A DNA stretch of 64,000 bases, from positions 248,001 to 312,000 of the forward strand of contig NZ_CP118612.1 in NCBI RefSeq assembly GCF_028993555.1, given 5' to 3'. Position numbers and translations under genes: made by a program. The notes under the pieces were generated by a model, which was not told where the DNA came from, did not search any database, and saw only the letters and a list, made by a program, of their open reading frames with translations. Every line of letters starts with the position of its first letter. Within the stretch, counting starts at the first letter, position 1. Below are positions 1-64,000 of the stretch, in pieces. Origin of the DNA: Ensifer adhaerens. Its GTDB lineage: Bacteria; Pseudomonadota; Alphaproteobacteria; Rhizobiales; Rhizobiaceae.

Positions 1-150
1 CTCATACACGGTAACGTCCTGGAGCACGGCTCTTGCCTCGCCATGCACCGTGAGCACGACAGGCTCACGATTTTCAGCCAGCGAACGAACGATCTCGGGC
101 GCATGCGCCTTGAGATAGCTGATAGGTTTTACCTGCTGCGAGAGCTTCAT
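1..150 (-). CDS. Phd/YefM-type antitoxin, N-terminal part (runs off left edge)
   Basis: The reverse strand opens with ATG at 150 and reads MKLSQQVKPISYLKAHAPEI and on to the edge, about 50 residues. The opening and the 'NREPVVLTVHGEARAVLQD' stretch are typical of Phd/YefM antitoxins, which bind DNA with the N-terminus and neutralise a cognate toxin with the C-terminus. The toxin, if present, lies outside the window. It resembles the Phd protein at 45367 only at family level. Confidence 0.75.
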   Translation of the reverse strand, partial: MKLSQQVKPISYLKAHAPEIVRSLAENREPVVLTVHGEARAVLQDVTVYE

Positions 151-538
151 ACACCGATCTCCAATTTGACCAGAAGATAGACCTTTAAATGGTCGAAGGC
201 AATCTCTCGGGCTCAGCTCCTAGCGGACGCTTGATCGGCTTGATTTTACCGACACATACTGTTCGGCCTTCGTATCCCATCAAGGCGAGGGATCGTGTGG
301 CCTTCAGGTCTCAGCTGGATCATAGACAAGTGGGTATTTCTTCCCCCCAAAGAGGCCTCACGCGCAGCGAGGCCGGGGTGACTCCAACCACGCTGTGTGC
401 GGTCCCGTGGAACTTTTTGGCGTCAGATCTGATTTTACAGTCACTTCAACGGATGGAGCGAATTAATGGCGAGACCCCAAGTGCAGTGATGCATCGACGA
501 GTGCCACAGCTGCTATTCCGTGGCTGACATGAGCGCTT
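151..538. other. Intergenic region upstream of rlpA
   Basis: No convincing gene is visible in either strand. Open frames here are not supported by a ribosome site or a recognisable product. The only element I can support is the possible EcfG-type promoter at 409-434. Confidence 0.5.
409..434 (+). promoter_or_regulatory. Possible EcfG/RpoE2-type promoter (GGAAC-N19-TT) for rlpA
   Basis: GGAAC at 409-413 is followed after 19 bases by TT at 433-434, upstream of the RlpA start. The spacing is one base longer than in most copies in this window and the base before TT is A, not G, so it is one of the weaker matches. Confidence 0.4.
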
Positions 539-589
539 ATGCCGAGGCTTGCCGCAGTTGCATGGAAGTCCGTCGCTAGCGTTGGACAG

Positions 590-1702
590 ATGGTCATTGA
601 GGTAAATACGCCTGCGAAAGGTGTGCGATGGTTGGCTATTATGGTGATCTGCGCCTGCTGTGCTACCTGTACGACCACGCAAGCGCCCAACACGAACCGC
701 AGCAAAGCATATATCTCCGAAAAGGTATACGGAGTGAAGGCTAACCCGGTCGCCTACCACAAGAATGTCGCCAAGGGCGGTGGCCGCTATGTGGTTGGCA
801 AGCCCTATGTAGTGAAAGGCAAGAGTTATTTTCCGAAGGAGGACCCGAACTACGACATGAAGGGGGTAGCTTCCTGGTACGGCTCCGCTTTTCGGGGGAG
901 GCGGACCGCAAACGGCGAAGATTATGACCCGAAACACCTGTCCGCCGCACATCCGACCCTTCCCTTGCCCAGCTATGTTCGGGTGACCAATCTTGAAAAC
1001 GGTTCTTCGCTCATCCTGCGTGTCAACGATCGCGGACCTTATCGAAAGGGTCGCATCATCGACGTTTCCAGCAAGGCAGCAGACATGCTGGACCTGAAGC
1101 ACCGTGGCACGGCATCCGTTCGGGTGCAGTATGTGGGGCGCGCCCGCTTGGGTGGAGACGACATGCCCTACCTCCTAGCCTCCTACCTCAAGAAGAGGGA
1201 CGGTTTTCCAGCCGTCAATCCTGAGCCTCAAATCACAACCGGCGTGATGGTGGCCTCGGATCGGTCGATTGGCGACCCGTTGCGAAGCGACAGTCAGTCT
1301 TTCTCTCCGACGCGGACGAACTTTGCCGGAACAACGCGGAGCGCCTCTTACCAGACTGGGACGAACTCCGCGGTCACATCGCAGACATCTAACCAACTCG
1401 CGATGTTGCGTGAGACTGGCCACCTTAATTCTGATTGGCTGTCCGAATACACACCGTCGATGTCACGAAGCGCCAAGATTGCACCACAGACTCACGAAAT
1501 ACGCTCCCTGACGGGGTTTGGTGTCAAATATTGCCTGGACGAGGACGGCGATGACGGTTTGCGCGACATGTGTGGGGTTCAAGTTCTCCCTCTCGCGGCC
1601 GGCAGCGGCACCAAGCGTCTTACCGGGATATTCTCCATAAGGCGACGCCGCTCTTGCCAAAGAGACGGTCGCTGGTGGGGCACAACGTTAGGTCTTACCT
1701 AA
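590..1702 (+). CDS. rlpA: RlpA-like septal-ring lytic transglycosylase, probable lipoprotein
   Basis: From the in-frame ATG at 590 (an upstream ATG at 539 is also possible) the protein is about 370 residues. It begins with a hydrophobic, cysteine-rich export segment that could be a lipoprotein signal. Residues of about 90-185 form the double-psi beta-barrel typical of RlpA, with GVASWYG, the TANGE segment, the VNDRGPY catalytic-region motif and GRIIDVS. RlpA cleaves naked glycan strands at the septum or envelope. The remaining 180 residues are Ser/Thr-rich, and no SPOR domain is recognisable. A possible EcfG promoter lies upstream, which would fit envelope remodelling under stress. Confidence 0.85.
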   Translation: MVIEVNTPAKGVRWLAIMVICACCATCTTTQAPNTNRSKAYISEKVYGVKANPVAYHKNVAKGGGRYVVGKPYVVKGKSYFPKEDPNYDMKGVASWYGSAFRGRRTANGEDYDPKHLSAAHPTLPLPSYVRVTNLENGSSLILRVNDRGPYRKGRIIDVSSKAADMLDLKHRGTASVRVQYVGRARLGGDDMPYLLASYLKKRDGFPAVNPEPQITTGVMVASDRSIGDPLRSDSQSFSPTRTNFAGTTRSASYQTGTNSAVTSQTSNQLAMLRETGHLNSDWLSEYTPSMSRSAKIAPQTHEIRSLTGFGVKYCLDEDGDDGLRDMCGVQVLPLAAGSGTKRLTGIFSIRRRRSCQRDGRWWGTTLGLT

Positions 1703-2197
1703 CTCGCAAAGGTTCATCACAGGACGTGCCCGGCAGATTGAGCGTTAAAATTCGAAACGAGGATCAGAAGTTCGATCGGGCCGAGCGATTGACGTTCGCG
1801 CCGAGACACCTATTCACCGGCAGGTAACCTCCGACGTCATCCCTTTGGGTCGAATTCGGATTGTCGCACTCGGCTTGCTAGGCGATCGGGAGACGCAGGA
1901 TGGCATGGGTTTTGGTGAGCGGGCGCGAGCTCAAGCGGTTGTCGAATTTCATTGACGATCGTCATCGCCCGGCGCGATGAGGCCTCGCTATCCGCTAAGC
2001 TGTGAAAAGCCCGCTTCGCAGGCGGCGACTGGATGGGCCAGTTCGGGGGCGCTGTAGTAGGTACATGGAGGCGACTGCGACGTCACGATCCATTCCGGCG
2101 AGAACTCATAGGGATGTCATCGCGCCAAAAAGGCGGCAAAGCCGGGCGACCTCGACTCTCGGGAATTGAAGGGGTTCGGCGGTCAAGCGCGGCTTGT
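1703..2197. other. Gap between rlpA and the iron-permease-like gene
   Basis: No intact gene is visible. On the minus strand around 1935-1990 a short stretch reads RRAMTIVNEIRQPL, which looks like the H-box region of a sensor histidine kinase, but it has no start and no flanking domain. I treat it as at most a tiny remnant. Confidence 0.4.
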
Positions 2198-2608
2198 TTA
2201 CTTCGACTGGCTTTTTCTCGCATTTCTTTCGTCATGCGCACTCTGCAGCATTGCGTTCGAGCGCCGTGCCGCCTTCTCACATCGAGCATGGAGTTCTTCC
2301 AGCTCCTTGTCGGTCAGCCTCTCGATGCCGACGAAATCATTTTCGGCGTCCGTGAACAAAATGATTTCGTCGAGTTTGGCTTGGAGCGCCGCACCGTCGC
2401 GGTTTTGCGTGTTCTGGATCAGAAATACCATGAGAAAGGTGACAATGGTCGTTGCGGTGTTGATCACCAATTGCCACGTTTCGGAGAAACCGAAAATGGG
2501 GCCTGATAGCGCCCATACGAGGACTGCCGCCACGCAAAGAAGGAAGGCAATGGGGCTTCCCGCGGCATGTGCGATTGAGGTGGCGAACCTTGCGAAAAAA
2601 CGATCCAT
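2198..2608 (-). CDS. Low-affinity iron permease family small membrane protein
   Basis: Starting at ATG 2608 the protein is 136 residues and begins MDRFFARFATSIAHAAGSP. It has two hydrophobic segments (about residues 20-40 and 48-68) around FGFSETWQLVINTATTIVTF, a pattern typical of the low-affinity iron permease family (Pfam Iron_permease). The soluble tail carries TDKELEELHARCEKAA. Despite the family name, transport has rarely been shown in bacteria. A longer frame to 2776 overlaps the DUF982 gene, so the shorter start is preferred. It follows that gene by 61 bases and probably shares its stress promoter. Confidence 0.8.
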   Translation of the reverse strand: MDRFFARFATSIAHAAGSPIAFLLCVAAVLVWALSGPIFGFSETWQLVINTATTIVTFLMVFLIQNTQNRDGAALQAKLDEIILFTDAENDFVGIERLTDKELEELHARCEKAARRSNAMLQSAHDERNARKSQSK

Positions 2609-2669
2609 GACGCCACCTATGGTTCGACGACCCACGCGGAAGGGATACGCGTGGCAGATTGCGATCGAC

Positions 2670-2918
2670 CTAAGATTGGATGTCGTCGTCCAAGATAGGG
2701 AATGAAGATTCGATGGCTGCGCCGATGAAGGCTTTCCGCGAAAGCCCGGGCTCTTCGCCGCGCTCCAACGCGGCATGGCAGTGATTTCTTGCGCGTTCGA
2801 AGAACCAACCGCCCTGTGGCATTTCGCTCAGATACTGCAGCGCATCCTCTGGTCCGTTGATGGTGCGCTCGCCTCTCGCACCAACCCTAATCGGGTGATC
2901 CCAAATAGCAGGTTGCAT
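2670..2918 (-). CDS. DUF982 domain protein
   Basis: The 82-residue protein reads WDHPIRVGARGERTINGPED near its start and has the Trp-Phe-rich centre and Ala-rich end seen in DUF982 proteins, which are small proteins almost confined to Rhizobiales, with unknown function. It is the first gene of a likely two-gene unit with the iron-permease-like gene. An EcfG-type promoter match (2944-2968) sits 26 bases before the start codon. Confidence 0.8.
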   Translation of the reverse strand: MQPAIWDHPIRVGARGERTINGPEDALQYLSEMPQGGWFFERARNHCHAALERGEEPGLSRKAFIGAAIESSFPILDDDIQS

Positions 2919-2943
2919 TTGCTTTGCCTCGCTTCTCGCGAAG

Positions 2944-2968
2944 AACGCCTGGCCCTGAGGTTTGTTCC
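2944..2968 (-). promoter_or_regulatory. EcfG/RpoE2-type promoter for the DUF982 gene
   Basis: On the minus strand GGAAC (2968-2964) is followed after exactly 18 bases by TT (2945-2944), preceded by G. This matches the published Sinorhizobium RpoE2 pattern and points at the start codon at 2918. Confidence 0.7.
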
Positions 2969-3035
2969 TTCACCCATCAGGAAGATAGCGGCCCGTATCC
3001 TTCGTGGGCAGGCGAGGCAGCGGGACCGAGGCAAC

Positions 3036-4985
3036 TTACGTGTCGTTGCCTCGCGCTTTGCGCCAGTCTGCTATTGGCTTCTTGTCAGCGACGCCCGTTT
3101 CGATCACGAGAACGCTGTCGAAGACGTCGGCCCCGCCTTCAGATTGTATCGACGAAATATCATGCATGATCGCAACCACCGTGGCCTGTGGGCAATGTTC
3201 TTTGATTGACTTATGGAACGCTTGAACCGCCTGGCCATCAAGTGCGCTTGTCGCCTCGTCGAGAAAGATCAAACCCGGCTTCAGCAACAGGATTTTTGCA
3301 AGGACGAGTTTCTGCTTTTCACCCCCGGACAGAAGTTTGTCCCAATGTTGCCCCTCGCGACCTTCGCTCGAAAGCTCGCCAGCAAACTCTTCGAGCCCGG
3401 CCTCTTCCAACGCGCTCACGACGGCTGCGTCGCCATGCACCGCGGCCTCATCCGGTAGACAGACGAGGTCCTTCAGGCAAACTCCTTGGAGCTTGACGTC
3501 TTGAGCGGCGAAAAGAGTTCTTACAGTGTCGGGGGTTGCGATCAGGCCGCGGCCGTGCGCCCAAAGGCCGTTTATCGCCTTGAGAAGTGAGGTCTTCCCA
3601 CTGCCCGATTCACCGATCATCAACGTCCATTCGCCGGGAGCGAAATCCAGCTTCTCGACGCTCAGAAACGGTTTGTCGTCGCCGGTATGCAAGAGCTCGA
3701 CGGATTGGATGCTCAACCCTCGTGCGCCGTCCTGCGTTGCGTACTCAAACGCCGAAGGTCCGCTTCGGGCATAATAATCTTGCGGCCGTTGCACCGTTTC
3801 TATCGCTTGCGCAAGTTCTGTTATGCGGCGTGCGTCCGCCCTTAACGTTGCAATGTCGGGCATCGCATGAATGAACCAAGAGCATTCATTGATGAGGGCC
3901 GTCGCAAGCTCGGCGCCGGTGACATATTCCTGGAGGCTGATGGTCTTGTCGACGTAAGGCAAAAGACCGGGTGCATAGGCGACGATGCGTGAGCCGATGA
4001 AATTGTGCACGAGTTCAAAGCCCATGTAGCCCGCAGTTACCCGGTTGAGGCTCGCCCAGGTTTGGTCGATATCTCGATACCGTCGCCCGTGGAGTGTCTT
4101 TTGCGCCGGTTCGCCCCTGATGACCGCAACGTGAAAACTGCGGTGCAACAATTGGTTCAACTCGCTGCGATAGCTGCCTTCGGCCGATTGGATGCGGAGC
4201 GAGAGGCCTTGCAGGATTCCGCCGAGCCTGGCTGCGATAAATGTATTGAGCGGTACATAGATCGCGATCGCGAGTAGCGTCAGGCAGGCGCTTCCGTAGC
4301 TGCCGAGGAAATCAAGTCCTCTGACGGAGCTCGAAGTTTCGATCAGCTTGCCCCCGACGAACCCGAGCGACAGCACAACTCCGGCAATTCCCACGCCAAG
4401 CCCGATCGCACCGCCCGTCATGCCCTTTATTGCCTCCTGCACCCTCTGATCGATGTTGTCGGGCGATGAAGACTCTGTCTCGCTCGAGGCACCAAACCCG
4501 TTCTGCTGCAGGTGGAAGTGCGTGTGATTGGAATCCAGGAGCGCTTGGTTGAAACGTTCGTCCAACCACTGGCGCCATTTTCGGTGGAGGGTGGTCGAAA
4601 AAAAATGTCGTACCGCAGTGAACCCCGCGTCCCTCGTAATCGCAATTGCGGCAAGTGTTGCTGCCGTGCTCAGGAGTGACGAGGGGGAGGTGGGAACAGT
4701 GGGATGATGAAAATTGGCGATCCGATTGACCAGTTCGCCAGAGGTCAACGCAAACCAGACACTTGCTTGAGCTGACAATCCTGTGAGCAGCAGGATGAGA
4801 AATGTCAGGCTCCAGGCCTCGCGCCAACGCTCGGAAAGCCAGTAGGCCAGCAACAGGCCCCAGAAACTGCGCATGGAGGAAACAGGGCTGCGTGGTCGCC
4901 GCCGTTTCCCTCCGGAGGGCCATTTGACCAGTGCTGTTGCCCGTTGTGCGTTGCTGCGCACGACATCGCTCAAACTCATCTTCAT
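3036..4985 (-). CDS. ABC transporter with fused membrane and ATPase domains, SbmA/BacA-YddA type
   Basis: The 649-residue protein has an N-terminal membrane domain of the ABC_membrane_2 type, with several hydrophobic segments over about residues 40-340, and a C-terminal nucleotide-binding domain. Walker A is GESGSGKTS near residue 460, the signature LSGGEKQKL near 550 and Walker B LIFLDEATSALD near 573. Proteins of this family (YddA, Rv1819c, BclA) move peptides or cobalamin-like compounds, and rhizobial BclA protects against plant NCR peptides. Its ATG overlaps the stop of the upstream degenerate reading frame by 4 bases. The substrate cannot be read from sequence. Confidence 0.85.
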   Translation of the reverse strand: MKMSLSDVVRSNAQRATALVKWPSGGKRRRPRSPVSSMRSFWGLLLAYWLSERWREAWSLTFLILLLTGLSAQASVWFALTSGELVNRIANFHHPTVPTSPSSLLSTAATLAAIAITRDAGFTAVRHFFSTTLHRKWRQWLDERFNQALLDSNHTHFHLQQNGFGASSETESSSPDNIDQRVQEAIKGMTGGAIGLGVGIAGVVLSLGFVGGKLIETSSSVRGLDFLGSYGSACLTLLAIAIYVPLNTFIAARLGGILQGLSLRIQSAEGSYRSELNQLLHRSFHVAVIRGEPAQKTLHGRRYRDIDQTWASLNRVTAGYMGFELVHNFIGSRIVAYAPGLLPYVDKTISLQEYVTGAELATALINECSWFIHAMPDIATLRADARRITELAQAIETVQRPQDYYARSGPSAFEYATQDGARGLSIQSVELLHTGDDKPFLSVEKLDFAPGEWTLMIGESGSGKTSLLKAINGLWAHGRGLIATPDTVRTLFAAQDVKLQGVCLKDLVCLPDEAAVHGDAAVVSALEEAGLEEFAGELSSEGREGQHWDKLLSGGEKQKLVLAKILLLKPGLIFLDEATSALDGQAVQAFHKSIKEHCPQATVVAIMHDISSIQSEGGADVFDSVLVIETGVADKKPIADWRKARGNDT

Positions 4986-5401
4986 GACTTGGGGCGGGGA
5001 TCAGGCTTGTCAAACTCGAATCTTGTCGCCAGCAACGGACGGCGCGCAGGTACTCCGATGGAATGCAGCGCACGTTTGATGGCGATGGAGTCGAGCGGGT
5101 GCAGGAGCCTGACCACGTCGAGCACTGTTTGATCTTGGCTCGTTGCATAAGAATGTGCATATCGAAGCCGTCGAAGCCCTAGTCGAACTCTCTTGAAGTT
5201 ACGCTGTAGCCGGCGCATGGGATATCCGGCGCCAGCGGCCTCCAGCGGTCTGCAAGGCGCGGCGTGAATGTTGCGAAACTCGTAGGAGGAGTACCGATAT
5301 CCGCGCTGGAGCGGAGTCAGTGGGGCGCTCGCTCGCCCCCCTTCACAAAAGAAAGTGTCGATGCCGGCGCCCGAGACACGATGATGTCGAACATTGTCCA
5401 T
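4982..5401 (-). pseudogene. Degenerate alpha/beta-hydrolase (epoxide hydrolase-like) remnant
   Basis: The frame opens MDNVRHHRVSGAGIDTFFCE and continues with a damaged LLHGFP-like segment and SSYEFRN, which matches the N-terminus of epoxide-hydrolase-type alpha/beta hydrolases. After FRNIHAA the expected 'LADRWRPLAPDIP' appears in another frame, so a one-base shift has occurred. No nucleophile elbow or later catalytic residues remain. The last 60 residues of the open frame are not recognisable as hydrolase. The stop overlaps the ABC transporter start, so the frame may still help translate that gene. Confidence 0.6.
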
Positions 5402-5534
5402 CGAAAATCTTCTTCCTTCGATTATGAGGTGTGGTAAGCGAACCGATGCAGCGCAGTCTTAGTTGCCCAAACCTAGCACCGCCTGGCTCCTGTGCGCATT
5501 GGAGCAGCGCCTTCCAGATCGGGCAGAGGCAGGC

Positions 5535-6509
5535 CTAGTCGACGAAGTCGACGGTGACTCCAGGTTTGACCATTGCCGCTAGTTCTTCCGCGTCCCAGTT
5601 CGTCAGCCGGATGCATCCGTGCGATCCGGATTTATCTATCAATGAGGGCTCCGGCGTGCCGTGAATGCCGTAGGTTGGTTGCGAGAGGTCAATCCAGACG
5701 CTGCCGACCGGGCTGTTGGGACCGCCAGGCAATGTCATGATTTTCTTGTTTGTGCCCTGCCGGAAGTTAACTTTGGGATTGTAGGTATAGGGCGGCATCC
5801 GAACCACGCCTTTGATCTTCTGCGTGCCGGACGGGGAAGGGTTTTCCTCGCTCCCGATGGTGGCGGGATAGGCCGCAATAAGCGTTCCGTCGTCGGCGAA
5901 GGCCAGCAATTGTCTCGTTCGCTTATGCGCCTCAATGCGCTTCACGGAACCTTGCCTCGGACTATCGGGTATCGCGACCCAGATCGTTTCTCCGGCAACA
6001 AACTTGGCAGCTGGATTGAGCTCCGTTAGAAGGTGTTCATCCATGTGAAAGCGCTCGGCGAGCTTCTCGACGATGCCTGTATAACCCAGCCGCTCCATCT
6101 TGGCCTGTTCCGAATAATCCTTCGGGATGGCTGGGACCAAGCCTTCTGCGTCGCCCTGCGAAATGGCATAGGGCTCAACCGCCGGTCGTTGGTCCGAAAG
6201 TCGGTCGATCACATCCGGATCCAGTCTCCCGTCTAAGGGCAGATGCTGCATTGCCTCGAACGCCGCAATCGCTTTGGCTACGTTCTGGCCGTCGTATCCG
6301 TCTATGACCCCGGGAGACGTGCCCGCTCGATCGAGAAGTATCTGGAGCCGCGTAACAGCGGGGTCGGGTGCTTGTGCTGGCGTGTTCGATTGATTTGATG
6401 GAAGGGCGACAATCATAGCATTGTTGATATCGTCCGGCTTAAGCGGCTGGCCTAGGGCAATTCCTTGGAAGGCTATAAGCAGCAAGGCCGCAAGAGCGAT
6501 GTTGTTCAT
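5535..6509 (-). CDS. L,D-transpeptidase with peptidoglycan-binding domain, exported
   Basis: From ATG 6509, preceded by GAGGA, the protein is 324 residues. The first 20 residues form a signal peptide ending near IALGQP. A peptidoglycan-binding-like domain follows (TRLQILLDRAGTSPGVIDGY to about residue 100), and the YkuD catalytic domain ends with HGTPEP, then SHGCIRLTN holding the catalytic Cys near residue 296. These periplasmic enzymes make 3-3 crosslinks or attach proteins to peptidoglycan. An in-frame ATG at 6521 is an alternative start. The EcfG-type promoter at 6599-6623 suggests stress induction. Confidence 0.88.
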   Translation of the reverse strand: MNNIALAALLLIAFQGIALGQPLKPDDINNAMIVALPSNQSNTPAQAPDPAVTRLQILLDRAGTSPGVIDGYDGQNVAKAIAAFEAMQHLPLDGRLDPDVIDRLSDQRPAVEPYAISQGDAEGLVPAIPKDYSEQAKMERLGYTGIVEKLAERFHMDEHLLTELNPAAKFVAGETIWVAIPDSPRQGSVKRIEAHKRTRQLLAFADDGTLIAAYPATIGSEENPSPSGTQKIKGVVRMPPYTYNPKVNFRQGTNKKIMTLPGGPNSPVGSVWIDLSQPTYGIHGTPEPSLIDKSGSHGCIRLTNWDAEELAAMVKPGVTVDFVD

Positions 6510-6598
6510 TCGCGTCCTCATTTCGAGCCTTTGGACTCTCCCGAACCGGAGCGACCTTAGCGCCCCGCAAACGTCGCACGGTGGCATTTTGGATACTA

Positions 6599-6623
6599 AA
6601 CCCGAGCACCAACAATTGGTTCC
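6599..6623 (-). promoter_or_regulatory. EcfG/RpoE2-type promoter for the L,D-transpeptidase
   Basis: GGAAC (6623-6619, minus strand), 18-base spacer, then TT at 6600-6599 preceded by G. It lies about 90 bases before the start of the L,D-transpeptidase gene. Confidence 0.65.
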
Positions 6624-6706
6624 CGGGTCGAGGAAATGCGAATCGGAAGAAGGGAGAGCTCAGCCTGTTCGGCGGCTACAGCGACGCATGCGTGAGGAGA
6701 AAACTC

Positions 6707-6937
6707 ATGGCCAAGGCTGAAACGACACGAGATCATGACAATGTTCGATATTGGGCAGAGGCACGCAAGCGGCGGCCAACCCGTTTGAAATGCGCCGATG
6801 AAGATGAGATTTTACGGATTGATTTCAGCGAGCGGGATGTCCAACTGGGGCTGATCTCATGGGAGGAGTCTTTCCGGTTACTCGACAATAATCGACTATT
6901 CTTTCTGCACCTGGACAAAGTCGGCGATGGCGCCTGA
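6707..6937 (+). CDS. Hypothetical small protein (76 aa)
   Basis: ATG 6707 is preceded by GAGGAGA at good distance. The product, MAKAETTRDHDNVRYWAEAR and onward, is charged and soluble with a C-terminal DVQLGLISWEESFRLLDNN stretch. I do not recognise a named family. The ISWEESF part resembles small rhizobial proteins of unknown function. It is divergent from the L,D-transpeptidase. Confidence 0.6.
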   Translation: MAKAETTRDHDNVRYWAEARKRRPTRLKCADEDEILRIDFSERDVQLGLISWEESFRLLDNNRLFFLHLDKVGDGA

Positions 6938-7106
6938 GACGGTTTTACAAGTTTGGCGATCGCGCCTAGATCAAACAGGAGTCGGGCTTGGAACGTGCCT
7001 GGCTGAACAGGCTTCTGCCTACCCGCTTGGAGTTGAAATGGGTTTCGCTGTCGCAGGTTGTAAGGACGAGACTGACGTTTTGAGTGCGATCGCGCCAGTA
7101 GCACCC

Positions 7107-7131
7107 AAAAAATCGGCCCCGAGCGGGGCCG
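7107..7131 (-). terminator. Rho-independent terminator after the YflT-like gene
   Basis: A 7-bp perfect stem, CGGCCCC/GGGGCCG, with a 4-base loop (7114-7131) is followed on the minus strand by six T residues. It lies 54 bases past the stop of the gene at 7185-7778. Confidence 0.75.
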
Positions 7132-7184
7132 AAATCGAGTTCCCGGGCCGCATGACAAACGCCTCTGCGGCCCTCCTGTTTGCG

Positions 7185-7778
7185 TCAAAGCCGATAGCGA
7201 AGACGGTCTTTCTCGATCTCCTCGGCAGTGTAGGGATCGAGCCTTTCGTCGAAGCCCCTCCAGCCCTGCTCGAGGTATGCCGCGCGGCGTTGTTCGGGAT
7301 CTACCCAGCTGCCCCGGCGTAGGATGACCTGGGCGTCCGCGTAGAGGCTCTCGTCAACCCGGGCGCTAACAACAGCTCCGCCGCGGCGCACGCCCTCGGC
7401 ATAGACATGGGCATGGGCCTCGGGGACGCCAGATTCGGTCATCGCGCCGATCAGTCCCCCCGCGGCGCCACCGGCAACGGCGCCGGCGGCTGCACCTGCT
7501 GCCGTTGCGGCTAACCAGCCTGCCGCCACCACAGGTCCGACGCCGGGAATGGCCATGACCCCAAGCCCGGTCAAAAGCCCTCCGATGCCGCCAACTGCAG
7601 CACCTAGACCTGCGCCTGTGCCTGCGCCTTCGGCAGCGTCGCTGTCTTTGGAGTACCGGTCACCGACATTGTTGGAGACGATACTGATATCGTCAGACGG
7701 CACGCCGCGATCTTCCAGCGCGCTTACCGCCGCGCGGGCATCGGAGTAATCGTCAAAGAGTCCACTAACGGTTTTCAT
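7185..7778 (-). CDS. General stress protein 17M/YflT-like protein with Gly-rich membrane hairpin
   Basis: The 197-residue protein starts MKTVSGLFDDYSDARAAVSA, the N-terminal fold of the YflT/general stress protein 17M family. A long Gly/Ala-rich segment (about residues 50-115) resembles a glycine-zipper membrane-inserting region. The tail repeats the fold (AHVYAEGVRRGGAVVSARV) and ends in an acidic/basic stretch. Such proteins are stress-induced and of unknown mechanism. It lies 22 bases after the PepSY gene, so the two probably form one operon ending at the terminator at 7107-7131. Confidence 0.8.
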   Translation of the reverse strand: MKTVSGLFDDYSDARAAVSALEDRGVPSDDISIVSNNVGDRYSKDSDAAEGAGTGAGLGAAVGGIGGLLTGLGVMAIPGVGPVVAAGWLAATAAGAAAGAVAGGAAGGLIGAMTESGVPEAHAHVYAEGVRRGGAVVSARVDESLYADAQVILRRGSWVDPEQRRAAYLEQGWRGFDERLDPYTAEEIEKDRLRYRL

Positions 7779-7800
7779 GGGGGTTCCTCGCTGTTTTGGA

Positions 7801-8121
7801 TTAGTTGGCGACCACGTTTCCCTGGTAGTCGAGTGCGACCTGGACGGACTTTCCGTCCTTCATGGCGCTGCCGCGCCAGACGCCTTCGCTATCGAGCTTA
7901 AGACCGGCAACGTCGGTGTAACCGGCTTCAACGATGCGTTTCTTAGCCTGGTCTTCGGTGAAACTGTTTGCCCCGGCAACCGGAGCGGTGGGATTGGTGG
8001 AGTCCGGCGTCGCCACGGCCGGCGTGTCACCGTTCGTAGTCGCCGGAGGCGTGGAAGTCTGCGCGAGCGCGCCAAAGGTCGATACGCCGAGGAATACCGC
8101 GGCGAGCAGCAGTTTTTTCAT
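7801..8121 (-). CDS. Secreted PepSY-like small protein
   Basis: From ATG 8121 the product is 106 residues: a signal peptide MKKLLLAAVFLGVSTFGALA, a Thr/Pro-rich linker and a C-terminal PepSY-like domain (DQAKKRIVEAGYTDVAGLKL then WRGSAMKDGKSVQVALD). It is probably periplasmic. The longer upstream open frame is not needed. The gene is first in an operon with the YflT-like gene and has an EcfG-type promoter match at 8169-8193. Confidence 0.8.
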   Translation of the reverse strand: MKKLLLAAVFLGVSTFGALAQTSTPPATTNGDTPAVATPDSTNPTAPVAGANSFTEDQAKKRIVEAGYTDVAGLKLDSEGVWRGSAMKDGKSVQVALDYQGNVVAN

Positions 8122-8168
8122 GATGTCTACATCCTTGTTCTCAAGCCCGTGGAAGGCACTACCGGTCA

Positions 8169-8193
8169 AACTTTGCTCGAGTTTTTTGGTTCC
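8169..8193 (-). promoter_or_regulatory. EcfG/RpoE2-type promoter for the PepSY-YflT operon
   Basis: GGAAC (8193-8189), 18 bases, TT (8170-8169) preceded by G, on the minus strand. It lies about 48 bases before the PepSY start codon. Confidence 0.65.
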
Positions 8194-8326
8194 TGAGTTT
8201 TTGCCGCTCACGCAGATCTCGACTTCTCGAAAATACGTGTCGGTCTCCTCGAATCTTGCTCGGGGTAGGGACGCTCCGATTGGCGTTGCGACGGGGGGAC
8301 AACAGACGCCTCGAAGCAGCGCTGGC

Positions 8327-8581
8327 CTACATGGCATCCATGCCCTTGATCGCATTCTCGAGATGCGATTTGCACTTTTCCATGTCATTGGCAGTTATGG
8401 CATCTTTTGCCATGCCCAATTCCTTGGTGGATTCGATCTTCTTCGCGCCGTCGGAGATTTGTCCGATCTGTTGTTCGGCCTTCGCAATCGAGGCTTCGTC
8501 ACAGACGACATTCGTTTGTGCAATGGCAGGGGCGGCGAACACCGCCAGGACGGCGAGGGTAGCTGCTGATTTCAAGATCAT
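8327..8581 (-). CDS. Small secreted hypothetical protein (84 aa)
   Basis: ATG 8581 follows GAAAGGAGA. The product has a signal peptide (MILKSAATLAVLAVFAAPAIA) and a helical mature part with one early Cys and one late Cys (NVVCDEAS, MEKCKSHLE). No named family is recognised. A frameshifted relative lies at 10442-10671, sharing the signal peptide and the KELxMAKxAxxxN pattern. A strong EcfG-type promoter precedes it. Confidence 0.75.
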   Translation of the reverse strand: MILKSAATLAVLAVFAAPAIAQTNVVCDEASIAKAEQQIGQISDGAKKIESTKELGMAKDAITANDMEKCKSHLENAIKGMDAM

Positions 8582-8631
8582 GGTTGTTCTCCTTTCGCCG
8601 GCAAGACACCGGCTCGCTTTTAAGATGACCG

Positions 8632-8656
8632 AACGGCACAACGACGGATCTGTTCC
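8632..8656 (-). promoter_or_regulatory. EcfG/RpoE2-type promoter for the small secreted protein
   Basis: GGAAC (8656-8652), 16 bases, CGTT (8635-8632) on the minus strand. This fits both the GGAAC-N16-CGTT and the GGAAC-N18-TT descriptions of general-stress promoters. Confidence 0.75.
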
Positions 8657-8659
8657 CTC

Positions 8660-9490
8660 AAACGGGTGTCGAAAATCATAGTTTTTTCAAGGAACTTTCA
8701 GGTGATCGGGACGTTTGAGCCCGCGCATTCCGCGCTCATTTAATCGCTTGCTGGTCGACGCTTGTTTGAGGAAATTGGGTCAGTGTCTCCATGTCCGAAA
8801 TTCGACAAAGCGGAGCGATCGTGGCGGTTGCATTTCGGAAAGGCGGGGTAAATCCTACGAATCACGACATAGCGGGCAAACGATCCTGCGTGCCGCTTCG
8901 ACAAGACGCTATCGACAGCGCTCTGGCGCCGCGCATGCGCTGCAGGACATGCAGGAACAGCGACGGCATCACAATCAAGGTCGGGAAGCTGAAGCGATAG
9001 ACAGAAACCCACTCACACCCGGCAAGGTCGCACGCTCGCCTGCGGGTAGTCTCTATATCGCGCTCCAGTCTGCATTTTCATCGGGGCTGCGACATCAGCG
9101 CCGTTGGCTGCGCTAGCTACGTGATCGGCCGCATCGATGAACAGCATGCCGCAATCGAAGAGCTTGACCGGATTGGGGAGAAGTCCGGGAACCGCGAACC
9201 TCGGAAGTGCGAGATTATCTCGTACCTGCACTCTGTGGGACGCTACGCTGAGATTGAGTTCGCGCCCTGATCTCTTTGACAGTAAAGGAACCTCCTCCGG
9301 GGTGGCGGAGGCTCCCTGGGGCAGTGCGCGACTACAAGCAGTACATGTAGCCGCGCCTCATATGCTACACCTCAGCGGTAACACCACAACTCATCCATTC
9401 TGGGTAAGACGACTCCGACAGTGCGGAGCCGTTGAGGTGACCGTCGCCCTTGGAGAGCGATCAAGAAGTTGAACTGCGCAACTCCCTCGG
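8660..9490. other. Long stretch without a confident gene
   Basis: An open frame at 8791-9000 (+) ends with RMRCRTCRNSDGITIKVGKL, resembling a zinc-ribbon tail, but has no clear ribosome site. A second stretch reading VIGRIDEQHAAIEELDRIGE (9121-9270, +, possible GTG start) looks protein-like but has no start signal. Both may be remnants. I support no intact gene here. Confidence 0.4.
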
Positions 9491-9567
9491 TAGGCCCCAC
9501 ATCTAGCGGGGACACTAATGGCAGGTGGGGCCTAGAGGTGCCTCGATCTGGTCAAGGATCGAGAGCA
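9491..9567 (-). ncRNA. Candidate small RNA with two hairpins under an EcfG-type promoter
   Basis: Directly after the promoter match at 9574-9598 the minus strand has a 7-bp perfect hairpin (arms 9557-9563 and 9542-9548), then a 10-bp perfect hairpin (arms 9525-9534 and 9491-9500) with C-rich stem strands. No open frame with a start signal follows. No T-run is visible after the second hairpin, so the 3' end is unclear. The call is an inference from layout, not homology. Confidence 0.3.
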
Positions 9568-9573
9568 TTCTCA

Positions 9574-9598
9574 AACGTAGGGCGGCGGAAAAGGTTCC
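9574..9598 (-). promoter_or_regulatory. EcfG/RpoE2-type promoter without an obvious protein gene
   Basis: GGAAC (9598-9594), 18 bases, TT (9575-9574) preceded by G, on the minus strand. It points into the hairpin-rich stretch at 9491-9567. Confidence 0.5.
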
Positions 9599-9797
9599 GC
9601 CATGGGACTACAGTCCCATCCAGCAGGCGCAAAGGTCTTAAGGTCGTTGTCGCACTGTACGTTCGCGTTAGTTTTCTCGTTAGCCCAAGCAGCACAGCCC
9701 TTTACTGCCTTGGGTGGGCAACGGCGCCGAGCGCCTCTTTGCACCCGCAGGGCTGAGCTTTGCTGTCGTTGCCCGATTGGGATTGAGGATCTTGCTA

Positions 9798-9980
9798 ATG
9801 TACGAACGACACACATACGGCGCACCAGAGCGCAAATTTACGACAGGTCTACCCGTCGGGATGATGCTTCTGTCAGTGGTGGTGATCACCGCTTACCTGC
9901 TCGTCGCAGGTGCTTCGAGCGACAGCGGCCGCCCGATCACCACCGTCCTTCCCAAGCCTACTGTGGCCACTTCTCATTAA
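9798..9980 (+). CDS. Possible small single-pass membrane protein (60 aa)
   Basis: From ATG 9798 the frame reads MYERHTYGAPERKFTTGLP, then a hydrophobic segment (residues about 19-40, GMMLLSVVVITAYLLVAGA) and a short polar tail. The membrane segment with positive N-terminal flank looks like a genuine small membrane protein. The ribosome site is weak and no family is recognised. Confidence 0.4.
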   Translation: MYERHTYGAPERKFTTGLPVGMMLLSVVVITAYLLVAGASSDSGRPITTVLPKPTVATSH

Positions 9981-10441
9981 CAAGGCACGGCAAGGCTCCC
10001 GGCTAGGTGGTACCCAACTGAGGGAACAGCATGGGCTTGATGCTTGGGAAAGGCTCGTTTGGCCATGGCGCTGCCGCGTCATCGCCAGCAGCTCCGCGAG
10101 ACCAGGGACCAGAGACTCTTCGATCTCTTCGAGACCTATGCACTGACTTCAACGATACGCGACAACCTCCCGCGAGAGGTGCCCCGACGGGACGATCTGA
10201 TAGGCGCTCGTCGCCCCGTCGGGCGGCACCTGGACGCTGCTCATAGCCGGCGCTGACGCATAGGGAACATTTCGGATCGGTGGCCGTTCTAGCTTTGCCG
10301 GTGATCCACGATGCCGGATCGTCGGCTGGGCTCCAAGAGCTTCACGCGCTCTTCTCCAACGGAGCCCATCGAGGCACACTGTGTGGCTCCGTCCTACCCG
10401 CGGAGCCATCCATTCGGGCTGCCTCGACCCTTCACATCGGC
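9981..10441. other. Stretch without a confident gene
   Basis: No product is recognisable. The notable element is a long inverted repeat at 10178-10230. Small open frames such as 10044-10256 show no ribosome site or family signal. Confidence 0.4.
10178..10230. repeat. Long inverted repeat (hairpin)
   Basis: The arm GGTGCCCCGACGGG at 10178-10191 pairs with CCCGTCGGGCGGCACC at 10215-10230 almost completely, with one bulge. No T-run follows on either strand, so it is not a typical intrinsic terminator. It could be an RNA structure or a small repeat element. Confidence 0.6.
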
Positions 10442-10671
10442 TCATTTCCGTTCATCGCGTTCGACATATGCGTCTTTCAATTTGTCGCTCTCGTTCGATG
10501 CAAGTGCTTTCTTGGCCATCGCCAATTCCTTGTTGGCGTAGTCCTTCTTCATCGCGTCTTTCATGGCCTCTACGTGTTGGACAAGTTCGATTGAACACAC
10601 GCGATATTGGACAAGGTAGAAAGCCCAGCAAGCGCGAGTAGCACTGTCGCTGTCAATAGTGTCTTCAGCAT
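10442..10671 (-). pseudogene. Frameshifted paralogue of the small secreted protein at 8327-8581
   Basis: ATG 10671 starts a signal peptide, MLKTLLTATVLLALAGLSTL, that runs to a stop after about 34 residues. A shifted frame then continues as VQHVEAMKDAMKKDYANKEL and on to a stop at 10442, and this part carries the KELAMAKKALASN pattern also seen in the intact protein at 8327-8581. The two halves overlap around 10590, consistent with a single small indel. Confidence 0.6.
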
Positions 10672-10928
10672 CGGTATCTCCGCTTCAACTCGTTGAATGT
10701 CGAGCCGACCCCGAGCGAAAGCCGAGACGAACCAGGGCGGACGCAAGACACGCTAACGGCGATGTCGAGTGGCTGACGGACAACGGAGGCTTCTGCGGGC
10801 TGACTTAGCGGCGAGAAAGCCGACGGCGGCTGGCCGATGCAGAAGGTCGGTAAGAAGCTTACGGGCCAACTCCGACGGCATCGAACGCAACGATCTCCGG
10901 AGGTAACATAATGTCGACCCCACAGCGC

Positions 10929-11204
10929 CTAGCGACTGCTCTTGGGAACCTCTTCGTCGAAGCGGGTCTTTTCGCGCGCCGGGTCGTCGTCGAGGATCTC
11001 CTCAACGCTATCTTCGGGCAAGGCCTCGTCCGATTCCATGTTGGCCTCATCGCGGCTCGGAACGGGCGGCACCCGGCCGTCGGGATCTGCTCCCGACCGG
11101 TCTGGCGCTGGAATCGGTTCGAGATCCATCTCTGGCGGACGTGGCTTCGAGATGGGCTCCGGCATCGGTTCGTCGCCGGCTTTTACGTCGTTGGGTTCGC
11201 TCAT
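10929..11204 (-). CDS. Acidic, proline-rich, probably disordered small protein (91 aa)
   Basis: ATG 11204 follows AGGAAAGGA. The protein (MSEPNDVKAGDEPMPEPISK onward) is rich in Pro, Asp and Glu with no hydrophobic core, suggesting an intrinsically disordered, hydrophilin-like stress protein. No named family is recognised. An EcfG-type promoter match lies at 11233-11257, close to the start codon. Confidence 0.7.
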   Translation of the reverse strand: MSEPNDVKAGDEPMPEPISKPRPPEMDLEPIPAPDRSGADPDGRVPPVPSRDEANMESDEALPEDSVEEILDDDPAREKTRFDEEVPKSSR

Positions 11205-11232
11205 CACGTGATTCCTTTCCTGTTGGAAAATG

Positions 11233-11257
11233 AACCAGCGGCCGCCGGTAATGTTCC
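11233..11257 (-). promoter_or_regulatory. EcfG/RpoE2-type promoter for the acidic protein
   Basis: GGAAC (11257-11253), 18 bases, TT (11234-11233) preceded by G, on the minus strand, 29 bases before the start codon. Confidence 0.7.
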
Positions 11258-11275
11258 GTATCGGGAGGCATTCTA

Positions 11276-11456
11276 ATGAGCAGCGTTCCTGAGTGGATCG
11301 GCAAGAGCGATGACGAGAAGGTGCCGCGAGCCATATGGCGGCGTCTGTCAGCTTTCCGCCAAGAAGATCATGGCCGATGAAGCTTGGGATATTCGCATCT
11401 CTCTTCACCGCGGGCAGGAGGTCGCGGCAGAAAGGGCGAAAAGGAAAACGGCCGGA
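11276..11456 (+). pseudogene. HNH endonuclease remnant, frameshifted
   Basis: ATG 11276, with GGGAGG upstream, reads SSVPEWIGKSDDEKVPRAIW, the usual opening of small HNH nucleases (EWIGKTDDxxVP). A shifted frame continues VCQLSAKKIMADEAWDIRIS, matching the C-x-x-S-x-x-K-I-x-x-x-D-x-W-D segment, but the catalytic His-containing loop is lost. The frame change is near 11337. Confidence 0.6.
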
Positions 11457-11460
11457 ACCT

Positions 11461-11740
11461 GTCGCTCACAACCTGTTCACCTATGGGCATCTTCCGATCA
11501 TGGCCCGGATTATTCTGACGGCTGTTGGCCAGAACTTTTCCCTTTCGAATGCGGAGGAAGATGCCAGCCTGACGACAGCGTCAGTCGTGGTCGGTGGCCC
11601 GGCACTATTCCTCTGTGGCAACGTATGGGTGAAGCTGAAGGGGGCGAGCCGTTGCCCGTATCTCACATGGCCGGCCTAATGGCACTCGGTTCGTTGATGG
11701 CGGCGTTCTCGTTTCTGCCGACCTATGCCCTCAGTCTAGG
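11461..11740 (+). pseudogene. LtrA-family membrane protein, C-terminal remnant
   Basis: One frame reads YGHLPIMARIILTAVGQNFS, then VVVGGPALFLCGNVWVKLKG. A second frame continues PLPVSHMAGLMALGSLMAAF. This order is typical of the C-terminal half of low-temperature-requirement protein A (LtrA). The N-terminal helices are missing and a frameshift near 11645 splits the rest, so it is non-functional. Confidence 0.6.
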
Positions 11741-11813
11741 CGCGGAGGGTGGAAGCGATGTTCAGGTTCCCACCCCATGGCCAAGTTCTATGAATCCGCC
11801 AGCGCTCCGGTTG

Positions 11814-12110
11814 TTAGTCCAGATGCTCTGGCATTTCCTTGAGCTGATCCTTCGTCCAGGTGGTGATGGCATGAACGTCGCCATCATCGTCGCGCATAAA
11901 GTCGAGATCCGCCAGCGGCAAGGCTACCGGTTTCGCACCAATCCCGAGGAAGCCGCCAACATCGATGATTGCGGTGCTGTTGGCGCCGACGCCGTGAAGG
12001 TGATCTACCGTTCCGACCTTGTCATCGTCCACGCCGTAGATGATCGCCCCCTCTAGGTTTGCGGGCGTCAGTTCGGAAGTATCAAGGCGCACATGGTTGG
12101 TATGGTCCAT
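11814..12110 (-). CDS. PRC-barrel domain protein
   Basis: The 98-residue protein has a PRC-barrel-like core, with AIIYGVDDDKVGTVDHLHGV near residue 22-42 and an AIIDVGGFLGIGAKPVALPL strand pair. The tail DQLKEMPEHLD is the typical 'mPeyd' ending of these small stress-associated proteins. It is cytoplasmic with unknown ligand. An EcfG-type promoter sits about 35 bases upstream. Confidence 0.85.
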   Translation of the reverse strand: MDHTNHVRLDTSELTPANLEGAIIYGVDDDKVGTVDHLHGVGANSTAIIDVGGFLGIGAKPVALPLADLDFMRDDDGDVHAITTWTKDQLKEMPEHLD

Positions 12111-12142
12111 CTCTCTAGTCTCCGGTTAAGTCGGGCTAACAG

Positions 12143-12167
12143 AACTGATTCAGCGGAAAACGGTTCC
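12143..12167 (-). promoter_or_regulatory. EcfG/RpoE2-type promoter for the PRC-barrel gene
   Basis: GGAAC (12167-12163), 18 bases, TT (12144-12143) preceded by G, on the minus strand. Confidence 0.7.
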
Positions 12168-12304
12168 ATTGATCATGGAAGCCAGATCAACTCCCATCGC
12201 TACAGCCCACCTGCATCAGGCGCCCGAGCTTGAGAAAGGTTTTTTGTCGTGATCAGTCGCAAGTTGCCGAGGTGCGCCCCGGTCAAGGCGAGTTCGCAAA
12301 ATCT

Positions 12305-13525
12305 TCAGCGAAACGCGAACAATTCGCTGTCCGGATCCTGGTGCCCCAATATTGCCGACGACACGATTTCCGCGGCGATCTGGCTATAGGTGATGCCGTT
12401 TCCGCCATATCCCATCACAGCATAAACGTTTTTCAGCGCTGGAACCGGACCGATTATCGGAAGCCCGTCGGCGGCCACGCCGAAGGCTGCAGCCCATTGG
12501 TACGCTGGCTCGGCAATTGGTATTTTCAGGAGTGCCGACAGCTTCGCCCGCAAAGTTCTGGATTTCGAACTGAGCTTGACGGAGTCCTGATGTGCCGTGG
12601 GGTCCTCTTCGTCCTCGCCTCCGACGATAATGCGACCATCCGCGGTCGAGCGAATATAGAGGTAGGGATCCGATCCCTCCCATACCACATAGTCCTTGAG
12701 CCAGTTTGGCCGCGGATGGTGTGGTTTGGTTGCGAGTGCCCAGGTGGAGACAATCCGGTGCTCTTGGTTGGCCACCGCATCAAGGAACTCGTAGCCGGTG
12801 CAAAAGACGACATGCCTGGCCTGTATGATCTCTCCTTTTGATGTCGCGGCGGCGTTCCAGTCATGGAGGCTGCGAATATCCGTGATCTCAGTGTCTTCTA
12901 CTATCGCCACGCCTTCTGCCTGTGCCTTGCGCCAAAGGCCGGCGGTCAATTGTGCGGGATTTGCGGACGCGGAGATCGCGGCTTCGATTGCAGCGGTCCG
13001 CTCCAATCCAAAATTCTCACGCAGTTGGGTGGCGTTGAGAAACACTGCTGAAATGCCAGCCTTGTCGCGCGCCGCAGCCTCAGCTTTAAGCGCTCTTGCA
13101 CCATAGGTGTTTCCAGCCAGGTACAGCGATTTCTTCCGCTCAAGATGGCAGCAGATCCCAAGATTGTCGACAAGCGAGGTTAGCGTTTCCACGGCCCTGG
13201 CGGAGCGTTGCCAGGCGCGCCTGGCTTTGGCTTGTCCAACCATCGCAGTCAGCCTGTGCAAAGGCACGTCGATCTCATGCTGGATCATCGCGGTGCTGGC
13301 CAGGGTGCTGCCTTGCACCGGTTGGCGTCGATCGACGACGAGGATTGTCAGGTTCTGTTTGGCAAGAGACAGGGCCATCAAAGCCCCTCCAATGCCGGCG
13401 CCAACAATCAGCACGTCGACGATGTTGGCAGGGATGCGTTGTTGAGCCGCGATCTGGACCTTCCGGGTGGTCGTCCACAATGGCTGGAAGGACCGCAGTT
13501 TTCGCTTGCGCGTGATTGTCTGCAA
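12305..13525 (-). CDS. FAD-dependent oxidoreductase of the DAO/DadA family
   Basis: The best start is TTG 13525, preceded by AGGAGA. An ATG at 13582 is an alternative. The protein of about 406 residues has an N-terminal FAD-binding DVLIVGAGIGGALMALSLAK near residue 40 and the family C-terminus with GLPIIGPVPALKNVYAVMGY then GGNGITYSQIAAEI. These enzymes oxidise amines or amino acids (glycine-oxidase, sarcosine-oxidase and DadA relatives). No Rieske C-terminal domain is present. It lies 187 bases after the FMN-binding stress gene on the same strand, so co-expression is possible. Confidence 0.8.
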   Translation of the reverse strand: MQTITRKRKLRSFQPLWTTTRKVQIAAQQRIPANIVDVLIVGAGIGGALMALSLAKQNLTILVVDRRQPVQGSTLASTAMIQHEIDVPLHRLTAMVGQAKARRAWQRSARAVETLTSLVDNLGICCHLERKKSLYLAGNTYGARALKAEAAARDKAGISAVFLNATQLRENFGLERTAAIEAAISASANPAQLTAGLWRKAQAEGVAIVEDTEITDIRSLHDWNAAATSKGEIIQARHVVFCTGYEFLDAVANQEHRIVSTWALATKPHHPRPNWLKDYVVWEGSDPYLYIRSTADGRIIVGGEDEEDPTAHQDSVKLSSKSRTLRAKLSALLKIPIAEPAYQWAAAFGVAADGLPIIGPVPALKNVYAVMGYGGNGITYSQIAAEIVSSAILGHQDPDSELFAFR

Positions 13526-13712
13526 TTCGTGGCTCTCCTGTGTGCGTCGTACTCCTCGGTGCCGTCTCAGGTAGGGAGACATGAGAAGAGCTGGGCCGGG
13601 CGGTCGACTAGTCAAGCTGCCCGGTCCAACGTTCGCCGGCCCAACTCTGCCTCGTTCGGCCGAAAGCAATGGCTGGGAGGGACGCTGCGATGAAAAGAGA
13701 GGCCATGCCGCC

Positions 13713-14147
13713 CTATGGGATCGTGATGTTCCCGCTGTCGTCGCCATCCCAATAACTGATCCGCGACGCGCGGACTTTGATCAGCACGAGACCGTGTGTG
13801 TCTACGCCTTGCGGGAACCAGCTTCCGAGATCGCTCACCCAGTGCTTCTTGAACATCTCCCTGTCCTTGACGAGAGAGGCGTTCCCTTCAATCGCAATGA
13901 ATATACCGAGCTTACCGAGCAGGCTTGGAGGAGCAGTGTAGGTGAGACCAACCTGAGGGTCCGCATTTATGTCGGCAATCTTGCGCGAGTCCCAGTAGCA
14001 GAAGAACCAGGAATCTCCGTCGTACTCCACGTCGCCATTATTGCTCATCGGTCGGCTGCGGACCACGCCATCCACACTCTTTGTTGAAAGCATTCCAAAA
14101 TCGATGCTCTTCAGTTCCTTGGAGATGTCACTCAGTGTCAAGCTCAT
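13713..14147 (-). CDS. Pyridoxamine 5'-phosphate oxidase-like general stress protein (GS26 type)
   Basis: The 144-residue protein has the split-barrel flavin-binding features of the Pyridox_ox_2/general stress protein 26 family: GMLSTKSVDGVVRSRPM near residue 18-34, DSWFFCYWDSRKIADI and VGLTYTAP. Such proteins bind FMN, FAD or F420 and are stress-induced, with unknown substrates. ATG 14147 follows GGAGCACGAC. An EcfG-type promoter lies about 30 bases upstream. Confidence 0.85.
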   Translation of the reverse strand: MSLTLSDISKELKSIDFGMLSTKSVDGVVRSRPMSNNGDVEYDGDSWFFCYWDSRKIADINADPQVGLTYTAPPSLLGKLGIFIAIEGNASLVKDREMFKKHWVSDLGSWFPQGVDTHGLVLIKVRASRISYWDGDDSGNITIP

Positions 14148-14177
14148 TGTCGTGCTCCTTTGGCGACTGCTGGTCTT

Positions 14178-14202
14178 AACCGTGCTTGCTCAAAGAGGTT
14201 CC
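14178..14202 (-). promoter_or_regulatory. EcfG/RpoE2-type promoter for the FMN-binding stress protein
   Basis: GGAAC (14202-14198), 18 bases, TT (14179-14178) preceded by G, on the minus strand. Confidence 0.7.
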
Positions 14203-14347
14203 CTTGCGTGTTCGAACAATGTTGCCTGTCAATGAGCTACGGTCGTTTCGACAACACTGTTTCCGGAGGTAATCTTGCCACGCACCACGACGTCGGGCAG
14301 TCCGGTCGGCCGCGTCGGCGGAACGGGAGCCATTCTACGGCTGAAGG

Positions 14348-15394
14348 TTAAAGGGTCGACAAGATGCGGTTGCTCAACGCACCGCGGTACGTTTTCCTGA
14401 TTTCGACTTTGTTCTCAAGCGAATCCAGGATGTCCTCGCAGAAGTCGACATCACAAAGTTCACGAATGGTCTGAAGTCCGCCGGGCGTAAACACGTTGAT
14501 CTCCAACAACTTGTCCCCGACGATATCGAGACCGACCAGGAACATGCCGTCCTCGACGAGCTTCGGGCGCAGCGTTTCCGCGATCGCCAGCATCTCTTTC
14601 GTGACGTTGGCTGGTTTTGGCGTCCCTCTGGCATGGAGATTGGAGCGCACATCTCCCTTGGCGGGAACGCGCCTGAACGCAGCATAGACGTCACCACGCC
14701 TAAGCGGCCTTCCGTTCATCAGGAACAGCCGCGTATCGCCTTCTGAGGCTTTTGGAAGATAACCCTGGGCAATTAGATAGCCGACTTCGCCAACACCGTC
14801 GACGATCTGATTGAGATTTGATTCAGTGCTGGTTGCGATCCTGAAAACGTTCTTTCCGCCCGATCCCTGCAGCGGTTTGATAATCACGCCATCCGGATGC
14901 TTCTCTATGAACGCCCTGATTTCCTCGATATCCCTGGAGATCAATGTTGTGGGGCGAACAGAGGCTGGAAAATCCTGGAAGTAAAGCTTGTCCTGGGCCA
15001 AGGCTAGGCCGCAGGGGTCGTTCACGACGATCGTGCCCCGTTCGGCGGAGAGGCGACCGAAATTGGCGCCGGCATGTGCGGCCCAAGGTCGGCTATCAGC
15101 ATCTTCCGAAGGGTCATTGCGCAGGAACAACACATCGACCTCTTCAACGTTGACGAGGGTTCGTTCGCGCTCCGGTGCCGTCAGAGCGCGCAGAAGCGTC
15201 TCCGGCTTTTTGGGCCGAGCCTCCGTGAAGTCTGCCGCTCGGAGCATCAAGGCGTCGTCGGGGCGCAGGATGAAATCGCCCGGCGCGACGTAGAGAACGT
15301 CATGCCCACGCGAAAGCGCGGCGAGCGCCAGCGATGTCGTTGTGAACGTGGGTCTCTCAGTCTCGAGCGTGTTGACGAGGAAGGCAATGCGCAT
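14348..15394 (-). CDS. Glutathione-synthase-like ATP-grasp ligase
   Basis: ATG 15394 follows AGGAG and gives 348 residues. The N-terminal domain (MRIAFLVNTLETERPTFTTT) and the ATP-grasp core (GVIIKPLQGSGGKNVFRI near residue 180, LFLMNGRPLRRGDVYAAFRR near 235, LVGLDIVGDKLLEINVFTPG near 290) match prokaryotic glutathione synthetases. The housekeeping gshB usually lies elsewhere, so this is probably a second, stress-related paralogue. The exact product (glutathione or another thiol/peptide) cannot be fixed from sequence. Confidence 0.8.
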   Translation of the reverse strand: MRIAFLVNTLETERPTFTTTSLALAALSRGHDVLYVAPGDFILRPDDALMLRAADFTEARPKKPETLLRALTAPERERTLVNVEEVDVLFLRNDPSEDADSRPWAAHAGANFGRLSAERGTIVVNDPCGLALAQDKLYFQDFPASVRPTTLISRDIEEIRAFIEKHPDGVIIKPLQGSGGKNVFRIATSTESNLNQIVDGVGEVGYLIAQGYLPKASEGDTRLFLMNGRPLRRGDVYAAFRRVPAKGDVRSNLHARGTPKPANVTKEMLAIAETLRPKLVEDGMFLVGLDIVGDKLLEINVFTPGGLQTIRELCDVDFCEDILDSLENKVEIRKTYRGALSNRILSTL

Positions 15395-15498
15395 GGCTGC
15401 TCCTAGCTGGGGGCTGGTCATTTCCGGATCGCGTCGGCTGCAAGCGTCGGCGCGTTATCTGCGAAAATTAGAGCGCGTGGCCGCCATACCAAGCCTGC

Positions 15499-15523
15499 GG
15501 AACAACGCGCTGATCAAATGGTT
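15499..15523 (+). promoter_or_regulatory. EcfG/RpoE2-type promoter for the 86-aa protein
   Basis: GGAAC (15499-15503), 18 bases, TT (15522-15523) preceded by G. It lies 23 bases before the start codon at 15547. Confidence 0.65.
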
Positions 15524-15546
15524 GGGCGCGGGAAAGGAGGTTTTCG

Positions 15547-15807
15547 ATGATTTTGATCCTACCGGAGTTCGATTGCCGAGGCGGCGAGGTAGCTGACATT
15601 TCGGGCCTCGTTGCATCGATCAAATGTGCCTTGAATGCTGAGGCCTCACTGGAGACGAGAAACCTCAATTTCAGGGTGCTTGGGAACAGTGTCGTCATTG
15701 AAGGCGCGGTCGATCTGCCAGGAGGGGCGAGTGTTGTTCAGCGGCTTGCTGACCATCTCGCCGGTCCAGGTCGTGTCATCGTCCGGATCAGCTGTCCGCG
15801 CGATTGA
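15547..15807 (+). CDS. Hypothetical protein (86 aa), possibly BON-like
   Basis: A strong ribosome site (GGAAAGGAGG) precedes ATG 15547. The protein has no signal peptide or membrane segment. The second half, LGNSVVIEGAVDLPGGASVV followed by a V-I-V-R-I strand, recalls a BON-like alpha/beta unit, but the match is weak. It is followed by a hairpin at 15833-15855. Confidence 0.65.
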   Translation: MILILPEFDCRGGEVADISGLVASIKCALNAEASLETRNLNFRVLGNSVVIEGAVDLPGGASVVQRLADHLAGPGRVIVRISCPRD

Positions 15808-15832
15808 GTAGGATGACAACCGATCGGTCAGT

Positions 15833-15855
15833 GCTGCCGGGCAGCGCCCGGCAGC
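15833..15855. terminator. Strong 10-bp hairpin between convergent genes
   Basis: GCTGCCGGGC (15833-15842) and its exact complement (15846-15855) flank a 3-base loop. It lies between the 86-aa gene (+) and the CsbD gene (-), where a bidirectional terminator is expected. No T-run follows on either side, so intrinsic termination would be weak. Confidence 0.5.
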
Positions 15856-15876
15856 CGTTGCGATAAGGCCTACCGC

Positions 15877-16080
15877 TCAAAATGCCTGACGATCGTACCA
15901 GTCATCCACCTCGCGGCGAATGCGGTCCTTCTCGATGCCGTAGAGCTCCTGGATTCTGCCTTCGAGCTGTTCGCGATTGCCGTCGATCTGATCGAGATCG
16001 TCGTCGGTCAGCCGACCCCACTGCTCCTTGATTTTGCCCTTTACCTGCTTCCAATTTCCTTCGACACGGTTCCAATCCAT
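15877..16080 (-). CDS. CsbD family stress protein
   Basis: The 67-residue protein MDWNRVEGNWKQVKGKIKEQ, then WGRLTDDDLDQIDGNREQLE, is a textbook CsbD/YjbJ protein. These small, charged, helical proteins are made in stress and stationary phase, with unknown function. ATG 16080 follows AAAGGAGGA. The upstream promoter match (16114-16138) has one mismatch in GGAAC. Confidence 0.92.
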   Translation of the reverse strand: MDWNRVEGNWKQVKGKIKEQWGRLTDDDLDQIDGNREQLEGRIQELYGIEKDRIRREVDDWYDRQAF

Positions 16081-16113
16081 GACGGTTCCTCCTTTGGTTT
16101 AGAACACTAGCCA

Positions 16114-16138
16114 AACCCTCAAGCATCGATTTGGTTCT
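16114..16138 (-). promoter_or_regulatory. EcfG/RpoE2-type promoter for csbD-like gene, one mismatch
   Basis: AGAAC instead of GGAAC (16138-16134), 18 bases, TT (16115-16114) preceded by G. Position and spacing fit, but the -35 box is off by one base. Confidence 0.45.
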
Positions 16139-16352
16139 CACGATCGTTGACATCCGGCCGACAAGCATACCGTTGGTCGAGATGTCCCGCGTGAAGGGAC
16201 GCAAGCGGGGCACCCAAAAAAGAAGGCCTCCACGAAGGAGACCAAGGGCGAGTTTCCGGTGTGCATCCAACTCAGCTTCGCCGCGTTGGTTCCGACTGAG
16301 TGTCGTGCTGCGGTTCGCTCCGTTGATGCGCTAGTCGGCTTGATGATCTTCT

Positions 16353-16601
16353 TCAATCGATGCCACGTATGCTGCGCTCACGCATGAATTGATCGAGATT
16401 GGACCGGGCCGGACCCAACCGAACGAAGATTTCGCGCGCTTCCATGGGTGCAAGACCATATTTGGCTATGAACTCTGCCAGGTCATAGTGACCCCGATAA
16501 ATGATTTCCTTTGGATCTACGACCCTGGCGCGAACCCGTCTCGGGACAACCTGCCCGTCGATCGGCTTGGAATCACGCAAAGCGGATTGGTTCTCTTTCA
16601 T
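16353..16601 (-). CDS. Hypothetical small basic protein, DUF3606-like tail
   Basis: ATG 16601 follows GGGAGG. The 82-residue product starts basic (VVPRRVRARVVDPKEI) and ends with DLAEFIAKYGLAPMEAREIF, then a Leu-rich stretch. This helical pattern recalls DUF3606-type short stress proteins, but the match is loose. It is divergent from the DUF892 gene, and each has its own EcfG-type promoter. Confidence 0.6.
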   Translation of the reverse strand: MKENQSALRDSKPIDGQVVPRRVRARVVDPKEIIYRGHYDLAEFIAKYGLAPMEAREIFVRLGPARSNLDQFMRERSIRGID

Positions 16602-16680
16602 TTTGGCCTCCCATTTTTCTTGGCGGCATCGACGCTCCGCTGGAACCTGTGCCGAAACGAAGGCCGCGCGTCTGTGAGCC

Positions 16681-16706
16681 AAGTCTTCCAAACCGCATTT
16701 TGTTCC
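16681..16706 (-). promoter_or_regulatory. EcfG/RpoE2-type promoter (N19) for the 82-aa protein
   Basis: GGAAC (16706-16702), 19 bases, TT (16682-16681) on the minus strand. It is almost back to back with the plus-strand copy at 16712-16736. Confidence 0.55.
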
Positions 16707-16711
16707 CGTGC

Positions 16712-16736
16712 GGAACCTTTGCACCTGCGCGATGTT
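16712..16736 (+). promoter_or_regulatory. EcfG/RpoE2-type promoter for the DUF892 gene
   Basis: GGAAC (16712-16716), 18 bases, TT (16735-16736) preceded by G, 34 bases before the start codon. Confidence 0.7.
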
Positions 16737-16770
16737 GGAGCGGCTCCACCAGACCGCAAAGGAGATTGTT

Positions 16771-17262
16771 ATGCCAGAAAAGACGCTTGAAACGCTGTTT
16801 CATGATGGCCTGAAGGACATCTACTACGCTGAAAGGCAGATATTGAAAGCACTGCCGAAGATGGCGCGCGCGGCGCAGTTGCCGGATAGCAAGGCAGCGT
16901 TCGAAAGGCACCGGGACGAAACTGAAGTTCATGTGGAACGTCTGCAGCAGGTCTTCGAAATCTTCGGCAAGCGCGCCCAGGGAAAGACCTGCGAGGCCAT
17001 TCAGGGCATTATCGCGGAGGGCGAGGAGATCATGGAGGAATTCAAGGGGAGCCCTGCACTTGATGCGGGTCTCATCTCGTCTGCCCAGGCGGTCGAGCAC
17101 TATGAAATTTCCCGCTATGGCACCTTGAGGACCTGGGCCAAGCAACTCGGGCTGCAGGAGGCGGTGTCGCTTCTCGACCAGACCCTTCAGGAAGAAGGCG
17201 CCACCGACAAGGCACTGAGCAAGCTTGCGGTGACAGCGGCGAATATCAAGGCCGCCGCCTGA
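16771..17262 (+). CDS. YciE/YciF-type ferritin-like protein (DUF892)
   Basis: ATG 16771 follows AAAGGAG. The 163-residue protein has the DUF892 opening, KTLETLFHDGLKDIYYAERQ, and metal-ligand patterns for a four-helix ferritin-like bundle (FERHRDETEVHVERLQQVF, and SAQAVEHYEISRYGTLRTWA). YciF proteins are stress-induced, probably diiron proteins acting in the cytoplasm. Length and motif order are normal for the family. Confidence 0.9.
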   Translation: MPEKTLETLFHDGLKDIYYAERQILKALPKMARAAQLPDSKAAFERHRDETEVHVERLQQVFEIFGKRAQGKTCEAIQGIIAEGEEIMEEFKGSPALDAGLISSAQAVEHYEISRYGTLRTWAKQLGLQEAVSLLDQTLQEEGATDKALSKLAVTAANIKAAA

Positions 17263-17396
17263 TGGCGTTGGACGCTTGGAGGCGGAGACCCTTCAAGCGT
17301 CCGCTTCTGCTCTTCGAACGTCAGCTTCAATTCCGTAGATCGAAGTCAAGCGCGAAGCCAGGGCAAACTGAAGAGCCGTGGATCTGCACCTTGAGG

Positions 17397-17609
17397 TCAA
17401 TCGACCCTGCCCATCAGGGCAGTGCCGAGGCTGCCGAGGGCGAAGGAGGCGCCGAATGCATAGATCTGCAGCGCTAGTGCAAGCGGATCGATCACACTGG
17501 TATGCCCGAGAGCGCGCGGATAAAAGGCAAGGATTACCACTGCCGTCAGGGTGCCGATGACGAACCCTGAAAACATGTGCCATACCACAAAGCGTATGAG
17601 CTTTGGCAT
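17397..17609 (-). CDS. Small two-helix membrane protein (70 aa)
   Basis: The product MPKLIRFVVWHMFSGFVIGT has two hydrophobic helices (about residues 6-30 and 42-64) with a short loop, and ends in GRVD. It resembles small inner-membrane proteins common in rhizobia but belongs to no named family I can give. No EcfG-type box is visible upstream. Confidence 0.65.
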   Translation of the reverse strand: MPKLIRFVVWHMFSGFVIGTLTAVVILAFYPRALGHTSVIDPLALALQIYAFGASFALGSLGTALMGRVD

Positions 17610-17843
17610 TTCGGCACCCCGTTTCTGGCCGAACTATCCGGCCATGGTTTTCAGCGCTTTCGGGCCTCGGATCACATAGCGGAACAAAGCCATGGCCGTC
17701 GGCTGGATGCACCGGTCCGATCCAATCCACTTGCGCCCGTCTGGACCTCCCGTAAAGATCCATGCCCAATCGCGCTGACACGCATTTGTTCCGCGAGGCA
17801 TTTGGCGTTGTGGAGGCCGAAAAGGGCGGAAGGTAATCGGCCC

Positions 17844-18872
17844 TCACCTTGACGCTTCGGTCTCAAGGAACCGCAGCAAATGAAGTTCGTCCGCGCGTAA
17901 TCCTGCAATGGGCCGCGCGTTCCTTCGCCGCTTTCTCGTGGACGATGTCGCATCTCGATCGGAAAGCGCGAGAATGGCAGGGTGGATGTAGCTCTTGCGA
18001 CAGACCGCTTTCGTATTGTGCAGGACTTGCGAGGCCGCTTCGCACATGTGCTTGATGGTGGGTCGGGTACCGCTGTTTAACGCTTGCCGCGCGGCGGCGA
18101 ATGCGGCGACACTTCCGGCCCAGGTCCTGAACGTCTTTGCCGATATTGGTGCTGCGGCAATCTCGGCGAGGTAGCGGTTGAAGCGGCCAGAATCGATCGG
18201 TTGCGGGCGGCCCTCGGGGTCGATGGATACAAAAAGCTCCCGCCCGGGCAGATCCGAGATTTCCTCCAGAACGCGTTGCAGGCGAGGATTTTTAAGACGC
18301 CGTCTGATACGGCGTCCGCCCTTTCCCTTAAAATCCAGTTCAATACAATCCGGCTTAATTCTGAGATGGCGCTTCAGGAGCGTTGTGGCGCCATAGGTCC
18401 CGTTTTCGGCCACATAGGTCGAACTGCCGATGCGAAGGGGTTCCTGGTCGAGAAGCGCCGCAAGCGCTGCAAGCACCGTTGTTGCGGCTACCGTTTCTCC
18501 TTCCATCTGGCGCCTGACCTTTCGACGTATCCGCGGCAAGGCCCGGGCGAAGGCTGAGAGTTGATCGAATTTCTCCTGATTGCGCATCTGCTGCCACTGA
18601 ATGTGATAGCGGTACTGCTTCCTGCCTTTGACATCATAACCGGTGGCCTGAAGGTGGCCGTTTTCTTTGGTGCAAATCCACACGCGCTCGTAGGCAGGCG
18701 GCAATCCGAGCGCCTCGATCCGGGAGATGATCTTGGGATCCTTGAGGAGGGAGCCGTCCGGACATCGATAGCGGAAGCCCTTTTTTAGGCGCGTTCGGGT
18801 AAAACCGGGCTCCGTGCCGGAGACATAGACAAGCTCGGCGCCGGCCGGCTGCATGGCGTTGGCCGCATCCAA
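17844..18872 (-). CDS. DNA topoisomerase IB (eukaryote-like)
   Basis: The 342-residue protein has the bacterial topoisomerase IB layout. The N-terminal domain includes GFTRTRLKKGFRYRCPDG and LGLPPAYERVWICTKENGHL. The catalytic domain includes RIGSSTYVAENGTYGATTLL, FKGKGGRR, FRTWAGSV and, near residue 295, CRKSYIHPAIL, which carries the nucleophilic Tyr. It relaxes supercoils by transient 3' tyrosyl linkage. The TTG at 18872 or the ATG at 18854 could be the start. It begins one base upstream of the stop of the DUF3309 gene, so both are probably transcribed from the EcfG promoter at 19067-19091. Confidence 0.9.
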   Translation of the reverse strand: MDAANAMQPAGAELVYVSGTEPGFTRTRLKKGFRYRCPDGSLLKDPKIISRIEALGLPPAYERVWICTKENGHLQATGYDVKGRKQYRYHIQWQQMRNQEKFDQLSAFARALPRIRRKVRRQMEGETVAATTVLAALAALLDQEPLRIGSSTYVAENGTYGATTLLKRHLRIKPDCIELDFKGKGGRRIRRRLKNPRLQRVLEEISDLPGRELFVSIDPEGRPQPIDSGRFNRYLAEIAAAPISAKTFRTWAGSVAAFAAARQALNSGTRPTIKHMCEAASQVLHNTKAVCRKSYIHPAILALSDRDATSSTRKRRRNARPIAGLRADELHLLRFLETEASR

Positions 18873-19028
18873 TCAGATACGCCCCATCAACAGGAGAACG
18901 ACAAGGACGACGACGATCACTCCAAGCAACCCGGAGGGACCATAGCCCCACCCCGAGGAGTGCGGCCAGGCAGGGAATGCACCGACCAAAAGCAGGATGA
19001 GAATTATCAACAACACAGTTCCGAGCAT
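18873..19028 (-). CDS. DUF3309 family small membrane protein (51 aa)
   Basis: This short frame reads MLGTVLLIILILLLVGAFPA, then WPHSSGWGYGPSGLLGVIVV and a final hydrophobic run ending MGRI. The two helices around a WPHSxxWGYxPSG loop are the DUF3309 signature. The gene has an EcfG-type promoter and its stop abuts the topoisomerase IB start. Confidence 0.9.
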   Translation of the reverse strand: MLGTVLLIILILLLVGAFPAWPHSSGWGYGPSGLLGVIVVVLVVLLLMGRI

Positions 19029-19066
19029 GGTTCGGCCCTTTCGTTTGGTTCAAACACTCTCAATCC

Positions 19067-19091
19067 AACCTCAAGCGAAAAGGAATGTTCC
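19067..19091 (-). promoter_or_regulatory. EcfG/RpoE2-type promoter for DUF3309-topoisomerase IB
   Basis: GGAAC (19091-19087), 18 bases, TT (19068-19067) preceded by G, on the minus strand. Confidence 0.7.
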
Positions 19092-19393
19092 GACGCGGGG
19101 GGGGCGAAGCGGGGTTGGAAATCCGCGCGGGAACGATTGCCGTCGACGCGCGTTTTTGCTGACTGAAGATCAAAGGTTTGAAGAGGTCGCGGCGGCAGAG
19201 AGAGGTCTGTGCGCACACTTGGCATTTGGTTCCGGTTATGCTTGCGCAACGGATTGCGCCGCGTACAACGTGCGTCGATACGGAATGAGAAAAGGTTGGC
19301 TTCCCCTTGCGCAAGGTCTATCCTTTTGGTGGCCTCCTCGCGGAAGGCGACGAGCAAATCCGAACTCGCAATGGTTTGACGGCTGGGACGAAG
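19092..19393. other. Gap upstream of the receiver module, nothing recognised
   Basis: I see no gene here with a start signal or family match, and no GGAAC-N18-TT element pointing at the receiver operon. Confidence 0.4.
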
Positions 19394-19627
19394 ATGGCTT
19401 CGGTCAAGAAGACGAGCGACGACGCCGAGAAAATTTTCACAACCGACGCTACGGACCAGCCCGTTGGCGCCGGATGCGCCGAAGTCGACGATATTCCGGA
19501 TCGTCTGCTGATACTTGCAAACAGGCTGCAAAAAGCGCTCGACTCGCGCAGAGTGGCCCATGGCGAACACCCCCGGCTTCAAGAAGAATTGAGGCGGTCA
19601 TTAAAGCGGATCGAGGACGAGAAATGA
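19394..19627 (+). CDS. Small acidic protein overlapping the receiver gene, possibly NepR-like
   Basis: From ATG 19394 the product is 77 residues: an acidic, Thr-rich N-terminus (MASVKKTSDDAEKIFTTDAT) and a helical second half, VDDIPDRLLILANRLQKALD. The PDRLLxLxxRLxxAL pattern recalls the second helix of NepR anti-sigma factors (EPVPDRFxxLLxxL), but the first NepR helix is not visible. The stop codon overlaps the start of the receiver protein (ATGA), implying translational coupling. The start lacks a good ribosome site. The NepR link is inference only. Confidence 0.5.
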   Translation: MASVKKTSDDAEKIFTTDATDQPVGAGCAEVDDIPDRLLILANRLQKALDSRRVAHGEHPRLQEELRRSLKRIEDEK

Positions 19628-20238
19628 TGCGCGACCTGCAGCAATTGCGGGTATTGGTTGCCGAGGATGAATTCCTCGTCGCAAACGACATTGCGCTGTT
19701 GTTGGAGGAGGCAGGAGCAACCATCATAGGCCCGACACCTACGGTACAAGAGGCGTTGAAAAGCCTTTCGGTTGCGGAAAACATCCAGGTTGCCGTTCTC
19801 GACATCAATCTGAACGGCGAGTTGATCTATCCCGTTGCCGACGAACTCGCACGCCGTTCGGTTCCGCTTATCTTCTTCAGCGGCTATGAATCTTTGAATC
19901 TTCCCGAGCGTTTCAGTAGTTCGGCACGCCTTAGTAAATGTGTCAGCGCCTCGGATCTCGTCAGCGCCGTCTTTGAACAGCATCTTCAGAATTTGTCGAC
20001 GTTGATGCCTGTTGGGACCGAATTCCATGAGTACAGCATTGTCGACCTCGTGCCCGGGCTTCGCTTAAGGGCACGCCGACTGATGGTGAACGTGGCAGCG
20101 GCCGATGGTCTGGTCGAGCGCACGCTCGAGCGAGCCATTGTTCTGGCGCCGACCAGGCGAAGGTCCCAGCCGCTTGGTGAGTGGCTTCACGCGCTGATGG
20201 CGATCATCCACAGCGAAAGTCCTTTTGGACCCAATTGA
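19624..20238 (+). CDS. Receiver domain fused to a sigma-region-2-like C-terminus
   Basis: The 204-residue protein starts MMRDLQQLRVLVAEDEFLVA. Residues of about 6-118 are a receiver: acidic pair AEDE, phospho-acceptor Asp in VAVLDINLNG, Ser in FFSGY, Lys in SKCVS. Residues of about 138-195 (SIVDLVPGLRLRARRLMVNV, then a stretch with AADGLVERTLERAI and PLGEWLHALM) align with region 2 of the ECF sigma at 21776 (VVDLIPALRAFAR, EADDLLQETLFRAL, LKSWLFTIM). PhyR has a sigma-like domain N-terminal to its receiver. Here the order is reversed and region 4 is missing. It is coupled to the small gene at 19394. Confidence 0.8.
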   Translation: MMRDLQQLRVLVAEDEFLVANDIALLLEEAGATIIGPTPTVQEALKSLSVAENIQVAVLDINLNGELIYPVADELARRSVPLIFFSGYESLNLPERFSSSARLSKCVSASDLVSAVFEQHLQNLSTLMPVGTEFHEYSIVDLVPGLRLRARRLMVNVAAADGLVERTLERAIVLAPTRRRSQPLGEWLHALMAIIHSESPFGPN

Positions 20239-20335
20239 ACGGTGCACGGTGTTCCGCACGTGAGCCGACCGCACCGTCCCCGCTACCTGACACAAAACAC
20301 CTTCGCGGCTTGAGCTGCTCCCGGGAAAATTGACT

Positions 20336-20360
20336 GGAACAATTCTTTGTTTCCTTGGTT
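20336..20360 (+). promoter_or_regulatory. EcfG/RpoE2-type promoter for DUF2934-CBS-HD operon
   Basis: GGAAC (20336-20340), 18 bases, TT (20359-20360) preceded by G. It lies 34 bases before the DUF2934 start. Confidence 0.7.
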
Positions 20361-20394
20361 TGCGATTTCAATCCACCAAGGAGGATTCATTGTC

Positions 20395-20616
20395 ATGGAT
20401 GACAAAGAGGAACGTATCCGCCGCCGCGCTCATGCCATTTGGGAAAGCGAAGGGCGCCCTTTCGGCGAGGAGGAACGGCATTGGGAACAGGCACGTCGAG
20501 AAATTGAAGAAGTATTGCCGTCCCAGTCGACTGATTCGAGCGAAGGTGAGGGCACGGGAACGATCGTCGCGCCGGCGACAGCTCCCCACGGTAGGGCTCC
20601 GGCCAAACCCGAATGA
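20395..20616 (+). CDS. DUF2934 family protein
   Basis: ATG 20395 follows AAGGAGGATTC. The 73-residue product opens MDDKEERIRRRAHAIWESEG, then RHWEQARREIEE, which is the DUF2934 signature (RA-x-x-IWE-x-EGRP, HW-x-x-A). Function is unknown. It is the first gene of a likely operon with the CBS and HD genes. Confidence 0.88.
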   Translation: MDDKEERIRRRAHAIWESEGRPFGEEERHWEQARREIEEVLPSQSTDSSEGEGTGTIVAPATAPHGRAPAKPE

Positions 20617-20648
20617 GCCGACCAAAGCTTAACGGAAGGAATGGATCA

Positions 20649-21086
20649 ATGCGTATCGCCGAAATCATGAGCAGAGATTTGCATGTGGCGCGTCCCGATG
20701 ACCTGGTTCAAAATATTGCACGCGAGATGGCTGACAACGATATCGGGTTCCTGCCGGTCGGCGAAAACGACCGCCTCGTCGGAATGATTACGGATCGCGA
20801 CATTGTGGTGCGATGTGTGGCGGACGGGCGTGATGGGAAAACCCGTATCGGCGACATCATGACGACCGATGTCAAATACTGCTTTGACGACGACGAGTTG
20901 TCCGAGGTCGCGCGTAAAATGGGTGCCGAACAGATTAGACGCTTGCCGGTCGTCAATCACGATAAACGGCTCGTCGGCATCGTGTCCTTGGCCGACGCGG
21001 CGCGGGGAGATCCGGGGCTTGCGGGTGTCGGGCTGAAGGGTGTCACGTCGCCAGGCGGTGCTCACAACCAAAGGCCGCCGCAGTGA
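20649..21086 (+). CDS. Protein with paired CBS domains
   Basis: From ATG 20649 the product is 145 residues, made of two CBS motifs: MRIAEIMSRDLHVARPDDLV to VGMITDRDIVVRCVADG, and IGDIMTTDVKYCFDDDELSE to LVGIVSLADAARG. Stand-alone CBS pairs sense adenosyl ligands. The last 20 residues are low complexity. The stop overlaps the GTG start of the HD gene by 4 bases. Confidence 0.9.
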   Translation: MRIAEIMSRDLHVARPDDLVQNIAREMADNDIGFLPVGENDRLVGMITDRDIVVRCVADGRDGKTRIGDIMTTDVKYCFDDDELSEVARKMGAEQIRRLPVVNHDKRLVGIVSLADAARGDPGLAGVGLKGVTSPGGAHNQRPPQ

Positions 21087-21742
21087 CCAATGCGCGCGAA
21101 AGCCGCCTCTTGTGGCATTCACCGGTTCCCCCGTCTGAGACAGAAGAATGCAGTTGGGCGCGAGAAGTGGCAGCGCATGCGCATGCCGGTCAGCGCGACA
21201 AGGCAGGCGAGCCCTACTTCGACCACGTTCAGCGCGTTGCGGACGCTGTCGCCGGGGAGAAGGCTAAGACGGTCGCTTACCTGCATGACGTTTTGGAAAA
21301 AGCACCGGGCTGGACGCTCGAACGATTGAGGGAGGTCGGCTTTTCTGCGGAGGTCATCAGCGCCGTCCGGGCACTTACACTTCAGGCGGGTGAGACGAAG
21401 GACGCCTTGACCCTTCGCGCTACGTCAACCCCCCTGAGCTTGGCAGTGAAGCGAGCCGATTTGCAGGATAATCTGCGGCAATTGGAGGGGAAAGGCGAAA
21501 GCGGCGCTGAATATCGACGCAGACTCTACCTGTTGGACCAGGCCTCACGAGGACAAGCCGCACCGCCAGAACCTCGAAACGATGGTGAACTCACAGGTCA
21601 ACGATCGGCCCGCTCGCCCACCAACAGAGACAAGTGGAGGATCGTTTATCATGCCAATGTTGCCGTTAGAGCGGTTCTGGCGATCCTCTTCGGCCTCTTT
21701 GTTGCGGCCGTCGGCTTGGCGGTTTGGATTCTGGTATCCTGA
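21083..21742 (+). CDS. HD-domain (ppGpp-hydrolase-like) protein with C-terminal membrane anchor
   Basis: The GTG start overlaps the CBS stop. The 219-residue protein has an HD-type domain, with AAHAHAGQRDKAGEPYFDHV near residue 30-49 and TVAYLHDVLEKAPGWTLERL near 62-82, as in RelA/SpoT hydrolase and MESH1-like proteins. The C-terminus is a single membrane helix (AVLAILFGLFVAAVGLAVWI). It may hydrolyse (p)ppGpp or a related nucleotide, but the second HD-proximal motifs are weak, so this is inference. Confidence 0.75.
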   Translation: MTNARESRLLWHSPVPPSETEECSWAREVAAHAHAGQRDKAGEPYFDHVQRVADAVAGEKAKTVAYLHDVLEKAPGWTLERLREVGFSAEVISAVRALTLQAGETKDALTLRATSTPLSLAVKRADLQDNLRQLEGKGESGAEYRRRLYLLDQASRGQAAPPEPRNDGELTGQRSARSPTNRDKWRIVYHANVAVRAVLAILFGLFVAAVGLAVWILVS

Positions 21743-21775
21743 TAGGTGTTTGTCCGTATAAGGATGGAGGTAATT

Positions 21776-22294
21776 TCAGGGAACTGGAACGCCGCCCATC
21801 CGGTAGGCAAGTTCGTCGCGCGCTCGGCTGAGCCTGCTCTTAATGGTGCCGACTGCACAGTCGCAGATGTCGGCCGCTTCCTTGTAGCTTAGACCATATC
21901 CAGCAACCAGGATCAGCACTTCGCGATGATCGGGCGCCATGGCTTCGAGCGCGCCGCGCAGTTCGTGGGTCAAGACGCACCAGTCCTGCGATGCCGGCAT
22001 CGGGATCGGTAGCTCGGCGCAATTGACGGGGCCCGGCGCTTCGCGTCGACGCAGCTTGTACTGAGTTCGAAAAGCGTTGTGCATGATGGTGAAAAGCCAG
22101 GATTTTAGGTTGGTTCCAGGCTCAAAGCCGTCAATGCCGCGCAATGCTCGAAAGAGCGTTTCCTGTAACAGATCATCCGCTTCGCAACTCGACGACACGA
22201 ACGTGCGTGCAAACGCCCGAAGGGCCGGAATGAGGTCGACAACCTGGGTCTCCAGCGGCGGAGGCCGCTGGTTCGTTTGGTGTATAACAGGCAT
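21776..22294 (-). CDS. ECF sigma factor, EcfG/ECF15 general-stress type
   Basis: From ATG 22294 the protein is 172 residues. Region 2 is VVDLIPALRAFARTFVSSSC to WLFTIMHNAFRTQYKLRRR, and region 4 is MAPDHREVLILVAGYGLSYK followed by EAADICDCAVGTIKSRLSRA. The ICDCAVGTIKSR helix and size match EcfG/RpoE2-type sigmas of Alphaproteobacteria. These are normally held by NepR and released by phospho-PhyR. Neither canonical partner is in the window; the receiver module at 19394-20238 is the only candidate. Its own promoter matches its own target motif, suggesting autoregulation. Confidence 0.88.
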   Translation of the reverse strand: MPVIHQTNQRPPPLETQVVDLIPALRAFARTFVSSSCEADDLLQETLFRALRGIDGFEPGTNLKSWLFTIMHNAFRTQYKLRRREAPGPVNCAELPIPMPASQDWCVLTHELRGALEAMAPDHREVLILVAGYGLSYKEAADICDCAVGTIKSRLSRARDELAYRMGGVPVP

Positions 22295-22335
22295 TGAAGC
22301 TTGCCTTTCGCAACAGTGCAATGGGCTCCTCTAAC

Positions 22336-22360
22336 AATGCGCCGTCGGCATTTAAGTTCC
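22336..22360 (-). promoter_or_regulatory. EcfG/RpoE2-type promoter for the sigma gene (autoregulation)
   Basis: GGAAC (22360-22356), 18 bases, TT (22337-22336) on the minus strand, about 42 bases before the sigma start codon. The base before TT is A rather than G. Confidence 0.6.
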
Positions 22361-22529
22361 GGCTACAATGTAATGGGCCGATAGGTCCCCGTTCGACCTG
22401 TGAGATGTTTGGCATTGCCTCCCGTCAGCCGGACATCGCGTCAGTCTCGAGATTGTCGCGCCACTGTATTTATTGGGCCACACCGGCAATCGACAGCCGG
22501 GCCGTTGAGCATTGCAAGGGAAGGCTAGG

Positions 22530-24626
22530 CTAATCGTGCGGCTCCAGCCGATCCTTCGGAACAACGAGGTGTATGACGAGCCCATCGGGATGCCACTCGC
22601 GCAGGATTTCTCCCCCGAATTGCTTTTCAATGGTTAGTTTCGCGAGCTTCGTGCCGAAACCTTCAGCCGTTGTTTCGACGACCGGCGGGCCGCCGCGCTC
22701 GGTCCAGATCAGTTCGAGCGAAGCCCCTCGGTCAATGCAATCGAGGTCGAGATAGCCAGTGTCCGTTGAAAGCGCCCCATATTTGGCGGCGTTGGTCGCA
22801 AACTCATGTACGACGAGCGAAAAGCCGGTGATCGCCGCGCGCGAGACACCCAGATCGCATCCCCGCGTCGTCACCCGGCGCAGGCCCCGGCCGTTCTCGC
22901 CGTCATATGGCGACAGGATTGTGGCAAGGAGCGGCTGCAGGTTGGCCCGACCTTCGCTTGAACCATCGCCAAGGGGCGCTGGCAAGGTGAGCACGTGGGC
23001 CCGGGCCAGCGATCCCAATCGTGCGACAACAGCAGAGGCGAGTTCGTCGGTCGACGTTGCCGATTTGGCGCTCAGCGATACCACGCTGCTCGATACCATA
23101 AACAGGTTCTTGACCCTATGCGCCATCTCCTGGATCAGCAGGTCCTTTTGCTGTTCAGCTTGCTTGCGTTCGCTGATGTCGCGGGCAATCTTCGAGGCGC
23201 CAATGACCACGCCGGCATTGTCGCGGATTGGCGAGATCCTGAGCGAGATCGGCATCAACCCGCCATCCTTGCGCTGCCGGAGTGTCTCGAAGTGATCAAC
23301 GCGGTGGCCAGAGCGCACTTGTGCCAGGAAGTCCAGCTCCTCGCCCTGGCGATCATCGGGAATCAAAAGCGTGACCGATCTTCCGATGGTCTCTTCGGCC
23401 GTATAGCCGTAGAGCCGCTCGGCGCCCGCGTTCCAACTGCTGATGATGCCATCCAAGTCCATTGATAGGATTGCGTCTTCCGAGGATTCGACGATCGCGG
23501 CAAGCTGGTGGGCGGCATGTTCGGCCTGCCGGCGGACGGCGACCTCACGCTCGGCGGCCTTGAGCAAGTGGGCGTTGTCGATCGCGATTGCGGCATGAGC
23601 GGCGATGGAGGTCACCGCGTTCTCCGCGTCGGCGGCAAAGATGCCGGGTAGATCATGACCGAAGAACAACCCGCCATGCACCTCGCCCGAACGCGAAACC
23701 ACCGGAACTGCCAGATAGCTGACGACCGGCAGATGCCCTTTTGGCATGCCGAAATGCGGTGCCGATTGGCCATAGCGCGGGTCGACACGGATATCGTCCG
23801 AGCGCACAACACCCAGACCGCGGAACGTCGGCTCGAACACGGCGGTATTGCGAGGCAGCTGGAACTTGTCGAAAGCCGCGCGCGGAGCTCCCGAAAGTGC
23901 GTAGAGTGTGTAGTGCTCGCCTTGTGGGTCGATGAGATTGTAGAAAAAGGCACCGAATTTTGCGCCGGTAAGTTCGGTTGCCGCGTCCGTCACCGTCTGT
24001 ACGATGCGATCGAGATCGAGATTGCTGGCTATCGCCTTTGCAATCCGGTCGACCGCCTCCAGCCGGCGTTCGGCAGCCTTGCGCTGGGAGATATCGAGAA
24101 TGCTGACATAGGCGCGCTCGTGGTGTGCTCCCTCGAAAGTAATCGTGAAGACAACGTCCAATCGCCGTCCTCGCAGCGTGCGAAGAACAGTGTCGCTACC
24201 AAATCGCCGGCGTCCTTCCCAGATCGTTATCAACTCTTCCATGAAAATCGGCGCCGTTTCGGGGAGGAAAACGTTTGCGAGCGATCTTAGCAGCTCGCCC
24301 TTCTCGGCCGCCTCGAACAGCTCCACCGTGAATGGGTTGACGTCGATGATGCGCACGCGCGCTATCGCCTCGTCCAGTCGGTCAGGGTGCGCCTCAAGAT
24401 AGGCACGCAGATCCTCAATGCCGTCGGACCGAAACGTCTTGAGGAGCTCGGATACGCCGGAAAAATCCTGTTCCCACACGGCGACCCCAGCGTATTCGAA
24501 AATGTCGCGAAACCTTCTTTCGCTGTCACGAAAGGCCTGTTCAGATGCCTTGGGATCGCTGATTTCGACCAGCATTTTGGTTGCTCCCACGAACTCCGGT
24601 GACATGTCATCATCGACGGCAGGCAC
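22530..24626 (-). CDS. PAS-GAF-PAS HWE-family sensor histidine kinase
   Basis: The 698-residue cytoplasmic protein has a PAS-like domain (about residues 30-180), a GAF domain (about 195-345, with AIASNLDLDRIVQTVTDAA), a second PAS (about 370-490, DAILSMDLDGIISSWNAGAE) and an HWE kinase core. The phospho-acceptor His is in EMAHRVKNLF near residue 502, and the ATPase part has HEFATNAAKYGALS and ELIWTERGGP. HWE kinases typically phosphorylate FATGUY-type receivers in the general stress pathway. It follows the hybrid kinase by 93 bases. Confidence 0.9.
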   Translation of the reverse strand: MPAVDDDMSPEFVGATKMLVEISDPKASEQAFRDSERRFRDIFEYAGVAVWEQDFSGVSELLKTFRSDGIEDLRAYLEAHPDRLDEAIARVRIIDVNPFTVELFEAAEKGELLRSLANVFLPETAPIFMEELITIWEGRRRFGSDTVLRTLRGRRLDVVFTITFEGAHHERAYVSILDISQRKAAERRLEAVDRIAKAIASNLDLDRIVQTVTDAATELTGAKFGAFFYNLIDPQGEHYTLYALSGAPRAAFDKFQLPRNTAVFEPTFRGLGVVRSDDIRVDPRYGQSAPHFGMPKGHLPVVSYLAVPVVSRSGEVHGGLFFGHDLPGIFAADAENAVTSIAAHAAIAIDNAHLLKAAEREVAVRRQAEHAAHQLAAIVESSEDAILSMDLDGIISSWNAGAERLYGYTAEETIGRSVTLLIPDDRQGEELDFLAQVRSGHRVDHFETLRQRKDGGLMPISLRISPIRDNAGVVIGASKIARDISERKQAEQQKDLLIQEMAHRVKNLFMVSSSVVSLSAKSATSTDELASAVVARLGSLARAHVLTLPAPLGDGSSEGRANLQPLLATILSPYDGENGRGLRRVTTRGCDLGVSRAAITGFSLVVHEFATNAAKYGALSTDTGYLDLDCIDRGASLELIWTERGGPPVVETTAEGFGTKLAKLTIEKQFGGEILREWHPDGLVIHLVVPKDRLEPHD

Positions 24627-24719
24627 AAATCAGGGCAGGGGATTGCTGCTCAACGGAGCGACCCAAATGGTACCTCAAGCAAGTACAAAAGCAATCCGCA
24701 ACGCCGCCGACTCCTTTGG

Positions 24720-27700
24720 TCAATGACGCAATCTAAGGACCGCATTGGACTTCGCTACAAGCAATGCTGCGGCCTCGATCAACTGCTGAGAAGTGAAAGG
24801 CTTCATCAGTAGCCTCGCGCCGGCAAAGCCCGTTGGCAGTGCCTCACGGCCGTAACCCGTGACGAAGACAAACGGGATTTTCTTCCGGGCCAAGGCGGCC
24901 GCGATCTCTCCGACCGATTGCCCGTGCAGGTTCGCGTCGACCATCGCCCCGTCCAATTGCTCCCGATCGATGATGCGCAACGCATCGTCTATCGTCGACG
25001 CCGGCCCCACCACATGGGCATGCTCGTCCTCAAGCACCGAGGCGATCTCAAAGGCAATCAGGGGCTCGTCTTCAATGATCGCAAATTTCTTTCCGTTGAT
25101 GTTCGCCGAACCCGAGTTCACGCCCAGCGGAGAGCCCTTCGATAAGGGACCCGCGGCCTCAGTTGGATTGCTTTCAATGAAATCCGGCTCCAGCGGAAGA
25201 ACGATCTCCCAACGTATCCCGTTTGCCTCGATCGAGCGATGCGCATGGCCGCCGCCGCCGCTTAGTACCTGCTCTATCAGCTTCGTTCCAAAACCCTGGT
25301 CGCCTAGCGACTTTACGGATGGTCCGCCTCGTTCTCGCCAGTCAAGGCGAAGAGTGTCGTCCTTCAGAACCCAGTCGATTGATACCGTGCCGGCCCGGGT
25401 CGAAAGCGAACCATACTTGACTGCATTGGTCCCGAGTTCGTGCACCATCATAGCCATATGCAGCGCCGTTTGCGGATCGAGCCTAATTGGCGGACCGGAG
25501 ACCACGACACGATCATCGTCAACCGCTCCAGGCAGCAGTTGATCGCGGAAAATGTCTTCCAGCTCCGCACCCTCCCAGCCGGTACGGCTCAAAAGCGAGT
25601 GCATTCGCGACATCGACTGAAGGCGCCCGCTGAAGCTCTCGGTGAAGGCCGCCGGATCCTTGGCTGAACGCAGCGTCTGCCGCGCAATCGCCTGTATCGA
25701 CGCGAGCATATTCTTGACCCGGTGACTGAGTTCGCTCAGCAAAAGCTGCTGGGTTTCTTCTGCACGCTTGCGGTCGGTAATGTCGCGGGCTGCGCCGAAC
25801 CACTCGATGATGTCTCCGTCGTTGCCGAGGAGGGGTACCGCACGCGAATGGGTCCATCCAAGACTTCCGTCAACCAGTATGACCCGGTGATCCATTTCGA
25901 AGGTAGTCTTGTTCCGGATGGCATCCTCGATATTCGTCAGGATATGTGTCTGATCGGCGGCAGGGATATATCTCTCGAGCCAACTGTCACTTGGATCCTC
26001 GGTGTCGGCCACAAAGTCCTTGCCTTGCAGGTATCGCATCTCCCGCCAGTCAGGGCTCATGCGATAGACGATGTCAGAGCTCGCTGTGACGTAGGCGCGA
26101 AACCGCTCCTCGCTTGCTCGCAAACTCTCCGCCGCTTTGGTTCGCTGATGGGCCATCTTGAGATGCGCCTCGACGCGCGCCAACAATTCACGTGCGCTGA
26201 ATGGCTTGATCAAGTAGTCGTCGGCGCCTGCCTGCATGCCCTCGATCCGGCTTTCTTCGCCGGCGCGTGCCGACAGAACGATGATTGGAATGGTGCTTGT
26301 TTGCTGGTCTGAACGAAGCCTCTCGAGCAATTCCAGTCCATCAAACCCTGGCATCATAACGTCTGTGAGAATGAGGTCCGGTCGTCGAGAAGCTATTGAA
26401 GCGAGTGCTGCTTGCCCATCGCCGACGACCGTCACGTCGTACTGGCCGCCGAGTAGACGGCGCATGTAGTCTCGCATGTCAGAGTTGTCATCCACGACCA
26501 ACAGGGACGGGCGGCGACCATTGCTCGCCTGCACTACGTGGGCAGCAGGTTCGACTTCGGATAGTTCTGCGTCTTGGTCTGAATCGGGCAGCCATCGAAG
26601 GGCCTCTTCCACGAAAGGCGAAATGCCAATTGCTGTTGATGGGCGACTGTCACCTGTGCCGGCTTGATCGGTTGCCAGGTGGCTGTTTCCTTGTGGGATG
26701 GCGACCCTTACAGTCGTGCCTTTGCCAAGATGGCTGTCGGCCGAGACCGTCCCACCGTGAAGCTTTACGAGTTCCTGAACAAAAGCCAGTCCGATGCCGG
26801 ATCCTTCCCGACTACGCCCCTTGGCGCCTTCGACGCGATGGAATCGCTCAAACAGTCGAGGCATTTCTTCGGGTGGAATACCGATTCCCGTATCGCAGAC
26901 CGTCAGAACGAAATTGTCTGCATCGGTCGTCAGCTTGACAGCGATCTCTCCTTCCAAGGTGAATTTGAAGGCATTGGAGAGAAGGTTGAGAACGATCTTT
27001 TCCCACATCTGACGATCGACGTGGGCCGGTGCGGGAAGCGGAGGCGTATCGACGGTCAGGCGCAATCCCGCTTTTTCCGTCGCGGATCGGAAGGCGCTTG
27101 CAAGTTCCGCCGTTGCTGAGGCGAGGTCGGTCGGCTCGAATTGCGCCTGCAGCCGTCCCGCCTCTATACGTGAGAATTCCAGCAGCGTGTTCACCAGCTT
27201 GAGCAGCCGGAGGGAATTGCGGTGAGCGATGAGCAGCCGCTCACGATCGCCGGGCAACCGGTCGCCTCGCGCTATCAGGTCTTCGATATGGCCGAGCATC
27301 AGCGTCAGCGGCGTGCGAAACTCGTGACTGACATTCGAAAAGAACACGGTCTTTGCGCGGTCGATCTCCGCCAGCGCTTCGGCGCGTTTGCGTTCGTCTT
27401 CATAAGACTGCGCATTTGATATCGCGCTTGCGACTTGCGCTTTCATGAGTTGCAGGAAGTCGTAATAATGCTCGTCCAGTTTCAAGCGTGGATTGATGCC
27501 AACGACCAGAAAGCCGGTTGCTTCCCGTGCGTTGGCGGCGGCCACCGGCAGCACGATTGCCGTGTGCGGAAGATCGCGTGGAGTTTCACCTGCAGTTGCC
27601 GGGAAACGCGAACCCAGATCATCCACGATTCTAAGTGCTAAGGTCGTGTCAAAGTGCCAGCCTTCGCCACTGTCGTGCTGCGTCAGCCTCACAGCTTGCG

Positions 27701-28424
27701 GGCACATTGCATGGCCATGCTCCAGGCCGGACAGCCCGGAAAGGCGCGCCCGTTTGCGGGCGGGATCGAGTAGGTAGAGAAGGGCGAAGGGAACATCCCT
27801 TTGGTGCTTTGCGAATGTCTCTGCGGCCGTCGTGCACGCTTCGATAGGTGTGCGCGCATCGCCCGAACGAGATGCCAGATCGCGAAGCACAACAATCCGG
27901 CGCTCTCCAATGACCTTGTCAGTAATTTCGGTCACGGTGGCGAGGACGCCGCCGATCCCGTTTTCGGCTGCTTCGTCAGGAACGGGGCTGTAGGCAATGG
28001 TGAAATGGGTCTCTTCGAGGAAGCCGTGCCGGTTGATCTCCAACTCGATGTCGTCGTTCCACGTCGCGGGCCCACCGTTGAACGGAGTGTCGATCAGTGG
28101 CTTCAGGATATGCCAGATCTCGCTCCAGCATTCACTGACCGGTTTGCCGAGCGCCCAGGAGTGCTTGGCGCCAAGTACCGGCCGATAGGCATCGTTGTAG
28201 ATTGAAACATATTGCGGCCCCCACCACAGCAGCAGCGGGAAGCGGTTCACCAGGAGGAAAGGGATCATGACCCTCAGCGTCGGCGACCATTGCTCCATTG
28301 GCCCGATGGGCGTCGCGGACCAGTCGTAGTCCTGAATCAAGGTTTCCATCTCGCCGTGGCCCGCAGGCGACGAAGCATCGATGAGGGGCTGGTCCCGGTC
28401 GGCCGTGCTTTTGGCGTCTGACAT
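24720..28424 (-). CDS. Large hybrid sensor kinase: GAF, HisKA kinase, receiver, PAS, HWE kinase, receiver
   Basis: ATG 28424 gives 1234 residues. In order: a PAS-like N-terminus (about 20-150), GAF (about 170-330), a HisKA/HATPase kinase with SNVSHEFRTPL near 363 and NLLSNAFKFT, receiver 1 with LLVVDDNSDMRDYM near 640 and DVMMPGFDG near 686, PAS (about 780-885), an HWE kinase with LSELSHRVKNML near 899 and HELGTNAVKYGSLS, and receiver 2 with FAIIEDEPLIAFEI near 1113, AMVDANLHG near 1160 and the FATGUY-like FVFVTGYG. Two kinase chemistries in one chain suggest signal integration onto the general stress pathway. An EcfG-type promoter lies 38 bases upstream. Confidence 0.9.
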   Translation of the reverse strand: MSDAKSTADRDQPLIDASSPAGHGEMETLIQDYDWSATPIGPMEQWSPTLRVMIPFLLVNRFPLLLWWGPQYVSIYNDAYRPVLGAKHSWALGKPVSECWSEIWHILKPLIDTPFNGGPATWNDDIELEINRHGFLEETHFTIAYSPVPDEAAENGIGGVLATVTEITDKVIGERRIVVLRDLASRSGDARTPIEACTTAAETFAKHQRDVPFALLYLLDPARKRARLSGLSGLEHGHAMCPQAVRLTQHDSGEGWHFDTTLALRIVDDLGSRFPATAGETPRDLPHTAIVLPVAAANAREATGFLVVGINPRLKLDEHYYDFLQLMKAQVASAISNAQSYEDERKRAEALAEIDRAKTVFFSNVSHEFRTPLTLMLGHIEDLIARGDRLPGDRERLLIAHRNSLRLLKLVNTLLEFSRIEAGRLQAQFEPTDLASATAELASAFRSATEKAGLRLTVDTPPLPAPAHVDRQMWEKIVLNLLSNAFKFTLEGEIAVKLTTDADNFVLTVCDTGIGIPPEEMPRLFERFHRVEGAKGRSREGSGIGLAFVQELVKLHGGTVSADSHLGKGTTVRVAIPQGNSHLATDQAGTGDSRPSTAIGISPFVEEALRWLPDSDQDAELSEVEPAAHVVQASNGRRPSLLVVDDNSDMRDYMRRLLGGQYDVTVVGDGQAALASIASRRPDLILTDVMMPGFDGLELLERLRSDQQTSTIPIIVLSARAGEESRIEGMQAGADDYLIKPFSARELLARVEAHLKMAHQRTKAAESLRASEERFRAYVTASSDIVYRMSPDWREMRYLQGKDFVADTEDPSDSWLERYIPAADQTHILTNIEDAIRNKTTFEMDHRVILVDGSLGWTHSRAVPLLGNDGDIIEWFGAARDITDRKRAEETQQLLLSELSHRVKNMLASIQAIARQTLRSAKDPAAFTESFSGRLQSMSRMHSLLSRTGWEGAELEDIFRDQLLPGAVDDDRVVVSGPPIRLDPQTALHMAMMVHELGTNAVKYGSLSTRAGTVSIDWVLKDDTLRLDWRERGGPSVKSLGDQGFGTKLIEQVLSGGGGHAHRSIEANGIRWEIVLPLEPDFIESNPTEAAGPLSKGSPLGVNSGSANINGKKFAIIEDEPLIAFEIASVLEDEHAHVVGPASTIDDALRIIDREQLDGAMVDANLHGQSVGEIAAALARKKIPFVFVTGYGREALPTGFAGARLLMKPFTSQQLIEAAALLVAKSNAVLRLRH

Positions 28425-28461
28425 GACGCGGATCCCCGATAGACTACGCTTAAGGACCTTA

Positions 28462-28486
28462 AACGCCAGGTACTGAAAACAGTTCC
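28462..28486 (-). promoter_or_regulatory. EcfG/RpoE2-type promoter for the hybrid kinase
   Basis: GGAAC (28486-28482), 16 bases, CGTT, that is N18 then TT at 28463-28462, on the minus strand. This implies feedback of the stress sigma on its sensor. Confidence 0.75.
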
Positions 28487-28569
28487 GATTCCGCGCTCGG
28501 CGGACTAAGTGAACTTGGGAGCGGGGTGTCCAGTAGACAATCACGGACCGCTTCGTGATCCGTGCCTGA

Positions 28570-28595
28570 GATCGCATAATGTATCGAATGGAAGG
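28570..28595 (+). repeat. Copy 1 of a dif-like short repeat
   Basis: GATCGCATAATGTATCGA at 28570-28587 is followed by ATGGAAGGGG. The same 18-base core recurs at 46287 and 54306. CGCATAATGTAT matches the XerC half and centre of bacterial dif sites; the XerD half is not matched. Confidence 0.6.
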
Positions 28596-28687
28596 GGAGG
28601 CGCGCGGCGACGGAAATCTTCGTGCTTCGGTTAAACCGCCTCACTGTGCTTAATGTTGTTAAACGCACAGGTGTAGCGGGCTCTGGG

Positions 28688-29140
28688 TTAAAGACCGGTC
28701 ACCGGCTGTGGCGTCGGTAGAGCAGTATTGGTTTCATTAAGAATACTGAATGCATACCGCCCCTTAGCGTCTACGTCGACCGAGTAGGTCAAGCGTTCCC
28801 GTATGCGATTGTTTTGGTCGAACGTGATCACCTTGGGTTTTAGTAGAGTAATCGCGGCGTCGTCGACATAGAGGGAGTTGCAGATGATTATCGCGTCGCC
28901 AGGCTGGCACGTGCGGGCGGCCGCACCGTTGAGGATACAGCATCTCGATCCGCGTTCGCCAAGGATGACATATGTGGAAATTCGCGCGCCCGAATTCCTG
29001 TTCCAGATTTCCACGAATTCCATTGGGAGGATGCCAGCGGCCTCACAATGATCGGGGTCGAGGGTAATCGATCCGTGATAATTGAGGTTTGCTTCGGTCA
29101 CGTAAATGCCGTGCAGCTTACCCGCGACAAGCTTTCGCAT
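28688..29140 (-). CDS. panD: Aspartate 1-decarboxylase (PanD)
   Basis: The 150-residue protein begins MRKLVAGKLHGIYVTEANLN, then YHGSITLD, which contains the Gly-Ser self-cleavage site that makes the pyruvoyl group. GAAARTCQPGDAIIICN is the usual C-terminal half. It makes beta-alanine from aspartate for pantothenate. The length is slightly above the usual 125-140, with a C-terminal extension. It is the last gene after ETF-QO on the same strand, an unusual neighbour for panD. Confidence 0.92.
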   Translation of the reverse strand: MRKLVAGKLHGIYVTEANLNYHGSITLDPDHCEAAGILPMEFVEIWNRNSGARISTYVILGERGSRCCILNGAAARTCQPGDAIIICNSLYVDDAAITLLKPKVITFDQNNRIRERLTYSVDVDAKGRYAFSILNETNTALPTPQPVTGL

Positions 29141-29199
29141 CGTTCCTCCTCGTCAACTTCGTACAGGCACCGTGGAAATGACCCCCGCGCAACCCGAAC

Positions 29200-30861
29200 T
29201 TACATGTTTGGATAGACCGGGCCTTCGCCTCCCTGCGGTGGCACCCAGTTGATGTTCTGGTTCGGGTCCTTGATGTCGCAGGTCTTGCAGTGCACGCAGT
29301 TCTGCGCGTTGATGACGAAGACTTGCCTGCCGTCCTTTTCCACCCACTCGTAGACGCCGGCCGGACAGTAGCGTGTCGACGGACCGGCATAGGTGTCGTG
29401 CTCTGACGACTTCTGTAGCGCCATGTCCTTCACCTGCAGGTGGATCGGCTGGTCTTCCTCGTGGTTGGTGTTCGACAGGAACACCGAAGAGAGCCGGTCG
29501 AAGGTGAGCACGCCATCCGGCTTCGGATAGTCGATCTTCTGGTGCGCGACAGCTGGCTCGAGCGACTGCGCGTCGGTCTTGCCGTGTTTCAGCGTGCCGA
29601 AGAAGGAGAAGCCAAAGAGCTGGTTGGTCCACATATCGAGACCGCCGAGCGCGACACCAATCGCCGTGCCGAACTTCGACCACAGCGGCTTGACGTTGCG
29701 CACGCGCTTCAGGTCCTGGCCGATGGCGCTGTCGCGCCAGCCGCGCTCGATCTCGATCGGCTCGTCATTGGCGCGACCGGCCGCGATCGCCGCCGCCAGC
29801 TTCTCGGCCGCGAGAATGCCCGACAGCACCGCATTGTGGCTGCCCTTGATGCGCGGCACGTTGACGAGACCGGCCGAACAGCCGATCAGCGCGCCGCCGG
29901 GGAACGACAGCTTCGGCACCGACTGGTAGCCGCCCTCGGTGATCGCACGGGCCCCATAGGACAGCCGCTTGCCGCCCTCGAAAGTACCGCGAATGGCGGG
30001 GTGCGTCTTGAAGCGCTGGAATTCCTCGAACGGGAAGAGATAGGGGTTCTTGTAGTTGAGGTGCACGACGAAACCGACGGCAACCATGTTGTCTTCGAGG
30101 TGGTAGAGGAACGAACCGCCGCCGGTCTTCATGCCGAGCGGCCAGCCGAAGGAGTGCTGCACCAGGCCCGGACGATGGTGCTCGGGCTTGACCTGCCAGA
30201 GTTCCTTGAGCCCGATGCCGAACTTCTGGACGTCGCGGTCTTTCGACAGATCGAACTTGGCGATCAGTTGTTTGGCGAGCGAGCCGCGCACGCCTTCGCC
30301 GATCAGCGTGTACTTGCCCAACAGCGCCATGCCGCGGGCGAAGTTCGGGCCCGGCTCGCCGTTGCGCTCGATGCCCATGTCGCCGGTGGCGACACCGATG
30401 ACGGCGCCCTCGTCGTTATAGAGCACTTCGGTTGCGGCAAAGCCCGGATAAATCTCGACGCCGAGCGCTTCGGCGTGGCCTGCCAGCCACCGACAGACGT
30501 TGCCGAGGGAGACGATGTAGTTGCCGTGATTGTTCATCAGCGGCGGCATCATGAAATTCGGCAGCCGGATCGAGCCGGCGGGCCCCAGGAACAGGAAGTG
30601 GTCGTCCGTGACTTCGGTCTTGAACGGATGGTCGGCTTCCTCGCGCCAGCCCGGCAGCAGCCGGTCGATACCGATGGGATCGACGACGGCGCCCGAGAGA
30701 ATATGCGCGCCGACTTCGGCGCCCTTTTCGAGCACCACGACAGACAGATCCGGATTGACCTGCTTCAGCCGGATCGCTGCTGCAAGACCCGCCGGCCCCG
30801 CGCCGACGATCACAACGTCGAACTCCATGCTCTCGCGTTCGGGCAGATCTTGCTCGGTCAT
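29200..30861 (-). CDS. Electron transfer flavoprotein-ubiquinone oxidoreductase
   Basis: The 553-residue protein has an N-terminal FAD motif (DVVIVGAGPAGLAAAIRLKQ), the ETF-QO middle with GYQSVPKLSFPGGALIGCSA, and a C-terminal 4Fe-4S ferredoxin-like domain (RYCPAG, then INAQNCVHCKTCDIKDPNQN). It is full length with all cluster cysteines. It passes electrons from reduced ETF to ubiquinone at the inner membrane. Codon use is more core-like than its neighbours, suggesting a copy of a housekeeping gene. It pairs functionally with etfBA at 40744-42503. Confidence 0.95.
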   Translation of the reverse strand: MTEQDLPERESMEFDVVIVGAGPAGLAAAIRLKQVNPDLSVVVLEKGAEVGAHILSGAVVDPIGIDRLLPGWREEADHPFKTEVTDDHFLFLGPAGSIRLPNFMMPPLMNNHGNYIVSLGNVCRWLAGHAEALGVEIYPGFAATEVLYNDEGAVIGVATGDMGIERNGEPGPNFARGMALLGKYTLIGEGVRGSLAKQLIAKFDLSKDRDVQKFGIGLKELWQVKPEHHRPGLVQHSFGWPLGMKTGGGSFLYHLEDNMVAVGFVVHLNYKNPYLFPFEEFQRFKTHPAIRGTFEGGKRLSYGARAITEGGYQSVPKLSFPGGALIGCSAGLVNVPRIKGSHNAVLSGILAAEKLAAAIAAGRANDEPIEIERGWRDSAIGQDLKRVRNVKPLWSKFGTAIGVALGGLDMWTNQLFGFSFFGTLKHGKTDAQSLEPAVAHQKIDYPKPDGVLTFDRLSSVFLSNTNHEEDQPIHLQVKDMALQKSSEHDTYAGPSTRYCPAGVYEWVEKDGRQVFVINAQNCVHCKTCDIKDPNQNINWVPPQGGEGPVYPNM

Positions 30862-30956
30862 AGGGTCATCATCCTTTAGCGGGCCCTCGGAGGGGCACCC
30901 GCGTGATTGCCAATGGGCGCGGTCTTCGTATTATTGCCGTGATGGTGGAGCTTCGT

Positions 30957-31986
30957 TTAGGGTCGCAGGCGTGAGGTAATGTGCTTGGTTTCAAGGTAGG
31001 ACGACATGCCCCATGGACCAAGTTCGCGGCCAATGCCACTCGCCTTGAAGCCGCCCCAGGAAGTCTGAACGAAAATGGCCTGCGGGCTGTTGATCCAGAT
31101 GTGGCCAGCTTCGATTGCGTTTGCCACCCGGAAGCCCTGCTGCTCGTCGCCGCACACGACAGTAGCAACTAGCCCAAAATCGGAGTCGTTTGAGAGTGCG
31201 ACCGCCTCTGCCTCGGTCTCGAAAGTGCGGATGCAAAGGACTGGGCCGAAAATCTCCTCGCGCCAGCTCGCAACAGGCACATCGATGAAAACAGTCGGTT
31301 CGATAAAACAGCCGTCCAGGTGGGGCGGCTTGCCGCCACCTGTGAGCAACGTCAATCCTTCGGCCTTCCCGTGTTCTATGTAGGCGAGCACCTTGGCCTG
31401 CTGAGCCATCGTCGTTATCGGGCCGATTTGGGTACCATCGTCCAGAGGATCCCCCGCCTTCAAGGCCTTGGCTCCGGCGGCAACAGCTTCGGTCGGGGGC
31501 GACCTTCCACGAAGTCGTCACCGGCGGAAAATTCCACGGTACTATCAGGCTTGCGACACCTGCTGGCTCTTGCCGCAAGCGGGCGCGGAAGCCGAGATGG
31601 GGGAGGGCCACCTCGGTATCTTGACGGGTCTCCAGTGCAATTGCCTGTTCAGCGTGATAGGCAAAGGATGCCGCTGCATCGGACACATCTATGCGCGCCT
31701 CGCTGAGCGGTTTGCCATTGTTGCGTGAAGACAAGCGAGCGAGTTCTTCTGCCCGGTCCCGCAGCCTCTCAGCGATGGCTATGAGATAGTGGGAGCGTCC
31801 ACGCCCTCCGGTGTCGCGCCACGCGGGCAAGGCCGCTTTGGCGGCGGCCACGGCCCTTGCGACATCCTCGGGGCCGCCCGAGGAGACCTCGTGATAGGGG
31901 ACGCCGCGGTAGGGATCGAATATCAGTATGCGGCCGGGCACCGTAGGATCTTGCCATTGACCATCTATGAATAGCTGGTGCCGCAT
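30957..31986 (-). pseudogene. Aldehyde dehydrogenase with catalytic core deleted
   Basis: The N-terminal 165 residues (MRHQLFIDGQWQDPTVPGRI to IVPWNFPPVTTSWKVAP) are a normal aldehyde dehydrogenase. Near 31495 the frame changes, and a second frame picks up at TEAVAAGAKALKAGDPLDDG and runs to the normal C-terminus (HIWINSPQAIFVQTSWGGFK). About 140 residues are missing, including the nucleotide-binding continuation, the catalytic Glu and the catalytic Cys. In position it matches a KauB-type guanidinobutyraldehyde dehydrogenase downstream of the decarboxylase. It cannot be active. Confidence 0.85.
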
Positions 31987-31993
31987 GACTTCC

Positions 31994-33610
31994 TCACGCT
32001 GCCAGGGCTTTGGCGAAGTCGGAGTTAGCCCGGATTTCGATGACGGTCGGAACTTTGCGGTCGATGGAGGCTTTCAATTCGGCTTCGAGTTCTGGGAGCG
32101 AGGTCGGGCGGGATGCATGGCAGCCAAGCGCGCCAGCGAGTCCTATGAAGTCGGGAGTGAAGATGTCGACGCCGATCTGCGGGATGTCCCGCTCCGCCAT
32201 GAAGGCCTTGATCTCTCCGTAGCTCGCGTTGTTCCAGATGACGACAGCCGTTGCGATGCCAGCCTCGACAGCGCTTGCGAGTTCCTGCACCGAGAACTGC
32301 AGGCCCCCGTCGCCGATGATGCAAACGGAAGGGCGGTCCGGCGCGCCCAGTTTCGCGCCGAAGGCGGCGGGCAGGCCGTAACCCAGCGTGCCATAGCCGG
32401 TGGAGGAGTTGAAGAAGGAACGGACTCGCGGCGCCTGGTAGAACTGGTTGATGGCATAGACCGGTTCTGTCTGGTCACCGGCGACCATTGCGTCCGGAAG
32501 CACGCTGGAGATGATCTCCATCAGCTTCGCATGGGTACGACAGGCAGGCCACAGACAGGCCTCGACCTTGTCACGCACGGTCTTGGCACGGAACGCGCCG
32601 TCTCGGGCTGGCCTATCTTCGCCGAGGGCGGCGGTGAGACATGCGGTGGCGAGCTTTGCATCGGCAGCGATCGGCACATCCGGGCGCAGACTCGTGACAG
32701 CCTGCGCAGGATCGATGTCGATGCGGATCAGCGGGCCACCGAAGCTGAGCGGCTTCGGCTCGGGGTACATCTCCGTCTCGCCGAATTCCGTGCCGATCGC
32801 GAGGATCGCGTCGCTGGCGGCCAGCTCGTCAAGCAACGGCTGCATGCTCAGGTTGCCTGTCATCGTAAGCGCATGACCAGGCATCAAGATCCCGCGACCG
32901 TTGATGGTCATGAAAACGGGGGCGTCGAGCTTGCGTGCGATGGCGGCGATTTCTTCCGCAGCGTCGACGGCGCCGCCACCCGCAACGATCATGGGACGCT
33001 TCGCTGCCTTGAGGATCGAAGCTGCCTTCTCGATCGCGGCTGGCTCAGCGGCGGCTCGACCCGGGAGCGGCCAGGCTTCGGCCGAAAGATGGCTTGCGGA
33101 AGCGACGATGACGTCGAGCGGGATCTCGATATGAACCGGGCGCGGGCGCGCGGATCTGAAGACGGTGAAGGCGCGCGCCATGACTTCGGGAAGCTGGGCC
33201 GGATCGAGTAGCGTGTGGCTGAAGGCGGCAACCCCGGCTACGAGATTGCGCTGGGAAGGCAACTCGTGCAACCGGCCCTGGCCCATGGAGAGCTGGTCGC
33301 GGGAGTTAACTGCGGAGATCACGAGCATAGGCACAGAATCCGCGTAGGCCTGGCCCATGGCGGTTGCGATGTTCGTCATGCCGGGGCCTGTAACTATGAA
33401 GCAGACACCTGGCTTGCCGGTGACGCGCGCATAACCGTCAGCCATGAAGCCTGCGCCCTGTTCATGACGTGGCGTCAGGTGGCGGATGCTCGTCGCCGGC
33501 AGGCCGCGATAGAGTTCGACCGTGTGCACCCCTGGGATGCCGAAAATATATTCGACGCCATAGGATTCCAGAATTCGCACGAGGTATTCGCCTGTAGTGA
33601 CGTGTTCCAC
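31994..33610 (-). CDS. Thiamine-diphosphate decarboxylase, 5-guanidino-2-oxopentanoate decarboxylase-like
   Basis: From a GTG at 33610, preceded by AAAGGCG, the protein is 538 residues. An ATG at 33682 would add 24. It has all three acetolactate-synthase-type domains: N-terminal YGVEYIFGIPGVHTVELYRG with the catalytic Glu in PRHEQGAGFMADGYARV, the central domain, and the C-terminal ThDP motif GDGGLQFSVQELASAVE to NNASYGEIK. The HTVELYRGL and RHLTPRHEQG wording matches AruI of the arginine transaminase pathway better than acetolactate synthases. Exact substrate is inferred. It leads an operon with the broken dehydrogenase, ETF-QO and panD. Confidence 0.75.
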   Translation of the reverse strand: MEHVTTGEYLVRILESYGVEYIFGIPGVHTVELYRGLPATSIRHLTPRHEQGAGFMADGYARVTGKPGVCFIVTGPGMTNIATAMGQAYADSVPMLVISAVNSRDQLSMGQGRLHELPSQRNLVAGVAAFSHTLLDPAQLPEVMARAFTVFRSARPRPVHIEIPLDVIVASASHLSAEAWPLPGRAAAEPAAIEKAASILKAAKRPMIVAGGGAVDAAEEIAAIARKLDAPVFMTINGRGILMPGHALTMTGNLSMQPLLDELAASDAILAIGTEFGETEMYPEPKPLSFGGPLIRIDIDPAQAVTSLRPDVPIAADAKLATACLTAALGEDRPARDGAFRAKTVRDKVEACLWPACRTHAKLMEIISSVLPDAMVAGDQTEPVYAINQFYQAPRVRSFFNSSTGYGTLGYGLPAAFGAKLGAPDRPSVCIIGDGGLQFSVQELASAVEAGIATAVVIWNNASYGEIKAFMAERDIPQIGVDIFTPDFIGLAGALGCHASRPTSLPELEAELKASIDRKVPTVIEIRANSDFAKALAA

Positions 33611-33682
33611 TGCTTTATCGCCTTTGCGCGCTGGCTGGGTCGATTGCCACGTCGGGACCGTTTGCGCGCCTTGTCCAAGCAA

Positions 33683-34078
33683 ACTTATACGTCCGTGGCG
33701 AGGCGCCTGCCCTCAAAGGAATGGCATTGACCAGCCGTGTTGACGGTGGACGACTAGCAGGACGTCGTGGATGGAAAAATATGAAAGATTGAAAGAAACG
33801 TTGCCTTTGAATGCAACTATCGGGGCACTCGAAGAGTGTGATCGAGTTTGAATCTCATTGACGCGGCGATGGCGATAAAATTCAGTGTTATTTACGTGGT
33901 TATTGATGAATATTGTCATCTTTATGGTTGCGTTGCCGCAATCCGAAGCTGCTAAGTAAATTGTTCAGGCGAAGATAAGTAATAAATCATTTTCTACGGT
34001 AAGATATTGTTGTAAATGCGAATTTGTTGACACGCATTCTGTCTAGGTCCAACGTGAGCGACGCAGGAGGTGGTTCGT
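33683..34078. promoter_or_regulatory. AT-rich divergent control region between decarboxylase and LysR genes
   Basis: About 400 bases with clearly lower GC than the neighbours and no gene. It separates the leftward decarboxylase operon from the rightward LysR gene, where LysR-type regulators normally bind. A TTGACA hexamer lies at 34027-34032, upstream of the LysR start. No specific operator is claimed. Confidence 0.5.
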
Positions 34079-35020
34079 ATGAAACCAAAGCTTAACAAGC
34101 GCCGAAAATTACTTGGTCGCGTCAGCGATTCAGATATGCACCTATTCCGTGTTTTTTGCGCCGTCGTTAACTGCGGCGGCTTCTCGGCGGCGCAGGGCGA
34201 ACTTGGAGTGGGAAGGTCCACTATTTCGAGGCAGATCTCTCATCTGGAAACGCGGCTGGGGTATATGCTCTGTCATCGGGGACGCAGTGGCTTCGTTCTG
34301 ACTCAGCACGGCGAGCAGGCCTTTGCGCTGATTGAAAAATTCTTGTCAGCCTCCGAGCAATTCACCGCTGACATGGCCGCAATCAACGACGATTTCGTCG
34401 GACGTCTGAACATTGCGATCGTCGATTACTGTTTCACTGACAAGCGCAACCCCGTACTACCCGCTATACGCGAATTCCGGATGTTCGCGCCACGGGTCGA
34501 GATCAACCTTGTCGTAGATTCGCCAAATGCAATTGAACGCGGCATTCTGGACGGCAGCCTTCATCTTGGCGTCCTCCCGGTCTATCGGCAGTTGGAGGAG
34601 TTGATCTACACCGAGCTCTACGAAGAAACGGCCAGCCTCTATGCAGGCTTGTCTCATCCGCTGGTGGAAGAACTGCGGGCCGATGCCGAGCTGCCGATCG
34701 ATCGCATCACGCGGCATGAGCTGGTGTTTCGCGGTTATCTCGAAGGAGAGAAGCTGCTCAAGTTCAAGCAGCAGTTTCGCCGCGGTCCCACTGTTCTCCA
34801 GACAGAGGCGCAGGCTGCTCTGATCCACGCCGGCGCATATCTCGGGTTTCTGCCAAGACACGCCGCCCATGCCGACCTGGTATGCGTTCGCCCGGAGGTC
34901 TTCGACCATTCCGCCTCGATCTGCGTCGCGGTCAGCCGTGGGCGCCGTCGTTCGATGATAGCAGGAGCTTTTTTGGAGCGATTACAGGAGGGCAGCGCCT
35001 CGCATGCACAGCGCGGTTAG
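34079..35020 (+). CDS. LysR-family transcriptional regulator
   Basis: ATG 34079 follows AGGAGG and gives 313 residues. The N-terminal winged helix is SDSDMHLFRVFCAVVNCGGF to GVGRSTISRQISHLETRLGY, and the substrate-binding domain starts near residue 95 (GRLNIAIVDYCF). It is divergent from the decarboxylase operon and directly upstream of the amino-acid transporter, so it probably controls both. The inducer is unknown. Confidence 0.9.
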   Translation: MKPKLNKRRKLLGRVSDSDMHLFRVFCAVVNCGGFSAAQGELGVGRSTISRQISHLETRLGYMLCHRGRSGFVLTQHGEQAFALIEKFLSASEQFTADMAAINDDFVGRLNIAIVDYCFTDKRNPVLPAIREFRMFAPRVEINLVVDSPNAIERGILDGSLHLGVLPVYRQLEELIYTELYEETASLYAGLSHPLVEELRADAELPIDRITRHELVFRGYLEGEKLLKFKQQFRRGPTVLQTEAQAALIHAGAYLGFLPRHAAHADLVCVRPEVFDHSASICVAVSRGRRRSMIAGAFLERLQEGSASHAQRG

Positions 35021-35118
35021 TTGCACGGAAGCGCACCCAACAGTGCAGTCACGGTGATTTAACGCGAGATCAAAATCGTCTTCTCTTGTCGCACTGACCA
35101 ACGACGAAAACGGAGACG

Positions 35119-35898
35119 ATGGCGTTGAAACAGACTCCTCCCCTTGAAGTCCGTGACATCCGCAAATCCTTCGGCAGCCTGGAAGTTCTCAAGGGCATTT
35201 CCCTGACGGCGCATCAGGGCGATATCATCTCAATCCTCGGCTCCTCTGGGTCCGGAAAAAGCACCTTTCTGCGCTGCATTAACTTCCTGGAGCATCCGAC
35301 CGAGGGAAAGATCTTCGTCGATGAGCGAGAGGTCGTGCTCCGTCGCAATCGCGAGGGGCAGCTTGAACCGCGCGACGCGAAAGAATTGACCGAGTTGCGC
35401 GCACGCCTTGCCATGGTGTTCCAGAGCTTCAACCTTTGGCGGCATCTGACGGTGCTGGAGAACGTGACCATTGCGCAAATTCATGTAAAAGGCACCAAAG
35501 CAACTGACGCAGATACGAGATCGAAGCATTTCCTCGAACGAGTGGGGATGTCTGCCCGTCTCGACTTCTATCCCTCTCAGTTGTCAGGCGGCCAGAAGCA
35601 ACGCGTCGCGATCGCCCGTGCACTTGCCATGGAACCCGAGATCCTCCTCTTCGACGAACCGACCTCGGCCCTCGATCCCGAAATGGTGGGCGATGTGCTC
35701 AAGGTGATGCGGGATCTGGCCGAAGAGGGACGTACGATGCTCGTGGTTACTCATGAAATGGCCTTTGCGCGGGACGTAAGTACACGCGTGATGTTCATGA
35801 ACCAGGGACTGGTCGACGCCATCGCGTGTCCCCAGGAGATGTTCCGCAATCCCGCGGACAAATCGGCCCGCTGGGCCGAGTTCATCGCAAGAATGTAA
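35119..35898 (+). CDS. Polar/basic amino-acid ABC transporter, ATPase subunit
   Basis: The 259-residue protein has Walker A GSSGSGKSTFLRCINFLEHP near residue 43, the signature LSGGQKQRVAIARALAMEPE near 154, and Walker B ILLFDEPTSALDPE. The RCINxLE wording and size identify the HisP/GlnQ polar amino-acid family. It is first in a four-gene transporter operon with the binding protein 24 bases downstream. Confidence 0.92.
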   Translation: MALKQTPPLEVRDIRKSFGSLEVLKGISLTAHQGDIISILGSSGSGKSTFLRCINFLEHPTEGKIFVDEREVVLRRNREGQLEPRDAKELTELRARLAMVFQSFNLWRHLTVLENVTIAQIHVKGTKATDADTRSKHFLERVGMSARLDFYPSQLSGGQKQRVAIARALAMEPEILLFDEPTSALDPEMVGDVLKVMRDLAEEGRTMLVVTHEMAFARDVSTRVMFMNQGLVDAIACPQEMFRNPADKSARWAEFIARM

Positions 35899-35922
35899 AA
35901 AAAGCGACAGGGGAACAAATAC

Positions 35923-36693
35923 ATGTACAGAATACTGAAATTGTTGGCCGCCACGGTCATTGTGACTGGCTGCGCGGGCGAGGCCTTGGCCGAAGACCTG
36001 ACAATTCGCTGGGGTACGGAAGCAGGCTACAAGCCGTTCATGTACAAGACGGAGGATGGCGAACTCGCTGGCTTTGACTACGACATGGGCAACGCGATCT
36101 GCGAGGAATTGAAGGCCAAATGCTCCTGGGTGGAACAGGATTGGGACGGCCTCATTCCTGCTCTCCAAGCTGGAAAATACGACGCTATCCTCGCGTCCAT
36201 GTCGATCACGGAAGAACGCAAGCGTGTGGTCGATTTCACTGCAAAATACTACAAGATTCCCTATCGCTTCGTTGGACATACCGACGGAGAGCTGACCCCC
36301 GACCAACTCGCCGGGAAGACGGTCGGCGTGCAGAGTGGCACCGTTACTCAAGTATATCTGGAACGCGTCATGCCCGACGTGATCGTCAAGACCTATCCGA
36401 CCCAGGACCAGGTGTGGCTTGACCTTGCCGCGGGACGGATCGATGCGGGCTTCGCCAACGTTATCGTCGCCGAGGACAGCTTCCTATCCAAGGAGGAAGG
36501 CAAGGATTTCGATTTCTTCGGTCCGGACTATACCGTGTCGAAGTATTTCGGCGATGGCACGGGGATCGCCTTGCGAAAGACGGACACCGAGCTACGCGAT
36601 GCGATCTCAGACGCAATCGCTAAGCTGCGCCAGGATGGCACTTACGCAAAGATCAATGCCAGATATTTTCCGTTCGACGTTTACGGGAAGTGA
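35923..36693 (+). CDS. Periplasmic amino-acid-binding protein
   Basis: The 256-residue protein has a signal peptide (MYRILKLLAATVIVTGCAGE; the Cys could make it a lipoprotein) and a family-3 solute-binding fold: YKPFMYKTEDGELAGFDYDM, then CSWVEQDWDGLIPALQAGKY and ASMSITEERKRVVDFTAKYY. That last motif is typical of lysine/arginine/ornithine- and octopine-type binders. ATG 35923 follows AGGGGAAC. Confidence 0.92.
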   Translation: MYRILKLLAATVIVTGCAGEALAEDLTIRWGTEAGYKPFMYKTEDGELAGFDYDMGNAICEELKAKCSWVEQDWDGLIPALQAGKYDAILASMSITEERKRVVDFTAKYYKIPYRFVGHTDGELTPDQLAGKTVGVQSGTVTQVYLERVMPDVIVKTYPTQDQVWLDLAAGRIDAGFANVIVAEDSFLSKEEGKDFDFFGPDYTVSKYFGDGTGIALRKTDTELRDAISDAIAKLRQDGTYAKINARYFPFDVYGK

Positions 36694-36747
36694 TCCGCAA
36701 CGGTGCCACCCCCAAGTCGGGTGGCACCCAGCCAAGGATAATGCTGC

Positions 36748-37425
36748 GTGGATACGTTGCTCGCATACGGACCAATGGTTCTCTCGGGCCTCGGGTTAAC
36801 CATTGCGCTGTCTCTCTCATCACTGACGCTCGCTGTGCTTTTTGGGCTCATGGGCGTGTGGGCTAAGCTGTCGCGCAACCTTTTCCTGAACGCCCTGGGC
36901 GGTGGATATACCGCCCTGGTCCGAGGCATCCCCGATCTTGTCTTGATGCTGATCATCTACTTCGGAGGCCAGAACCTGATCAATTCGCTGGGCGAAGTTT
37001 CGGGGCTTTGGGACTACGTAGAGATCAGTCCTTTCGCCGCAGGAACGTTCGCGATCGGCCTCATCTTCGGGGCCTACATGACAGAAACCTTTCGAGGTGG
37101 GTTCCTGGCCATCGACAAAGGGGAAATAGAAGCAGGACTGGCTTGTGGGATGAGTTCCGGCACCAGGTTGCGACTAATCGTGTGGCCCCAGATCGTCCCC
37201 CTGGTGCTGCCCAGTTTCACCAACAATTGGCTGGTGCTTCTAAAAACCACCGCTCTTGTGTCAATCATTGGGCTCCAGGACGTGATGTACAACGCCAATC
37301 AGTCGGGACGGTCGTCACAACAGCCGTTCCTGTTCCTGCTGCTCGCCTTTGCCATCTATCTCGGCCTGACAATCTTGTCGGACCTCGGGCTGCGGCAAAT
37401 TCGCAATCGCTACAGGCTACGGTAG
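36748..37425 (+). CDS. Amino-acid ABC transporter permease (HisQ-type)
   Basis: The 225-residue membrane protein (GTG start, AAGGA upstream) has about five helices and the permease EAA-like loop EIEAGLACGMSSGTRLRLIV. GGGYTALVRGIPDLVLMLII is the family's RGTP-type motif with I for T. It pairs with the permease at 37433, which starts 8 bases later. Confidence 0.9.
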   Translation: MDTLLAYGPMVLSGLGLTIALSLSSLTLAVLFGLMGVWAKLSRNLFLNALGGGYTALVRGIPDLVLMLIIYFGGQNLINSLGEVSGLWDYVEISPFAAGTFAIGLIFGAYMTETFRGGFLAIDKGEIEAGLACGMSSGTRLRLIVWPQIVPLVLPSFTNNWLVLLKTTALVSIIGLQDVMYNANQSGRSSQQPFLFLLLAFAIYLGLTILSDLGLRQIRNRYRLR

Positions 37426-37432
37426 GCACCCC

Positions 37433-38110
37433 ATGGACTATGCATTGATTATCAGAAACTGGCCCCTCTTCGCACAAGGACTGGTAGTGACTGTGTCCAT
37501 CGTGGGCCTGTCACTGGCGCTCGGTGCGGCCTTGGCGATCCCGTTGGCCCTCGTACAAGCCTACCGCGTCCCATTCATGGGTCGCGTTGCTGGTTTATAC
37601 TGTTATGCGATCCGCGGAACCCCATTGCTGGTGCAACTCTACGTACTTTATTATGGCTTGGCTCAGTTTGCATCGATACGGGCTTCGGTGTTCTGGCTGC
37701 TTCTCGGTAATGCTTATTGCTGCGCTGTGCTCGGCTTCACGCTCAACAGTGCCGCCTATGTAGCAGAAATATATCGCGGCGTTCTTGTGAGTCTCGACAA
37801 AGGCGAAATCGAAGCGGCATCTGCGTATGGCATGACCCGACCACAGGTGATCCGCTTGATCGCCCTGCCGCAAGCTTTCCGATTGTCGCTGCCGGCCTAT
37901 TCAAATGAAGTGATCTTTCTCCTGCACGCAAGCGTCATCGCCTCAACCATCACGATAGTGGACATTCTGGGGGCGGGTCGCAAGCTGAACGCAACCTATT
38001 ACGTTGTGTACGAGGGTTTTTTGACGGCCGCGTTTCTATACTTGGCGATCGTCATCTTCATCACACTCGTTTTCAGGAAAGCCGAGCGGAAGTTCCTGGC
38101 ATTTCGCTGA
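37433..38110 (+). CDS. Amino-acid ABC transporter permease (HisM-type)
   Basis: The 225-residue membrane protein has the AIRGTPLLVQLYVLYYGLAQ motif and an EIEAASAYGMTRPQVIRLIA coupling loop. It forms a heterodimer with the previous permease in HisQM-type transporters. The N-terminus (DYALIIRNWPLFAQGLVVTV) is usual for the family. Confidence 0.9.
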   Translation: MDYALIIRNWPLFAQGLVVTVSIVGLSLALGAALAIPLALVQAYRVPFMGRVAGLYCYAIRGTPLLVQLYVLYYGLAQFASIRASVFWLLLGNAYCCAVLGFTLNSAAYVAEIYRGVLVSLDKGEIEAASAYGMTRPQVIRLIALPQAFRLSLPAYSNEVIFLLHASVIASTITIVDILGAGRKLNATYYVVYEGFLTAAFLYLAIVIFITLVFRKAERKFLAFR

Positions 38111-38304
38111 CAATCGCCAAGTCGTGGCAGGATCGACAGCGGAGAAACCTCATAACCTTTGGCATTCCCTACTTCGGTTCGAGGGATGAATCCTGGTCGG
38201 CGAGCCTGCTCCTGAAAACGTGTCGCGGGACGGAACGTCCGTCAAACGATGAACTGCTCGGCACGATCTGCGCTGATGCAAGCAATGTGGTGGAAGAGAA
38301 AGAA

Positions 38305-39153
38305 ATGCTGACCACTCCCCAGGCTGAGACGGCAAACCCAGTAGAACAGTTGACACGAGCGCCCCGCGATCCAGTCCGCTTTTTGATTGCCGGCATTCAA
38401 ATGCGCGTTCCGATTTGCGGGGGTAACGTCGAAGCGATGACAGCTCAGTTGCAGAGGGCCGTCGGGGATTACCCCGGTCTCGACATGATCGTCTTCAGTG
38501 AACTTGCATCGCACGGCCCGTTGCATGCCTGCATGGCCTGGGATCCCGAGGCAGACATTTCCATTTTTCGCGAGCTTGCGTCCATGAATGGCGTCTGGCT
38601 TGTCCCGGGATCGATGTTCATCCGGCGTGACGGCAAGATTTACAACCAGGCCGTCGTGATTGATCCGAGCGGCGCTATTGTCGGGCGTTGCGACAACCTC
38701 TTTCCGTTCGTGCCAACCGAGGTTCGAACCGCCGATAGCAGGGACTTCCTCGTCTTTGACATACCATTTGTTGGCCGTTGCGGCATCAGCATATGCCACG
38801 ATGTCTGGTTCCCGGAGATAGCTCGCACGCTGAGCAACCTTGGCGTCGAGGTACTGCTTCGTCCCGCACTCACTGGGACCACAGATCGACCGGGGGAGAT
38901 GGCCGTCGTGCAATCCACGGCGGAGGTGCTCCGATGTTACGTTTTCAATGTGAACGGCCTTGATGCTGGAGGCGTTGGCCAGTCGCTGGTAGTCGACCCG
39001 ACGGGGCGCATCGTTCACCAAGGCGGCCAGAATCCGGAAATCTTCTGCATCAATGTCGATTTCTCTCTCGTCCGTCAAACGCGCGCGGGGGCCCAACCGT
39101 CTCGCCCAAGCGTTCAAACCATATCTGTGCCCTTCGACCGGCCTCGGCGATGA
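38305..39153 (+). CDS. Nitrilase-fold carbon-nitrogen hydrolase lacking the usual catalytic Lys
   Basis: ATG 38305 follows GGAAGAG (GTG 38287 is possible) and gives 282 residues. The nitrilase triad Glu is in IVFSELASHG near residue 67 and the Cys in GISICHDVWFPE near 157. The usual catalytic Lys segment (GRYRKMFPF in relatives) reads GRCDNLFPF, so Lys is Asn. The rest aligns well with amidases of this group. It may be inactive, use other chemistry, or have a regulatory role. It follows the transporter by about 195 bases. Confidence 0.75.
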   Translation: MLTTPQAETANPVEQLTRAPRDPVRFLIAGIQMRVPICGGNVEAMTAQLQRAVGDYPGLDMIVFSELASHGPLHACMAWDPEADISIFRELASMNGVWLVPGSMFIRRDGKIYNQAVVIDPSGAIVGRCDNLFPFVPTEVRTADSRDFLVFDIPFVGRCGISICHDVWFPEIARTLSNLGVEVLLRPALTGTTDRPGEMAVVQSTAEVLRCYVFNVNGLDAGGVGQSLVVDPTGRIVHQGGQNPEIFCINVDFSLVRQTRAGAQPSRPSVQTISVPFDRPRR

Positions 39154-39262
39154 ACGATCAAGATTGGTGAACGAGATGGCCCACGAAACTGGCGGTCGCC
39201 ATCGGCGGCTTGGCTACTCGCCGCAGAGGGGATGTAATTTCATGATCTATGAGGACCAATCA

Positions 39263-40747
39263 ATGAGCGGCATTCGAACACAGGCACCGGCGATTTCGGA
39301 GGATACGATCAAGCGGCTGAAGGAGGCTGTCGGTCCGTCGGGCTGGAGCACCGACGCGGAGGCCCTCGATGCCCATACCGTCGACTGGCTCGGTCAGTTC
39401 CGCGGCCCGTCTCCGCTGCTTATGAAACCCGCCACAACAGAAGAAGTCGCCGCGATCGTGTCCATCTGCGCGCAAACTGGAACCCAAATCGTGCCGCAGG
39501 GGGGCAATACCTCGCTGATGGGTGGTTCTGTGCCATTCGGCACGGGAAACGAGATCGTCATCAATCTCTCGCGCATGAACAAGGTACGCTCGGTCGATCC
39601 CTTCAACGATACGATCACAGTGGACGCGGGTTGCATTCTCGCTTCAGTGCAGGCCGAGGCGGAGAAGATCGGTCGGCTTTTCCCCTTGCGATTGGGAGCA
39701 GAAGGTAGCTGCCAGATCGGGGGGAATATCGCCACCAATGCCGGAGGCACCAATGTGCTGCGCTACGGAAATACACGTGACCTTGTGCTTGGCTTGGAGG
39801 TCGTGCTTTCGGACGGCCGCGTTTGGAATGGCTTGCGCGGATTGCGCAAGGACAACACAGGATACGATCTGAAGCAGCTTTTCATAGGTAGTGAAGGTAC
39901 GCTCGGCATCATCACCGGTGCGGTTTTGAAACTGTCGCCTCTCCCGGCTTCGGTCGCAACAGCGATCTGTGCGGTGTCCTCGCTGGATGCGGCAGTCGAA
40001 TTGCTCGCCTACTGCAAGGATCGCGCGGGCGATCTGATAACAGCCTTCGAGCTTCTCCCGCGTACGGGAATTGAGCTGGTCTTGAAGCATTTTCCAGTAA
40101 CTCGTTTCCCACTGGCGGAAATCCATGACTGGCATGTCCTCCTGGAGCTCTCGTCCGGCGCGAACGATTCAGAGCTCGCTCGCATGATGGAAGAGCTGCT
40201 GACAGAATCTTTTGAGGCCGATCTGGTGCTTGATGCTGCGGTCGCTGCTTCTGGAGAACAGAGCAAAGCCTTCTGGCTTCTGCGCGAGGGCTTGGCGGAG
40301 GCCGATGTCCTCGAAGGTGCGTCGATCCATTGCGACGTTGCCGTTCCGCTTTCGGCCATTGCAAGATTTCTGCAGGAGGCGACAGACGAAGTCGAGCGTG
40401 TTTGCGGAGGAGTTCGCGTCGTCGCGTTCGGTCACGCAGGCGATGGCAACATTCATTTCGGCATCGTGCAGCCCGTGGACAGCTCTGCGGAGTCTTTCCG
40501 CGCCAGGGAGCACGAGATCAGTGAACTCGTGCACGGCGTTGCCCATCGCTTCCATGGCACGATATCCGCCGAACATGGCCTTGGGCGTCTCAAGCGTGAT
40601 GCGCTCCGCACCTATCGCGACGAGGTGGAGCTCGATCTGATGGCCGCTGTCAAGCGGACGTTTGATCCGAGCAATATCATGAACCCGGGCAAGCTCGTCA
40701 ACGTCGGTGACGATCCGCGGCTTCCTTGCTTCGGAGACGTAGCATGA
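39263..40747 (+). CDS. FAD-linked oxidase, D-2-hydroxyacid dehydrogenase type
   Basis: From ATG 39263 (GAGGA upstream; ATG 39242 is an alternative) the protein is 494 residues. It has a PCMH-type FAD domain, with [20 protein letters not shown] near residue 75, [20 protein letters not shown] near 150, and [20 protein letters not shown], and the C-terminal FAD-oxidase domain, with [20 protein letters not shown], then [12 protein letters not shown]. This matches D-2-hydroxyglutarate/D-lactate dehydrogenases that use ETF as acceptor. Its stop overlaps the etfB start (ATGA), supporting direct coupling to EtfBA. Confidence 0.88.
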
Positions 40748-41493
40748 AGATCCTGGTCAGTGTGAAGCGGGTGGTTGACTACAACGTCAAGATCCGCGTG
40801 AAGGCAGACGGTTCGGGCGTCGAGCTTGCCAACGTGAAGATGTCGATGAACCCCTTCGACGAAATCTCCGTTGAAGAGGCACTGCGGCTGAAGGAAGCCG
40901 GCAAGGCTGAGGAAGTCGTCGTCGTTTCCGTCGGTCCGGCCAAGGCCGAAGAGACGCTGCGCACGGCGCTCGCCATGGGTGCCGACCGGGCGATCCTGGT
41001 CGAGACCGAGGACCAGGTCGAGCCGCTCGCCGTCGCCAAGATCGTCAAGGGCGTGGCCGACGCCGAACAGCCGGGGCTGATCATCGTCGGCAAGCAGGCG
41101 ATCGACGACGATTCGAACCAGACCGGCCAGATGCTGTCGGCGCTGCTCGGCTGGGCGCAGGGCACCTTTGCCTCCAAGGTCGAGATCGGCGATGGCAAGG
41201 CGACGGTCACGCGCGAAGTCGACGGCGGCCTGCAGACCATCGATATCAAGCTTCCGGCCGTCGTCACCACCGACCTGCGCCTGAACGAGCCGCGTTACGC
41301 CTCGCTGCCCAACATCATGAAGGCGAAGAAGAAGCCGCTCGACAAGAAGTCGCCGGCCGACTTTGGCGTCGGCACGGCTGCCCGCCTCAAGGTGCTGAAG
41401 ACCGAGGAACCGTCGGGTCGCAAGGCCGGCATCAAGGTCAAGTCGGTCGCCGAGCTGGTCGAAAAGCTTAAAGTCGAAGCCGGCGTGCTCTGA
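40744..41493 (+). CDS. etfB: Electron transfer flavoprotein beta subunit
   Basis: From the ATG overlapping the oxidase stop, the protein is 249 residues: [60 protein letters not shown] and the C-terminal [13 protein letters not shown] region. It is full length with the AMP-binding beta-subunit motifs. Codon use is strongly core-like compared with the oxidase upstream. Confidence 0.95.
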
Positions 41494-41516
41494 TTTAAGG
41501 AAAGGGAGATTTCATC

Positions 41517-42503
41517 ATGGCCATTCTTCTTCTGGCTGACCACGACAGCAACCACCTTTCCGACCAGACCGCCAAGGCGCTGAGCGCGGCCTCGAAAATC
41601 GCCAGTGGGACTGGAACCGATGTGCACATCCTCATCGCCGGCGCCGGCGCCAAGGTTGCGGCCGAACAGGCCTCGAAGCTTGCAGGCGTTGCCAAGGTGC
41701 TGGTTGCCGAGGACGCCTCGCTTGCCAACAACCTCGCCGAACCGCTGGCAGCGCTGATCGTCTCGCTTGCCGGCAGCTACGACACCATCGTTGCCGCCGC
41801 GACCTCGGTCGGCAAGAACGTCATGCCGCGCGTTGCAGCGCTGCTCGACGTCTCCCAGGTTTCGGAAATCATCGAGGTCGTCTCGTCCGACACCTTCAAG
41901 CGTCCGATCTATGCCGGCAACGCCATCCAGACGGTGCAGACGACTGAAAAAAAGCGCGTCATCACCGTGCGCACCACATCATTCTCCCAGGCCTCCCGAG
42001 GCCAACTTGCTGCCGTCGAGGAAATCTCGGCGGCAGCCTTTTCTTCAGAGCTTTCGGCTTTCGTCGCCGATGCGCGGTCGTCGTCCGATCGTCCGGAACT
42101 GACCTCGGCCAAGATCATCATCTCCGGCGGCCGCGCGCTCGGATCGTCGGAGAAGTTCCAGGAAGTGATCCTGCCTGTTGCCGACAAGCTCGGCGCCGCC
42201 GTCGGCGCAAGCCGTGCCGCCGTCGACGCCGGTTATGCCCCGAACGACTGGCAGGTCGGCCAGACCGGCAAGGTGGTCGCTCCCGACCTCTACATCGCCT
42301 GCGGCATCTCCGGTGCGATCCAGCACCTCGCCGGCATGAAGGACTCGAAGGTCATCGTGGCGATCAACAAGGACGAGGAAGCACCGATCTTCCAGGTCGC
42401 CGACTACGGCCTGGTTGCCGATCTCTTCGAGGTTCTGCCGGAACTCAAGAAGAAGCTCTGCGGCTTCGGGAGGCCCGCAGCGGATACGGGGCTAGAATGG
42501 TAG
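41517..42503 (+). CDS. etfA: Electron transfer flavoprotein alpha subunit
   Basis: ATG 41517 follows AAGGGAG. The 328-residue protein holds the FAD-binding signature [20 protein letters not shown], then [20 protein letters not shown]. After the usual end [12 protein letters not shown] there are about 14 extra residues ([14 protein letters not shown]), which may mark a recombination junction. With EtfB it accepts electrons from the flavoprotein at 39263 and passes them to ETF-QO (29200-30861). Confidence 0.94.
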
Positions 42504-42544
42504 TCTCGGCGCTTCGCGACCCACAGATGGATATGCTGCTCCGA

Positions 42545-43381
42545 TCATCCAGTTTGCCAGGCCTTCGCGTTTTCTCTCGCGAATTGCCTGAATCCCTTCG
42601 GCGCGTGTCCGGTTACCTTTTCAACCGTCGCTCTAACCGCAATTGCATGACCCTCTCGAATGGCTTGTTGGTCTCGGAGAAGCATTTGCGCGTAATCCGT
42701 AGGAATTGAAGCGGCTTCCATCATCTGCGCCATCTGCTGCTCCAAGACCGGCTGATAAGTGATGGAGTAGCCCGCGGCGGCTGAAATCATCTCGGAGATC
42801 TCAGCAAAATTGAACACCTCGGGCCCAGTAATCTCTAGTGTCTGCCCCGGAAGATCGTCGCGTGTGAGAGCCGCAACAGCCACGGAAGCTATATCGCCGC
42901 TGTCAACCAGCGCGACTTTTCCTGAACCCGCTGCCGACGCAATCACTCGAGAATAGCGGATGGCCGATAGCATGAAGCCTTCGGAGAAGTTCTGCATGAA
43001 ACCAGATGGGCGAAGGATTCGCCAATCCAATCCGCTCTCCCTGATCACGCTTTCGAACTGGTGGCGACCCGACCCGGCAGGCTCGGTCGGGAAGGTAACT
43101 CCCAGAGAAGATATGGCAACGACACGACGGACGCCGATATCCTTGGCGATCTCAAGGAGCCGTTCCACCAGTAGACCCGGGGAGGCAACCATCGCCGGCG
43201 GAACGAGATACAGTGAATTTGCCCCAGAGAGGGATAGCTTGAAGGAGTCTGGGGCCATCCAATCGAAGAATACATCTCTCCCCGAACGCCCCGCAGATCT
43301 TACGTTTATCCCGGCGTCGTGCAGTTGCGGAAGCAGTCTCCGCCCGACCAAGCCCGAAGATCCAAGAACTACTACTGTCAC
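42545..43381 (-). CDS. NAD(P)-binding NmrA-like oxidoreductase/sensor
   Basis: A GTG at 43381 preceded by GAAAGGA gives 278 residues starting [20 protein letters not shown], a Rossmann motif of the NmrA/atypical SDR family. [13 protein letters not shown] and [17 protein letters not shown] are also family-typical; no YxxxK catalytic pair is evident, as in NmrA-type proteins. It is divergent from the HxlR regulator, a common pairing for quinone/azo-type reductases. Confidence 0.85.
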
Positions 43382-43630
43382 CGTGTTTCCTTTCGACTGT
43401 TGACCTGCCCAGAAGAATTGCTGGTGATGGAGTCCGCAACGCACCTCGAAGTGCCTTGATCGGGAAACCGGTTTTGGCGTGCGCTTGGGGTGCTGTTGAC
43501 GCGAGCAGGGCGGCGGAGTTCTGAACGTTCAGCGTCCTGTGGGCCTTCAGTCAAGAACGGAGTGCGCGAAAGGGGGGCAGAGTTGCTCCCAAGCGGATCG
43601 CGATGGTGCCATCGATTGCGAACCGGCCTC

Positions 43631-44044
43631 ATGATGTGCAAAGAATATCCGGACGAAAGCACTGCACGCGACGGGGGAATTTTGTTAGAACAAGAAAGAC
43701 GATTGGCAACCCAAGACCCAGCGTCGTGCCCGCTGGGTCTCGCCATCAACACTATTGGCGGCAGATGGAAGCTGCATATCCTTCGGCTACTCGTGATCGC
43801 CGGACCCCAACGCTACAATTCCCTGCTCGCGAGCGTAAGCGGCATCAGTGCGAAAGAACTGACGAGGAACTTGCGGGAACTCGAAACAGCAGGCCTGCTT
43901 GAGCCCACGAAGTTAGGATCCAGCACGATCTACGCTCTGACAAAACTCGGCCTCGAGATTGAAGCGCCCTTTCGTGCACTGGGTATTTTCGGTGCTTCAT
44001 TGGCAGACGTCCGCAAGAAACGAGTGCACGATCGGTCGCGTTGA
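43631..44044 (+). CDS. HxlR-family transcriptional regulator
   Basis: The likely start is ATG 43631 or 43634, giving about 137 residues. The winged-helix core CPLGLAINTIGGRWKLHILR to SAKELTRNLRELETAGLLEP matches HxlR/YodB regulators, with the family's N-terminal Cys (DPASCPLG) that can act as a redox sensor. It is divergent from the NmrA-like gene 250 bases away and is probably its regulator. The ribosome site is weak. Confidence 0.85.
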   Translation: MMCKEYPDESTARDGGILLEQERRLATQDPASCPLGLAINTIGGRWKLHILRLLVIAGPQRYNSLLASVSGISAKELTRNLRELETAGLLEPTKLGSSTIYALTKLGLEIEAPFRALGIFGASLADVRKKRVHDRSR

Positions 44045-44496
44045 CACTCTCAGGGCGTAGGTATGCCGACAAGCAAACGGGCGTGGTCTTGCGATTTAGG
44101 AACATTGACAAGCATTCAATGTGGTCAGAAGCACGCCCGGTTGAATACGCAGACGCTTCTTCTACGATCTTTACACAAGATGAGATCGTAGAAAACGTAT
44201 TGGGAATCAAACACATTGATGGAAGCAGTCAGTTCCACAAATTGGCGTTTACCAAACGAACTGATTGGGAGAACGAAAAAGAATGGCGGATCGCCTCAAA
44301 GGGTAGAGATACGACTAAAGAAGTCGAGGATCTGCCATTTGGCCTCCCTGAACTTGACGGTGTAATATTTGGTAGGTCAACCACAGACGGAGACAAACGA
44401 GAAATTAGAGAATTTGCCAGACGCTATCCGAAGGTCGAATTCATGCAGGCGACGGTCAGTAGAGCCAGATTCGATACGGTTCTGGAAGAATGCTGA
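44045..44496 (+). pseudogene. DUF2971 protein, C-terminal remnant
   Basis: Directly after the HxlR stop an open frame reads RRYADKQTGVVLRFRN, then AFTKRTDWENEKEWRIASKG and LDGVIFGRSTTDGDKREI. This is the C-terminal two-thirds of a DUF2971 protein (YADxHxGxxLxF, K-x-x-W-x-x-EKEWR). The N-terminus is absent and the DNA is visibly AT-richer than its surroundings. It was probably acquired and cut off at the HxlR boundary. Confidence 0.65.
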
Positions 44497-44605
44497 AGTG
44501 TCCGGGGAAATCCGAGAGAAGCGATCGCGCTCAACGCAATGGATTCAAGGCCGACCACGCCCGATCGTATCCTTAGTGTTGACAATCGAGTCCTTTCGCG
44601 CGCCC

Positions 44606-44872
44606 ATGGAATTCATGGATTCGATATCAGAGATCACCCGCCTGCTGCGTGCCGCACGGTCACTACTTGGTCTGAGCCAGGAGGAATTCGCGGGACTTGC
44701 GGGCGTCAGTCGGCAGATCATCGCGAGAATGGAGCGCGGGGAAGACGACATAGTCGCCGAAAGTATTCAGCGGGTCCGCTCGGCTCTGGAGGAGCAGCGC
44801 ATCGTGTTCATTCCATCGGAGAAAGGGCGCGGGCCGGGAGTCGCGGAGCGCAGACCGGCAAAAATGACGTGA
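44606..44872 (+). CDS. Small XRE-family helix-turn-helix protein
   Basis: From ATG 44606 the 88-residue protein is a single Cro/C1-type HTH: ITRLLRAARSLLGLSQEEFA, then GLAGVSRQIIARMERGEDDI, followed by a charged tail. A TTGACA hexamer lies about 25 bases upstream. It could be a stand-alone regulator or an orphan antitoxin; no toxin is adjacent. Confidence 0.75.
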   Translation: MEFMDSISEITRLLRAARSLLGLSQEEFAGLAGVSRQIIARMERGEDDIVAESIQRVRSALEEQRIVFIPSEKGRGPGVAERRPAKMT

Positions 44873-45063
44873 CCGAAGCGGGCCGGCGCCGTTAGCGGGA
44901 TTTGTTCGCCTCCGACCAATGCCACTTGGCGACAAACGCAAGGCCTTAGAAGATCAAGGCGGAAGTCTGTGATCTTGGAAAGCTCCGACCTGGGGCGAAA
45001 CGGCCGCCTTCAGTTCGAGGCTAAGGAAGTCTTGCGGCTCGACTCTGGGAAGGACCAGCGGGT
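44873..45063. other. Short gap, nothing recognised
   Basis: No gene or structured element could be supported here before the permease remnant. Confidence 0.4.
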
Positions 45064-45310
45064 TTACGTTCGCCGTGACAGCTGATGTTCGCGCCAGATG
45101 GTGAAAAGGCCTGCGCCAACGACGATGATGGCGCCGATGATCATGTTGTGCGTTATCGTCCCGCCAAAGAGTACGAACGGCGAGGATAACGTTGAGTATC
45201 AGTTGAAAGTAGGTCACCGGCTGAATTTCGGCGGCTGGCAGCGACGATGGCTTCCGCGAGAACGGCCATCGTTACGGGTCCCTGACGGGATAGGAAGAGC
45301 AGAATGAAGT
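45064..45310 (-). pseudogene. EamA/DMT-family permease, C-terminal remnant
   Basis: Minus-strand frames read QGPVTMAVLAEAIVA, then EIQPVTYFQLILNVILAV, then LFGGTITHNMIIGAIIVVGA ending FTIWREHQ and a stop at 45064. This is the last helix pair of a drug/metabolite (EamA) transporter. Consecutive pieces lie in different frames and the first eight helices are gone. Confidence 0.5.
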
Positions 45311-45327
45311 CGTTGGCGTCTTGTAAA

Positions 45328-45355
45328 TTTCCGTAAAGTACGTATTTTACGGAAA
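45328..45355. promoter_or_regulatory. Palindromic operator in front of the Phd/PemK operon
   Basis: TTTCCGTAAA (45328-45337) and its exact inverted copy TTTACGGAAA (45346-45355) are separated by 8 bases, 11 bases before the antitoxin start. Phd-type antitoxins repress their own operon through such palindromes. Confidence 0.75.
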
Positions 45356-45366
45356 AATGGAGGTGC

Positions 45367-45648
45367 ATGATGACATCCACCGTCACTGCCGCTGCGGTCT
45401 CCAAGAATTTTGGAGCCTACCAGGACGCAGCCGTGCGCGAGCCGTTGATTATCACCAAGAACGGCCGACCGCGCACGGTTCTGATCGCCTATGAGGACTA
45501 TCTTCGCTTGATGCGGCGCGAGCGCCAAGTCGAGCTGACGAGCGCGTTGGATGCAGACGAACTCGCTGCAGTCGAAAAATCCACGATGGATCCTGGACTT
45601 GACCATCTCAATGCGGAATTGACGAAGGACAAGAATGCTGCCGACTGA
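45367..45648 (+). CDS. Phd/YefM-family antitoxin
   Basis: The 93-residue protein starts MMTSTVTAAAVSKNFGAYQD and carries EPLIITKNGRPRTVLIAYED, the usual DNA-binding half of Phd/YefM. The acidic C-terminus should bind the toxin. Its end overlaps the toxin start by 14 bases. GGAGGTG precedes the start. The 10-bp palindrome just upstream is a likely autoregulatory operator. Confidence 0.88.
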   Translation: MMTSTVTAAAVSKNFGAYQDAAVREPLIITKNGRPRTVLIAYEDYLRLMRRERQVELTSALDADELAAVEKSTMDPGLDHLNAELTKDKNAAD

Positions 45649-46066
45649 GCCAAAGGTCGGCTGGGTCTTCCGCTATTCCTATCTTTGGCACTGGCAGCAT
45701 TTGGAGGGACGAGAAGAGGGTGACAAGGATCGCCCGGCGCTCGTTCTTGCCATCGTTGCCACCTTGGAAGATGGAACGCCGGTGGTCCGCGTCCTTCCGA
45801 TCACGCATACGCCGCCCTCCGATCCGGCCGAGGCAGTCGAAATCCCACCGGCGACAAAGCGTCGTTTGGGACTGGATGACGAACGCTCCTGGATTGTCTT
45901 GACGGAAAGCAACCGCTTTGCCTGGCCAGGGCCGGACGTCCGGCCGCTCGACACGGATAGCGGTTACCACGGCCCGTTGCCTCCGGCCCTGTTCGAAGAG
46001 GTGAAGCGTCGCTTTGTCGGGCTGGCGCGCAGCCAAAGACATCAGGCGACGCCGCGAAGTTCCTAA
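45635..46066 (+). CDS. PemK/MazF-like toxin candidate
   Basis: The 143-residue protein opens MLPTEPKVGWVFRYSYLWHW. DKDRPALVLAI and VRVLPITHTPP resemble the core strands of PemK/MazF RNases, with an RRLGLDDERSWIVLTESNRF middle. Position directly after a Phd antitoxin with overlapping frames supports a type II toxin. Family assignment is moderate because the canonical MazF catalytic residues are not clear. Confidence 0.7.
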   Translation: MLPTEPKVGWVFRYSYLWHWQHLEGREEGDKDRPALVLAIVATLEDGTPVVRVLPITHTPPSDPAEAVEIPPATKRRLGLDDERSWIVLTESNRFAWPGPDVRPLDTDSGYHGPLPPALFEEVKRRFVGLARSQRHQATPRSS

Positions 46067-46433
46067 ACGCGTTTGTTCCGGCGATGTGTGCAAATTGGCG
46101 CATCCCTTGGCGTTCCGGAAATGCCGGGAACCCATCCCGGCAATCATCGGTTCGCCCGCGTCTTGCGCTGGGATATTGATGCCGTAAAAATGCAACCGAA
46201 CTCCCGTGAAGCAACGGTCAAGCCGAAGAGCAGATCAACCCTGTGCAAAGGCTTGTTGCGCGTATGTTCACGCTCTGGGCCAAAATGATCGCATAATGTA
46301 TCGACTGGAAGGGGGCAAGCGCCCGGCATATCGTGAGGCTTGGAGACCTTTGATACGCCGCGCGTCTTTTGCGACAGTTGGTCCTTTGTCGAAAGTCCTC
46401 TCGGCCCCCAAAACGTGACCGCTTCCTTGTCGG
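46067..46433. other. Gap with a hairpin and the second dif-like repeat
   Basis: No intact gene is seen. A perfect 7-bp hairpin (46123-46141, GCCGGGA/TCCCGGC) follows the toxin gene and could be a weak terminator without T-run. The repeat at 46263-46315 is the other recognisable element. Confidence 0.5.
46263..46315 (+). repeat. Copy 2 of the dif-like repeat
   Basis: The core GATCGCATAATGTATCGA (46287-46304) is identical to that at 54306-54323. Similarity to that copy extends at least 24 bases to the left (ATGTTC-x-CG-x-T-x-T-x-GG-x-CAAAAT). Confidence 0.65.
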
Positions 46434-47189
46434 TCAGACTTGGGCCTGGCCACCGTCGGCGAAGAGTTCGGAGCCGTTGACGAAGCTCGAGTCGTCCGAG
46501 GCAAGGAACAGGGTGGCCTTGGCGATTTCATCGGACTCGCCGACGCGGCCGAGAGGGATGCGCGAGGCGAGATAGTCGAGGAGACCCTGCTGCTGTTCCT
46601 TGTCGTCGCCAGCCAGTTCAACGAGGCCGGGGGTGCGTGTGGCGCCCGGTGAAACGACGTTGACGCGAATTCCGGTTCCCTTGAGGTCAAGCGCCCAGGA
46701 GCGAGCCAGGTTGCGGACTGCCGCCTTGGAAGCGGAATAGACGGAGAAGGCCGCGGTGCCCTCGGTACCGGCGGTCGAACCGGTCAGCACAACCGACGAG
46801 CCATGACCCAAGAGCGGAAGCGCTTTTTGCACGGTGAAGATGACGGCCTTCACGTTGCGACCGAAGGTATCGTCGATCTGCTCTTCGGTGATCTGACCAA
46901 GCGGGAGCATGTTCCCTCCACCAGCGTTTACGACAAGGACGTCAAGGCGTCCTTGTTCCGACTCCACCTGGGCGAAAAGCTTGTCGAGGTCCTCGTTGCT
47001 CTCTGAGTCGGCCTGCACGCCGACTGCAGCCTCGCCGATCTCTGCTACTGCCTTGTCCAAGGATTCTTTGCGGCGGCCCGTAATGTAGACGCGGGCGCCT
47101 TCGGCCGCAAAGAGCTTGGCGGTCGAAAGTCCGATTCCGCTGGTTGCTCCAGTCACCACGGCGATCTTGTTTGCAAGTCTGTTGGTCAT
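46434..47189 (-). CDS. Short-chain dehydrogenase/reductase
   Basis: The 251-residue protein is a classical [11 protein letters not shown] cofactor motif near residue 14, NAGGG near 88, Ser in VVLTGSTAG and YSASK near 152, and a C-terminal [16 protein letters not shown]. The substrate is not predictable. It lies 157 bases downstream of the LysR gene on the same strand and is likely its target or co-transcribed. Confidence 0.92.
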
Positions 47190-47346
47190 CTTGTTCTCCT
47201 AATGCTGGGCGCGCGAAAGGATCCAGTCCGAACGTGCGGCCTGTTGGAACTGTTTGTAGGTGGCTTTGGCCTTCGGCCTCGTCGCCTCCGATCGGAAGAA
47301 CCTAGTCGGTCACCCCGGCGGCGAGAAGCCGCTCGGGATGGAGACA

Positions 47347-48288
47347 TTATCCATCTGCATGGATGGTCTCGGTGGCCGAACTGCACCTGGCGTCGACGTC
47401 CTCAAAAACTCTTGCCACCCAACCGGCGAAGGCCCGCAGCCGCGGATTCGGGAACCTGTCCGCTGGGTAAACAAGGTGCAGTGAATGGTTTTCCGGCTTC
47501 CATGCGGGGAGGAGTTCGACAAGTCCGCCACGCTCGATGTGCGGCTTTGCCAGGAAGCCGAAGCTCTGACCGATACCCAGCCCGGCCAAGAGCGAATTCA
47601 AGTGAGCAGTACTTTCGTTGACCGAGATACCGTTGGATGTCGGAACATATTCAGTTCGCTCATCTCCGCGCAGGAACCGCAACGGAAAACGCTTTCCTGA
47701 CGATGCCGAGAAATAGCTTACGACTCGATGCGCCTGGATCTCATCTGGATGCGTCGGTAGCTCTCGACCTTCCAGGTAGGTGGGGGCCGCGCAGAGAACA
47801 TAATCGAGCTCGCATAGTTTTCGGGCCTTTAGGCTTGAGTCTGCAAGAGCGCCGCCGCGGATTACACAATCTATCCCTTCGCCGATCAGATCGACGGAGC
47901 GATCACTGACGCCGAGCAAGAGATCGATGTCGGGGTATTGGCGCTGGAAATCGGCGAGAGAGGGTATGAGGATGTGGTTTGCCAGGACCGAGCCGACGTC
48001 CACACGGAGTCTCCCCTTCGGGGTGCTGCGCGATCCGGCGACAGTGCCGTCCATGTCATCCAGATCGGCGAGCAGACGAAGTGCGCGCTCATGATAAGCG
48101 GCGCCTTCCGTGGTCACAGTCACAGACCGGGTCGTTCGTTCAACGAGCTTCGTTCCGAGATGCGTTTCGAGATCCTGCACGAGCTTGCTGACGGAGGACC
48201 GGGGCAGGTTCAGCGCGTCTGCTGCTTTTGCGAAGGATCCCGCTTCGGCAACGCGGACGAAGGTTCGTATGGCGAGTATCTGATCCAA
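47347..48288 (-). CDS. LysR-family regulator (YafC/DsdC-like group)
   Basis: The 313-residue protein has an N-terminal HTH (MDQILAIRTFVRVAEAGSFA to LPRSSVSKLVQDLETHLGTK) and a substrate-binding domain starting near residue 90 (GRLRVDVGSVLANHILIPSL). It is of the kind often found beside an SDR gene, as here. ATG 48288. Confidence 0.9.
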   Translation of the reverse strand: MDQILAIRTFVRVAEAGSFAKAADALNLPRSSVSKLVQDLETHLGTKLVERTTRSVTVTTEGAAYHERALRLLADLDDMDGTVAGSRSTPKGRLRVDVGSVLANHILIPSLADFQRQYPDIDLLLGVSDRSVDLIGEGIDCVIRGGALADSSLKARKLCELDYVLCAAPTYLEGRELPTHPDEIQAHRVVSYFSASSGKRFPLRFLRGDERTEYVPTSNGISVNESTAHLNSLLAGLGIGQSFGFLAKPHIERGGLVELLPAWKPENHSLHLVYPADRFPNPRLRAFAGWVARVFEDVDARCSSATETIHADG

Positions 48289-48370
48289 TTTGATGGCCTA
48301 GCTGATCGGAGCTTCGACAATATACCGAGGGCAATGCTTGACGCCATGCATGTTTCTTCGCCGGAAGTCT

Positions 48371-48397
48371 GCTTCCGGCAGGACTCGAACCTGCCGA
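48371..48397 (-). other. tRNA T-arm-like sequence, possible attachment-site remnant
   Basis: On the minus strand GCAGG-TTCGAGT-CCTGC forms a perfect T-stem with canonical loop, followed by 7 acceptor-like bases (CGGAAGC). No 5' tRNA half is visible. Such 3' tRNA ends are typical integration sites. It could also be a chance hairpin. Confidence 0.35.
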
Positions 48398-48614
48398 AAT
48401 AGCATCTCGCGGCGTGGCCTCAACTACTTCCGTGGTGGCTGGCTTGCTGATCGACAGGCGGAAAAGTCACAACGCACTTTGGTGCGCCTTTGAAGGCTCG
48501 CGCGTTCGTCAATGGACGCTACCCCCGTGTTACCTGCGTAAACTACGCAGGATCAACGTCATCCCAAGTACGCTGCTCTTCGAAAACTGCCGACCTGATA
48601 ACGGAAGCGGCGCG

Positions 48615-48917
48615 ATGTCAGAGGAACAGCAGCGAAAATCTGGCGAGGACGCCGTGTTGCGGCGGTTTCCTGCCGAACGCCGGACAATCGAGGAGCTGAT
48701 AGTTCGCGACGGCGACTTTTGTGACATGTGCGAGGCGCTTGCTGAAGCGGAGTCGGCGTTACTGGCGACCGAAGGGCTACCACTCAACGTTCGGGAGACC
48801 AGAACCGCTGAGTGGACGGCTTCGATCGACCGACTTGTGGGCGAGATTGCAAGGGCGATCAGGGAATCCAACGTGATCCGCATTGGCTGGTTAGGTGATC
48901 TGAAAAGCCGCAGGTGA
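48615..48917 (+). CDS. Hypothetical protein (100 aa)
   Basis: From ATG 48615 the product is acidic and helical (FPAERRTIEELIVRDGDFCD, then MCEALAEAESALLA). The 'RDxxFxxMCxxLAEAExAL' pattern recurs in small rhizobial proteins of unknown function. There is no signal peptide or membrane segment. Confidence 0.65.
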   Translation: MSEEQQRKSGEDAVLRRFPAERRTIEELIVRDGDFCDMCEALAEAESALLATEGLPLNVRETRTAEWTASIDRLVGEIARAIRESNVIRIGWLGDLKSRR

Positions 48918-49011
48918 TGAAGCCACGGACGATCGAGCAGGCTCAAGGGCACACACGCGCAATCTGTGAGGCCGAGGGTACCGTTACTGTAATCCAGAGG
49001 GAGGAAAGTAC

Positions 49012-50181
49012 ATGTACTATACAGATGACTCGATACTGCCTCAAAACATGGCGCCGCTAATCATCACGGCAGCGCCCTACGGCCCGGCATGGCTGCCTGG
49101 CGACGCGAGCGACATCCCACTCTCTTGGGACGAGCAGGTCCAGGCTGCGGTGGACTGCTACAACGCCGGTGCCACCATGCTGCACTTCCACGTTCGCAAC
49201 CCGGCCACCGGCATGGGTTCGACGAACTTCGACCAATACAACTACCTGCTGAAGCGCGTGAAGGAAGCCGTACCGGACATGATCATCCAGGTCGGCGGCT
49301 CGATCTCGTTCTCGCCGCACACGGACGGCGCCAAGGCGAAGTGGCTCGACTACGATACCCGCCACATGCTCACGGAGTTGGATCCGAAGCCGGAGTTCGT
49401 GACTGTCACGACCGGCACCACGCTCTGGGATATCATGTCCATGAATACCCTGGAGGACGTGAAGGGGACTCACCTGGAGGATCCCAAGGTACTCGCGGCG
49501 TGGGCCAATATGGTGGTGGACTCGACGCCCGAATTTTACGTCGAGCATCTCAAGCGTCTTCGGAAAAATGGCATCCAGCCGTACTTCGTGCCAGCGCATG
49601 TTCACCAGTGGGAACTCATCGAACGCTGTATCCGCGCCGGCATTTACATGGGTCCGTTGAACATGGCGCTCTGCGCCTACGGTGGAGGGACGCTCGGACG
49701 AAATCCATTTGATCTGATGCATTTCCTGCAACGCGTGCCGCAAGGATCGGTCAACACATTCTGGTCCAGCATGAGAGGATTGATTTCCATCTCGGCGATG
49801 TCCCTTGTGCTCGGTCAGCACATACGCGTCGGCAACGAGGACAATCTTTGGGGCGCCGACCGCAAGCGCAAGACCACGGTCGAGCAGATTCAGGGTGTGG
49901 TGCGTCTCTGCAAGGAGTTTGGCCGCAAACTGGCGACCGCCGAAGAGGCGCGCAAGATCATGAAGGTCGGCACCTGGTACAACAGCGTCGAAGAGACGCT
50001 GCAGAACAACGGCATGCCGCCCAACCCCACCGAGTTCAATCCGGGCTTCCTCACCTGGCCAACCGACGGGAAGATCAAGCCTGCTGTCCTCGGCGGCGAT
50101 TCGCATCCGATCGCCGCATGCATGATCGCACCGGAGCCGGTCCGGGAGGCGCAAGCCGCGTTGATGGCAGCGAGGAAGTAA
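49012..50181 (+). CDS. BKACE-family beta-keto acid cleavage enzyme (DUF849)
   Basis: The 389-residue protein has the family's TIM-barrel motifs: LIITAAPYGPAWLPGDASDI, GATMLHFHVRNPATG with the metal-binding His pair near residue 62, FVPAHVHQWELIERC, and ADRKRKTTVEQIQGVVRL. BKACE enzymes (Kce type) transfer an acetyl unit from a beta-keto acid and acetyl-CoA. The N-terminus is slightly longer than usual; ATG 49048 is an alternative start. It heads an operon with VOC, CMD-family and membrane genes, suggesting a catabolic route for an unknown beta-keto acid. Confidence 0.9.
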   Translation: MYYTDDSILPQNMAPLIITAAPYGPAWLPGDASDIPLSWDEQVQAAVDCYNAGATMLHFHVRNPATGMGSTNFDQYNYLLKRVKEAVPDMIIQVGGSISFSPHTDGAKAKWLDYDTRHMLTELDPKPEFVTVTTGTTLWDIMSMNTLEDVKGTHLEDPKVLAAWANMVVDSTPEFYVEHLKRLRKNGIQPYFVPAHVHQWELIERCIRAGIYMGPLNMALCAYGGGTLGRNPFDLMHFLQRVPQGSVNTFWSSMRGLISISAMSLVLGQHIRVGNEDNLWGADRKRKTTVEQIQGVVRLCKEFGRKLATAEEARKIMKVGTWYNSVEETLQNNGMPPNPTEFNPGFLTWPTDGKIKPAVLGGDSHPIAACMIAPEPVREAQAALMAARK

Positions 50182-50269
50182 AAACCGACAACGGCCTATG
50201 CGCCTTACCATGGGTGGCCGGCGCTCCGGTGCGGGCCGCCAGTTCCAGAACGAACGCGGGAGAGAAATC

Positions 50270-50731
50270 ATGGCTGGCCGGATAACGCACTTTGAAATCT
50301 ATGGAGACGAACCGAGCAAACTCGCCGAGTTCTACAGCGCCCTCTTCGGTTGGGGGACTGAGCAGGCGGAAGGCCTGGACTATTGGCGCATTCACCTGGA
50401 TCCGACCGACACAAGCACCGTAGGCGGTGGCCTGACCTACCGACCCCGTTCCGATCCAAAAGGTTGGCTGCAATTCGTCGATGTCGAGTCAATCGACGAT
50501 ACGCTAGCCCTTGCTCAGCGAATAGGCGCAAAAGTGGTGAGGCCGAAGACCGCAGTTCCTCGAACTGCATGGGTTGCCGTTCTCGCCGATCCGTCGGGAA
50601 ATATGTTCGCCGTCTGGCAGCCGGACGCACTGGCCTTTCCTTCCCGGAACCAGATTGAGGGTTTGACCAGTGGAACAACAAATCAAGGATGCGCTCGGTC
50701 CATGGGAACCCGATGCAGTCGCCCGGCTTGA
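50270..50731 (+). CDS. VOC (glyoxalase/dioxygenase-fold) protein
   Basis: From ATG 50270 (GGGAGAG upstream) the product is 153 residues with two beta-alpha-beta modules: MAGRITHFEIYGDEPSKLAE to FYSALFGWG, and SIDDTLALAQRIGAKVVRPK to DPSGNMFAVWQ. The first metal ligand (His near residue 7) and last Glu-position (here Gln) suggest altered metal binding. Its last 20 codons overlap the next gene. Confidence 0.85.
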   Translation: MAGRITHFEIYGDEPSKLAEFYSALFGWGTEQAEGLDYWRIHLDPTDTSTVGGGLTYRPRSDPKGWLQFVDVESIDDTLALAQRIGAKVVRPKTAVPRTAWVAVLADPSGNMFAVWQPDALAFPSRNQIEGLTSGTTNQGCARSMGTRCSRPA

Positions 50732-51425
50732 AGATTGGGATGCAGCATGGGCCGGCCCATGCCGGGCGATGAGCACGAATGCTTGGACGAACAAGGTTCT
50801 TCCCCCGAGACTGGTCGAGCTGATCGCGGTCGCGATCAACGTGGCCTGCACCAACCTCTACCCGGAGGGCTCTCGCCACCATATTCGGGCCGCCCTCGAT
50901 ACGGGGGCGACGCCCGACGAGATCTTGACGATCATCAAGATGGCGTCGGTCATGTCCATTCATTCCTGCAGCCTTGGAGCACCGATCCTGCTTGAGGAAG
51001 CCAAGTCGTTGGAGAAGGCCCCGGAACCCCGGTCCTCGGTGGCCACGCCCGCTTGCGACAGGATGAAGGAGATCGGCCAGTGGAATGAAGCCTGGAATCC
51101 CTTCTTCGAACTCGATCCCAAGTGGACGGACCAGTTCATGGCTGCGGGCGCCGGGATTTATGGCAGCGGCATATTCACGCCGAAAGAAACGGAACTCATC
51201 AGCATCGCATTCGACGCATCCTTCACACACATGTACGCGCCCGGCACCCGCCGCCATATCCGGGCGGCACTGAAGCTTGGGGCGACGCTCGCGGAAATCA
51301 TGGAGGTCCTGAAGCTTTGCGTGGCGCAGGGCGTGCAGGCCTGCAACCTCGCGGTTCCAATTCTTGCAGAGGAACTAATGATCGTCCGTGCAAACAAGCC
51401 GGGAACGGGTGATGACGAAGGTTGA
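50670..51425 (+). CDS. Tandem carboxymuconolactone-decarboxylase-like protein
   Basis: The GTG start lies within the VOC gene. The 251-residue protein has two CMD/AhpD-like repeats (LVELIAVAINVACTNLYPEG-SRHHIRAAL near 47-76, and ELISIAFDASFTHMYAPGTR-RHIRAAL near 172-198). Neither repeat has the CxxC of AhpD peroxidases, so it is more like gamma-CMD. It overlaps both neighbours, implying translational coupling. Confidence 0.85.
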   Translation: MEQQIKDALGPWEPDAVARLEDWDAAWAGPCRAMSTNAWTNKVLPPRLVELIAVAINVACTNLYPEGSRHHIRAALDTGATPDEILTIIKMASVMSIHSCSLGAPILLEEAKSLEKAPEPRSSVATPACDRMKEIGQWNEAWNPFFELDPKWTDQFMAAGAGIYGSGIFTPKETELISIAFDASFTHMYAPGTRRHIRAALKLGATLAEIMEVLKLCVAQGVQACNLAVPILAEELMIVRANKPGTGDDEG

Positions 51426-51996
51426 CCCTGAACTGCCGGACGGAATCAGCGCCGCGAACCAAGGCGGTTCGCCTGAACATCGCGCGAGGCACCTACGCGA
51501 CCGAGCGGTCGCCGAAGCGAAGCACTTTTTAGTGTTGTTTCTATATCTCTGGGTCTTGTTCGGCCTGTTTGTTCTGAACGAGCGGATCATTCTCCACCAG
51601 CACAAGGTCGATTTTGTGTCCCACGGCTTTGCAGTGTTCAATGCCTTTATACTCGCCAAGGTCATGCTGATCATTGAAGATATGAACTTGGGGCGATGGC
51701 TGGACAATCGACCATTGATCTACCCGATCCTGTACAATTCCCTCATTTTTTCGACCTTGTTTATCCTCTTCCACGTTATCGAGGAGAAAGTTGTGAGCAT
51801 CGCTTGGGGCGAGCCGGTTTCCGCGAGCATCCCCAATATAGGCGGCGGTGGAATTGCTGGAATTGCATGCGTCTCCGTAATTCTTTTCTTCAGCCTCATT
51901 CCCTTCTTCGCATTCAGAAATCTGGCACGCGCGCTCGGTTTAGAACGCCTGAATTCGATGCTGTTCAGTACGGAAGTCGGGGACCTGGCCGAATAG
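51412..51996 (+). CDS. Membrane protein of unknown function (194 aa)
   Basis: ATG 51412 lies inside the end of the CMD gene. The protein has four hydrophobic segments (FLVLFLYLWVLFGLFVLNER near residue 38-58, then about 68-88, 100-120 and 135-165) and charged ends. No family is recognised. It is the last gene of the DUF849 operon. Confidence 0.7.
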   Translation: MTKVDPELPDGISAANQGGSPEHRARHLRDRAVAEAKHFLVLFLYLWVLFGLFVLNERIILHQHKVDFVSHGFAVFNAFILAKVMLIIEDMNLGRWLDNRPLIYPILYNSLIFSTLFILFHVIEEKVVSIAWGEPVSASIPNIGGGGIAGIACVSVILFFSLIPFFAFRNLARALGLERLNSMLFSTEVGDLAE

Positions 51997-52215
51997 AGGT
52001 GCGGCGCAACTGAGCCGTTGGCCGATTGCACGACAGAGAAGTTCATCGAGCAGCGACCTGCCTGTGCGCCCTCCGGGGGCGCAGTCTTCGTCTTGGAGAC
52101 AGCCGGGGCGCTTTTGGCGGTCTCGATCATGAAATCAAGATCAACCTAAACGCCTTGTCGTGTGAGCAGCATTTCGTTCTTAGGTTTGTACAGGGGTGCC
52201 CTGACCTCCCGGAGC

Positions 52216-53997
52216 CTACCGCTCGGTGGTCATCGGGCTGTTGGCGAATGGGTGACCATCGCTCGGTTGCACCACGCCTGCCTTCTGCAATGAAGAAAGT
52301 AATCTCTCTACATCGGCGGGCCGAACGACGCGCATGGCTATTTCCGATCGGAGGTTCGCAACCAGCTTTGGTGCATTGGTCAGGAGCCATTCTCGCTCAC
52401 GAACCATGTCGCGGGCTTGGCCGCTCTCAGCGAAGATCGCCGCGGCAATCAGGTGATAGTTGGGGTTTGCCGGTACGCGTGTTTTTGCGATCCACGTGGC
52501 GGCCTCGCGAAAATCATCGCGGAAGTAGCTACAAAGCGCGAGGGCGGATTCATAGTACGCCAGCGGACCGGGATTTAGTTGACGGGTCTCTTCGACCATC
52601 GCGCAACCCCGCGACCAATCGCCGGAGAGTGCAAGCCGGTAGCCATATTCGCCCACCAGTTCGGTATCATTGGGATTGATACTGAACGCAAGCTCCCCAA
52701 CCTTCAATGCTGCCTCTATATCGCCGTGAAAATACAGCGCGAACATCTCGGATTGTAACGCTCGAATGTTTTCAGGATCGAGTTCCACGGCTCTGCGCGC
52801 AGCGGCAAGGGCACGATCGATCGAAGCCGGGGATGACGAGGGGTCGACAGGATAGCGAAAGCGAATCTCGTCGACGTAGGTTTGAGAGAGGAGCGCCCAG
52901 GCGCTTGCATAGGTCGGAAAGCGTTGGACAGCATCTTCCAGACATTTCCGGACGATCGGGTGGGTCTTGGCGTCGAGGCTGGCACGATAGGCGTAGTAGG
53001 ACAGTGTGCAGGCATAAGCCTGCCAGTCGTCCGGCGCATTGCGCGGCTGTTGATACGTGTCTGCTTGGAAAATTATGCCATAGGGTTGGGCAAGGGTTGT
53101 GGCGACCTGGCGCGCTATCTCACCCTCGACCGCAATCAGTTTGGAGGCCTTCAGGTCGCCGTCGTAGCTTTTTGCCCAGATCACCGAGTTATCGATGCCG
53201 TTGATGACGCGGGCGCGTAGCCGGAACTGATTGTCGGCCATCTCTACATCACCGGCCAGGATATAACGCTGGTCATCGGAGGGCACCGCCGTGCCGGGAG
53301 GTGCGTCGCCCTCGATGGCCACGATGTCTTTGAACTTTGCAATTTGCCCAATGATTTCTCGGGTTAGACCGACCGCTATCGCCCGTGAATTTCCCGCATT
53401 GGTCAGGTCGTCAAAAGGTTTCACGAGCAAATGCGGGATGGCAGGAGCCTTGGGGCGCCGGTCGCCACCCATCCACTCGACAAGTAACCAGGAGGAGACG
53501 ATGACAGCTGCTAGCGATAGAAGCGCGATTGGAAGCATGCTCCGCCAAGATGAGGGTTTGTCGGCTGGAGCAGTCAATCTCGGCAGTTCCCGTGCTTCGA
53601 AATTCGGGACATAGCTGCCCTTCGGGACGGAGATGACGATCGCATCCGATACACCGGCCGTGAGGTAGTAGCGGTCCAACGCACGGCGAAGATGACCGGC
53701 CTCAATGCGGACTACGGGGTCGGAGTGAGCGTCAAATGTGGCGTCCCGCCCGAACACGATCGTCGCGATAGCATAAGCCTTGATGCGCTCGGCACGGCCC
53801 GCGATCGTTTCTTCAACAACATAGGTCAGGAAATTGCGCGTTCGAGCGGTCGCGTCGAAGTCGAGGCTGTCGAGGATGCGGGTGAGCTGGGCCCGTATGC
53901 TCTCTGGCGTAAATACGTCATCCCGCCGAAGAAAGGGATTGGCGGGTGAAACGGCTCGGCGAAGGGATTGTAAAGAATCCAAGGCCCCTCCCTCCAC
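52216..53997 (-). CDS. Winged-helix-like plus TPR protein with one membrane helix
   Basis: The 593-residue protein has an N-terminal domain of the type RAQLTRILDSLDFDATARTR, then VFGRDATFDAHSDPVVRIEA, followed by GSYVPNF, as in adenylate-cyclase-associated TPR regulators. A membrane helix follows (about residues 130-155, MLPIALLSLAAVIVSSWLLV), then a TolB-like part (LLVKPFDDLTNAGNSRAIAV) and TPR-like repeats to the end. No cyclase domain is present. The effector function is unknown. It resembles the C-terminal half of the cyclase at 62155. Confidence 0.8.
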   Translation of the reverse strand: MEGGALDSLQSLRRAVSPANPFLRRDDVFTPESIRAQLTRILDSLDFDATARTRNFLTYVVEETIAGRAERIKAYAIATIVFGRDATFDAHSDPVVRIEAGHLRRALDRYYLTAGVSDAIVISVPKGSYVPNFEARELPRLTAPADKPSSWRSMLPIALLSLAAVIVSSWLLVEWMGGDRRPKAPAIPHLLVKPFDDLTNAGNSRAIAVGLTREIIGQIAKFKDIVAIEGDAPPGTAVPSDDQRYILAGDVEMADNQFRLRARVINGIDNSVIWAKSYDGDLKASKLIAVEGEIARQVATTLAQPYGIIFQADTYQQPRNAPDDWQAYACTLSYYAYRASLDAKTHPIVRKCLEDAVQRFPTYASAWALLSQTYVDEIRFRYPVDPSSSPASIDRALAAARRAVELDPENIRALQSEMFALYFHGDIEAALKVGELAFSINPNDTELVGEYGYRLALSGDWSRGCAMVEETRQLNPGPLAYYESALALCSYFRDDFREAATWIAKTRVPANPNYHLIAAAIFAESGQARDMVREREWLLTNAPKLVANLRSEIAMRVVRPADVERLLSSLQKAGVVQPSDGHPFANSPMTTER

Positions 53998-54365
53998 GCG
54001 ATCCTCCTCGCGCGGGATAGTGTCGGAGAGATACTAGCCGAAACGTAGGGACGGCGGAAAGCCAACTTAGAGGAGTAGCCCAATTTGGCGCGAAAGGGAC
54101 TTGCGGGCCATGAGTTGATCGGAGCATACATCATCGTCTGATGTCCGCTTCTGGGATACCACCATGCTCCACTCAGTGTCCGACTTGGCGCACAATGCTG
54201 TCGTTTGCAGACCTAAGCGTGGACGCGCCTAACGGGCCGAACAGACTGTGCTTCCACGAGCCCTGCACGCCCTGTTGCTGTGATGTTCGCGTTTTAGGTC
54301 AAAATGATCGCATAATGTATCGACTGGGACGAGTTACACGCCTCAGCTTTTCTATTCGAGATCAG
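53998..54365. other. Gap with the third dif-like repeat
   Basis: No gene was supported. The recognisable element is the repeat at 54283-54328. Confidence 0.5.
54283..54328 (+). repeat. Copy 3 of the dif-like repeat
   Basis: The core GATCGCATAATGTATCGA lies at 54306-54323 and is flanked on the left by ATGTTCGCGTTTTAGGTCAA, related to the flank of copy 2. All three copies have the same orientation. Confidence 0.65.
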
Positions 54366-54668
54366 CTAGTTTATTTTTTGCACGGGCTGCTGCACTCCTC
54401 GTTTTAGCTTCGGCGTCGTCCGGAACATCCTGCACTTACAGCCTTTGCCAATTTCGCAGTTGTGCCAGATGTCCCCGTTCGAGTCCGTCAGCTTGCAATT
54501 GGGTAGCATTCCCTTGCAGTCCGCCCCCTCCCAGCTGCCTTCGCACGTGCAATAGCCGCTGTTGACGTCGCAGGAGAAGTTTGAACTCTGGGACCCACCC
54601 AATCTGCTCGCCGCCTGTGCGGCCGTTGCCGTGAGCGCTAGCGCTGCGAAAAGAATGATCATCTTCAT
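54366..54668 (-). CDS. Cysteine-rich secreted protein A (100 aa)
   Basis: ATG 54668 follows GGGAGG. A signal peptide (MKMIILFAALALTATAAQAA) precedes a mature part of about 80 residues with eight Cys: FSCDVNSGYCTCEGSWEGAD, C, C, then HNCEIGKGCKCRMF. The CxCxxxWxGxDC string recalls EGF-like or disulfide-knot modules. It is homologous to the protein at 54859 and divergent from it. Export and oxidation in the periplasm are likely; the role is unknown. Confidence 0.8.
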   Translation of the reverse strand: MKMIILFAALALTATAAQAASRLGGSQSSNFSCDVNSGYCTCEGSWEGADCKGMLPNCKLTDSNGDIWHNCEIGKGCKCRMFRTTPKLKRGVQQPVQKIN

Positions 54669-54858
54669 TACCCGCCTCCCTCGAAGTCATCACGAATTTC
54701 GAAGCCGCTCACAGATGGCGCCGGCGCGTTCTTACTTGGAAGGAACGCCTGCGGCTCTTTGCAACTGTCCCCGCTGTGCATTAATATTCATTTGTGCTAA
54801 TATAACATGGCTATTCAGGTCGGTCGATGCAGATCCGCCCGTGACGGGGAGGGGGGAA

Positions 54859-55161
54859 ATGAAGCTTGTTTTAGCACTCTTCGTGGCTGTTCTGATGCAC
54901 GATCCATCGGAGGCCGCCACGCGAAAACTGCTGGGATCGTCGCCCGGCTTCAGCTGCGATGTGAATACCAACCAGTGTACATGCACGGGCACTTGGGACG
55001 GCGCCGACTGCAAAGCTATGAACGACAAGGTCTGCGCCGGTGACTCCGGAGTGTTATGCAGCCCGGTGGGCTGCACGTGCAAAATGCGTCTTACCGCAGT
55101 GCCGAAACCTCGTATTGATCGAGTTCCTATCGGTGGCGCCAAGAAATTGGCTCCGAATTAG
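54859..55161 (+). CDS. Cysteine-rich secreted protein B (100 aa)
   Basis: ATG 54859 follows GGAGGGGGG. A signal peptide (MKLVLALFVAVLMHDPSEAA) leads to a mature part with FSCDVNTNQCTCTGTWDGAD, then C, C, C and VGCTCKMR. It has the same length, the same cysteine order and the same FSCDVN-xx-x-CTC-x-G-x-W-x-GADCK core as protein A. The two share a 190-base divergent promoter region. Confidence 0.8.
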   Translation: MKLVLALFVAVLMHDPSEAATRKLLGSSPGFSCDVNTNQCTCTGTWDGADCKAMNDKVCAGDSGVLCSPVGCTCKMRLTAVPKPRIDRVPIGGAKKLAPN

Positions 55162-55179
55162 ACCAATACTGTAACGGTT

Positions 55180-55528
55180 ATGCAGCCGCCGCAACGCCCA
55201 GGCGGCCAAACGCCTGATGCGTAAACTCTTGAAGAGCCAAGGCCGCGCGCCGCGTGTGATGATCACCGATAAGCTGCGCTCCTACGATGTCGCAAAGCGA
55301 GAGATCATGCCGGGTGTCGAGCATCGAACGCGCAAGGCATTGAACAATTGGGCGGAGAACTCCCACCAGCCAATCCGGCGACGAGAGCGGATCATGAAGC
55401 GCTTCTCGTCGAGGCGGCATCTGCAACGCTTCGTCTCTATTCATGATCCGATTGCCAACTTGTTCCACATCTGTCGTTTGCCACTTAAACGTAAGAATGC
55501 GGCCGTTTCCTTGTTAGTTGGCATTTGA
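55180..55528 (+). mobile_element. IS6-family (IS26-like) transposase, C-terminal fragment
   Basis: The frame NAQAAKRLMRKLLK, then VMITDKLRSYDVAKREIMPG and NNWAENSHQPIRRRERIMKR, is the C-terminal half of an IS6 transposase, with the last catalytic Glu in NWAENSHQP. The N-terminal 120 residues are absent, and the final 20 residues diverge from the family. It is inactive on its own. Confidence 0.8.
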
Positions 55529-55554
55529 TTTGAGATTCCGTGGGCTGGAGACCG

Positions 55555-55686
55555 GTAACTTCTCTGGGGTTTGGGATCAGCGCTGCGAACATGAGCCGTG
55601 TCGATGCTGATGACGAACTCCTTGCGTCGATCAACCGGGAAGCTGCATCTCGAGTTGGTGCCGCTCCGCGACCTTCCCCTTGGCAC
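55555..55686 (-). mobile_element. Possible ISKra4-type transposase fragment
   Basis: The minus strand reads PVDRRKEFVISIDTAHVRSA, then DPKPQRS, resembling the first catalytic Asp region (FVVxIDTAHxRSADP) of ISKra4-type transposases. It is about 40 residues, with no start and no other domain, abutting the IS6 fragment tail to tail. Confidence 0.35.
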
Positions 55687-55813
55687 GCCATTCCTCCCTG
55701 GAGATCTGTGGCGGCGAACCTTGGGACGTTCATCGACGACTTAACGTGCGTCAGATATCGAATACTTGTGATGAGTCCCATAATTTAGCTTACGCGATTT
55801 TGTCGATATTGCC

Positions 55814-55866
55814 CCCTTTAAGGGTTGATAAAATCGGGTCTTGGCGGCATTTATCCCCTTAAGGGG
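55814..55866. promoter_or_regulatory. Two palindromes upstream of hipA, probable HipB operators
   Basis: CCCTTTAAGGG (55814-55824) and CCCCTTAAGGGG (55855-55866) are both self-complementary and lie 9-61 bases before hipA. The flanking GATAAA and TTTATC extend them into one larger inverted repeat. HipB proteins typically bind such paired palindromes. Confidence 0.7.
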
Positions 55867-55874
55867 GTCTAAAA

Positions 55875-57212
55875 ATGAAACTGACGCTGCAGATCCACTT
55901 TGACGGCAAATGGCACGACGCTGCAAATCTTGAGCTGAAAGACGACGATGCCGGCTACGTCGGTAGTTCGGTCGTCGACTACGATCTCGACTACTTTCTC
56001 GCCACGGCCGCGCAGGGTTTCGCTGCGGGTCAGACCATTTGCGATCACCGCGCATTGTCTGTTCGCTATCCGATTGACCTTGAAAATCGGTACAGCCGCC
56101 ACTGGCCAGCCTTCCTCCTGGATCTCATGCCACAAGGCCATGCGCGGCGAAAGTTGGCCGAGCACATCGGGCTCGACGAAGCGGCCCGTTCATCGGATCT
56201 ATCTTTGTTGCTGCGAGCCGCGACGGGCGGAATTGGCAATATCCGCATCAAGGAAGCGGCAGACGCGGAGTCCGCTCGATTGAGCGGCTTGCAACGGCAG
56301 GGCGTAACGGAGGCGGATATCCTCGGGCGATCGGACCGCTTTATTGAAGTTGCCGACCGTTTCGCAATGTTAGCTTCCGGTTCTAGCGGATTGCAGGGTG
56401 AATGGCCGAAATTGTCAATGACCCAGGCGAAAGACGGGCTCTTTTATCCCGACAGCACCGTGAAAGACGACGATGCCTTACGGCACGTCATCGTAAAGCT
56501 TGTTCGTAGCACCGAAGTCGTTGACCGCATCATACTAGAGGGCGAAGCGCTCTATGCGCGAATTGCCCTGGAACTCGGTCTCAACGTCAAAGAACCATCG
56601 ATCTACGCTGACGGCGTGCTCATCATTCCTCGTTTTGATCGAAGCTTTGGCGCGAACGGACAAACGATCCGCCTCGGACAGGAAAGCCTCGTTTCCGCGA
56701 TTGGTGTTGCTGAGTTCGGTCACATCGGCACACATGAGGCGTATATCGATTTACTGAAGCGGCACTCGGGCGACCCGAGTGCCGACGTCGCAGAATACTT
56801 GAAACGCGATATCGCCAACCTGGCGCTCGGCAATCCAGATAACCACGGTCGGAACTCCGCATTGAGCAAGTACCCGGACGGAACGATCCGACTGTCGCCA
56901 CTCTTTGACTTTGCGCCGATGCGTCTGGCGAAAGAGGGCATTGTGCGATCTACCCGCTGGGTCTCCATGCGCGACGCCGGCCTGGACCATTCTCCTGACT
57001 GGAAACGGATTTGCGCTGAGGTCTGGCCCGATGGCGATGTTCACGCCAAGCTGATAGCTGAGCTGCGGGCTTTTGCACAGCGCCTGAGACTGGCTCCGAG
57101 CCATGCGAAGGAGTTGGGAGCGCCGGATGTCATCATCGAACGGGCCATGATGCGCTGCAGCGAGATCGCCGACAGTGTTGAAGTCGCGTTCTCTAAACCG
57201 GAAGGAGCTTGA
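55875..57212 (+). CDS. hipA: HipA-family serine/threonine kinase toxin
   Basis: The 445-residue protein has an N-terminal subdomain (MKLTLQIHFDGKWHDAANLE), an ATP-binding region with KLSMTQAKDGLFYPD and VIVKLVRS, the RFDRSFG segment, the catalytic Asp/Asn in NLALGNPDNHGRNSAL near residue 318, and the metal-binding SPLFDFAPM. HipA kinases phosphorylate tRNA synthetases and promote persistence. The hipA gene precedes hipB here, opposite to E. coli. The hipB GTG follows 4 bases after the stop. Confidence 0.9.
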   Translation: MKLTLQIHFDGKWHDAANLELKDDDAGYVGSSVVDYDLDYFLATAAQGFAAGQTICDHRALSVRYPIDLENRYSRHWPAFLLDLMPQGHARRKLAEHIGLDEAARSSDLSLLLRAATGGIGNIRIKEAADAESARLSGLQRQGVTEADILGRSDRFIEVADRFAMLASGSSGLQGEWPKLSMTQAKDGLFYPDSTVKDDDALRHVIVKLVRSTEVVDRIILEGEALYARIALELGLNVKEPSIYADGVLIIPRFDRSFGANGQTIRLGQESLVSAIGVAEFGHIGTHEAYIDLLKRHSGDPSADVAEYLKRDIANLALGNPDNHGRNSALSKYPDGTIRLSPLFDFAPMRLAKEGIVRSTRWVSMRDAGLDHSPDWKRICAEVWPDGDVHAKLIAELRAFAQRLRLAPSHAKELGAPDVIIERAMMRCSEIADSVEVAFSKPEGA

Positions 57213-57216
57213 TCGA

Positions 57217-57504
57217 GTGGCCCGATGGAAAAAACCGACGAAAGAGCAGATTTCGGTGATGCGTCATGACGTTGCGGAACACGCGCGACGTGGCGACTTG
57301 CGCTTGCCGGATGCTGTGCTGGATATGCGGAAAAGCATTGGCCTCACCCAGCAGGAGTTTGCCGACACCCTCGGCCTCACACGTAGACAGGTCGCGGAAA
57401 TCGAAGCGGGCACTGCCAACCCGACGTTGGAGACGTTGGATAAGATTGGCCGGCTATTCGGTTTCACAGTTGGCTTCGTGCCGAAGGTGCGGCAGGATCC
57501 CTAG
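57217..57504 (+). CDS. hipB: HipB-like XRE antitoxin
   Basis: GTG 57217 follows GGAAGGAGC. The 95-residue protein ends with a Cro/C1 HTH: DMRKSIGLTQQEFADTLGLT, then RRQVAEIEAGTANPTLETLD. It is the likely antitoxin and repressor of the hipA promoter palindromes. Confidence 0.85.
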   Translation: MARWKKPTKEQISVMRHDVAEHARRGDLRLPDAVLDMRKSIGLTQQEFADTLGLTRRQVAEIEAGTANPTLETLDKIGRLFGFTVGFVPKVRQDP

Positions 57505-57631
57505 ACCGCAGCGCTCGGGAACAACATCCGACCAACTCGTGTTCTGGAGGACGTGGTGTTTAGAGCCCGGTCGTCTGGGATTTGCGTGATACGCAACAGC
57601 CTTGCCGCGATCTACGCGCTACTCTTCTTGC

Positions 57632-58123
57632 GTCCCGCCTGGTTTTGATCTGGTGAGCGCGGAGGAAAACGAGCTCGTACGTTTTGCAAAGGCCTTTATT
57701 CCAGCCGCGCGCGAAGTTTGTCATCCAACACATCCGATATTCGGCGATGAAGGTCCCCTCACATTCGTGGTGTTCGCTGGTCCGCTCGCAGGGGGCGCCA
57801 AGGGTACCTGGGAACGCCGAGTATGCTGCTATGAGTATCCTCGCACGAGTGTTTGCCAGTCGCCGGCGGGAGTTCCGACCACTGCCGCCACGGTTCAACT
57901 CTTGAACAGGGGGGCTCTAGCTGTTGGCGATACATTGCGTTCAATCCCGGTGTTCGGCACGGAACTCCATGCACGCATCACCTCAACTGAGGATCACGGT
58001 CATCAAGGTGCTCGTGTCGCTGTGACGGGCACCGGCTGGATCACAATGCGGTCGCAGCTTGTTGTGGACTTCAGGGACCCGCTGACCCCGAGAGAAGGCC
58101 TGCCGGCGCTGATAACCGGATAA
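57632..58123 (+). pseudogene. Proline racemase/hydroxyproline epimerase, C-terminal remnant
   Basis: The frame reads CHPTHPIFGDEGPLTFVVFA, then RTSVCQSPAGVPTTAATVQL, RSIPVFGTELHARI and VTGTGWITMRSQLVVDFRDP, in the order of the second half of proline racemases. The catalytic SPCGTGT loop is SPAGVPT, so the second catalytic Cys is gone. The N-terminal 170 residues are missing. Confidence 0.65.
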
Positions 58124-58158
58124 ACAAGGAACCATCGTATTCAGACTGATGGGTTCCA

Positions 58159-58191
58159 GAAGGTATCGGCGCCAGTGGTGGCGATACCTTC
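58159..58191. repeat. Perfect 10-bp hairpin
   Basis: GAAGGTATCG (58159-58168) and CGATACCTTC (58182-58191) flank a 13-base loop. It lies between the racemase remnant (+) and the PAS fragment (-) and could end transcription of both, though no T-run follows. Confidence 0.5.
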
Positions 58192-58232
58192 GCTCGCTTG
58201 AGTTCACGAAAGAAGTCACCCTGCTGGCGCGA

Positions 58233-58529
58233 CTAGGTAAGCAAGGCAAGGGGCGCAATTTGCGCACGTGCCTTCAGCGCAAGTGAAGTCAGTCCGGCTG
58301 TTGTTTGCGGCGGCTGCCCTTTCAATAAACCGGAATAGAGCACGGGTATGTCGTCGCGATCGCGAAAACATCGGGCGAAGACGATCACCGAAACATACTG
58401 GCCGTTCCGTCCCTTGACGCGGTAGATGGACTGCTGAGCTCGCGCTCCGACAATGGTGTCGGTAATCTGTTTGGCGACGTATGTCTGGTCTTCGGGATGA
58501 AAACGATCGAGGTATAAGTTATTTAGCAA
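58233..58529 (-). pseudogene. Truncated copy of the PAS protein at 61149-61571
   Basis: The frame reads YLDRFHPEDQTYVAKQITDT, then IVGARAQQSIYRVKGRNGQY and FRDRDDIPVLYSGL, about 75% identical by eye to residues 43-110 of the PAS protein at 61149. The N-terminal half of the PAS fold is missing and the tail differs. An ATG at 58529 could still start a short protein. Confidence 0.6.
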
Positions 58530-58812
58530 CGACGTGTGTAGGGAGCGGATTTTGCGGCAGAAATGTTCTGCGATCTGGCGCCTTCACGGACGCCTGTCGT
58601 ACGCCAACAAATAACCGCAACGATGAGTCTTTGAAAGGAGCCGGCACCCCCATCCAAGTTCGGGCCGCAGTCTATGCAGTTTTTACATGGGAGCGCTGAG
58701 TTTTGAGCGCTGCAACTTACCAAAGGCCTGAGCTATAAGGTGTTCATCGAAGCGAAACGAGGCGCCACGGACTGGCTGCCAGGCTTCGAAAGCCCATTGA
58801 AAGGGGGATCAA

Positions 58813-58959
58813 ATGAACATCGCACGCTCCATCAACAACTGGCGCAAGTATCGTCAGACGGTCACCGAGCTGGGCCGCATGTCGAACCGCGAACTCCGTG
58901 ACCTCGGCATCGAACGCGCCGACATCGACCGCGTTGCACGCACGGCCTTCGCCCGCTAA
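58813..58959 (+). CDS. DUF1127 family protein (48 aa)
   Basis: The short frame reads MNIARSINNWRKYRQTVTEL, then GRMSNRELRDLGIERADIDR, which is the DUF1127 signature. Such arginine-rich small proteins are abundant in Rhizobiales; some affect RNA turnover or phosphate/stress responses. AAAGGGGGATCAA precedes the ATG and a good terminator follows. Confidence 0.93.
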   Translation: MNIARSINNWRKYRQTVTELGRMSNRELRDLGIERADIDRVARTAFAR

Positions 58960-58989
58960 GGCGACCTACACAGACTGAAAATTTGCCAA

Positions 58990-59023
58990 GCGCCTGCATC
59001 TCCTGCGGGCGCTTTTGCTTTTT
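58990..59023 (+). terminator. Rho-independent terminator of the DUF1127 gene
   Basis: An 8-bp stem with one G-T wobble (58990-58997 with 59005-59012), a 7-base loop and TTTTGCTTTTT immediately after. It lies 30 bases past the DUF1127 stop. Confidence 0.85.
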
Positions 59024-59390
59024 GGGATCATGGCTTCTGGCAAGGCACTTAGCGGGCATGCTCTGGGCTGAGCCGCGAACCGCGGGAAACGAAACGCCGT
59101 GGGAAGGCCGCTTCCAGCCAATCCGGTACGCTGGTCGAATATGTGTTTCCCGTAACTGTGCAGCCCCTCTCTATCCGCAAGTTGGATGCCGCCAAGGCGA
59201 GTGGTTGGTCTTCGATACCGCAATTATCTTTTCCGAACGGCAACGAAATCAGAATATCAAACCTTCGAAACGGGAGCCGTCACTTCTAGTAATCAATTTG
59301 GTTCTCCCCGCGTCCCGAAACGAGCCATCGGGACGACCGCTCGCCCCGCCGCTTAGGCGGGGCATTTTTCTTAAAGGGAGGGAATAAGCA
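59024..59390. other. Non-coding stretch ending in an orphan terminator
   Basis: I see no protein gene with a start signal. A hairpin at about 59313-59334 (GTCCCG/CGGGAC) followed by the strong terminator at 59343-59369 gives this region the look of a small-RNA locus. Confidence 0.4.
59343..59369 (+). terminator. Strong Rho-independent terminator, no upstream gene on this strand within 300 bases
   Basis: GCCCCGCC (59343-59350) pairs perfectly with GGCGGGGC (59356-59363) around a 5-base loop and is followed by ATTTTT. On the opposite strand there is no T-run, so it does not serve the ArsR gene at 59391. Confidence 0.8.
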
Positions 59391-59711
59391 TCAGCCGAGG
59401 TTCGCGCCGATTTGCGCGGCTACCGCCGCCTGAATTTTTACAAGGTTAACGACGGTTTCAGGAGAGGCGATCGAAAATCGCATGCCAGCAGCCTTGAAGT
59501 TCACCGACAACAAGCCGATTTCGACGAGTTTATGAAGATACTTGTAGACCATTCCTGACGGAAGTCCCACTGCCGCTGCAAGCCTCCCGGTAGGCAGCTG
59601 TCGATCTGACAGAACCGCCAAGAGCAGCAGACGTTTCGGGTGCGCGATAGCCTGCAGGAATTTGGCTGCCGCCAGCGCTTGCTGTTCATTCAGTTCAGCT
59701 GGCACGGTCAA
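59391..59711 (-). CDS. ArsR-family transcriptional regulator
   Basis: The 106-residue protein is a single winged helix: AKFLQAIAHPKRLLLLAVLS, then LPTGRLAAAVGLPSGMVYKY and LHKLVEIGLLSV. No clear metal-binding Cys box is present. The wording (AIAHPKRL, SGMVYKYLHKL) resembles NolR-type ArsR regulators of rhizobia but is not close enough to name it. Confidence 0.85.
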   Translation of the reverse strand: MTVPAELNEQQALAAAKFLQAIAHPKRLLLLAVLSDRQLPTGRLAAAVGLPSGMVYKYLHKLVEIGLLSVNFKAAGMRFSIASPETVVNLVKIQAAVAAQIGANLG

Positions 59712-59913
59712 AGCGATAAGTTCTCATTGCGCGTCGGACGGTGGTGAACGACCCTTAAAGCACGAACAGAAATATGCAAACGCTACGCTCAGGGCCAGTC
59801 GTTCTCTTCATAGAGGCAAGGACAACTGAGCGATCTTGCCCAATCAACCGCGTTAGGTTGACAATTGCAGTTCAATCGGTTGAAAACGTGCGAAACTCAA
59901 CGAGGAAGTACTT

Positions 59914-60372
59914 ATGCCCGAAGAAAACATAGCGGCTGTGTCTATGACAGACGAGGGTGCTCCCGCGAAGGCCCCAGAGCGCAAGAAGCGAAACGCACCG
60001 AAACGCCAGGGCGCTACGCCGGGCCCGGCTCGGACGCCGTCAAAGGCATCGACGGAGAACGTAACCGCCACCAAGACCCGTTTCGGCGCCGAAGAAAAGC
60101 AGGCGAAGCTCGCGTTCATCGAAGCACAAGTTGCCGGCGCAAGCACGCTGAAAGATGCAGTGAAAAGCGCAGGAATATCAGAGCAAACCTACTATAACTG
60201 GAAGAATAGCGTGAAGCCGGATCGAAAACCAAGCGGCGGCTCTCTATCTGCCTCTGACGGGTTTGCGGAACTCGTGGAAATTGAAGCGGAAAACCAGAGG
60301 CTGCGCAAGCTTCTGGCCGAAAGGCTGCGCGCTGAGAACGCTGACCTGCGCAAGAAACTGGGACTGGATTGA
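59914..60372 (+). CDS. SyrB-like regulator with C-terminal coiled coil
   Basis: The 152-residue protein has a basic, Ala/Pro/Thr-rich N-terminus (MPEENIAAVSMTDEGAPAKA), a helix-turn-helix-like core (FGAEEKQAKLAFIEAQVAGA, then TLKDAVKSAGISEQTYYNWK) and a coiled-coil end (EAENQRLRKLLAERLRAENA). This matches SyrB proteins of Sinorhizobium symbiotic replicons, which influence exopolysaccharide and nodulation regulator expression. The core resembles IS-type HTH domains. Confidence 0.82.
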   Translation: MPEENIAAVSMTDEGAPAKAPERKKRNAPKRQGATPGPARTPSKASTENVTATKTRFGAEEKQAKLAFIEAQVAGASTLKDAVKSAGISEQTYYNWKNSVKPDRKPSGGSLSASDGFAELVEIEAENQRLRKLLAERLRAENADLRKKLGLD

Positions 60373-60533
60373 GATCAGCTTTGCGATGCAGGACCCATTG
60401 TTAGCGCGTGGACGCATCCTTATCGCCTTACAGCGCGAAGATGATGGCACGCCCGTGGATTGGTTGAAACGCCAAGCCCCGACCTGTATTGGTGCCGCAA
60501 GAGTTTGCGGCATATGCCCTGAGGTGCAAACCT

Positions 60534-61118
60534 ATGAAGCCACCACAACGCAGATTCATCGTTGAGTACAAATCCGGTCGCCGTCTGCCAAAGACGCAGA
60601 TAGCCTCGATTTGGGGCAATGTGGATCTCCAGGCGCTCGCCCGCGAGGTTGAAGACCAATCGTCACATTTGTTCGGCGCCAATCGGCCCGTCATTCAAGA
60701 CGACACAGCCCCAGAAGCTGCCTCAAGTAAGCTGGTTTCGGCGCTCGAACCCGTCGTTGACGAAATCGCCCCTGAGGCGCCGTCAGTTCCAGTCTTGGAT
60801 GTTCCGGGTAGCGTCGCATCGACTTCGGCTGCCCTTGAGGAGATTGCTGAGCCCGCGCCGACCGCAATCGAGCTTCCAAGTGAAGCCGCCGTCAAGCTCG
60901 CCAAAAAGACACCTCGAAAGCGAATTGTTCGCACCGTGATGCCCGTTACCAACGTTGCGGATGAGCGTCAAAAGCCACCGGCGAGTGCGGAAGCCACGCC
61001 AGCGTCCGTAGACGAGTTGGCCGCCCTTGATGCTGAAAACAAGCGTCTTCGACAGTTGCTGGCCAACCTGCTTCGCGCGCAGAATGCGGAGCTCGAAAGG
61101 CTGCTCAAGCGGTTTTGA
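60534..61118 (+). CDS. SyrB-associated protein with shared C-terminal coiled coil
   Basis: ATG 60534 follows GAGGTG. The 194-residue protein opens MKPPQRRFIVEYKSGRRLPK, then SIWGNVDLQALAREVED, a motif found in rhizobial proteins encoded next to syrB. A long Pro/Ala/Glu-rich linker leads to a C-terminal LDAENKRLRQLLANLLRAQN, clearly related to the end of the SyrB-like protein. The shared coiled coil suggests heterodimer formation. Confidence 0.75.
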   Translation: MKPPQRRFIVEYKSGRRLPKTQIASIWGNVDLQALAREVEDQSSHLFGANRPVIQDDTAPEAASSKLVSALEPVVDEIAPEAPSVPVLDVPGSVASTSAALEEIAEPAPTAIELPSEAAVKLAKKTPRKRIVRTVMPVTNVADERQKPPASAEATPASVDELAALDAENKRLRQLLANLLRAQNAELERLLKRF

Positions 61119-61148
61119 ACAGGCGGGACGCGGCACCCGAGGGGAAAG

Positions 61149-61571
61149 CTAGTGGGCCTTGTTGTTGTTTGCGGCGGCCGCGCTTTCAAGCACCACCATA
61201 CCGGAATAGAGCACCGGTGTGTCGTTGCGATCGCGAAAGCACCGGCCAAAGGCGATCACACAAACATACTTTCCGTTCCGCGTCTTGACGCGGTAGGTGG
61301 ACTGCTGGGCTCGTTCGCCGACAATGGTGTTGGTAATTTGTTTGGCGACGTAGGCCCTGTCTTCGGGATGCACACGATCAAGGTAATTTTTCAGTGGAAG
61401 CCCCCGATTGGTTTCTTCGGCGACAAGGCCAAAAAGCTCGGCCAAGGCTGAATCGGCGTAGACGAGATCCTGCGTTATATCCCAGGTGAAAATGCCGGAG
61501 TCCGCAGCGTCCACATCCGTGAGCTCCACAACCAGCGTCCGTTCTCTACCGTTCATCATCGACTCTCCCAC
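61149..61571 (-). CDS. Single-domain PAS protein
   Basis: The 140-residue protein is one PAS fold of the PAS_3 type: DSGIFTWDITQDLVYADSAL, then LPLKNYLDRVHPEDRAYVAK and RVKTRNGKYVCVIAFGRCFR. No output domain is attached, so it may act by dimerising with another PAS protein. A truncated copy lies at 58233-58529. Confidence 0.8.
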   Translation of the reverse strand: MGESMMNGRERTLVVELTDVDAADSGIFTWDITQDLVYADSALAELFGLVAEETNRGLPLKNYLDRVHPEDRAYVAKQITNTIVGERAQQSTYRVKTRNGKYVCVIAFGRCFRDRNDTPVLYSGMVVLESAAAANNNKAH

Positions 61572-61644
61572 TGTTTTAGAGAAGCAATTGCTCGGTTCCG
61601 ATCGTCGCTGATGAGAAGCCGTGGCGCTTGTGCGGGCCTTGTCC

Positions 61645-61899
61645 TCACGGCGGCCGCGGCGGCAGGTTCTTCAGTCTGGCGATCTCCTCGCGCAAGAGTT
61701 GGTTCTCCACCTTCAGGCGGGTGTTTTCCTGGCGCAGCGCTGCATTCTCTTCGCGAAGCTCCGCGTTCTCGGCGCGAAGCTTCGTGACTTCTGCGGAGCG
61801 CTCCCGGACCCCACTGACCAGGCCCGTCACAAGCGAACGCAACGCATTCAGCGATAGCGTGTCGGCGTGCTCGGGTGAGGGGAGGCGCTTCTTCGGCAT
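61645..61899 (-). pseudogene. Transposase N-terminal coiled-coil fragment
   Basis: The 84-residue frame is mostly a coiled coil (VTKLRAENAELREENAALRQ to EIARLKNLPPRPP) that ends at a stop just where transposases with the 'LKGLPPRPPxKPSGM' opening continue into their catalytic part. I read it as the remaining head of an insertion-sequence transposase. A stand-alone coiled-coil protein is possible. Confidence 0.5.
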
Positions 61900-62154
61900 G
61901 ACCGAAACGAATCTGATTTGCGCCCAAGGCGGAATCCTTGACCCATCACCAACGGCTCACATCGCCCGCTTATGCACAGGTCTTACATGGCGGCCGCGAA
62001 AGGGACGCCACCAAATGTGCCCCGGTTACCGAAGCGGCTATCTCAGAGAGACCCACAGTAGATTTCGGGTCCGCCCTGAGCAGAGCTTCTTCCTCTGCCC
62101 CGGGCTTGAGAGTAGACTTTCTGCGGCCAATCGGGTCAATCAGGGGGGCGCTCA

Positions 62155-64000
62155 ATGGAGCGCAAGCTGGTCACCATCGTTTGCGCCGACGTGGCAGGAT
62201 ACTCACGCCTGATCGGGCTCGATGAGGAAGGCACGATTGCGCGGCTGCGGGAGCACCAGGGCGCTCTGATCAATCCGAAAATCGCTGAGCATGCAGGGCG
62301 GATCGTCAAGACGATGGGCGACGGGTTGCTGGTTGAGTTCGGCAGTCCCGTCGAGGCCGTCCGTTGTGCCGTCGAGGTTCAGGTTGCCATTGCCACGCGC
62401 GAGGCCACGATCTCTGAGGATTGCCGTATTCGATTCCGGATTGGCATCAACCTGGGCGATGTGATCGCCGAAGACGATGATGTCCTGGGCGACGGCGTCA
62501 ACATCGCCGCGCGGCTGCAACTCTTGGCTGACGTCGGCGGAATTTGCGTGTCGCGCTCCGTACGTGATCAGGTTCGCGACCGCCTGGCGGTGGAATTCGA
62601 AGACATGGGAGAGCAAAGCGTTCGGAACATCGCCCGCCCCATCCAATGCTATCGGGTCTGTTTCGATGGGGCCGCGCCAAGGCCGCCCAAGCGCAAGATT
62701 CGAAAGCGGTGGCTGATTGTCGGACTGGCCACAGTTGGGCTGTGCTGCCTTGCCGGCGGCGTCGTCTGGCTTTCGACAGGGATCGATGTCGTGGAAGGTG
62801 GCAAGGGTCCGACATCGGTCGCGGCATCGATCCCTGAGAGCGTGAAAACCGACGCCGAGAAGGAAACTGCGCGGCTGTCGATCGTCGTTCTGCCCTTCCG
62901 CAACCTCAGCAATGAACCCGACCAGGATTACTTTGCCGATAGCCTGACCGACGACATCACGACGGACCTGTCGCGGATTGCCGGCAGCTTCGTCATCTCG
63001 CGCAACACCGCCTTCACCTTCAAGGGGACATCCAATGACGAACGAACCGTCGCCAATGCTCTGAGCGTCCGCTACCTCCTCGAGGGCAGCGTCAGGCGCA
63101 CGGGCGATCAAGTCCGCGTCAACGCCCGGCTGATTGACGGCAGCACCGGCGGACAGTTGTGGAGCGAACGATTCGAGCACGACATGCGCGACATCGCGGC
63201 TTTTCAGGACGAGGTGACCGGACGAATCGTCAACGCGCTCAGCCTCGAACTCGTCGCCACTGAGGCACATAGGGCGCAACTTGCCCATCCGAACGATCCC
63301 GACGCGGTCGATCTGACGATGCGCGGCTGGTGGCTTCTGCGCCAGCCGGCCGATCGACAGCGGATGCTTGACGCGCGCCAGTTGTTCGAGCGCGCTCTGG
63401 AAAGGGACCCCCAATTCGTCCCGGGTCTACTGGGACTGGCGACGACCCACGCGGACATGGTCTTTCTGACTTGGAGCGAAGATCGCGACACGGACCTGGA
63501 GCGGGCCGACGCCGTACTGGCGCAAGTTCTCGCAGTCGCTCCGCAGAACGCTGTAGCGTCCTATATCAGAGCACACGTGTTCTTTGGTCGCGGGCAGCTT
63601 CAGGATGCGATCGACGCCTGCGAAGCGAGCTTGGCACTCGACCACAACTATGCGTCAGCCTATGGTTTTCTTGCTGCAATGGTCCGGCTGGACGGCCATC
63701 CGGAGCGTAGCGTCAAGCTTCTTCAGCGGGCCATGCTGCTCAGCCCGCGCGATCCCGAGATGTGGACATGGCTGCAATATCTCGGGCGCGCCCAGTCGGA
63801 CCTCGGCCAGGCGGAAGACGCGATTGCGAACTTCCGGAGGGCGATCGCCATTAATCCGACGGCCCCAGCCTACCAATGGACCCTGTTGTCCACGGCCTAC
63901 GCGCGCGCCAAGCGCCCGACGGAGGCCCGAGAGGCCATGGACACGTTCCTGCGTCTGTCTCCGCACCTGATGGACGGCAGGTCGGACGAGGTCATGAGGG
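62155..64000 (+). CDS. Class III adenylate/guanylate cyclase with TPR region (runs off right edge)
   Basis: ATG 62155 follows GGGGGGCG. At least 615 residues are present. The cyclase domain covers about residues 1-175, with metal-binding Asp in VCADVAGYSRLIG, GRIVKTMGDGLLVEF and GINLGDVIAEDDDVLGDGVN. A membrane helix follows near 185-205 (WLIVGLATVGLCCLAGGVVW), then a TolB-like domain (VVLPFRNLSNEPDQDYFADS) and TPR repeats. This multi-domain cyclase family is highly expanded in rhizobia. The C-terminus is outside the window. Confidence 0.88.
   Translation, partial: MERKLVTIVCADVAGYSRLIGLDEEGTIARLREHQGALINPKIAEHAGRIVKTMGDGLLVEFGSPVEAVRCAVEVQVAIATREATISEDCRIRFRIGINLGDVIAEDDDVLGDGVNIAARLQLLADVGGICVSRSVRDQVRDRLAVEFEDMGEQSVRNIARPIQCYRVCFDGAAPRPPKRKIRKRWLIVGLATVGLCCLAGGVVWLSTGIDVVEGGKGPTSVAASIPESVKTDAEKETARLSIVVLPFRNLSNEPDQDYFADSLTDDITTDLSRIAGSFVISRNTAFTFKGTSNDERTVANALSVRYLLEGSVRRTGDQVRVNARLIDGSTGGQLWSERFEHDMRDIAAFQDEVTGRIVNALSLELVATEAHRAQLAHPNDPDAVDLTMRGWWLLRQPADRQRMLDARQLFERALERDPQFVPGLLGLATTHADMVFLTWSEDRDTDLERADAVLAQVLAVAPQNAVASYIRAHVFFGRGQLQDAIDACEASLALDHNYASAYGFLAAMVRLDGHPERSVKLLQRAMLLSPRDPEMWTWLQYLGRAQSDLGQAEDAIANFRRAIAINPTAPAYQWTLLSTAYARAKRPTEAREAMDTFLRLSPHLMDGRSDEVMR

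What the first reader, a model, noticed from the sequence alone, without database searches (positions are those of the whole stretch)
19394..20238. Receiver-sigma2 fusion in reverse PhyR order, coupled to a small NepR-like candidate
Seen: the C-terminal 60 residues after the receiver align with region 2 of the ECF sigma encoded 1.5 kb away (VDL-P-LR--AR, AD-L---TL-RA, L--WL---M). The upstream 77-residue gene overlaps by ATGA and carries IPDRLLILANRLQKAL. Known: PhyR is a sigma-like domain followed by a receiver and binds NepR when phosphorylated. Here the receiver comes first and region 4 is absent. Inferred: a compact partner-switch variant that could bind NepR or core polymerase in a new way. 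I know of no described protein with this order.
Basis: partly seen in the sequence, partly recalled or inferred. Interest (0 to 1): 0.8.

Follow-up and report, generated by a model that had tools for sequence, protein, structure and literature searches.

The report
Reversed, shortened PhyR-like stress switch
In a soil bacterium related to the nodulating Sinorhizobium, two overlapping small genes look like a slimmed-down, back-to-front version of the switch that turns on the general stress response; if it works as predicted, it would show how spare stress sigma factors are controlled.

Summary
Window 19394-20238 encodes a 77-aa protein and, overlapping by ATGA, a 204-aa receiver plus sigma-region-2 protein without region 4. 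Pfam PhyR_sigma2 matches 15 of 16 aligned homologues, and the C-terminal model's best PDB matches are sigma region 2. The architecture recurs in several alphaproteobacterial families. A small NepR-like gene lies within 1 kb of it in 24 of 32 loci, recovered also when each clade is left out of the profile; its NepR relation rests. Twenty linked EcfG-type sigmas fall apart from 14 canonical nepR-linked EcfG. A region-2.2 signature that I recall as a core-polymerase contact is kept in 48 of 48 sigmas and lost in 34 of 34 receiver-sigma2 rows. Most likely it is a phosphorylation-controlled sigma decoy that pulls a NepR-like anti-sigma off an RpoE5/EcfG2-type sigma: a PhyR analogue in reversed order with half the decoy, perhaps of separate origin. 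Binding is not shown. Five answered searches of open papers showed me no description of it; most subscription papers are not held.

The parts
19394..19627 (+). 77-aa NepR-like small protein (proposed anti-sigma factor)
   Evidence: a relative lies within 1 kb of the receiver-sigma2 gene in all 10 same-genus genomes that carry that gene
19493..19540 (+). NepR helix-2-like motif IPDRLLILANRLQKAL
   Evidence: P35, A42 and L45 invariant in 25 aligned small proteins
19624..20238 (+). 204-aa receiver-sigma2 response regulator (proposed phospho-controlled decoy, anti-anti-sigma)
19651..19968 (+). receiver domain (residues 10-115); E14, D15, D60 and K105 invariant in 16 homologues
20038..20217 (+). 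sigma-region-2-like three-helix domain (residues 139-198); core-binding signature lost
19130..19154 (+). EcfG-type promoter-like box GGAAC-N17-GTT, 264 nt before the 77-aa gene
   Evidence: that this is the EcfG-type motif is recalled
21776..22321 (-). EcfG-type (RpoE5-like) sigma factor, proposed target
22530..24626 (-). GAF-PAS-HWE histidine kinase, candidate phosphodonor
24720..28577 (-). hybrid HisKA-REC-PAS-HWE-REC kinase, candidate phosphodonor or phosphorelay

Best explanation
The gene pair is a minimal, PhyR-like partner switch. The 77-aa NepR-like protein is an anti-sigma factor that holds the linked RpoE5/EcfG2-type sigma (21776-22321). The 204-aa protein is its antagonist: a receiver phosphorylated by a neighbouring HWE kinase, with a C-terminal sigma-region-2 decoy that binds the NepR-like protein and frees the sigma. 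Shown here: domain content and order, predicted fold of the decoy, loss of the sigma core-binding signature, NepR relationship of the partner, conserved gene linkage, a group of EcfG-type sigmas linked to it, and stress-type promoter boxes. Inferred: the binding, the direction of the phosphorylation effect, and which sigma is controlled. Group profiles and a short tree suggest that the decoy came from an EcfG-type sigma joined to a Sma0114-like receiver, not from a reshuffled PhyR.
Against: No binding data. The window's 77-aa protein alone reaches only E 1.1 with the NepR profile; Pfam NepR hits neither it nor any of ten relatives. The small gene is under weaker selection (pN/pS 0.40-0.73) than the receiver gene (0.16-0.21). 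No small gene was found within the held flanks in 5 of 32 loci (L035, L038, L041, L091, and L052 apart from a weak hit about 5.5 kb off, E 0.011), and it lies 1.5, 5.7 and 22 kb away in 3 genomes. Four rows of the small-protein alignment (L191, L192, L197, L059) were first admitted by eye on position and motif (core-profile E 0.37 to 8), although they score E 4e-4 or better in a model built without them. S. meliloti, S. fredii and M. loti have sigma and small gene but no receiver-sigma2 gene within 4 kb, so the third part is not obligatory; R. etli, R. leguminosarum, A. tumefaciens and Roseinatronobacter sigmas have neither. Helix alpha4 of PhyR is reported to help NepR binding (PMC12148442, passages), and I saw no counterpart tested here. 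In M. extorquens some NepR paralogues bind PhyR but no EcfG (PMC4814048, passages).
Confidence: 0.68

Rival explanations
1. Feedback antagonist: the NepR-like protein does not bind the linked sigma but competes for PhyR or for the receiver-sigma2 protein, so the pair tunes the canonical PhyR-NepR-EcfG system of the same cell rather than running a switch of its own.
For: M. extorquens NepR paralogues bind PhyR but none of its EcfG proteins in two-hybrid tests (PMC4814048, passages). The genome has two canonical NepR and two PhyR.
Against: The small family is also found directly beside the linked type of sigma, and those sigmas form their own group, which points to a private set.
Confidence: 0.14
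2. Phosphate sink or hub: only the receiver matters, as in single-domain receivers of HWE kinases, and the sigma2 tail is a relic or stability domain.
For: By sequence the receiver is closest to Sma0114-type 2lpm (E 9e-17), with SdrG at E 3e-9 (the name Sma0114 is recalled).
Against: The tail has invariant residues across families, keeps the predicted sigma2 fold, belongs to a protein under purifying selection (pN/pS 0.16-0.21), and travels with a NepR-like gene.
Confidence: 0.1
3. Split sigma subunit: the protein supplies region 2 to polymerase, as RsoA does for SigO.
For: A split sigma pair with separate regions 2 and 4 exists (PMC8103513, passages).
Against: Region 2.2 signature lost in 34 of 34 rows and region 2.4 missing; the neighbouring sigma has its own regions 2 and 4.
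Confidence: 0.04
4. Receiver plus ANTAR-like RNA-binding output (antiterminator).
For: The full-length Foldseek list includes Rv1626 and EutV.
Against: Those alignments have rmsd 11-14 over the whole chain; no ANTAR Pfam hit; the C-terminal model alone matches sigma region 2.
Confidence: 0.02

Closest known systems
PhyR-NepR-EcfG partner switch of the alphaproteobacterial general stress response
   Same: Receiver joined to a sigma mimic, small NepR-like protein, EcfG-type sigma, HWE kinases nearby, GGAAC-type promoter boxes, close gene linkage
   Different: Receiver first, decoy last; region 4 absent; the NepR-like partner keeps mainly the helix-2 part; the linked sigma is of a separate group; the decoy scores better with EcfG-type sigmas than with PhyR in 27 of 28 cases
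S. meliloti RpoE5 with its NepR-like neighbour ORF (PMC6180224, passages)
   Same: Sigma of the same type (72% identity to the window sigma) and same small-protein family; that our locus is rpoE5 is inferred
   Different: No receiver-sigma2 gene seen within 4 kb there
R. etli EcfG2, non-canonical plasmid EcfG (PMC3892343, passages)
   Same: EcfG-type plasmid sigma that falls with linked sigmas rather than with canonical EcfG in the tree
   Different: No NepR-like or receiver-sigma2 gene found within 4 kb; its authors also report no response regulator or anti-sigma gene nearby
Single-domain receivers Sma0114, SdrG, MrrA
   Same: Receiver type
   Different: No sigma2 domain in the solved Sma0114-type and SdrG chains, 118-130 residues long; MrrA is called single-domain in its paper's title

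Membership tests
PhyR | sigma-like domain N-terminal to the receiver | tested here: not met
   receiver at 10-115, sigma2 at 139-198
PhyR | sigma-like domain with both regions 2 and 4 | tested here: not met
   no region 4; chain ends at 204
PhyR | core contacts of the sigma mimic degenerate | tested here: met
   signature lost in 34 of 34 rows, as in 30 of 30 PhyR rows
PhyR | phosphorylatable receiver | tested here: met
   E14, D15, D60 and K105 invariant in 16; by residues only, phosphorylation itself not tested
PhyR | binds NepR when phosphorylated | not testable with these tools
   needs protein work
NepR (77-aa protein) | match to Pfam NepR over its cut-off | tested here: not met
   no match for the window protein or ten relatives
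NepR (77-aa protein) | profile similarity to NepR helix 2 | tested here: met
   as a family; the window protein alone E 1.1
NepR (77-aa protein) | helix 1 (L28 and Y32 invariant in 18 NepR) | tested here: not met
   the aligned window residues differ; some relatives such as L033 align better
NepR (77-aa protein) | binds an EcfG sigma and a PhyR-type decoy | not testable with these tools
   needs protein work
EcfG / ECF15 sigma (21776-22321) | closer to EcfG than to other ECF sigmas of the genome | tested here: met
   42% identity to canonical EcfG against 34-37% to three other ECFs, and grouped with EcfG in the tree; RpoE5, its probable S. meliloti relative, is placed in ECF15

The most novel reading that the evidence does not exclude
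Sigma mimicry evolved twice in Alphaproteobacteria: besides PhyR, a Sma0114-like receiver captured region 2 of an EcfG-type sigma and, with a NepR reduced mainly to one binding helix, formed a minimal switch that privately controls otherwise unexplained RpoE5/EcfG2-type sigmas.
Probability: 0.4. Interest if true: 0.85.

Novelty: new variant of a known kind. Interest (0 to 1): 0.72.

Why it matters
Half of the completed alphaproteobacterial genomes had two or more EcfG-like sigmas, and the extra copies had 'not satisfactorily been explained' (PMC3892343 abstract); [quoted passage not shown] This pair supplies a concrete, testable antagonist and anti-sigma for one group of them. It would also show that region 2 alone and mainly one NepR helix suffice for a partner switch, and that a sigma decoy can work from the other end of the receiver, which bears on how phosphorylation exposes the decoy.

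Tried and rejected
ANTAR output and split-sigma readings were considered and rejected (see rivals). Pfam and NCBIfam searches of the 77-aa protein and Pfam on ten relatives (up to E 10) gave no NepR match; only family profiles did. A relaxed motif scan within 2.5 kb of the gene in L035, L038, L041, L052, L091 and L190 printed no candidate. The order and class counts are lower bounds, because at most 10 or 8 candidates per genome were scored; 'without' therefore means 'not found'. The sigma2 tree has 59 columns and many weak forks, the linked-sigma label is not one group in it, and one receiver-sigma2 row (L196) falls beside PhyR; PhyR is a long branch, which lowers its profile scores. In one search, with seven more plasmid sigmas, sigmas with and without the receiver-sigma2 gene are mixed. 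Foldseek E-values of the C-terminal model are modest (0.022 and up, none under 0.001), and the VIA note warns that helical bundles can reach such Z by arrangement alone.

Rows dropped: 14 near-identical canonical EcfG before the tree; near-copies of canonical EcfG, L254, L256 and, by an unintended effect of my filter, the L200 sigma before the tree; sequences over 85% alike; receiver-only rows L044, L055 and L089 from the structure alignment. The 34 rows include L036, L198 and L199 (one Tistrella lineage) and the G007 C2 copy (L184), which reads in two frames.

Full report
What is there. The window is 248001-312000 of contig C3 of a 7.77-Mb genome; the nearest plasmid records are Sinorhizobium and Ensifer. 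The 77-aa ORF (19394-19627) and the 204-aa ORF (19624-20238) overlap by ATGA. The 204-aa protein has a receiver (Pfam E 6e-6, just under its cut-off) followed by a stretch that matches PhyR_sigma2 (E 6.7e-4, under its cut-off) and no region 4. The similarity to the ECF sigma 1.5 kb downstream is 20/57 identities.

The architecture is a conserved family. Full-length homologues occur in 10 of 16 same-genus genomes, own included, among 61 genomes searched; in 11 of 297 genomes of the order and 4 of 385 of the class, own included each time (lower bounds); and on plasmids of Mesorhizobium, Shinella, Martelella, Tistrella, Paracoccus and Roseivivax. Sixteen aligned members share receiver residues E14, D15, D60 and K105 and several residues of the sigma2 part. 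PhyR_sigma2 matches 15 of these 16, Sigma70_r2 one, weakly. In the annotated plasmid records that I opened it is called 'response regulator', 'response regulator receiver protein' or 'hypothetical protein'.

A decoy rather than a sigma. In an alignment of 28 canonical EcfG, 20 linked sigmas, 30 PhyR and 34 receiver-sigma2 rows (with near-copies), the region 2.2 stretch D-D-x-x-Q-E/D is kept in all 48 sigmas and lost in all 30 PhyR and all 34 receiver-sigma2 rows, where Q has become E, D or A. That these residues contact core polymerase is recalled. A review states that the PhyR mimic has degenerate core and promoter regions (PMC8103513, passages). The receiver-sigma2 chain also stops before the basic stretch that follows in the sigmas.

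The small partner. A motif like P-x-R-L-L-x-L-A-x-x-L-Q-x-A-L recurs beside the receiver-sigma2 gene. In 32 loci, non-redundant as far as I could judge by sequence and contig length, it lies within 1 kb in 24: 20 of 23 genomes, the others at 1.5, 5.7 and 22 kb, and 4 of 9 named records, L033, L034, L042 and L059. Because the profile was partly built from these loci, I left each clade out in turn: the left-out ORF came first in its own locus every time, E 0.0011 or better, against 1.6 or worse for the next ORF of the locus; the window's own ORF has E 9e-10 with all Ensifer rows out. In 80 loci drawn mainly by receivers, the only core-profile hits better than E 0.4 were L042 (9e-4) and L059 (0.37), two of the four that hold the full architecture. 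In 32 genomes, all 23 with a found receiver-sigma2 gene have the small gene and the 9 without show no hit better than E 0.06. Relation to NepR: the 25-row profile against all PDB sequences ranks NepR first and second (E 0.059, 0.083); hhalign score 32.8 (E 1.7e-5, probability 79%) against 18 NepR, 200 column shuffles at most 15.6, Ensifer rows alone 26.3; a NepR-only profile over 9,610 ORFs of these loci has small ORFs of this family in its first four places (E 3.6e-6, 0.0027, 0.0028, 0.0061) and the window's own at E 1.1. The same NepR profile in the control loci has one unrelated ORF at E 0.088. Pfam NepR does not hit single members. The match covers the helix-2 part of NepR; the window protein lacks the conserved helix-1 residues.

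The sigma. The neighbouring sigma is EcfG-like: 42% identical to the genome's canonical EcfG and 34-37% to three other ECFs. Twenty sigmas from receiver-sigma2 or small-gene loci fall on one side of a branch from 14 nepR-linked EcfG (93/99; 100% of 200 bootstrap trees). With seven further plasmid sigmas the nepR-EcfG group stays whole, while sigmas with and without a receiver-sigma2 gene are mixed. Listed relatives in S. meliloti, S. medicae and S. fredii are 72-75% identical (60 of 370 records listed). In S. meliloti, S. fredii and M. loti the small ORF lies convergently next to the sigma (small-family E 3e-14 to 1e-11; NepR profile E 5.9e-6 for S. fredii, 5.7e-4 for S. meliloti, 0.07 for M. 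loti), without a receiver-sigma2 gene in the 4-kb flanks. The authors of PMC6180224 had noticed an unannotated ORF similar to RsiA1/RsiA2 beside rpoE5 (passages). That our S. meliloti locus is rpoE5 is an inference from replicon size, sigma type and the convergent ORF.

Setting. Between 15.8 and 21.8 kb lie CsbD, DUF892, topoisomerase IB, DUF3309, DUF2934, CBS and HD genes, followed by the sigma and two HWE kinases. GGAAC-N17-GTT occurs 17 times in the window, all in the first 30 kb, against 0-5 for each other spacer from 12 to 23; for spacers 15-19 together there are 23 matches against a mean of 9.1 and a maximum of 17 in 100 shuffles. One box is 264 nt before the 77-aa gene; 6 of 15 upstream regions tested have an N17-GTT box (for L059 the region before the sigma was used). 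The motif as EcfG-type is recalled; the rpoE5 promoter in PMC6180224 also holds GGAAC.

Origin. Profiles of linked sigmas score receiver-sigma2 domains best in 24 of 28 non-redundant cases, EcfG in 3, PhyR in 1; in the tree 27 of 28 form one group apart from PhyR, with weak support (86/95). By sequence the receiver is nearest 2lpm (Sma0114, name recalled), E 9e-17, against 1e-4 for the best PhyR. This favours a separate origin from PhyR, with the caveats of a 59-column tree and a long PhyR branch.

Mechanism and limits. The simplest reading is a PhyR-like switch with fewer parts. No binding, phosphorylation or genetics was available. The alternative that the NepR-like protein acts on PhyR, as reported for M. 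extorquens paralogues (PMC4814048, passages), remains open. Literature: the paper tool first answered; five searches answered and seven did not. I saw their listings, passages of PMC4814048, PMC3892343, PMC8103513, PMC6180224 and PMC12148442, and part of the Results of the last; none of this describes a receiver-first sigma2 protein. Whole texts and most subscription papers were not read.

Noticed in passing
window 1-30000: A stress-gene island: 17 exact GGAAC-N17-GTT boxes, all in the first 30 kb, with CsbD, DUF892, DUF3309, DUF2934, CBS and topoisomerase IB genes.
   Followed up: partly
L184 (G007:C2, 9429-10077) and L257 (G008:C10, near 4808-5874): Second copies of the module that look damaged: in L184 the receiver-sigma2 gene reads in two frames; in L257 small gene and sigma are open but only about 24 residues of the receiver protein match nearby.
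   Followed up: no
L258:4564-4770 (-), L263:4613-4798 (-), L260:4541-4735 (-): NepR-like small ORFs convergent with RpoE5-type sigmas on S. meliloti, S. fredii and M. loti plasmids; in the S. meliloti record the stretch is annotated as a hypothetical protein.
   Followed up: partly
L059:5070-6529 (-): Compact run of sigma, NepR-like gene and receiver-sigma2 gene, followed by a CheB/HWE-like gene, in Rhizobium sp. CFBP 8762: a good model locus.
   Followed up: partly
last columns of alignment A1: Many receiver-sigma2 proteins end in a short similar tail such as LLN, LYLH or GPN; function unknown.
   Followed up: no
L196:9083-9823, L197:8500-9216: Two similar receiver-sigma2 proteins; L196, the one kept for the tree, falls beside PhyR there, possibly a second origin.
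   Followed up: no
L052:1095-1400 (+): Weak small-family hit (E 0.011) about 5.5 kb from the Tabrizicola receiver-sigma2 gene; could be a divergent partner.
   Followed up: no
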